Virus record (IMG/VR): IMGVR_UViG_3300037493_002376
Span: 1-22,744 of that record
Strand: one strand, 5' to 3'
Length of the DNA stretch: 22,744 nt
From: a virus
Both the position numbers and the translations under genes were made by a program. Positions 1 through 22,744 of this stretch are shown here, piece after piece (position 1 is the stretch's first letter; every line of letters begins with the position of its first letter). The notes under the pieces are model-generated. The model worked only from the letters and a program-made list of their open reading frames with translations, searched no databases and was not told the DNA's origin.

Positions 1-1021
1 ACATCAATTCTAAAATTGGTTTTAACTCACGAATTAAAAATTGTTGAAGTGGTTTTATTGTTGTGCTCATAAATAGTTTGTGAGCAGTTTCAAGTTGGTC
101 TGCCTGACTTGAGAATCCTGATGGTTGAGGTAATCCCAATAGTGATGCGTCAGGTATCTGATGTCCTGCCAAGATGTTCTCACGAACCAAAGCAAATATC
201 TCTGAAAACATTCCTGCTTGAAGATTTGATTGGATTTGGGTAATTTCAGGTTTCTCACCTTCAGGTCCTCCCCAACTTACAATGATACGACCAGCATTTG
301 ATGAACCAACATATCTTTCTTCCAATCTCTTTAAGATGTTCTCTTGGTCATTTTGTGAGTCAGGACCTTGTTCAGGTAAGTGAACCCAAAGTGAAGGTGA
401 TGCTCCGTTATAAATGTTGTGAAGATTATGTTCAGAGATTGCACGAGATAAACGAATATCCAATAGACTTGAGGCATAGTCAGCTGACCCATAATAAATG
501 TAACCAGGTTGATATTGTTTGATTGCAATAATTTGTCTGTCTTCATAAGAATTTGGGTCAAACTCTTTTAGTTCAACAATTCCTGCCTTTTTCCATGTTG
601 CCCAATCGTGACAATAGAACCAAGTATCAGAATATAATTCATTATCTTTTGGTTGTTTGGCTCTCATGTATTTTGATGGAATAACATGGAAACCTGAAAT
701 ACCTTGTCTCCTGTCTTTTTTCCATACCAGTTCCAAGAAGAGATTACCTGTAACGACATACTCAAATAACATTTGTTTTAAAACATCATTCAAAGATTCT
801 TTGGTATTAATTTTATAATCATTAGTAAATCCACGTCCTGCCGAATTATTAACTTTGGCACGAATACAAGCATTATGTATTGGTGAGAAATCTGTATACC
901 AATACAATCTCTCCACTTCCATGTTATCTAAACCCCATCTTACAAATGGTTCGTTCTTATACATTTTCTCTACCCAACGGTCTACGTTGTCTACGGCAAA
1001 GTTCATTTGACTAATTTTCAT
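1..1021 (-). CDS. Portal protein (3' end cut off by the left window edge)
   Basis: The portal forms the dodecameric ring at the capsid vertex through which DNA is packaged and to which the tail joins. The minus strand is open for 340 codons from the ATG at 1021 to the edge, with no stop. The N-terminal part has the pattern of HK97/PBSX-type portals: a W-G-L-D-N segment near residues 29-33, then S-P-I-H-N-A-C-I-R-A-K near 46-56 and a G-R-G-F turn near 62-65. Further on are a T-G-N-L-F-L-E strand and a helical segment with P-D-A-S-L-L-G-L-P followed by a helix containing I-K-P-L-Q-Q-F, as in the stem and crown region of the family. The start lies 5 bases after the stop of the preceding 148-residue gene and has an A/T-rich leader without a Shine-Dalgarno motif. 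It is the last gene seen in the transcription direction, an unusual place for a portal. Confidence 0.88.
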   Translation of the reverse strand, partial: MKISQMNFAVDNVDRWVEKMYKNEPFVRWGLDNMEVERLYWYTDFSPIHNACIRAKVNNSAGRGFTNDYKINTKESLNDVLKQMLFEYVVTGNLFLELVWKKDRRQGISGFHVIPSKYMRAKQPKDNELYSDTWFYCHDWATWKKAGIVELKEFDPNSYEDRQIIAIKQYQPGYIYYGSADYASSLLDIRLSRAISEHNLHNIYNGASPSLWVHLPEQGPDSQNDQENILKRLEERYVGSSNAGRIIVSWGGPEGEKPEITQIQSNLQAGMFSEIFALVRENILAGHQIPDASLLGLPQPSGFSSQADQLETAHKLFMSTTIKPLQQFLIRELKPILELM

Positions 1022-1026
1022 ATATT

Positions 1027-1473
1027 TTAATCGTTATTCGGATTATACACAATATAAGTATTTGATGTTCCCGACCAAACGGTAGGGTCATAACCATTAA
1101 CCCCTACCACATTTACCAGTGTTTCATATACCACATCGTATGCATATTGAGGATTCGTATTACCTGACAGAGTATACGATTGTTCATATACCTTGAGGTC
1201 ATATTCACCTGGTATCAAATGAACATTGGTTTGACCACATGAGGTTGTTCCTGTTAATACTTCAGGAATTGAATCATCAATGTTTATACAAAATAGGTCA
1301 TAAGGTGGACTAAATGAAGCTGTTGACGGAATTAAATAAGGTACAAAACGAAATCTTTCTTGTGACAATTTATGTTGCATTGACCAAAGATAGGACACAG
1401 AACCAGTCAACCACTTGTTTCTTGAACAGATGGCAGCCGCTTCGTTATTCTGACCTTGATTTAGATATATCAT
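1027..1473 (-). CDS. Conserved phage structural protein of unknown role (148 aa, MIYLNQG type)
   Basis: I recognise the opening MIYLNQGQNN as typical of small structural proteins found near head and tail genes in Bacteroidetes phages; their exact role is not known to me. The protein has no signal peptide, no long hydrophobic segment and no catalytic motif that I can see. Alternating polar and hydrophobic stretches (for example F-R-F-V-P-Y-L-I and Y-D-L-K-V-Y-E) suggest a beta-sandwich. The region P-G-E-Y-D-L-K-V-Y-E-Q resembles strands that precede a beta hairpin in virion proteins. It starts 14 bases after the 887-residue stalk protein and ends 5 bases before the portal, so it is probably co-transcribed with both. 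It could be a head fibre base, a connector component or a decoration protein. Confidence 0.7.
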   Translation of the reverse strand: MIYLNQGQNNEAAAICSRNKWLTGSVSYLWSMQHKLSQERFRFVPYLIPSTASFSPPYDLFCINIDDSIPEVLTGTTSCGQTNVHLIPGEYDLKVYEQSYTLSGNTNPQYAYDVVYETLVNVVGVNGYDPTVWSGTSNTYIVYNPNND

Positions 1474-1487
1474 TTCTTTTATTTATT

Positions 1488-4151
1488 TTATACTTGTCTT
1501 CCTAATGTTGTTTGGAATGTTTGAACTATAGTTGTGTAATTTGTCGCATTTGTATCACTTAATCCTAATCCAATAGTAAAGAATGCGTATTCTCTACTTG
1601 TAAAGTATACCGCAGAACCACTATTATATGCTCCTAAAAATATATTAACATTTGGTTGTAAAGATGATGTGGCAGCATTAGTTGTGCTATCAGTATATTC
1701 TGTTCCTGCTCTCCATGCGGACATTTCAGTTGAAGAGTTCCTATTATTGATAATAAATCCTAATGAGTTTGTTGGTGATGACATTCCACCAGTGTCTTCA
1801 AGCAATGAATTGTTTGAGTGGTAAGCATCATTTGCCCCCCAACCAAGAATATACAAATTACCTTGTGAACCAGAACCTACCGCTCCAATATCTATTGCGG
1901 TTGATGGTTCACTATAATTTGTTCTTGAATAGAACCCTATATGTGTTGAATCTAAACCTAATTCAGTAGTAGGATTAAGTTGTGAGTTAATATAAGTATT
2001 TGAACCATTACCCAATACACCAGTACTTGAAATAGTCCAACCACCATTAAATGTTCCTGTAAATCCAGAACTCATTAAGTTTTGAGCACAAGACGCAGAA
2101 GAACCTCCGACCATCGGATAAGCGGCTTTAACTAATCCCCAAATAGAGTTTGACTTCATATCAAGAACTAATTGATTTACTGCGGTTTCTTCTGTATTTG
2201 TTAAACTACCACCAGCAGCGGTAACACGATTAAAGAATGCTTGAGCATCAGCATCAAAAGCAGGTACTAATGTTGCCGTAGGGGTTAATGTAGGAGTTTG
2301 AGTATTTGTTGTAGTAACCGTAGGAGTTGGAGTATTAGTTGTGGTAACCGTAGGAGTTGGGGTTGGACAAATTAGTGGGTATGTTAAATAGAAACTTTGA
2401 ATTGTACCTGGAGGAGTTGTTTGGTTTAATCCATTTTGTAAATATCTAACTGAGCCATCTTGAATATAACTATTATAATTGTTCTGTATTAGAGTAGCTC
2501 CTGTTGTTGTATTCCATGGGTCACTTCCCTGTATTGTTGCCCAACCTGTATCAGTAGAACCTGCAAACATTCTTGAGATAAACTTATTAGGTCCTGATTG
2601 ATAAACAGGATAATTATATCCATCAGGAGCAGTTCCTACCCTTCCATCTAATGGTGGGGCCGCTACTTCATAATATCCATAAGTAAATGTTCCGCCAGTC
2701 CAATCATATTTTCTATTGTAAGTTCCATCAAATCCTTGTGTTGATAATGTTAAATCAAACTCTACAGGACAAACAGAATTAGGTGTTGTCGTAAGTGTAG
2801 GTGTAGGAGTAGGTGTAGGAGTAGTAACAGGTAAAGTTGAGGTTGGTGTTGATGTAGGAGTTGAGGTATTAGTTGGTGTAGATGTTTGTGTAGGTGTTGG
2901 TGTAGTGGTTGGTGTCTGAGTATTAGTTGGAGTATTGGTTGGAGTTAAAGTATTAGTTGGAGTTAAAGTATTAGTTGGCGTCTGAGTATTCGTAGGAGTA
3001 TTGGTTGGAGTTTCAGTATTAGTTGGAGTATTGGTTGGAGTTAAAGTATTAGTTGGAGTTAAAGTATTAGTTGGCGTCTGAGTATTCGTAGGAGTATTGG
3101 TTGGAGTTTCAGTATTGGTTGGAGTTAAAGTATTAGTTGGCGTCTGAGTATTTGTAGGAGTATTTGTTGGAGTTTCAGTATTAGTAGGAGTAGTGGTTGG
3201 AGTATTGGTTGGAGTTTTGGTAGGTGTTGAAGTATTAGTAGGTGTTGGGGTAACTGGAATTTCTTCTACATAAAAACTATTGTCATCGGCATTTATAAGA
3301 TATAAAGGAGGACAAGGTGGAAGTGAAACAAGATAATCATAAAAACCAATAGTAGTTCCTGATTGAGTATATTGTAATATACTATTTAAATATACATTAT
3401 AAGTTGCCTCCCATTCATAAATTCCAGAACTGTAACCAATAAAATTATTTAAAACATAATCCATTGTATCAAAATAATATCCAAAGGCAAGACCAGATGA
3501 TGCCGCAATTTGATAATTAGGGTCTAAAATATCTAACACAAATGTATAAGTTGTTCCAGTAGTTCCTTGAACATTGGGACCTACAGCACAATATAAAGCA
3601 GTACTTCCAGTAAGAATAGAAGCGTCATAAGTAATTGCGTTGTGTGTTATAGTAAAACCTGTTGTTGAAGGTATTGGAGTATTTAAACCAGGTGTTCTAT
3701 TTTGTAATATTAATCTAAAATAAAATTCTGCTGGTGGTGTTGTTGTAGGTGTTGGAGTAGGTGTTGGTGTTTTAGTAGGTGTTGAAGTATTAGTTTGAGT
3801 TGGCGTTTGAGTTTGGGTTGGAGTTTTAGTAGGTGTTGAAGTATTAGTTTGTGTTGGAGTATTAGTAGGGGTAGTGGTAGGTGTTGAAGTATTAGTTTGG
3901 GTTGTTGTTGGTGTAGGAGTCGTTGTTGAAGCAGGAGTCCCTGTTGACGTATTAGTAGGAGTTTGTGTATTAGTTTGTGTTGGCGTTTGAGTTTGGGTTG
4001 GAGTTTTAGTAGGGGTTATTGACGGAGTTGGCGTAGGAGTTGGCGTTGGAGTGGCAGTTGGGTCAACAACAAAATATGAAACAATATCATCTATTGCTCT
4101 TTGTTCTCCCAAATAGTCACTAAACTTTTTATTAAAGAATGTTCTCCCCAT
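1488..4151 (-). CDS. Stalked virion surface protein with three Thr/Pro linkers and lectin-like C-terminus (887 aa)
   Basis: Probable fibre or adhesin projecting from the virion. Residues 1-30 form a short non-repetitive anchor containing [12 protein letters not shown]. Three Thr-Pro-rich stalks (about 31-140, 301-458 and 596-628) separate three globular domains: D1 about 141-300, D2 about 459-595 bounded by Cys461 and Cys595, and D3 about 629-887. D3 has the pattern [13 protein letters not shown], then a helix ending [14 protein letters not shown], then beta-rich sequence with [10 protein letters not shown] know this arrangement from Bacteroidetes phage tail or fibre proteins, where the beta part looks like a concanavalin/LamG-type lectin fold; sugar binding is inference. 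The gene overlaps the end of the preceding 72-residue gene by 20 bases. No chaperone or enzymatic motif is visible. Confidence 0.8.
2268..2366 (-). repeat. Thr/Pro stalk-coding repeat, third linker of the 887-aa protein
   Basis: This short low-complexity stretch codes for residues 596-628, with the block T-P-T-V-T-T-T-N-T used twice in succession. It links domains D2 and D3. Part of it (2330-2360) is identical base for base to 19334-19364 in the tail-terminator-like gene. Confidence 0.9.
2778..3251 (-). repeat. Thr/Pro stalk-coding tandem repeat, second and longest linker of the 887-aa protein
   Basis: This region codes for residues 301-458 and contains nested tandem repeats. The higher-order block beginning [10 protein letters not shown] occurs three times in succession, with lengths of 22, 32 and 32 residues (66, 96 and 96 bases). 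The long and short forms differ by the ten-residue segment [10 protein letters not shown]. All length differences are multiples of three, so gain or loss of units keeps the frame. Confidence 0.92.
3732..4061 (-). repeat. Thr/Pro stalk-coding repeat, first linker of the 887-aa protein
   Basis: This region codes for residues 31-140. The phrase [19 protein letters not shown] recurs in slightly altered form, and the coding strand is almost free of G. It joins the N-terminal anchor to domain D1. Confidence 0.9.
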
Positions 4152-4350
4152 GTATTAGTGTTTCAACTTTTTTAATATATTCATTTATATCAACATCACA
4201 AGTGGTTGGAAATATAAACTCTTTTACTCTTGTTATTTTTTTATTGTCTTTATGGTATATTACATTCAAGGTTAAAACACAGGTAAAAAGATTTAGTTTT
4301 ACACTTTCAATATCATAAGAATCAAAGGCAATTCCTTCTATTAGATACAT
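4132..4350 (-). CDS. Small hypothetical protein (72 aa)
   Basis: I do not recognise this protein. The frame is open up to 4422, but the ATG at 4350 ([10 protein letters not shown]) is preferred because it begins 2 bases after the stop of the Gly-rich gene and avoids a 70-base overlap with it. The sequence alternates strands ([17 protein letters not shown]) and ends with a helix ([11 protein letters not shown]). Such a beta-beta-alpha arrangement is compatible with a small virion cofactor or fibre assembly helper, but no function can be assigned. The 3' end overlaps the start of the 887-residue stalk gene by 20 bases, which suggests translational coupling. It sits between two stalked surface proteins. 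Confidence 0.65.
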
Positions 4351-4352
4351 TG

Positions 4353-5423
4353 TTAATAAGTTAATCTTAAATAACCTCTTGCTCCAGTTCCTCCTCCAGT
4401 ATTTATGTTTGTATTCGCACATCCTCCTGAAGCACCACCACTTGTTGTATTTCCGTTAACTCCATTAGCAGAACCAGTTACTCCTGCGGCACCATTTCCA
4501 CCTTCAGGATTTCCTGTTCCACCACTACCAGCGGTATTTGAACTTGCATTATTTCCTATTACACTATTACCAGCACCTCCTCCTCCAGCACCAGAACCTG
4601 TAGTATATGAAGCTCCCTGTCCTCCATTACCTCCCCTATATAATACATCACCAATAGACAATGCAGTTGAGCCAGTACCACCAACTCCATTTTGAAGGCT
4701 ACTATTTGCATTCGAGCCACCATTTCCACCTTCAGCAAAAATTGTTGCTGCTGAATTAAACCAACTTCCATTACCTTTACCTCCTGAAGTACATGAACTT
4801 GAATTTCCTGCACTACCTCCAGTTCCAACTGTAACAGTATAAACTCCTCCAGGAGTGACACTAACAACTTTTTTGGCATAAGAACCACCAGCACCACCAC
4901 CACCGGTAGCACCTTGACCACAAGAGGAACCTCCACCTCCACCACCACCCCAAGCTTCAACAGTAACTGAACTTACTCCTGCAGGTGCAGTCCAAGTAGT
5001 TGTTGTTGTAAAGTTTGTTACAGTTGGAATAGGACTTGAAGTTGGAGTTATTGACGGAGTAGGTGTTGAAGTCTCAGTATTCGTTGGAGTTTGTGTTGGG
5101 GTTTCAGTATTAGTTGGAGTTTGAGTATTAGTTGGAGTTTGAGTATTTGTTTGTGTTGGCGTATTAGTATTCGTTGGCGTTTGGGTAACCGTAGGAGTAT
5201 TTGTAGGAGTGACTGCAGGAGTCCCTGTTGGAGTATTAGAAGGGGTTGGTGTTGGTGTTGTTGGGATTATGTTTTCACTTTCGTTATTCACACCAACAAT
5301 GGCACTCCATACCGGCATTTCTTTTTCACCATATGGTTTTAATGCTTCTTGAAAATCAAAAGGTTTTTTCTTTGTAATAAATTGTGCATTTGATGGTCTA
5401 TAACTTCTACCGTTCCACTTCAT
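4353..5423 (-). CDS. Stalked glycine-rich adhesin-like protein (356 aa)
   Basis: Residues 1-50 are a compact N-terminal anchor (M-K-W-N-G-R-S-Y-R-P, later E-A-L-K-P-Y-G-E-K-E). Residues 54-135 are a Thr/Pro stalk. Residues 138-356 are a glycine-rich domain opening with T-T-T-T-W-T-A-P-A-G-V-S-S-V-T-V-E-A-W followed by runs of up to seven glycines and ending R-G-Y-L-R-L-T-Y. This opening is characteristic of glycine-rich beta domains in phage and bacterial surface proteins; polyglycine motifs are also a hallmark of receptor-binding gp38-type adhesins of T-even phages. Virion surface location and receptor binding are inference. The gene begins just after a strong terminator, so its expression may be lower than that of the capsid gene or driven by its own promoter. 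The stop is 2 bases from the next start. Confidence 0.8.
   Translation of the reverse strand: MKWNGRSYRPSNAQFITKKKPFDFQEALKPYGEKEMPVWSAIVGVNNESENIIPTTPTPTPSNTPTGTPAVTPTNTPTVTQTPTNTNTPTQTNTQTPTNTQTPTNTETPTQTPTNTETSTPTPSITPTSSPIPTVTNFTTTTTWTAPAGVSSVTVEAWGGGGGGGSSCGQGATGGGGAGGSYAKKVVSVTPGGVYTVTVGTGGSAGNSSSCTSGGKGNGSWFNSAATIFAEGGNGGSNANSSLQNGVGGTGSTALSIGDVLYRGGNGGQGASYTTGSGAGGGGAGNSVIGNNASSNTAGSGGTGNPEGGNGAAGVTGSANGVNGNTTSGGASGGCANTNINTGGGTGARGYLRLTY
5019..5264 (-). repeat. Thr/Pro stalk-coding repeat in the glycine-rich adhesin gene
   Basis: This stretch codes for residues 54-135, mostly [11 protein letters not shown] units. It joins the N-terminal anchor to the glycine-rich domain. Base composition matches the stalks of the other three stalked genes. 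Confidence 0.9.
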
Positions 5424-5440
5424 TTTTTTGTTCTTGGCTT

Positions 5441-5474
5441 AAAAAAAGGGCACCCTCCAAACTGAAGGGTACCC
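5441..5474 (-). terminator. Rho-independent terminator after the tail-tube-like gene
   Basis: On the minus strand, GGGTACCCT (5474-5466) pairs with AGGGTGCCC (5456-5448) in a nine-pair stem with one G-U wobble and a nine-base loop. Seven T follow directly (5447-5441). The stem is GC-rich against an AT-rich background. It lies between the tail-tube-like gene stop (5494) and the next start (5423), so it should end most transcripts coming from the capsid and tube genes. Confidence 0.9.
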
Positions 5475-5493
5475 AAATTTATTTATAATAATA

Positions 5494-6042
5494 TTATTCT
5501 GCAGATACTGTAATACCTGTAAATACTGCTCCAAGAGTAGTAGTCACAAGGATTTCTTGTGTCGCATTTGGTTCACCACCAACGATAGTCAATGCACTCA
5601 TACCATTAAGGTCTGTGTATGCAAGTCCTGTAGCAAGACCACCAGAGGTAACCAATGCTCCATTTTGCCATGCACCTGACCAATATTGACCATTGTTATC
5701 TTTGACAATAAAGAATATATTATTTTGATTTACTAAATTTTGGAATACTAAACGTAATTCATAATTTAATCTTGGTAAGTTCATTACCAATGTTGGTTGG
5801 AATACAACAGATTGCGCTGTTGTGTTTACACCAATGTCTTCAGTAAATGAAGACCCCTGTTTTGTAAGTTCAAATTTGTAAAATACACCAGAACCTGATG
5901 CCGCAGTGATTTGCTCATTTGCGTTAGATGTCCATGCAGTAATTGTATTTCCTGAATTTCCAAGAATCCAAACCGCATTTAATCCACCAGTACTTGCATT
6001 TCTACAATCTAATTGAAACCCACTTTCTATATAACAACTCAT
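5494..6042 (-). CDS. Probable tail tube (major tail) protein (182 aa)
   Basis: The opening M-S-C-Y-I-E-S-G-F-Q-L-D-C-R-N and the following A-V-W-I-L-G-N match a family common just after the capsid gene in Bacteroidetes phages. The mid part (L-N-Y-E-L-R-L-V-F-Q-N-L, then I-F-F-I-V-K-D-N-N-G-Q-Y-W) and the final I-L-V-T-T-T-L-G-A-V-F are beta-rich. The pattern of a long helix-like stretch followed by an F-x-I-V-x-D-x-N-G-x-Y-W strand is what I remember for tail-tube-like members. The role as the polymerising tube is inferred from size, beta content and placement beside the capsid gene with a terminator after it, as expected for an abundant protein. A head decoration protein is the main alternative. 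Confidence 0.62.
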   Translation of the reverse strand: MSCYIESGFQLDCRNASTGGLNAVWILGNSGNTITAWTSNANEQITAASGSGVFYKFELTKQGSSFTEDIGVNTTAQSVVFQPTLVMNLPRLNYELRLVFQNLVNQNNIFFIVKDNNGQYWSGAWQNGALVTSGGLATGLAYTDLNGMSALTIVGGEPNATQEILVTTTLGAVFTGITVSAE

Positions 6043-6077
6043 TTTTTTTTCAGTTTTTAATTTTAAGGTTTATTAGT

Positions 6078-7046
6078 TTATGCTGCAACTACCCAAGAGT
6101 CAACAGAGAATACACCCACACCATAAGTAGCGTGTAAGTTTAATTTTACAATGTCCTCAAAGGGGTCATACATTGCTCTTTGAGTCATCATCTCAGCATT
6201 CATACCAACCATGATGTATTGTGCAGGACCTGCATATACTTTAGATTGACCTGTAAGACCTTGAGTAGGTACTACTCTTACATTTGAACCTGGTAGGATA
6301 ACACCCCAATCAGAACCTTCAGTAGCGATACCAGTTGGGTCTGTGAACAAGTTAATGAATGAGTTGTTTCTCATTGATGCTACCAAAGCTCTGTAGTCAG
6401 AATAACCACAATAGATAACTAAGTCATCTCTGTGTAATACATTCTCAGGGATATTTTGGTAGTAAGTTGTGAATACATCTAAACCATTTGTTGCTGTAGC
6501 AGCAGTGTAAGTAATTTGACTCGCTCCATTACCTGAAGTAATCAATCTAATAACACCATCAAAACATTGACTGTTATAAACAGTTCCACCACTCGCTGTA
6601 GAGTTTCTCCACAATTGTAATTCTATTTGGTTAGCAGTTCTGTTTGCGATATCTTCAAGAATTATTTCCTCAAAAGGAACTGACTCTTGGAAGTTAGCAT
6701 CAGTTAAATACTGAGACAAATATGTATCATACAAATTGTAAGGACATAACTGTTGGTTTACTTTTTTATTACACAAATTAATTGTAACGACATTTTGAAC
6801 AGTGTCTCCTGTTGGGTCAAAACCACATGCTAGGTCTTGTAAAATAACATCATTTGTTACGAAACCTACTTTTTCAGTTGTTCCTTTTAAGTTTGGTCTA
6901 ACAGATGAATATTTTGGTAACGTCAAACCTAAGAACGCCTTAATCAACATATCATCACCGTATGAGTTATATGTTGGAAGCGATGCTAAATCATAGTTAA
7001 AAGAGAAGGATGATACCTCACCTTTTTTATACATTTTCTTTTCCAT
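6078..7046 (-). CDS. Major capsid protein (322 aa)
   Basis: The protein is expected to form the icosahedral shell. Its length (322 residues), its position directly after the scaffold-like gene and its content fit an HK97-fold capsid protein. Notable segments are L-K-G-T-T-E-K-V-G-F-V-T-N-D (near residues 53-66), C-N-K-K-V-N-Q-Q-L-C-P-Y, a long helix with E-D-I-A-N-R-T-A-N-Q-I-E-L-Q-L-W, and a C-terminal beta part with Y-M-V-G-M-N-A-E-M and D-P-F-E-D-I-V-K-L-N. I know very similar strings from capsid proteins of Flavobacterium-type phages. The start at 7046 is used; M5 is an alternative. The leader is A/T-rich. There is no obvious N-terminal delta domain, which agrees with a separate scaffold gene upstream. 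Confidence 0.87.
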   Translation of the reverse strand: MEKKMYKKGEVSSFSFNYDLASLPTYNSYGDDMLIKAFLGLTLPKYSSVRPNLKGTTEKVGFVTNDVILQDLACGFDPTGDTVQNVVTINLCNKKVNQQLCPYNLYDTYLSQYLTDANFQESVPFEEIILEDIANRTANQIELQLWRNSTASGGTVYNSQCFDGVIRLITSGNGASQITYTAATATNGLDVFTTYYQNIPENVLHRDDLVIYCGYSDYRALVASMRNNSFINLFTDPTGIATEGSDWGVILPGSNVRVVPTQGLTGQSKVYAGPAQYIMVGMNAEMMTQRAMYDPFEDIVKLNLHATYGVGVFSVDSWVVAA

Positions 7047-7064
7047 TTTATTTTCTAATTTAAT

Positions 7065-7622
7065 TTAATTTTTTAATGCATTTCTCAAGAAAGCAACTTT
7101 CGCATCAGCAATATTTTCTTTTGCAAAGGTCTTACGTGCCACTGGTTTATCAAACACAGGGGAGTTCTTGAAATCCTCATAATCGGTTTTATAGGAATCA
7201 AATTCCTTGCTGAACTTGGACATCATTGATACCATTCCTGACATCGCCTCCTTCATTTTTTTCATTTCATTTTTGTAATCTTCAAGTGATAAAGAACCTT
7301 CAGCAGTCTCATCAGGATACTTCACTCCTGTGATTTCACCCTTACCATCTACGGTTAGGACGATACCAGAATCAGTTGTGTGCTCCCCTTCAGGTGCGGA
7401 TACTTTTTCATCTTCTTTTGTGATTACATACAATTTTTGCCCGACTTCAAATTTGCCATCTTCATCGGTTAAAATCTTAGTTCCATCTGATAATGTTGCT
7501 TTCGCCATAGTTACTTCATTCACTTCAACTTCAGTTGAGGCTTCTTCTATTTCTTCAATTCTAGAAATACGTGAATCCTCACCTACTACTAAGAATACCA
7601 TCACGAGTTTTGTGTTCTCCAC
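7065..7622 (-). CDS. Scaffold-like protein, C-terminal part in a shifted frame
   Basis: This frame continues the scaffold-like gene that starts at 7809; the visible GTG at 7622 is probably not a real start. From about 7592 it reads V-V-G-E-D-S-R-I-S-R-I-E-E, which completes the first copy of an internal repeat. The second copy is complete: F-E-V-G-Q-K-L-Y-V-I, then A-P-E-G-E-H-T-T-D-S-G-I-V-L-T-V and E-I-T-G-V. A Lys/Glu/Met-rich coiled coil follows (about residues 112-155 of this frame) and a basic tail ends in A-F-L-R-N-A-L-K-N. I know the G-E-x-x-x-x-D-G-x-x-L-x-V repeat plus coiled coil from prohead scaffold candidates located between protease and capsid genes in Bacteroidetes phages. It should act inside the procapsid and be removed before maturation; the protease encoded just upstream is the likely partner. 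Confidence 0.75.
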   Translation of the reverse strand: MENTKLVMVFLVVGEDSRISRIEEIEEASTEVEVNEVTMAKATLSDGTKILTDEDGKFEVGQKLYVITKEDEKVSAPEGEHTTDSGIVLTVDGKGEITGVKYPDETAEGSLSLEDYKNEMKKMKEAMSGMVSMMSKFSKEFDSYKTDYEDFKNSPVFDKPVARKTFAKENIADAKVAFLRNALKN

Positions 7623-7809
7623 TCGGTGCAGGTTTCAATATAGAATCTTCTCCAACAACAAATAGCTCATCCCCAATCGAGAAAGGGTCTTCACTATTAT
7701 TGGTGATAGTTGTCATGTTGTCAATTAACTTGGTTACAGAAAATTTTTCAGATTTAAATTTAAGACCTAACAAATCAGCGATTTTGTTTAATGCTTCTGT
7801 TGCTATCAT
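7579..7809 (-). CDS. Scaffold-like protein, N-terminal part (76 aa before a stop in this frame)
   Basis: The ATG at 7809 opens with a helix (A-T-E-A-L-N-K-I-A-D-L-L-G-L) of the kind seen at the N-terminus of phage scaffolds. It then has F-S-I-G-D-E-L-F-V-V-G-E-D and A-P-S-G-E-H-K-T-R-D-G-I-L, the first copy of a repeat whose second copy lies in the downstream frame. The frame ends at TGA (7581-7579) in the middle of that repeat, only three codons after the conserved D-G-I-L. A shift of +1 at CTT (7593-7591) restores the expected sequence and gives a joined product of about 247 residues. The gene follows the largest non-coding gap in the window (94 bases). Confidence 0.72.
   Translation of the reverse strand: MIATEALNKIADLLGLKFKSEKFSVTKLIDNMTTITNNSEDPFSIGDELFVVGEDSILKPAPSGEHKTRDGILSSR
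7587..7593 (-). other. Frameshift junction in the scaffold-like gene (CTT AGT)
   Basis: The N-terminal frame reads GGT ATT CTT AGT AGT AGG TGA. Sliding by one base from CTT to TTA gives GTA GTA GGT GAG and enters the C-terminal frame. CTT is the slip codon in known +1 sites (bacterial prfB, yeast Ty1), so recoding is possible. A 1-base insertion or 2-base deletion in the assembly or in the phage gives the same picture. Confidence 0.55.
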
Positions 7810-7903
7810 TCATTTAAATTTTATGTTTGTTTATTTTTTTTTTTGTATTAAATACAAAATATTACGTATATAAATATCACATTGTTTGTAAGACAGAAAG
7901 AAA
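7810..7903. other. Largest intergenic gap, AT-rich leader with a perfect palindrome
   Basis: This 94-base gap lies between the protease gene stop and the scaffold-like start. It is very AT-rich and includes TTTTGTATT-A-AATACAAAA at 7841-7859 (nine-base arms, one-base centre). On the minus strand an A-rich run follows, so it is not a terminator for that strand. It may hold a promoter or operator for the scaffold-capsid-tube genes, but I see no clear Bacteroidetes -7 box (TAnnTTTG) and only weak -10-like TATATA. Confidence 0.4.
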
Positions 7904-10204
7904 TTAAATTCCATAGAAAGAATTTAGAATATCAATAACTTTGTTTAAAATAACTTCGTCTCTTTTTTCTCTTGAAAAATTAAGTAGGAAATTTCCTTCG
8001 ACACTTGCTCCTTGAATTTTTCTTTCTTTAATTAATTTTAAAACCTCGTTACCTTCAGGTGTGTCCAATACTTTATATGCTGACATCCAAGTTCCAAAAG
8101 GAAGTTGTTCTTGTGTAAAACCTAATTCATATGATTTATCTTTTTCACCTTTTATAATCCAAGTTTCCACGAGAACCAAATCTTCAAACTTTTTATCACT
8201 ATGTTCATAGTTGGTCATACGATTTCTTAGTTCTGACATGAACTTATCCCTAATAGTAACAATGGTTTGTGGTGTAAATTTTACGTAATATTTCTCATTT
8301 GTTACCTCATCAATTCTTGGAATTAAAATATCCGGTATCATTAGAGGCGTATATATCATTCGCTCTTCAGTTTTTGCCGCAAAGAGTTGTTCTGTATTTT
8401 TATTCAAGTTTGGTTTACATACATCACCAAATACACATTCAATATCTTTCATATAAGATACAGAGTTCATGTTCTGTTGTGATATGATATAAGCGACCTC
8501 AGATTTTCTTTTTGTTTCAGGACTAAAGTATCCGTTGTTTGGTAATGACTTTGGTGGGACACCAGCAATTCCATCTGCCATTCCTTGGTCTACCATATTA
8601 TTCTCTTGAAACAAATATTTTCGCCAAGCGTGAATACAATTAGGCCCTCCCTTATATAAGTATTTGCTATAAGATTCTCCATTATGTCCAAATTCTTTAT
8701 TGGTATCTTTTAATAAATCTATTTCTAATCTACGGAAATATCTATTCTCTATTGAATCACAGAAATCTCTGTCAGGTGAACCTGATAATATTCTTTCATA
8801 TTTGAAATATATGGTTGGTGTCTTGTGGTTTCTCCTGTAGATTTCCTGTTCTGTTGAACCTCTCATCGCTCCTGTAATTGATTCAAACTTTTCAAGGTCA
8901 GTCTCAGCTAAGAACTTTAACAATTTAACTGTTTCAATTTCTTCTTCAGTATAATCTTCAACACCAAATGATTCAGGATGTGTCTCACAAGCCATATAAC
9001 CCTCATCATGTTGGTGATGACCAACACAACCAATCATTGTTGCGTGGTTCTCAGCATCTTCAATGGTCTCAAATATTGGATTTCCATCTATGATTCCAAT
9101 TTGACCAGGAAACATTTGAAACTTTTCAAACTCTTCTTTTGGGACACAATTTGGAACCTCACGACCATTTAACATTTTTGTTCCAATTGCAATATAACCC
9201 TCCCAACATGCGTCTTCCAATCCTTCAAATAGTCCACCAACACCACAACCACAATCTCCTTCAAATAATACTGGTGGTAATTCTTGTTCAACCAACATTG
9301 AGTCCGTATCTCCACTTGATGGATAGTTCTCGTATGCTGGTAAACCTGCAGTATCATAGTCAAATTTAATTGCTATAGGTCCTAATTCTTGTCTTACATT
9401 AAAATCTGAATCATAATGTCTTGGTAATTCCATTCTTCTAATCAAATCTACCTTCTCAGTTCTTGTTGAATACATTTGGATTGCTGTTACAGGAATACGA
9501 TATTGATTGGTAAAATCAATAAGGTCTTTAGTTGGTAATCCCTGTATGAATATAATTGGTAATGAACCTCGGCTCATTTCATTTTTAAACATTCTTAATC
9601 CTGTAGGTGTCTTTAAAGTTTCCCATTCAAAACCAACTCTTGTTGCTGAGAAGTTTCTATTCTCCCACATACCGTAACATTGTCCTGCGGCTTGGTCTTG
9701 AGTCTTACCCTCGTTTATAACATAGGATATGCAACGACCAATGAACTCGTCTTTGGATTCTGTTGAACCTGGTTTAACAAAGTCTTGAACTCCCATCTCT
9801 AATTCCTTTAAGATTGAATCTACCCACTCCAACGCTGGTTTACCACCCCATAAGTCATAAGAGATGGTTCCATTGTCATCGTAGTTTCCTGTATAATAAG
9901 TTGCAGCTCTTTCCAAATATGATTTCATTCTCTTTACAGTCTCCAATGAAATCTCATCACGAGAACAAAGTTGTTGTGCTCTGATTTTTCCTGTTTGAGT
10001 TGCTGCAGGATTTCCCCTTTCCTCATTCTCCTTGATGGCACGACATGCCTTTGCAGACACATTGTCAGGTGCCTTGTAGAATTTCTGTTTATTGAAATAC
10101 ATTAATTCCTGTTCAATTGCTGGATATTCTACCCATGCCACTTCAAATACACCAGTGTCACCTGATATTTCGGGGTTTACTTCAAGTTCTATTACTTTAT
10201 ACAT
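7904..10204 (-). CDS. Multi-domain head maturation protein with C-terminal XkdF-type protease domain (766 aa)
   Basis: Residues about 614-740 match the XkdF (Peptidase S78_2) family: I-Y-T-P-L-M-I-P-D, Y-Y-V-K-F-T-P-Q-T-I, N-Y-E-H (His668), V-E-T-W-I-I, D-K-S-Y-E-L-G (Ser691), F-G-T-W-M-S-A-Y-K-V and G-A-S-V-E-G-N-F. The family is regarded as a putative prohead serine protease. Upstream are several small modules that I know as separate parts of phage head proteins: K-A-C-R-A-I-K-E-N to L-W-G-G-K-P-A-L-E-W (about 51-127), E-S-K-D-E-F-I-G-R-C to Q-C-Y-G-M-W (149-180), a Cys/His cluster C-V-G-H-H-Q-H...C-E-T-H (393-409), and a segment ending Y-K-G-G-P-N-C-I-H-A-W (517-527). Position between tape measure and scaffold fits a head assembly role. 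Proteolytic activity and its target (scaffold or capsid) are inference. Confidence 0.83.
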   Translation of the reverse strand: MYKVIELEVNPEISGDTGVFEVAWVEYPAIEQELMYFNKQKFYKAPDNVSAKACRAIKENEERGNPAATQTGKIRAQQLCSRDEISLETVKRMKSYLERAATYYTGNYDDNGTISYDLWGGKPALEWVDSILKELEMGVQDFVKPGSTESKDEFIGRCISYVINEGKTQDQAAGQCYGMWENRNFSATRVGFEWETLKTPTGLRMFKNEMSRGSLPIIFIQGLPTKDLIDFTNQYRIPVTAIQMYSTRTEKVDLIRRMELPRHYDSDFNVRQELGPIAIKFDYDTAGLPAYENYPSSGDTDSMLVEQELPPVLFEGDCGCGVGGLFEGLEDACWEGYIAIGTKMLNGREVPNCVPKEEFEKFQMFPGQIGIIDGNPIFETIEDAENHATMIGCVGHHQHDEGYMACETHPESFGVEDYTEEEIETVKLLKFLAETDLEKFESITGAMRGSTEQEIYRRNHKTPTIYFKYERILSGSPDRDFCDSIENRYFRRLEIDLLKDTNKEFGHNGESYSKYLYKGGPNCIHAWRKYLFQENNMVDQGMADGIAGVPPKSLPNNGYFSPETKRKSEVAYIISQQNMNSVSYMKDIECVFGDVCKPNLNKNTEQLFAAKTEERMIYTPLMIPDILIPRIDEVTNEKYYVKFTPQTIVTIRDKFMSELRNRMTNYEHSDKKFEDLVLVETWIIKGEKDKSYELGFTQEQLPFGTWMSAYKVLDTPEGNEVLKLIKERKIQGASVEGNFLLNFSREKRDEVILNKVIDILNSFYGI

Positions 10205-10222
10205 CTTTAATAAATAGTTATA

Positions 10223-13200
10223 TTAATACTGACTTAATCTCTCAAGTTGTCTTGCTGTTTCTTGTTTAGCGGTAATATCAGATTCTACAACATATGCTCT
10301 GATTGGAGTGTTTCGTTGTTTTGCAATTGCTTCAACAATTCTTGAATCATCAAGTGCTGGAGTAATTGGTCTTCCTCCACCTGCTTGGTTTATTTGGTCT
10401 AATAGTCCCATGTAGTTTATTGTTGACGTTCTGTTGATGACAGCTTCATTTCCTTCTAACTCAATTCCACCACCGGCAAATTTAACTCCACCATATTCAT
10501 GTGAAGGTCCTGAGACCAATCCACCACCAGCGAATTTACCATTAGAGATTTTACCACCTCGTCTGTAAGAATCAATATTTGCCAACTGACTACCAATAAT
10601 ACCAACTTGTATTGCGTTGAATGCGACAATTGCTGCCCCACCAATTACAGCTCCAATACCACCTGTGATTGCCGCCAATTTGGTTATAGCTTCTGCGGTG
10701 TTTGCTAAGGCTTGAGCTAAGGATATTCTTAATGCAGTTTTTGCTGCCTTCTTTTCAAGTGCTGCCTTTTGAATTTGGAATGACTTTTCAGCCTCCAATC
10801 TTTTTTGATTTGCTGCCGCAGAATCACCAACAATTGACGCTTGTATTCTTTGGTTTCTTTTTTCTAATTGGTCAAATTGTGCATCAAAATAAAGAGATGT
10901 TGTTTGAGACAATGAGTTTAGTGCTGATTGAAATACTTCAATGTTGGCTTGAATATTTGAAATTCTTGTTTGAAATGCCTCTTGTTCTTCTGTAAGGGCA
11001 TTTTTTTGTTTCTCTAAATAGAAAGCAATAATCTTATCAATTTCTGACTCACTTAGATTTGTAATGTCAATTTTCTTGTCAGCAAAGGCCTGAATAATAT
11101 CTATTCTCTTTTGTGCTGAAGTCTTATCATCATCTACAACAATTTTATTTTGTTCTTGGGTATACTCATAAAACAAATCCAAGTTGTTTAAGAACACACG
11201 AGATTGTACATCACCTTGAACTTCTAATGCTTTGGTTCTTTCATCTTGAACTTGAAATAAGAATGTTCTGATTTGAGCTTCTTCAGCAACAATATTTTGA
11301 ACGGTCTTATTTAATGCGTTTGATTGAGCCTTAGATAATTCTTCAATTAAATTTTTCCCTTCAGAAGCAAACTCACCATACTTTTCTTTAAGGTCTTTTC
11401 CTTGTTCTTCACTTAATGCTTTAGTTTTAACTAAATTATCAATTGTTGCCTTAAATTGTTTTTCTGTGAAATTTGTGCCAAATACTTCTGTATATTGTTT
11501 AACTAATGCCGCTGTGGTTTCTTTTGTAAACTTTTCAAGATTGTTTAATTCATCTGATAATTTGATGGTAGATTCTGTTATCTTTACAATTTCACCATTA
11601 ACACTTCTTTCAAATTGAATATCACCAGTTGCAATTGCAATATTTTTAACAATACCAAGATATTCTTCTAATGCTGTAGGTGTAAAAATATCCTGAACTC
11701 CTTTAGGTAGTTCCTTTACAACCTTATTAAAATCTTTGTACTGTTGAATTAGAGTCTCTGTTGCCTCAAGTGCCTCTTTAGTAATGATACCTTCTTGAAA
11801 TCTTAATGAGGCATCATCTAAAGCTTTATTTGCAGTAATTGCAAAATCTTCAATTGATTGATTTAATGCCCCTGTACTTAATGTTTTTCTTAGACCTTCA
11901 ACAAATTCCCCATAAACATCTGTGGTTGACTCTAAAGTATTTTTAAGTACTTTAAATTCACCATCAATAAATTCTACCTCTAAACCAATTTGTTTAAACT
12001 TATCTTGAATTGTGTCAGGAATAAAACCATCAATTGCCGATTTTAATTCTTTGATTGTTGTTAAAATTTGTGGTTCACTGATATCAATTTTCTCAGACTC
12101 AGCAATCTTATTAAAGGCATCAACGGCTTTCTGTAATGAATCTATTTCATTGTTGAGGGCATTTTCTAAATCTTTAGCTAATTTAATTTGTGTTTCAGTT
12201 GCCTCAATATTGTCATCCTTAGCATCTGTATTCTTATCTATGTTCTCAGTATTTTCTTTTGTTGATTTAGTATATTTGTTTGTTCCACCAGTAAGTTCTT
12301 CAATTATTTCATTAGTGTTTAAAGTAGTTTTATAATATGATGTTAATCTTAAATCTGCATCTGATATTTTAGTTTTTATACCGTCAATTTGTGCCTGATA
12401 TTTTGTTAAATTTGCTTCCCTTGTACCAGCATATAAATCATCCTGTCTTAATGTTATATTAAATTCTCTGTTATATTCTTTTTGAGCATCTACTAATTCT
12501 TTTTCTAATTTAGATTGTTTTTCAAGGTTCTCTTGTATGGCTTTATCAAACTGTTGTAATTTATATCTAGCCTTTTGATAAGCAATATAATTTACAACTT
12601 CTAAATTAAGTTGTTTTTGAAATTCCGTTTCATCTGATAAATTTTTTAATGTTGTATTATAAGTTGAATTTATTTCTTTTATTAAATCTTTTCTTTGTTT
12701 GCTACCAGCATTAGTCACCTTTAATTGTCCAATAAGACCAACAAAGGCGGAACTTTCTTTTCCAATAAATTCTGCCGCTTTTTTCTCTTCTTCGTTTTGG
12801 GCTTTCAAATAGGCAACTCTTTCTTGTTGTCTTTTAGTTGCCTCCTTACTTTTACCTGAAAACATTATTAATGCCCCAACTACTAATCCAATCCCCGCTA
12901 TAATGGCGGTATATGGGTTTGCAGCGAGAGTTAAATAGAATGCCTTAGTTGTTGCATTGGCAGTTTTTGTTGAGAGGGCCTGAGCCTTAGTTGCAAAGTC
13001 AAGTGCGACAGTTTTAATAACCGCAAGACCTTCCGCCGCTTGACGAGCTCCCAATGCAATTACTAATAAGTTTTGGGCTTCAGCTAAAGCCTTTGTGGTT
13101 GCTTCACTCTCTTTACCAAATAAAGAAAAGGCTGATGATGCCGCAGCAAATGATGCCCCTATCGCTCCACCTAATCTTGCCAAATCTCCCAACTTAGTGC

Positions 13201-13420
13201 CGAGGTCTCTACCTGTATTTCCTGCAGAAGTTTGTAATGCTTTTAAATCACCTTCTACAGTTTTAATTTCAGCCGATAGTTTTGTGAATCCTGCAGTGCC
13301 CACCTGCATTTCAGACAATTCAAGCTTGGCTTGTTTTAATTGTAATTCAAGTTGTTCAATACCTGATACCGCTTGGGGAACACCATTGAGGACAATATTA
13401 AGAGCAATAGTTTCTGCCAT
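10223..13420 (-). CDS. Tail tape measure protein (1065 aa)
   Basis: This protein spans the tail tube lumen and sets tail length. The ATG at 13420 (M-A-E-T-I-A-L-N-I-V-L-N-G) is preferred over the open frame reaching 13489, because it starts 4 bases after the preceding stop. The N-terminus has a coiled coil, followed by a hydrophobic segment N-P-Y-T-A-I-I-A-G-I-G-L-V-V-G-A-L at about 168-184, typical of tape measures. A long Lys/Glu/Asn-rich helical region fills the middle. Near the C-terminus is a second hydrophobic stretch (I-T-G-G-I-G-A-V-I-G-G-A-A-I) and a glycine-rich tail with G-P-S-H-E-Y-G-G-V and E-G-N-E-A-V-I-N-R-T-S-T. By the usual rule of about 0.15 nm per residue the tail would be near 160 nm. 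No lysozyme or peptidase domain is evident. Confidence 0.92.
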   Translation of the reverse strand: MAETIALNIVLNGVPQAVSGIEQLELQLKQAKLELSEMQVGTAGFTKLSAEIKTVEGDLKALQTSAGNTGRDLGTKLGDLARLGGAIGASFAAASSAFSLFGKESEATTKALAEAQNLLVIALGARQAAEGLAVIKTVALDFATKAQALSTKTANATTKAFYLTLAANPYTAIIAGIGLVVGALIMFSGKSKEATKRQQERVAYLKAQNEEEKKAAEFIGKESSAFVGLIGQLKVTNAGSKQRKDLIKEINSTYNTTLKNLSDETEFQKQLNLEVVNYIAYQKARYKLQQFDKAIQENLEKQSKLEKELVDAQKEYNREFNITLRQDDLYAGTREANLTKYQAQIDGIKTKISDADLRLTSYYKTTLNTNEIIEELTGGTNKYTKSTKENTENIDKNTDAKDDNIEATETQIKLAKDLENALNNEIDSLQKAVDAFNKIAESEKIDISEPQILTTIKELKSAIDGFIPDTIQDKFKQIGLEVEFIDGEFKVLKNTLESTTDVYGEFVEGLRKTLSTGALNQSIEDFAITANKALDDASLRFQEGIITKEALEATETLIQQYKDFNKVVKELPKGVQDIFTPTALEEYLGIVKNIAIATGDIQFERSVNGEIVKITESTIKLSDELNNLEKFTKETTAALVKQYTEVFGTNFTEKQFKATIDNLVKTKALSEEQGKDLKEKYGEFASEGKNLIEELSKAQSNALNKTVQNIVAEEAQIRTFLFQVQDERTKALEVQGDVQSRVFLNNLDLFYEYTQEQNKIVVDDDKTSAQKRIDIIQAFADKKIDITNLSESEIDKIIAFYLEKQKNALTEEQEAFQTRISNIQANIEVFQSALNSLSQTTSLYFDAQFDQLEKRNQRIQASIVGDSAAANQKRLEAEKSFQIQKAALEKKAAKTALRISLAQALANTAEAITKLAAITGGIGAVIGGAAIVAFNAIQVGIIGSQLANIDSYRRGGKISNGKFAGGGLVSGPSHEYGGVKFAGGGIELEGNEAVINRTSTINYMGLLDQINQAGGGRPITPALDDSRIVEAIAKQRNTPIRAYVVESDITAKQETARQLERLSQY

Positions 13421-13424
13421 AATT

Positions 13425-16052
13425 TTAACAAGTGGTTTGTAATACTCTACCATAAGTATCAACACATACAAACGTGGTTGTCTGACCAACTTGTTGGATA
13501 TATGTTCCCATTGGTAGTAATTCAGGAGTTAATAAATCTAAGTAAATTATATCATCATTTTCAATAATAAAATTATTGTTTTCAGAATAGTAAGTATATT
13601 GAGTTGCAGTGTTATCACACACAGAAGCTTGGTTTGTTGAGATATATGCTAAATCATAATAGAAGTTCTCTGGTATAGGATATGGTTCATTTGGCCCATA
13701 AATATAAATTGGTGCTGGTGGTTCAACTTTATAATATGGTATGTTCTCTTTTATTAGAGATATTTTGGTAAGTCTTTTATTAACCAAATCGGCATCAAAC
13801 ATTTTTTCAATTGTATAAAAAGAATCTTTAATCCATATCTTATCATTTAATTTTGTTTCATATACATCAATAGGTCGGAAATAGAAATTACCCGTTAATC
13901 GTCTTCCTGTTGGGTCATATAGGTTGTCAGTAAAACTTCTCCAAAAGACATTATAGATATTAAAATCTGTGAATTGTTGTATCTGTGTATTACTATTACC
14001 AAAGAAATCAAATGTGCTTCTAAAATTTAAATCTGATATAATTGCAGATAGTTGTGAGTCTATTGTTGATAAGTGTGATACCGCAGGATAAGTTGTCCAT
14101 TCAATGGGGGTATTACCTGAAGACAAATACCACGACCCTTGTTGTGTTTTAAGTGCGTCTTTATATGCTAATCTATTTCCCACCCAAAAGAACAAATGTG
14201 GTTTTGTTGCATATGGTGCTTGTTGTTGATTATTATTATAATAAAATTGTGGTATAATAAAGTTGGGTGCATTGGTCACACCTGATGTAGGACATGAACC
14301 AAATGGTACCTCATATATTTTTTCACCACTAAAGAAATTAGAAGCTGATGTAAATCTTTCACGACCAAATACATAATCATATTGGTCATGCCATAATTTT
14401 GGTAGATATTCATTATCTGTAAATTGGTAAGTCCATGTTTGGTCTTTTGATAAATTAAAGGATAGTGGTTCAATTTTAACATCAGAGTTTAAATCTAATA
14501 TTTGAGTCCAATCCCTAACAGTTCTATCTTCGTTGTTATACTCCCAAGTATATGGTTCAATCCTTAAAGTTTTTGCTTGTTCATCCTGTGTAACTACAAG
14601 GTTAAACATTGTTATTAAAGATTTTAAAAATTGAACACAATCTATATTTGGAATACCCAATCTTATATCTAATAGTTCATTTGGAATAACTGGTGATTCG
14701 TATAATTCATATAATGGTAGGGGGTCAATAAGTGTTCCATCATTATATGCTTCAATTCTATATATTCCGTCTGAACCTCCAATGCAACTACTAACAAAAT
14801 TGGTCTTATCAAATATTACAACTTTAATAAATTCACCTGCCACAAATGAATCGTTAAAAAATAAATTAACAGGTAAGGGACCACTACCTAAATTAAAGAA
14901 ATCGTCACGATATGCCTGAGATAATTTAATTGGTGCGGATTCATAAAACATGGTTCCGTTTTCTACTATAAAAAATTGACTGGTGTGTCTGTATGCTCTA
15001 ATAACAATATCAGGAACTAATATTGCTAGCCAAATACAAGCGTCATTGGTGAGTACATTAAACCTAATATTAAATCCGTAGTTTCCTGCATAAGGAACTT
15101 GAAAGCTGGCGTAGACTGAGTTACTACCACCAGCACCTAATCCATTAAGATAATTGTTTAAAGGGTTATATGCAGGTCCTATGTTATCTCTAAAAGGTAA
15201 GTTATGAAATGTATCCTTATCATACGAATATGGTTGGGCAGTCATATAAGTCCTAAATATATTTTGGTTAGTTACACCTGAAACATAATCATTTCCAATC
15301 TTTCCATTTTGGAATGTGTCCATGTAGATTGAAGTAAAATAAGGTGAATCAAAAAACTCTGACACAATTGTATAGTCTGTCTGACTAATCATTCTATCCA
15401 ATACTGATTTTAGTTGGATTGCAGGTTTGAACATTGATGGTTGAACAGGAAATGACGCTGAGTCAAATGACCTTGGCATATCAAAGTCATAAGTAAATGT
15501 CGGGGTTGCTCCACTATCACTTGAACCCTGATAATCTAAACCATAGTTAATAAGGGGATATATGATTTGTCCGTTAAATAATCCTGAGGCCCCATCGTTT
15601 ACACATTCCCAAGATTGAGTAACTGATGAATATGCCAGTTCGTGAAGTAAGTCTGTATAGTCTAAATCTTGTAATTGAAGGTTTTTAAGTGGAGCTGTGA
15701 AGTCAGTTACCTCACCCATCAAATAAATCTCGTATAATCGTTCATCGTTGTTTGTGGTTACAGAGTTCAATCTCATTATTCCCTGAAATATATCTGTACC
15801 TCTGTATTGAACAATACATGAAATCTTTTGTAGTGGGTCAAATAAAATTCCGTTTACCTCATAGTAATGTTCAAATATTTGTGCATTATTAGTGGTATCA
15901 GGAATTTGAATTGTTTTAGAATATGGAACTCTACGACTAGTCAAATCACTAATATCATTCTGTTGAATTGTAAGAGTAATTGGAATGTCTTCAAAAACAT
16001 CAATACGCTGCCAAGTATTATCCTCAAGTTGTGCTAATAGTATTGTATCCAA
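13425..16052 (-). CDS. Baseplate hub-like tail protein (875 aa)
   Basis: A large tail protein of a type common next to tape measures in Bacteroidetes phages. Residues about 1-60 contain E-D-I-P-I-T-L-T-I-Q-Q-N-D-I-S-D and R-V-P-Y-S-K-T-I-Q-I-P-D-T-T-N-N, a conserved N-terminal signature of this group. The rest is beta-rich, with stretches such as F-N-L-V-V-T-Q-D-E-Q-A-K-T-L-R-I-E-P-Y and W-T-Y-Q-F-T-D-N-E-Y in the middle and Y-T-I-E-K-M-F-D-A-D-L-V-N-K-R-L-T-K-I-S-L-I near 780-800, resembling hub proteins of the gp27/distal-tail kind. It likely sits at the tail tip where the tape measure ends. The assignment rests on family memory, size and placement just before the tape measure; an exact structural role (hub versus distal tail) cannot be fixed here. 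Confidence 0.62.
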   Translation of the reverse strand: MDTILLAQLEDNTWQRIDVFEDIPITLTIQQNDISDLTSRRVPYSKTIQIPDTTNNAQIFEHYYEVNGILFDPLQKISCIVQYRGTDIFQGIMRLNSVTTNNDERLYEIYLMGEVTDFTAPLKNLQLQDLDYTDLLHELAYSSVTQSWECVNDGASGLFNGQIIYPLINYGLDYQGSSDSGATPTFTYDFDMPRSFDSASFPVQPSMFKPAIQLKSVLDRMISQTDYTIVSEFFDSPYFTSIYMDTFQNGKIGNDYVSGVTNQNIFRTYMTAQPYSYDKDTFHNLPFRDNIGPAYNPLNNYLNGLGAGGSNSVYASFQVPYAGNYGFNIRFNVLTNDACIWLAILVPDIVIRAYRHTSQFFIVENGTMFYESAPIKLSQAYRDDFFNLGSGPLPVNLFFNDSFVAGEFIKVVIFDKTNFVSSCIGGSDGIYRIEAYNDGTLIDPLPLYELYESPVIPNELLDIRLGIPNIDCVQFLKSLITMFNLVVTQDEQAKTLRIEPYTWEYNNEDRTVRDWTQILDLNSDVKIEPLSFNLSKDQTWTYQFTDNEYLPKLWHDQYDYVFGRERFTSASNFFSGEKIYEVPFGSCPTSGVTNAPNFIIPQFYYNNNQQQAPYATKPHLFFWVGNRLAYKDALKTQQGSWYLSSGNTPIEWTTYPAVSHLSTIDSQLSAIISDLNFRSTFDFFGNSNTQIQQFTDFNIYNVFWRSFTDNLYDPTGRRLTGNFYFRPIDVYETKLNDKIWIKDSFYTIEKMFDADLVNKRLTKISLIKENIPYYKVEPPAPIYIYGPNEPYPIPENFYYDLAYISTNQASVCDNTATQYTYYSENNNFIIENDDIIYLDLLTPELLPMGTYIQQVGQTTTFVCVDTYGRVLQTTC

Positions 16053-16056
16053 AATA

Positions 16057-16590
16057 TTATTTTCCTAAAAGTTTGATGTTATTACTGTAAACATATTGTA
16101 ATTCTAAATTAAATACAGTTCTGTTACCTTGTATCTTTTTCTCAAATTCTGTGTTTAAAATATTCACAGGAGCAAGTCCTCCATCACTTGTAATTTCATA
16201 AACAAGATTTGAGGTATATAATTCCTCTAACCATTGGAATGTAGGTTGATTTACAAATCCTGAATTAACCAATACGGTTTCAACCATAACAACATCGGAG
16301 TCATTTAATCCACGAGAATATTGCGTCTTTATTGGATTGTCTGAACCCCAATCAATGTTCAGTGATTTGTATTGTTGTCGGTCAATAGATAAACCTTGAA
16401 ATCTATTAAACATTAGTCTAACATAATCGTAGTGTCCATATCGATTCAAGAACATTAATTGAATATGTTGATTCTGTGAACGACTTACACCACAATTCAA
16501 GTTGAATGTGAATACCTCAGATATTGGTTGGTATTCAACACAATTTCCTTCAGTATATGTTGTTGGTGGAGTTTGTGGGGTTATTGCCAT
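16057..16590 (-). CDS. Tail protein, probably the C-terminal partner of the 560-aa tail protein (177 aa)
   Basis: The protein has F-T-F-N-L-N-C at about residues 27-33 and I-Q-L-M-F-L-N-R-Y-G-H-Y-D-Y-V-R-L. In other Bacteroidetes phages I remember the pattern 'C...R-L-x-F-L-N-R-x-G-x-x-D-Y' as the C-terminal half of a single tail protein whose N-terminal half resembles the first 300 residues of the 560-residue protein encoded just upstream. Here the two halves appear as separate genes with a holin-like gene between them. The ATG at 16590 lies one base after the stop of that small gene, and its own stop lies 4 bases before the hub-like gene, consistent with one operon. Specific function is unknown; tail tip or fibre attachment is the best guess. 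Confidence 0.6.
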   Translation of the reverse strand: MAITPQTPPTTYTEGNCVEYQPISEVFTFNLNCGVSRSQNQHIQLMFLNRYGHYDYVRLMFNRFQGLSIDRQQYKSLNIDWGSDNPIKTQYSRGLNDSDVVMVETVLVNSGFVNQPTFQWLEELYTSNLVYEITSDGGLAPVNILNTEFEKKIQGNRTVFNLELQYVYSNNIKLLGK

Positions 16591-16591
16591 T

Positions 16592-16753
16592 TTATCTCTT
16601 TTCTAAAATACTCCAAGTACCACCGATTAAAGTAAGTAATCCTCCGCTTATTTCTGTAAAGGTTGTTTCATCTAAAACACCTTTCATAATTAATATACCT
16701 CCAACGAATGTAAGTATATGTCTAATTAAAGCTAATATTTGTATCTTTTTCAT
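16592..16753 (-). CDS. Holin-like small membrane protein (53 aa)
   Basis: This short gene starts with ATG at 16753 and stops with TAA at 16594-16592, one base before the next ATG. The protein begins M-K-K-I-Q-I-L-A-L-I-R-H-I-L-T-F-V-G-G and ends G-G-L-L-T-L-I-G-G-T-W-S-I-L-E-K-R. There are two hydrophobic segments, about residues 6-23 and 35-50, joined by a short polar turn with D-E-T-T-F-T-E-I. I know this two-helix layout with R-H-x-L-T near the N-terminus and W-S-I-x-E-K-R at the end from small holin-like proteins of many phages. A role in lysis is therefore plausible, although no endolysin is visible in the window. It lies inside the tail block, 21 bases after the 560-residue gene. Confidence 0.72.
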   Translation of the reverse strand: MKKIQILALIRHILTFVGGILIMKGVLDETTFTEISGGLLTLIGGTWSILEKR

Positions 16754-16774
16754 AGTTATATTATTTTATTTTAT

Positions 16775-18457
16775 TTAGTTGCAGGCACCTCCTGCAGTCG
16801 TTACTGTTACGTCATCACAGGACTCTACAATTGAAGTACAAGCACAAGCAACATATAATGTCCCAAGCGGTGATAATGTAACTGAAACCCATGTGTTTGT
16901 TGAACAATTATAGTATTGAACAAAACAACTATTAACACTAGAGTTGTTTGATATATTAATAGGGTAACAAGTTGCACAATGTGCTGTTGGTGTGGTTGTA
17001 GGTGTTGGTGTAGCTGTTGGTGTAGGTCCACATCCTCCTTGTGAAATAGTTACATCAGAATATTGGTATGTTAATGTACCATTACATGCACAGAATGGTT
17101 CCTTTGAAGTATTACCTGGTAAGTTATATGATTGAGGTACTCCATTACAATCTAACCATGTAAGTTTATCAGTATATGGTGAGTTATTAACTACGGTATA
17201 TTCTACACAATTACATGAGAATGGTGTAGGTGTTGGTGTTGGTGTTGGATAAAGTATTTGACAAGTACCAGCAGGTGTTGCAATTGCTCCTCCAACACTA
17301 AATACTGGTTCAACACAAGAACATACCGTATAACTTACGTTAGGTTGTAAAAACAATGTACCATATTTACCAGTAAAACAATTTTGGTATGATGCGGTAT
17401 ATGATATAAAACCATCATAAGAAACATTATATTGAGTACAACCCGTACAGAATGGTGTAGGTGTGGGAGTTGGTGTTGAGTTTGGAGTTGAGGTAACTGA
17501 AGGAGTTGGTGTCGGAGTTGTTGGTACTGGAATTGGAGTTGTTGAACCTGTAAATTTTCCATATAACTGAACGGTATATTGAGCAGCATTTGCCGGAAGA
17601 TTTGGTAGGTTTGCTGGTCCTGCCCCCACATAGAGTGTGTTGTAATCTGTTGTTCCTGTTACAGGAAAAAGTAGTGGTAATTGTTGATACACATAATTAC
17701 AACTAGTTCTTGGACCTCCACCATTTGATACAATATTGTCGTATGTTGTTGCAGTGATTACTGCTCCCTGGTCATCAATAAAAGTGTATTTGACATAATA
17801 CCCTTCAGAGAACCCTGTTGTTCCACCAGACCAAAGATAATAGTTTGTGAACCCTAATGTAAAATAGTCATCTTCTAAAACATCCAATGTTCTTGGAGCG
17901 TTTGTTAGGAATAAGTTAGATGTGGTTGGATTTGTTCCTACAGGAGTTCCTGATAATACAAATTGACCTATGTTAAAACTTTGTTGTGTGGCTTTGGGAT
18001 TTACACCCATTGTCGAACGAAATACTTTATAAGGAAGACTCTGAACTCCTGGTGGGCCTAAAGCGTTTCCATAACCTGTAAATCCTGAGATTGACCCTAA
18101 TGCTGAATCTGCAAATTCATAACCAGTCTTTACATAATAACTTATAGTTTCTGTATTTAAAGGTCTTGAGAATGGAAATGTTTGGTGTGTATAAATTGGA
18201 GTTGTGTCCCAATATGATAGGGGTAATGAATCTGTGTAGGTTTCAAGGATTTGTTGTAAATCCAATATCCCAAGTCCATAAGGGTTTGGTGTACAATTAC
18301 CTTCAAATACCAATACGTCATCAACATAGAGCTCATACTTAAATTTGAACTTAAATGTGCTTATGGGATTGTATGTATCCGATGATAATGTAAAATATAT
18401 ACCATCTGATAATACGGGTTGAAACTCTGCTGGTGTTGCGCTATAAAATATACTCAT
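16775..18457 (-). CDS. Tail protein with Thr/Pro linkers and three tandem six-cysteine modules (560 aa)
   Basis: Residues 1-305 form a beta-rich region (Y-E-L-Y-V-D-D-V-L-V-F-E-G-N, I-L-D-L-Q-Q-I-L-E-T, and Y-T-V-Q-L-Y-G at its end) similar to the N-terminal half of tail proteins in Bacteroidetes phages. A Thr/Pro linker (308-336) leads to three Cys modules of about 65 residues (337-399, 415-476, 494-559), separated by shorter Thr/Pro linkers. Each module has the pattern C-x1/2-C, about 20 residues, C, about 19 residues, C-x-C, about 18 residues, C. The regular spacing suggests a small disulfide or metal-stabilised beta fold repeated as a string, probably exposed on the virion. The start overlaps the preceding stop by four bases (ATGA). 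No enzyme motif is seen. Confidence 0.72.
   Translation of the reverse strand: MSIFYSATPAEFQPVLSDGIYFTLSSDTYNPISTFKFKFKYELYVDDVLVFEGNCTPNPYGLGILDLQQILETYTDSLPLSYWDTTPIYTHQTFPFSRPLNTETISYYVKTGYEFADSALGSISGFTGYGNALGPPGVQSLPYKVFRSTMGVNPKATQQSFNIGQFVLSGTPVGTNPTTSNLFLTNAPRTLDVLEDDYFTLGFTNYYLWSGGTTGFSEGYYVKYTFIDDQGAVITATTYDNIVSNGGGPRTSCNYVYQQLPLLFPVTGTTDYNTLYVGAGPANLPNLPANAAQYTVQLYGKFTGSTTPIPVPTTPTPTPSVTSTPNSTPTPTPTPFCTGCTQYNVSYDGFISYTASYQNCFTGKYGTLFLQPNVSYTVCSCVEPVFSVGGAIATPAGTCQILYPTPTPTPTPFSCNCVEYTVVNNSPYTDKLTWLDCNGVPQSYNLPGNTSKEPFCACNGTLTYQYSDVTISQGGCGPTPTATPTPTTTPTAHCATCYPINISNNSSVNSCFVQYYNCSTNTWVSVTLSPLGTLYVACACTSIVESCDDVTVTTAGGACN
17450..17536 (-). repeat. Thr/Pro linker before the six-Cys modules
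   Basis: This stretch codes for residues 308-336 (V-P-T-T-P-T-P-T-P-S and similar). Shorter linkers of the same kind separate the Cys modules near 17220-17250 and 16980-17030. On the plus strand they are made almost wholly of G and T. Confidence 0.85.
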
Positions 18458-19017
18458 TGTATTCCTGTTCTAACTGTTATTTTTTGTCTTATAATTTCTT
18501 CAATAAATGCTCTACCATAGATACCAAAAGTTTTTGATATGTCATCCATTGATTGTTTAATTGCTTCTTGAATGAAGAAGGTTGGGGCAATACCCAATTC
18601 ACCTATACTTCTTTGTATTAAAAATGCTCTATCATCGTTGGACATAAACCTCCCTTTTTTATCTCTAAATTGTGGGATTGAACTTCTTGTTCTTGACCAA
18701 GTGGCTATTATTGCAAGTGGTGGATACTTGAATGTAGGTGATTGTCTCTTACCTCTACGTCCTTGATTTACAACTTGCCATTCAGGTGCTCCAGGAAACT
18801 CAAGAACCATATCAACATTTCCATCTGAGTCTCTATTCCAACTAACCTTAGTGGCATCTAATAATCTACCTGTATAAACACGATTGTTTACTGCCCCTGG
18901 TGTTTTGCTCCTACCATCAAATCCTCGTGATTGACGAGGTTTTAATAGTTGAAGCTTGATGTTTTCTTCAATAACATCTCCCAACATTCTCAATATGTCA
19001 TCAGGTGCTTGTGCCAT
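18454..19017 (-). CDS. HK97-gp10-like tail completion/connector protein (187 aa)
   Basis: The ATG at 19017 (M-A-Q-A-P-D-D-I-L-R-M-L) is preferred because it lies 2 bases after the preceding stop; an ATG at 19029 would overlap it. The segment R-V-Y-T-G-R-L-L-D-A-T-K-V-S-W resembles the T-G-x-L-x-x-S-I motif of HK97-gp10-like proteins. The later stretch G-I-A-P-T-F-F-I-Q-E-A-I-K-Q resembles their C-terminal 'P-F-hydrophobic...A' helix. Between them is a basic, Trp-containing insertion (I-I-A-T-W-S-R-T-R). Such proteins act at the head-tail joint or at tail completion. Placement directly after a tail-terminator-like gene supports this. The stop overlaps the next start by four bases. A minor tail protein is the alternative. 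Confidence 0.6.
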   Translation of the reverse strand: MAQAPDDILRMLGDVIEENIKLQLLKPRQSRGFDGRSKTPGAVNNRVYTGRLLDATKVSWNRDSDGNVDMVLEFPGAPEWQVVNQGRRGKRQSPTFKYPPLAIIATWSRTRSSIPQFRDKKGRFMSNDDRAFLIQRSIGELGIAPTFFIQEAIKQSMDDISKTFGIYGRAFIEEIIRQKITVRTGIQ

Positions 19018-19019
19018 CT

Positions 19020-20429
19020 TTATATACAACCATTAGGGTCTGTTCCACCAACTTGTCCAAGACCACCTATAACATTATACGTGGCGGTTCCATTTGAATA
19101 CCATCCATCAGGTACGGGATTTGTTAATGGTATTGATGCTGTCAAATATAAGTAATCACCAAGATTAATAACTGCCCCTCCTGCAATAGTCCCATAAACA
19201 GTAATTGGACTTGCACTATACGATAAACAAGCGGCATTTTCAGTTATACCTGTACCTAAACTAAATGTGTACCATGCAAAAGTTTGAGTAGGTGTTTGAG
19301 TTGGAGTTGTTGTTGGAGTTGTTGTTGGAGTTTGAGTATTAGTTGTGGTAACCGTAGGAGTTGGAGTAGGTGGAATAAATACAACATTAACACACGGACA
19401 AACTGGTGTAACCGATGATATTGTAAATCCACTTATATTACCTGCTCCTGTTGAATAAGTGTGAGTATGGTCGTTATTTGCCATAACTGTACTATATGGA
19501 ACATTTATCGCCCCACTTGTTATATCATAACTTCCAACTATTGTATAATCACATAAGGCATTTGCATTACCTGTGTAATTGGCGTTATTAAATAATGTAA
19601 ATTTTATATTATCATTACCTTGTATTTCACTCTGTAAATATTGTGTTGTAAAAGTTCCACAAGTAGGTGTCTGTGTTTGAGTCTGTGTTTGAGTCGGTGT
19701 TGTTGTTGGAGTTGAAGTATTAGTAGGTGTCTGTGTTTGAGTCTGTGTTTGAGTTGGTGTTGTTGTTGGAGTTGAAGTATTAGTAGGAGTTGTGGTAGGT
19801 GTTGGAGTTTCAGTATTGGTTGGTGTTGCCGTTGGAGTTTCAGTATTGGTTGGTGTTGCCGTCGGAGTTAACCCAATTGTAACTGTTGGTGTTTGAGTTT
19901 GAGTTGTTGTTGGAGTTGGAGTAGTTGTTGAAGTATTAGTAGGGGTTGGTGTTGGATAGTAATCACACGAATCTAATGTATCATATACAATCAATGGGAC
20001 TTCCATTGCAACTCCTGCCACATGGTCTCCAAATCTCTCAAAGAATGGAATTGCTTGAACTGGCATGTTCACATCCAAGTTGTCAAATAATATTGGTGAG
20101 GTATTCAAACCAAACTTCAAGTAGGCTAAGAATCTCTTGGCCTCCATGCTCATGTCGGATACACAATCCTTTTCATTGGATAAGTCCCAATTTAAGATGT
20201 CAGCAAAAATCATGGTAACAGAATATATTGTCATATTCTCCTGATACTCTATTGCTTGAGGAACCACAAATAAGAATGGATAGTTCACAGATGAACCTGA
20301 AATATTCTTTCCAAAATCCACCAAGTTTCCATAACCAAATGTGTTTAACATTGGAGCTTGTTCCTGAAAATATTGTAGGTAATCTAACACCTTATGGAAG
20401 GTGGTATATTGATTCATTATATTAGTCAT
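19020..20429 (-). CDS. Tail-terminator-like protein fused to Thr/Pro stalks and C-terminal domains (469 aa)
   Basis: Residues 1-158 look like a compact alpha/beta tail terminator or tail completion protein, with helix F-H-K-V-L-D-Y-L-Q-Y-F, Y-P-F-L-F-V-V-P and the signature I-P-F-F-E-R-F-G-D-H-V-A-G-V-A-M-E-V-P (127-145). I know this signature from proteins of that position in Bacteroidetes phages. Residues 159-256 are a Thr/Pro stalk. About 257-352 is a beta domain containing Cys257, Cys293, Cys344 and Cys346, about 353-383 a second stalk, and about 384-469 a domain W-Y-T-F-S-L-G-T-G...A-A-C...G-C-I that recurs in Bacteroidetes proteins. The stalk and appended domains are unusual for a terminator, which usually has 120-170 residues. 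The start directly abuts the preceding stop. Confidence 0.68.
   Translation of the reverse strand: MTNIMNQYTTFHKVLDYLQYFQEQAPMLNTFGYGNLVDFGKNISGSSVNYPFLFVVPQAIEYQENMTIYSVTMIFADILNWDLSNEKDCVSDMSMEAKRFLAYLKFGLNTSPILFDNLDVNMPVQAIPFFERFGDHVAGVAMEVPLIVYDTLDSCDYYPTPTPTNTSTTTPTPTTTQTQTPTVTIGLTPTATPTNTETPTATPTNTETPTPTTTPTNTSTPTTTPTQTQTQTQTPTNTSTPTTTPTQTQTQTQTPTCGTFTTQYLQSEIQGNDNIKFTLFNNANYTGNANALCDYTIVGSYDITSGAINVPYSTVMANNDHTHTYSTGAGNISGFTISSVTPVCPCVNVVFIPPTPTPTVTTTNTQTPTTTPTTTPTQTPTQTFAWYTFSLGTGITENAACLSYSASPITVYGTIAGGAVINLGDYLYLTASIPLTNPVPDGWYSNGTATYNVIGGLGQVGGTDPNGCI
19281..19373 (-). repeat. Thr/Pro stalk-coding repeat, second linker of the terminator-like protein
   Basis: This region codes for residues 353-383. 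The 31 bases at 19334-19364 are identical to 2330-2360 in the 887-residue stalk gene, about 17 kb away. The shared protein phrase is T-P-T-V-T-T-T-N-T. Confidence 0.88.
19662..19955 (-). repeat. Thr/Pro stalk-coding tandem repeat, first linker of the terminator-like protein
   Basis: This region codes for residues 159-256. Two near-identical copies of a 60-base unit (about 19663-19782) encode the phrase [14 protein letters not shown]. Two copies of a 30-base unit at about 19804-19863 encode T-P-T-A-T-P-T-N-T-E. All units are multiples of three bases. Confidence 0.9.
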
Positions 20430-20738
20430 TTATTTCTTCATTTTTTTAAGTTCGTTTTGTTGTTGAATAATCCTGTCTTTAATTAATGCTCCAGTCGTCA
20501 AACATAAATATAGATTAAGCTCATTGAGTTGTTCTATTTTGGTAATGTCTTCACTTGCGAGTTGATAAGTTAGTTGAAAATAGAATCTTGCAGTGGCTTC
20601 GGATGGAGCCATTTGGGTAGTATCTTCAGTATCGGTTTCAGGTTCTTTTCTATCTTCATCTTCACTTTCAAAGAAATGTCTGTACGAGCTATGTATTCGT
20701 TTAATGTGTGCAAAAAAAAACTTGAGACTCCAAACCAC
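20430..20738 (-). CDS. Tail assembly chaperone, frameshifted C-terminal part (gpT-like)
   Basis: This frame is open from 20738, but its first codons (GTG start, V-W-S-L-K-F-F-F) lie inside the upstream chaperone gene and are probably not an independent start. It is entered by a -1 shift on the T run at 20720-20712, giving a joined product of about 264 residues. After the junction come A-H-I-K-R-I-H-S-S-Y, an acidic linker (E-S-E-D-E-D-R-K-E-P-E-T) and a helical region with F-Y-F-Q-L-T-Y-Q-L and I-E-Q-L-N-E-L-N-L-Y-L-C-L. This organisation matches the lambda gpG/gpGT pair, in which the extended form recruits tail tube subunits while the G part coats the tape measure. The next gene starts directly after its stop. 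Confidence 0.62.
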   Translation of the reverse strand: MVWSLKFFFAHIKRIHSSYRHFFESEDEDRKEPETDTEDTTQMAPSEATARFYFQLTYQLASEDITKIEQLNELNLYLCLTTGALIKDRIIQQQNELKKMKK

Positions 20739-21223
20739 ATTTCTACAGGTAAGTTTAATTTAAAGAGTTCTGACCTTTCGATTACATCTACTGACTTAAA
20801 CTTTTCCAATTTATATTTTGTTCCATTTTCACTTTTAACTGGTCTGTATAGGAGTGACATAATCAAGTGGATATTCTCTAACAACTTATCTGATTGAGAA
20901 TATACCTCAAGGTCTACCCATTGTCCCCATGTCATTTTTTGCCAATCGTTCTCCAATCCATAGGTTACTCCACTTAACTCAAAGGTGGTTACCAGTTCAT
21001 TTGTTTTTGGTTGCAAGATGTGGTTTGATAATGCTGATTCAACAAACTTAATTTTTTCTGCAGGTAAATCTTTCAACTCATCTACGGATACTTCCAAATA
21101 TAAAGCAAGTATCTCTTCTGGCTTGGAATACTTAATAGTATTTCCCTGTATCTTTTGATATTTATCAATCGTTAATTTTGGATTGACCTTAATTACTTGG
21201 TCATCAATTACTACTTCTATCAT
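20570..21223 (-). CDS. Tail assembly chaperone (gpG-like, 217 aa)
   Basis: The protein opens with M-I-E-V-V-I-D-D-Q-V-I-K-V, then has L-T-I-D-K-Y-Q-K-I and a helical middle with M-T-W-G-Q-W-V-D-L-E-V-Y and I-H-L-I-M-S-L-L-Y-R-P. The phrase 'G-Q-W/F-x-D-L-E' followed by 'x-x-I-M-x-x-L-Y-R-P' is typical of chaperones of this group in Bacteroidetes phages. The start overlaps the terminase stop by four bases (ATGA). The gene overlaps a second frame by 169 bases, and codons 169-171 (TTT TTT TTG) offer a -1 slip site. In most siphoviruses this pair sits next to the tape measure; here it is about 7 kb away with five tail genes between. It is not part of the finished virion in the known cases. Confidence 0.68.
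   Translation of the reverse strand: MIEVVIDDQVIKVNPKLTIDKYQKIQGNTIKYSKPEEILALYLEVSVDELKDLPAEKIKFVESALSNHILQPKTNELVTTFELSGVTYGLENDWQKMTWGQWVDLEVYSQSDKLLENIHLIMSLLYRPVKSENGTKYKLEKFKSVDVIERSELFKLNLPVEMWFGVSSFFLHTLNEYIARTDISLKVKMKIEKNLKPILKILPKWLHPKPLQDSIFN
20711..20720 (-). other. Probable -1 programmed frameshift site (nine T then G)
   Basis: On the minus strand the frame-0 codons are AGT TTT TTT TTG CAC. Either T-TTT-TTT or T-TTT-TTG can act as a slippery heptamer. Sliding back one base gives GCA CAC ATT as the next codons and enters the downstream open frame. A homopolymer sequencing error (true run of ten T) would fuse the two frames without recoding. Confidence 0.6.
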
Positions 21224-22368
21224 ACAAATGCGAATTTCTTTTGTTTTTTACCTATCTTCATTTCAAGGATATAACGAATCGGGTCAATACAGTGGTTGAA
21301 ATTATCAATGGGTTCATCCAAGTTTTTTAGATTCTTATCTTGTTTCCAAATATAGGAGTTTAATTCATTTATTAAATTTATTGAAGTTGGTGTGACAAAT
21401 AAGTTGTGTCGTTTAATTAAATCAATCCCATGTAAGATTGTTCCTTTTTTAACTGATTTACTATTTATCCCGTTTCTTCTCATTTCCTCAATGGCTTCAG
21501 GTTTTTGACTATCACAAATAAAATCATCTCTTAAGTTAATTTCTAAGTCTTTAATCTTATAGATAAAATCAGGTAATGTTGTATGTCTCAAATATAACAA
21601 TTCATCACAATAAATATTTTCATCTTGTTTGTATACCGCAATCAAAGTATTTGGGTCAGACCATCCAAAGTCAATTCCGTATCCAAGTAACTTTGCATCA
21701 ATTGGAATCTCATCACATACTTGTTGGTGATTGAATACTACTCTGGTTGGTACACCTTTTTGTCCAAGACCAAATACCCTCCATAAGTTTTGGTCTCTGA
21801 ATTGTAGTTTCTCAATTTCTTTAATCTGAATCTCAGATAAAAATGGATTGTCGGTATATGTTATAATTGTGTAGAACACATCATCCTTACCTTCTAAGTC
21901 ATAAATCCATGAGTTCCATAATGAGGGGTTCAAATCAATTACAACTCGGTCTGATGTTCTTAAAATTAGTTGGGTATATTCTTCTTCAGAGATTTCAGTT
22001 GCCTCGTTCATAAACAAGTAATCTCTTTTGCGTCCCCTTAATTTTGTTTCATCATCAACACTAAACCACTCAATCATATTTGAACCCAATTGATAATATC
22101 CATCAGATGAATGCCATTTGTTTGGGTCATACACATCAAAGTTAATTAAGATTTCTTTTAAGTCTCTTAATACAGAACCCTTCAATGCTGGTAGGGTTTT
22201 TCTTACAATAGAGAGAGTTTTGTTATTCTCTTGTAATAATCTGTAAACCCAATAAATTAAAATGTTATACGTCTTAGATGCACGAGATGAACCTTGAAAT
22301 ACACAAATTCTTTTATCTGTGTTTATCAGGTCTTCGAACACCCTTGTCGTACTAATCTTTATCCCCAT
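21220..22368 (-). CDS. terL: Terminase large subunit (382 aa)
   Basis: The motor ATPase and nuclease that packages DNA through the portal. Residues 26-33 (G-S-S-R-A-S-K-T) are the Walker A loop, and 116-122 (D-Y-L-F-M-N-E) the Walker B motif with Glu122 as the likely catalytic residue. The nuclease part has the first acidic residue in G-I-D-F-G-W (Asp233), the second in I-C-D-S-Q (Asp286) and a third in H-C-I-D-P-I-R-Y (Asp362), as in the RNase H-like fold. The length of 382 residues is on the short side but complete; this matches the Terminase_3/PBSX type. The start overlaps the 56-residue RHH-like gene by 17 bases, and the stop overlaps the chaperone start by four. All key residues are present, so it should be functional. 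Confidence 0.96.
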   Translation of the reverse strand: MGIKISTTRVFEDLINTDKRICVFQGSSRASKTYNILIYWVYRLLQENNKTLSIVRKTLPALKGSVLRDLKEILINFDVYDPNKWHSSDGYYQLGSNMIEWFSVDDETKLRGRKRDYLFMNEATEISEEEYTQLILRTSDRVVIDLNPSLWNSWIYDLEGKDDVFYTIITYTDNPFLSEIQIKEIEKLQFRDQNLWRVFGLGQKGVPTRVVFNHQQVCDEIPIDAKLLGYGIDFGWSDPNTLIAVYKQDENIYCDELLYLRHTTLPDFIYKIKDLEINLRDDFICDSQKPEAIEEMRRNGINSKSVKKGTILHGIDLIKRHNLFVTPTSINLINELNSYIWKQDKNLKNLDEPIDNFNHCIDPIRYILEMKIGKKQKKFAFV

Positions 22369-22522
22369 TCTTTTTATCCAACCACTCTTTTATTACCTGT
22401 GTATAGGTCATGTCTTTTTTCTTGCAATGCTCCTTGAGTTGTTCTTTAGTATCACCATAGATAGGAATCATTTTATAGTTATACTCATAAGATTTCTTAC
22501 CATTTTTACTGTGTACTTTCAT
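22352..22522 (-). CDS. Ribbon-helix-helix-like small protein between the terminase genes (56 aa)
   Basis: ATG at 22522, TAG at 22354-22352. The protein is very basic. A strand (Y-K-M-I-P-I-Y-G) is followed by two helices, K-E-Q-L-K-E-H-C-K-K-K-D and T-Y-T-Q-V-I-K-E-W-L-D, with the spacing of Arc/CopG-type ribbon-helix-helix proteins; the Thr that starts the second helix is in the usual N-cap place. DNA binding is inferred. It overlaps the end of the small terminase gene and the start of the large terminase gene by 17 bases each, so the three are likely translationally coupled. It could be an autoregulator of the late operon or a packaging accessory factor. An ordinary spacer with a chance frame is less likely because the codon use and fold pattern look natural. 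Confidence 0.65.
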   Translation of the reverse strand: MKVHSKNGKKSYEYNYKMIPIYGDTKEQLKEHCKKKDMTYTQVIKEWLDKKNGDKD

Positions 22523-22744
22523 CTTCAATATTTTTACGGATTATTTCAATCTGAATTGTGTTGTCAGATGGATTTAATTTATCTCCCTTACTTGTGATAT
22601 CTACCTGTTTCTCGTCTTGCCAATTGTTCTTAAACTTGTTTTTCATAATGATAGTCCACAACCTCTGATTGAACTTGTTAGATTCACCTGATTCAATTGC
22701 TTGGTGAGCTCTTTCAAACCACCATTGTTCACACAATTTTTGAT
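22506..22744 (-). CDS. terS: Terminase small subunit, C-terminal part (5' end beyond the right edge)
   Basis: The frame is open to the right edge and ends with TAA at 22508-22506, so 78 residues are visible. A TTG codon near the edge is probably internal. The segment A-H-Q-A-I-E-S-G-E followed by R-L-W-T-I-I-M-K-N-K-F-K-N-N-W and Q-V-D-I-T-S-K-G-D-K-L is what I know from DNA-packaging small subunits (gp3-type) of Bacteroidetes and other phages, where it follows the DNA-binding N-terminus. Its position just upstream of the large subunit supports this. The N-terminal DNA-binding part cannot be judged here. The protein would recognise the packaging start site and hand the DNA to the large subunit. 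Confidence 0.75.
   Translation of the reverse strand, partial: QKLCEQWWFERAHQAIESGESNKFNQRLWTIIMKNKFKNNWQDEKQVDITSKGDKLNPSDNTIQIEIIRKNIEDESTQ

Follow-up and report, generated by a model that had tools for sequence, protein, structure and literature searches.

The virus sequence analysed here (IMG/VR record IMGVR_UViG_3300037493_002376, 22,744 nucleotides; hereafter the window) encodes a 560-residue protein that ends in three cysteine-rich repeats, raising the question of what these repeats are and what they do on the virion. With moderate confidence, we propose that they are all-beta, disulfide-stapled modules of an unnamed family, which probably form an exchangeable adhesion array on a tail protein of siphovirus type in a Bacteroidota phage. 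The features discussed below are listed in Table 1.

Table 1. Coordinates and strand of the carrier gene, its parts, the adjoining tail genes and module B copies in related contigs.
Feature	Position	Strand	Remarks
Carrier, 560 residues	16775..18457	-	N domain, Thr/Pro strings and three six-cysteine A modules; full-length relatives in IMG/VR contigs
N domain, residues 1-300	17558..18457	-	62-97% identity among full-length relatives
Thr/Pro string, residues 301-336	17450..17557	-	
A module 1, residues 337-399	17261..17449	-	6 Cys
Thr/Pro string, residues 400-414	17216..17260	-	
A module 2, residues 415-476	17030..17215	-	6 Cys; five-strand predicted fold, pLDDT 93.8
Thr/Pro string, residues 477-493	16979..17029	-	
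A module 3, residues 494-559	16781..16978	-	6 canonical Cys plus 511 and 547
177-residue protein	16057..16590	-	Matches the C-terminal part of one longer tail protein in contig L092 and of P12024S gp44
875-residue tail protein	13425..16052	-	P12024S gp45 homologue
Module B copy	L029:1794-2048		
Module B copy	L025:5492-5746		
Module B copy	L022:5522-5773		
Module B copy	L024:5489-5725		

A repeated six-cysteine module

The original prediction described three tandem modules with fixed cysteine spacing, and this spacing was residue-exact in the 560-residue protein. The six canonical cysteines are separated by 2/19/18/1/17 residues in module 1 (cysteines 337, 340, 360, 379, 381, and 399), 1/19/18/1/17 in module 2 (415, 417, 437, 456, 458, and 476), and 2/20/19/1/18 in module 3 (494, 497, 511, 518, 538, 540, 547, and 559, including the two extra residues). 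Twenty of the 22 carrier cysteines lie within the 191 module residues (10.5%), the others being residues 55 and 253, and cysteine accounts for 0.9% of the remaining window proteins. When the same 20 cysteines were placed randomly in the 224-residue tail, a single module arose in 114 of 200,000 trials, and two or three modules arose in none. The additional third-copy cysteines, 511 and 547, were likewise confirmed and were retained in all five third modules of that type in a 49-row alignment.

Relatedness beyond the cysteines was assessed by building a profile from one module type across relatives and scoring it on another type against 1000 cysteine-preserving shuffles. The type 2 profile on modules 1 and 3 and the type 1 profile on module 3 scored above all 1000 shuffles, and the type 3 profile on module 1 beat all but one. 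Neither of the two profiles tried on module 2 reached significance, 347 of 1000 shuffles being as good for type 1 and 72 of 1000 for type 3. Because the cross-type profiles outscored cysteine-preserving shuffles in four of six directions, the repeats are, judged by sequence, homologous and not just alike in spacing.

In total, 49 copies of the module, termed module A and approximately 62 residues long, were gathered and aligned. The first five cysteines were present in 49/49 copies and the last in 48/49, being shifted by a few residues in contig L082, while identity to module 2 of the window dropped to 18-20% within the set. The strongest positions besides cysteine were Gly60, Tyr6, Val/Ile55, Glu5, and Gly25. 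Each window module has the arrangement C-x1/2-C ... C ... C-x-C ... C and matches the family profile beyond the cysteines, with E values of 6e-21, 8e-18, and 3e-15 (the window rows are included in this profile, and the cross-type comparison is the independent one). The profile search that had been suggested as a check thus recovered a coherent family with conserved cysteines, and not the chance cysteine matches that would have argued against a domain.

Relatives of the carrier or its modules were found exclusively in other IMG/VR contigs, the window itself being an IMG/VR fragment. These homologues bear one to three A modules, a single one being retained in L029, and the last is often exchanged for a second type, module B. 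Module B is approximately 83 residues long, has its own cysteine set (GGIC-x-C ... TVYT ... GD ... GGPC), occupies the final A position in many relatives, and had no match in Pfam or among cultured phages. A modules are also carried by the homologue of the 875-residue tail protein in L071 and L082, where, as in L092, A/B modules ride its C-terminus, by an 886-residue fibre-like protein (G001:26702), by a homologue of the window protein p19020 (G009:22575), and by a Thr/Pro-rich protein in G011, an otherwise unrelated contig. All full-length homologues seen contain such cassettes.

No known family accounted for the module. In PHROGs, the full carrier had no match at E <= 1 and single modules gave weak scattered matches; Pfam matches were also weak and scattered, with no family claiming the module. 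Among PDB sequences none was worth keeping, Internalin-J (E 0.23) being regarded as a chance match. Searches of cultured phages by tblastn gave no match to modules or carrier; two Vibrio phage hits (E 2-8) fell in a conserved hypothetical gene next to genes of nucleotide metabolism and were attributed to chance. Two pattern-seeded scans of bacterial genomes found no relative, although distant ones are possible. Ig-like and BACON families were absent from the Pfam matches of the 49 modules at E <= 0.5, and no lectin or CBM family was matched by sequence. In keeping with the initial view, neither Pfam nor PHROGs nor PDB sequences offered a family name, and the A-module family appears to be undescribed in Pfam, PHROGs, and the literature searched.

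Predicted fold and possible role of the cysteines

An AlphaFold2 model of module 2, built from the 49-row alignment, was compact and all-beta (mean pLDDT 93.8), with five strands at residues 3-10, 16-21, 27-32, 36-44, and 54-58. The full-length model repeated this five-strand order in each of the three modules, where pLDDT was mostly 60-86, and reached only about 50 in the N domain. The common fold that structure prediction had been expected to reveal was thus seen, confidently in module 2 and as the same strand order in modules 1 and 3. Taken together with the profile family, this supports the small repeated domain first proposed from the cysteine spacing.

The closest Foldseek match was the pVHL beta domain (PF01847; E 0.18-0.45, TM by query approximately 0.5), and no match was better than 0.18. 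VIA-align 2 ranked TM1070 and the Anabaena sensory rhodopsin transducer closest (Z 5.3-5.5), followed by LecB-type lectins, Ena subunits, and pVHL (Z 3.5-4.4). By the tool's own yardstick, these model-based matches indicate only a common beta arrangement; the similarity is too weak, and therefore no function was drawn from it. The pVHL domain was the top Foldseek family (VIA Z 3.5-3.6, rmsd 3.8 A over 55 residues) and also had a module 2 sequence match (E 0.0037), but this match scored 17.7 bits against the Pfam gathering cut-off of 21. Only 2 of 49 modules matched it at E <= 0.5, and no shared conserved cysteine pattern was shown, so assignment to the VHL family by sequence was rejected.

Six cysteines in so small a domain can be read in more than one way. 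Three intra-domain disulfides would be their simplest role, and these would most likely form after lysis. Virions assemble in the reducing cytoplasm, which counts in favour of a different reading, namely that the cysteines coordinate a metal (zinc, iron, or copper), for instance in a two-metal six-cysteine cluster, so that the modules fold without disulfides; C-x-C pairs and a total of six cysteines would suit such clusters. Module 3, however, gains exactly two cysteines, which occur together in five of five copies, fitting one added disulfide and being too few for a metal site, and we consider metal binding quite improbable. The single additional cysteine found in some A modules is neutral between the disulfide and metal readings. 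In the predicted strand order, strands B and D would end, and strand A would start, on one side, while the extra pair 511/547 (start of B and start of E) would sit at the opposite pole; the last cysteine would consequently join the other five close to where both strings attach.

If disulfides do form, they might instead join subunits, stapling tail proteins into structural armour that plays no part in adhesion. Such networks are established in virions of Agrobacterium phage Milano (PMC10491603), and the module fold bears a weak likeness to subunits of Bacillus Ena endospore appendages, which are disulfide-linked pili and also combine a beta domain with disulfide-forming cysteines. The structural match to Ena subunits (PF13157; 9i0y, 7a02) was weak (Foldseek E 0.33, VIA Z 3.5-3.6, rmsd 3.4 A over 59 residues), and unrelated folds scored higher. 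The Enas profile had no match in the window, likewise none in control genomes, and was not listed for the 49 modules at E <= 0.5; Ena chains are also approximately 113 residues long and belong to Bacillus spore fibres. In the A modules, the cysteines come in an even number and are conserved within each 62-residue unit, as intra-domain pairing predicts, and they are concentrated in the appendages, with few in most other tail proteins of the window. Since interface parts are not expected to sit on flexible strings and evolve rapidly, as these modules do, we regard inter-subunit armour as unlikely.

The carrier gene and its neighbours

The carrier was placed in the tail by gene order and by homology to a cultured phage. 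Read along the minus strand, terminase is followed by p20570, p19020 with Thr/Pro strings, a tail-completion-like gene (18454), the bead protein, the 177-residue protein, and the 875-residue tail protein, and then by tape measure, prohead protease, capsid protein, fibre-like proteins that bear strings, and portal; naming of the tape measure, the portal, and the tail-completion-like gene derives from weak PHROG matches, gene order, and reading of the sequences. This order was common to the relatives read. The window was collinear with the cultured flavobacterial (Nonlabens) phage P12024S (Inhavirus), described as a siphovirus. P12024S matches comprised gp37 to the terminase (E 2e-26), gp38 (4e-9), gp42 (5e-6), the C-terminal part of gp44 to the 177-residue protein (2e-4), gp45 to the 875-residue protein (3e-9), and gp49 to the end of the tape measure (0.002). 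These results support the assignment of the carrier, lying between the tail-completion-like gene and the tape measure, as a siphovirus-type tail protein, in line with the earlier description of a phage tail protein. The host is likely a member of the Bacteroidota, because P12024S is collinear with the window and the terminase search also pointed to Bacteroides and Flavobacterium phages. The virus would be a phage of freshwater Bacteroidota-like bacteria.

Comparison with relatives suggested that the tail gene had been divided. The 177-residue protein was probably once the second half of the carrier and became separated from it. In L092, one 629-residue protein lacking strings replaces the bead protein and the 177-residue protein; it resembled the N domain at its start (residues 1-77; single-target profile E 1e-6) and the 177-residue protein at its end (4e-6), and the A and B modules of this contig are found on the neighbouring tail protein instead. 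Similarly, P12024S gp44 is a single gene of 474 residues, compared with 300 + 177 in the window, with detectable similarity in the C-terminal part only. The simplest reading of these alignments is that DNA for strings and beads was inserted at a domain boundary, dividing the tail gene. A 184-base gap (16591-16774) separates the bead gene from the 177-residue gene, whereas the same genes nearly abut in other relatives; it is possibly a trace of the split.

Several other features of the region were recorded. The order of genes across the window (2-22744) is unusual, with tail genes right after terminase and protease, capsid protein, and portal beyond the tape measure, and is kept in the relatives read. 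Overlapping frames at 20570-21223 and 20430-20738 (region 20430-21223), between terminase and tail genes, look like a tail-assembly chaperone pair that could use a frameshift. Virion-region proteins at 19020-20429, 1488-4151, and 4353-5423 have long Thr/Pro strings separating small domains, and the C-terminal domain of the last is Gly_rich_2 (PF21722, E 2e-14). At 7904-10204, a 766-residue protein combines an XkdF-type prohead protease (PF14550, E 3e-8) and DUF3721 (PF12518, E 1e-7) with a long N-terminal region.

Rapid change, cassette exchange and proposed function

Comparison of the window with its close relative L002 showed adjoining sequence that was 95-100% identical and a third module, the part changing fastest, at 82-86%. 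Changed codons in the N domain comprised 8 nonsynonymous and 17 synonymous, compared with 27 and 5 in the modules (Fisher p = 9e-5), and no cysteine was altered. With equal dS, dN/dS was 0.15 for the N domain and 1.1-1.2 for the modules, a ratio that comes from one close pair, lies near 1, and could also be produced by relaxed constraint. The modules changed approximately sevenfold faster than the carrier at the protein level. In a more distant pair, the window and L005, dN/dS was 0.15 for the N domain and 0.46 for the modules, and between L026 and L032 the module value was 0.17-0.18.

These ratios bear on whether the beads serve the phage at all. They might serve as a decoy or as camouflage, or be appendages that are largely neutral: a tail extension under weak constraint, which the phage could do without and which either shields the virion or is carried along by recombination-prone Thr/Pro DNA, as a dN/dS near 1 between the window and L002 and the retention of one A module in L029 could indicate. 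Drift would, however, lose cysteines, and none was lost in 49 copies (one was shifted); dN/dS was well under 1 in the remaining pairs, and cassettes were retained in each full-length homologue seen. We therefore hold this reading to be rather improbable.

Exchange of whole cassettes was apparent in the pair L026 and L032. Nucleotide identity was 60-83% in the N domain, 86-100% in most of the bead region apart from a single 68% patch in module 2, and 76-83% just past the gene, and dS was 2.8 for the N domain and 0.33 for the bead region. Since the beads are more alike than the N domain and the downstream flank, the sequences indicate that recombination moves the bead cassette, with edges near the Thr/Pro string. 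A diversity-generating retroelement was considered and rejected: module substitutions were of all kinds and not adenine-specific, and no reverse transcriptase was found among the annotated window proteins.

The combination of a conserved anchor, variable and exchangeable beads, flexible strings, and tail location fits adhesion modules as proposed for Ig-like and BACON domains. BACON repeats of crAss-like phages are small, tail-associated beta-sandwich repeats, subject to duplication and horizontal transfer, for which host binding has been proposed (PMC6949934). Ig-like domains on phage tail-tube and capsid proteins (lambda gpV, SPP1 gp17.1*, T5 pb6, T4 Hoc) are proposed to bind surface carbohydrates weakly and thereby aid adsorption (PMC8718954, PMC10385173). 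Like BACON arrays, the A modules are tail-associated beta repeats in Bacteroidota phages; the end of P12024S gp45 is annotated as BACON-like (Pfam E 0.003, below the cut-off), and homologues of gp45 in other relatives carry A/B modules. In contrast, no BACON profile matched the A modules, which at 62 residues are shorter, contain six conserved cysteines, and are spaced by Thr/Pro strings. As with phage Ig-like domains, variable beta domains end a conserved virion protein, here predicted by the fold models and assigned to the tail by gene order and homology; unlike them, A modules have no Ig-like Pfam match, are smaller with five predicted strands and six cysteines, and sit on another carrier. 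The family appears to be new and is by sequence neither Ig-like nor BACON, while its proposed mode of use resembles that of known tail-appended beta domains.

In the adhesion reading that we favour, the conserved N domain, presumably the virion-anchoring portion, would hold the protein in the tail. The Thr/Pro strings, which support the beads-on-strings layout originally described, would keep the beads away from the anchor. Display of the beads on the outside of the virion is presumed, the N-domain model being of low confidence. The beads would bind the host surface weakly and multivalently, probably at a glycan or capsule; recombination in the string/bead region would exchange whole sets, and fast amino-acid change would retune individual beads. 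A broader version, which we offer tentatively as possible but doubtful, is that A modules and module B form a shared cassette pool of uncultured Bacteroidota phages. Thr/Pro-string recombination would move these cassettes between phages and among at least four virion proteins, an insertion of this kind would have split the conserved tail gene, and host-surface recognition would change without a reverse transcriptase or phase-variation enzyme.

If the adhesion reading is correct, phage tails carry a new domain family that is very small and pinned by cysteines, and the uncultured phages abundant in freshwater may adjust their attachment through bead exchange and mutation with the tail protein unchanged. 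The A modules are compact enough for direct expression and testing as binding units, and their profile offers a way to annotate proteins that current libraries leave unlabelled. Between L026 and L032, whose bead regions are otherwise 80-100% identical, L026 codons 442-461 form a short module 2 patch with 62% nucleotide identity, which may mark a variable binding face.
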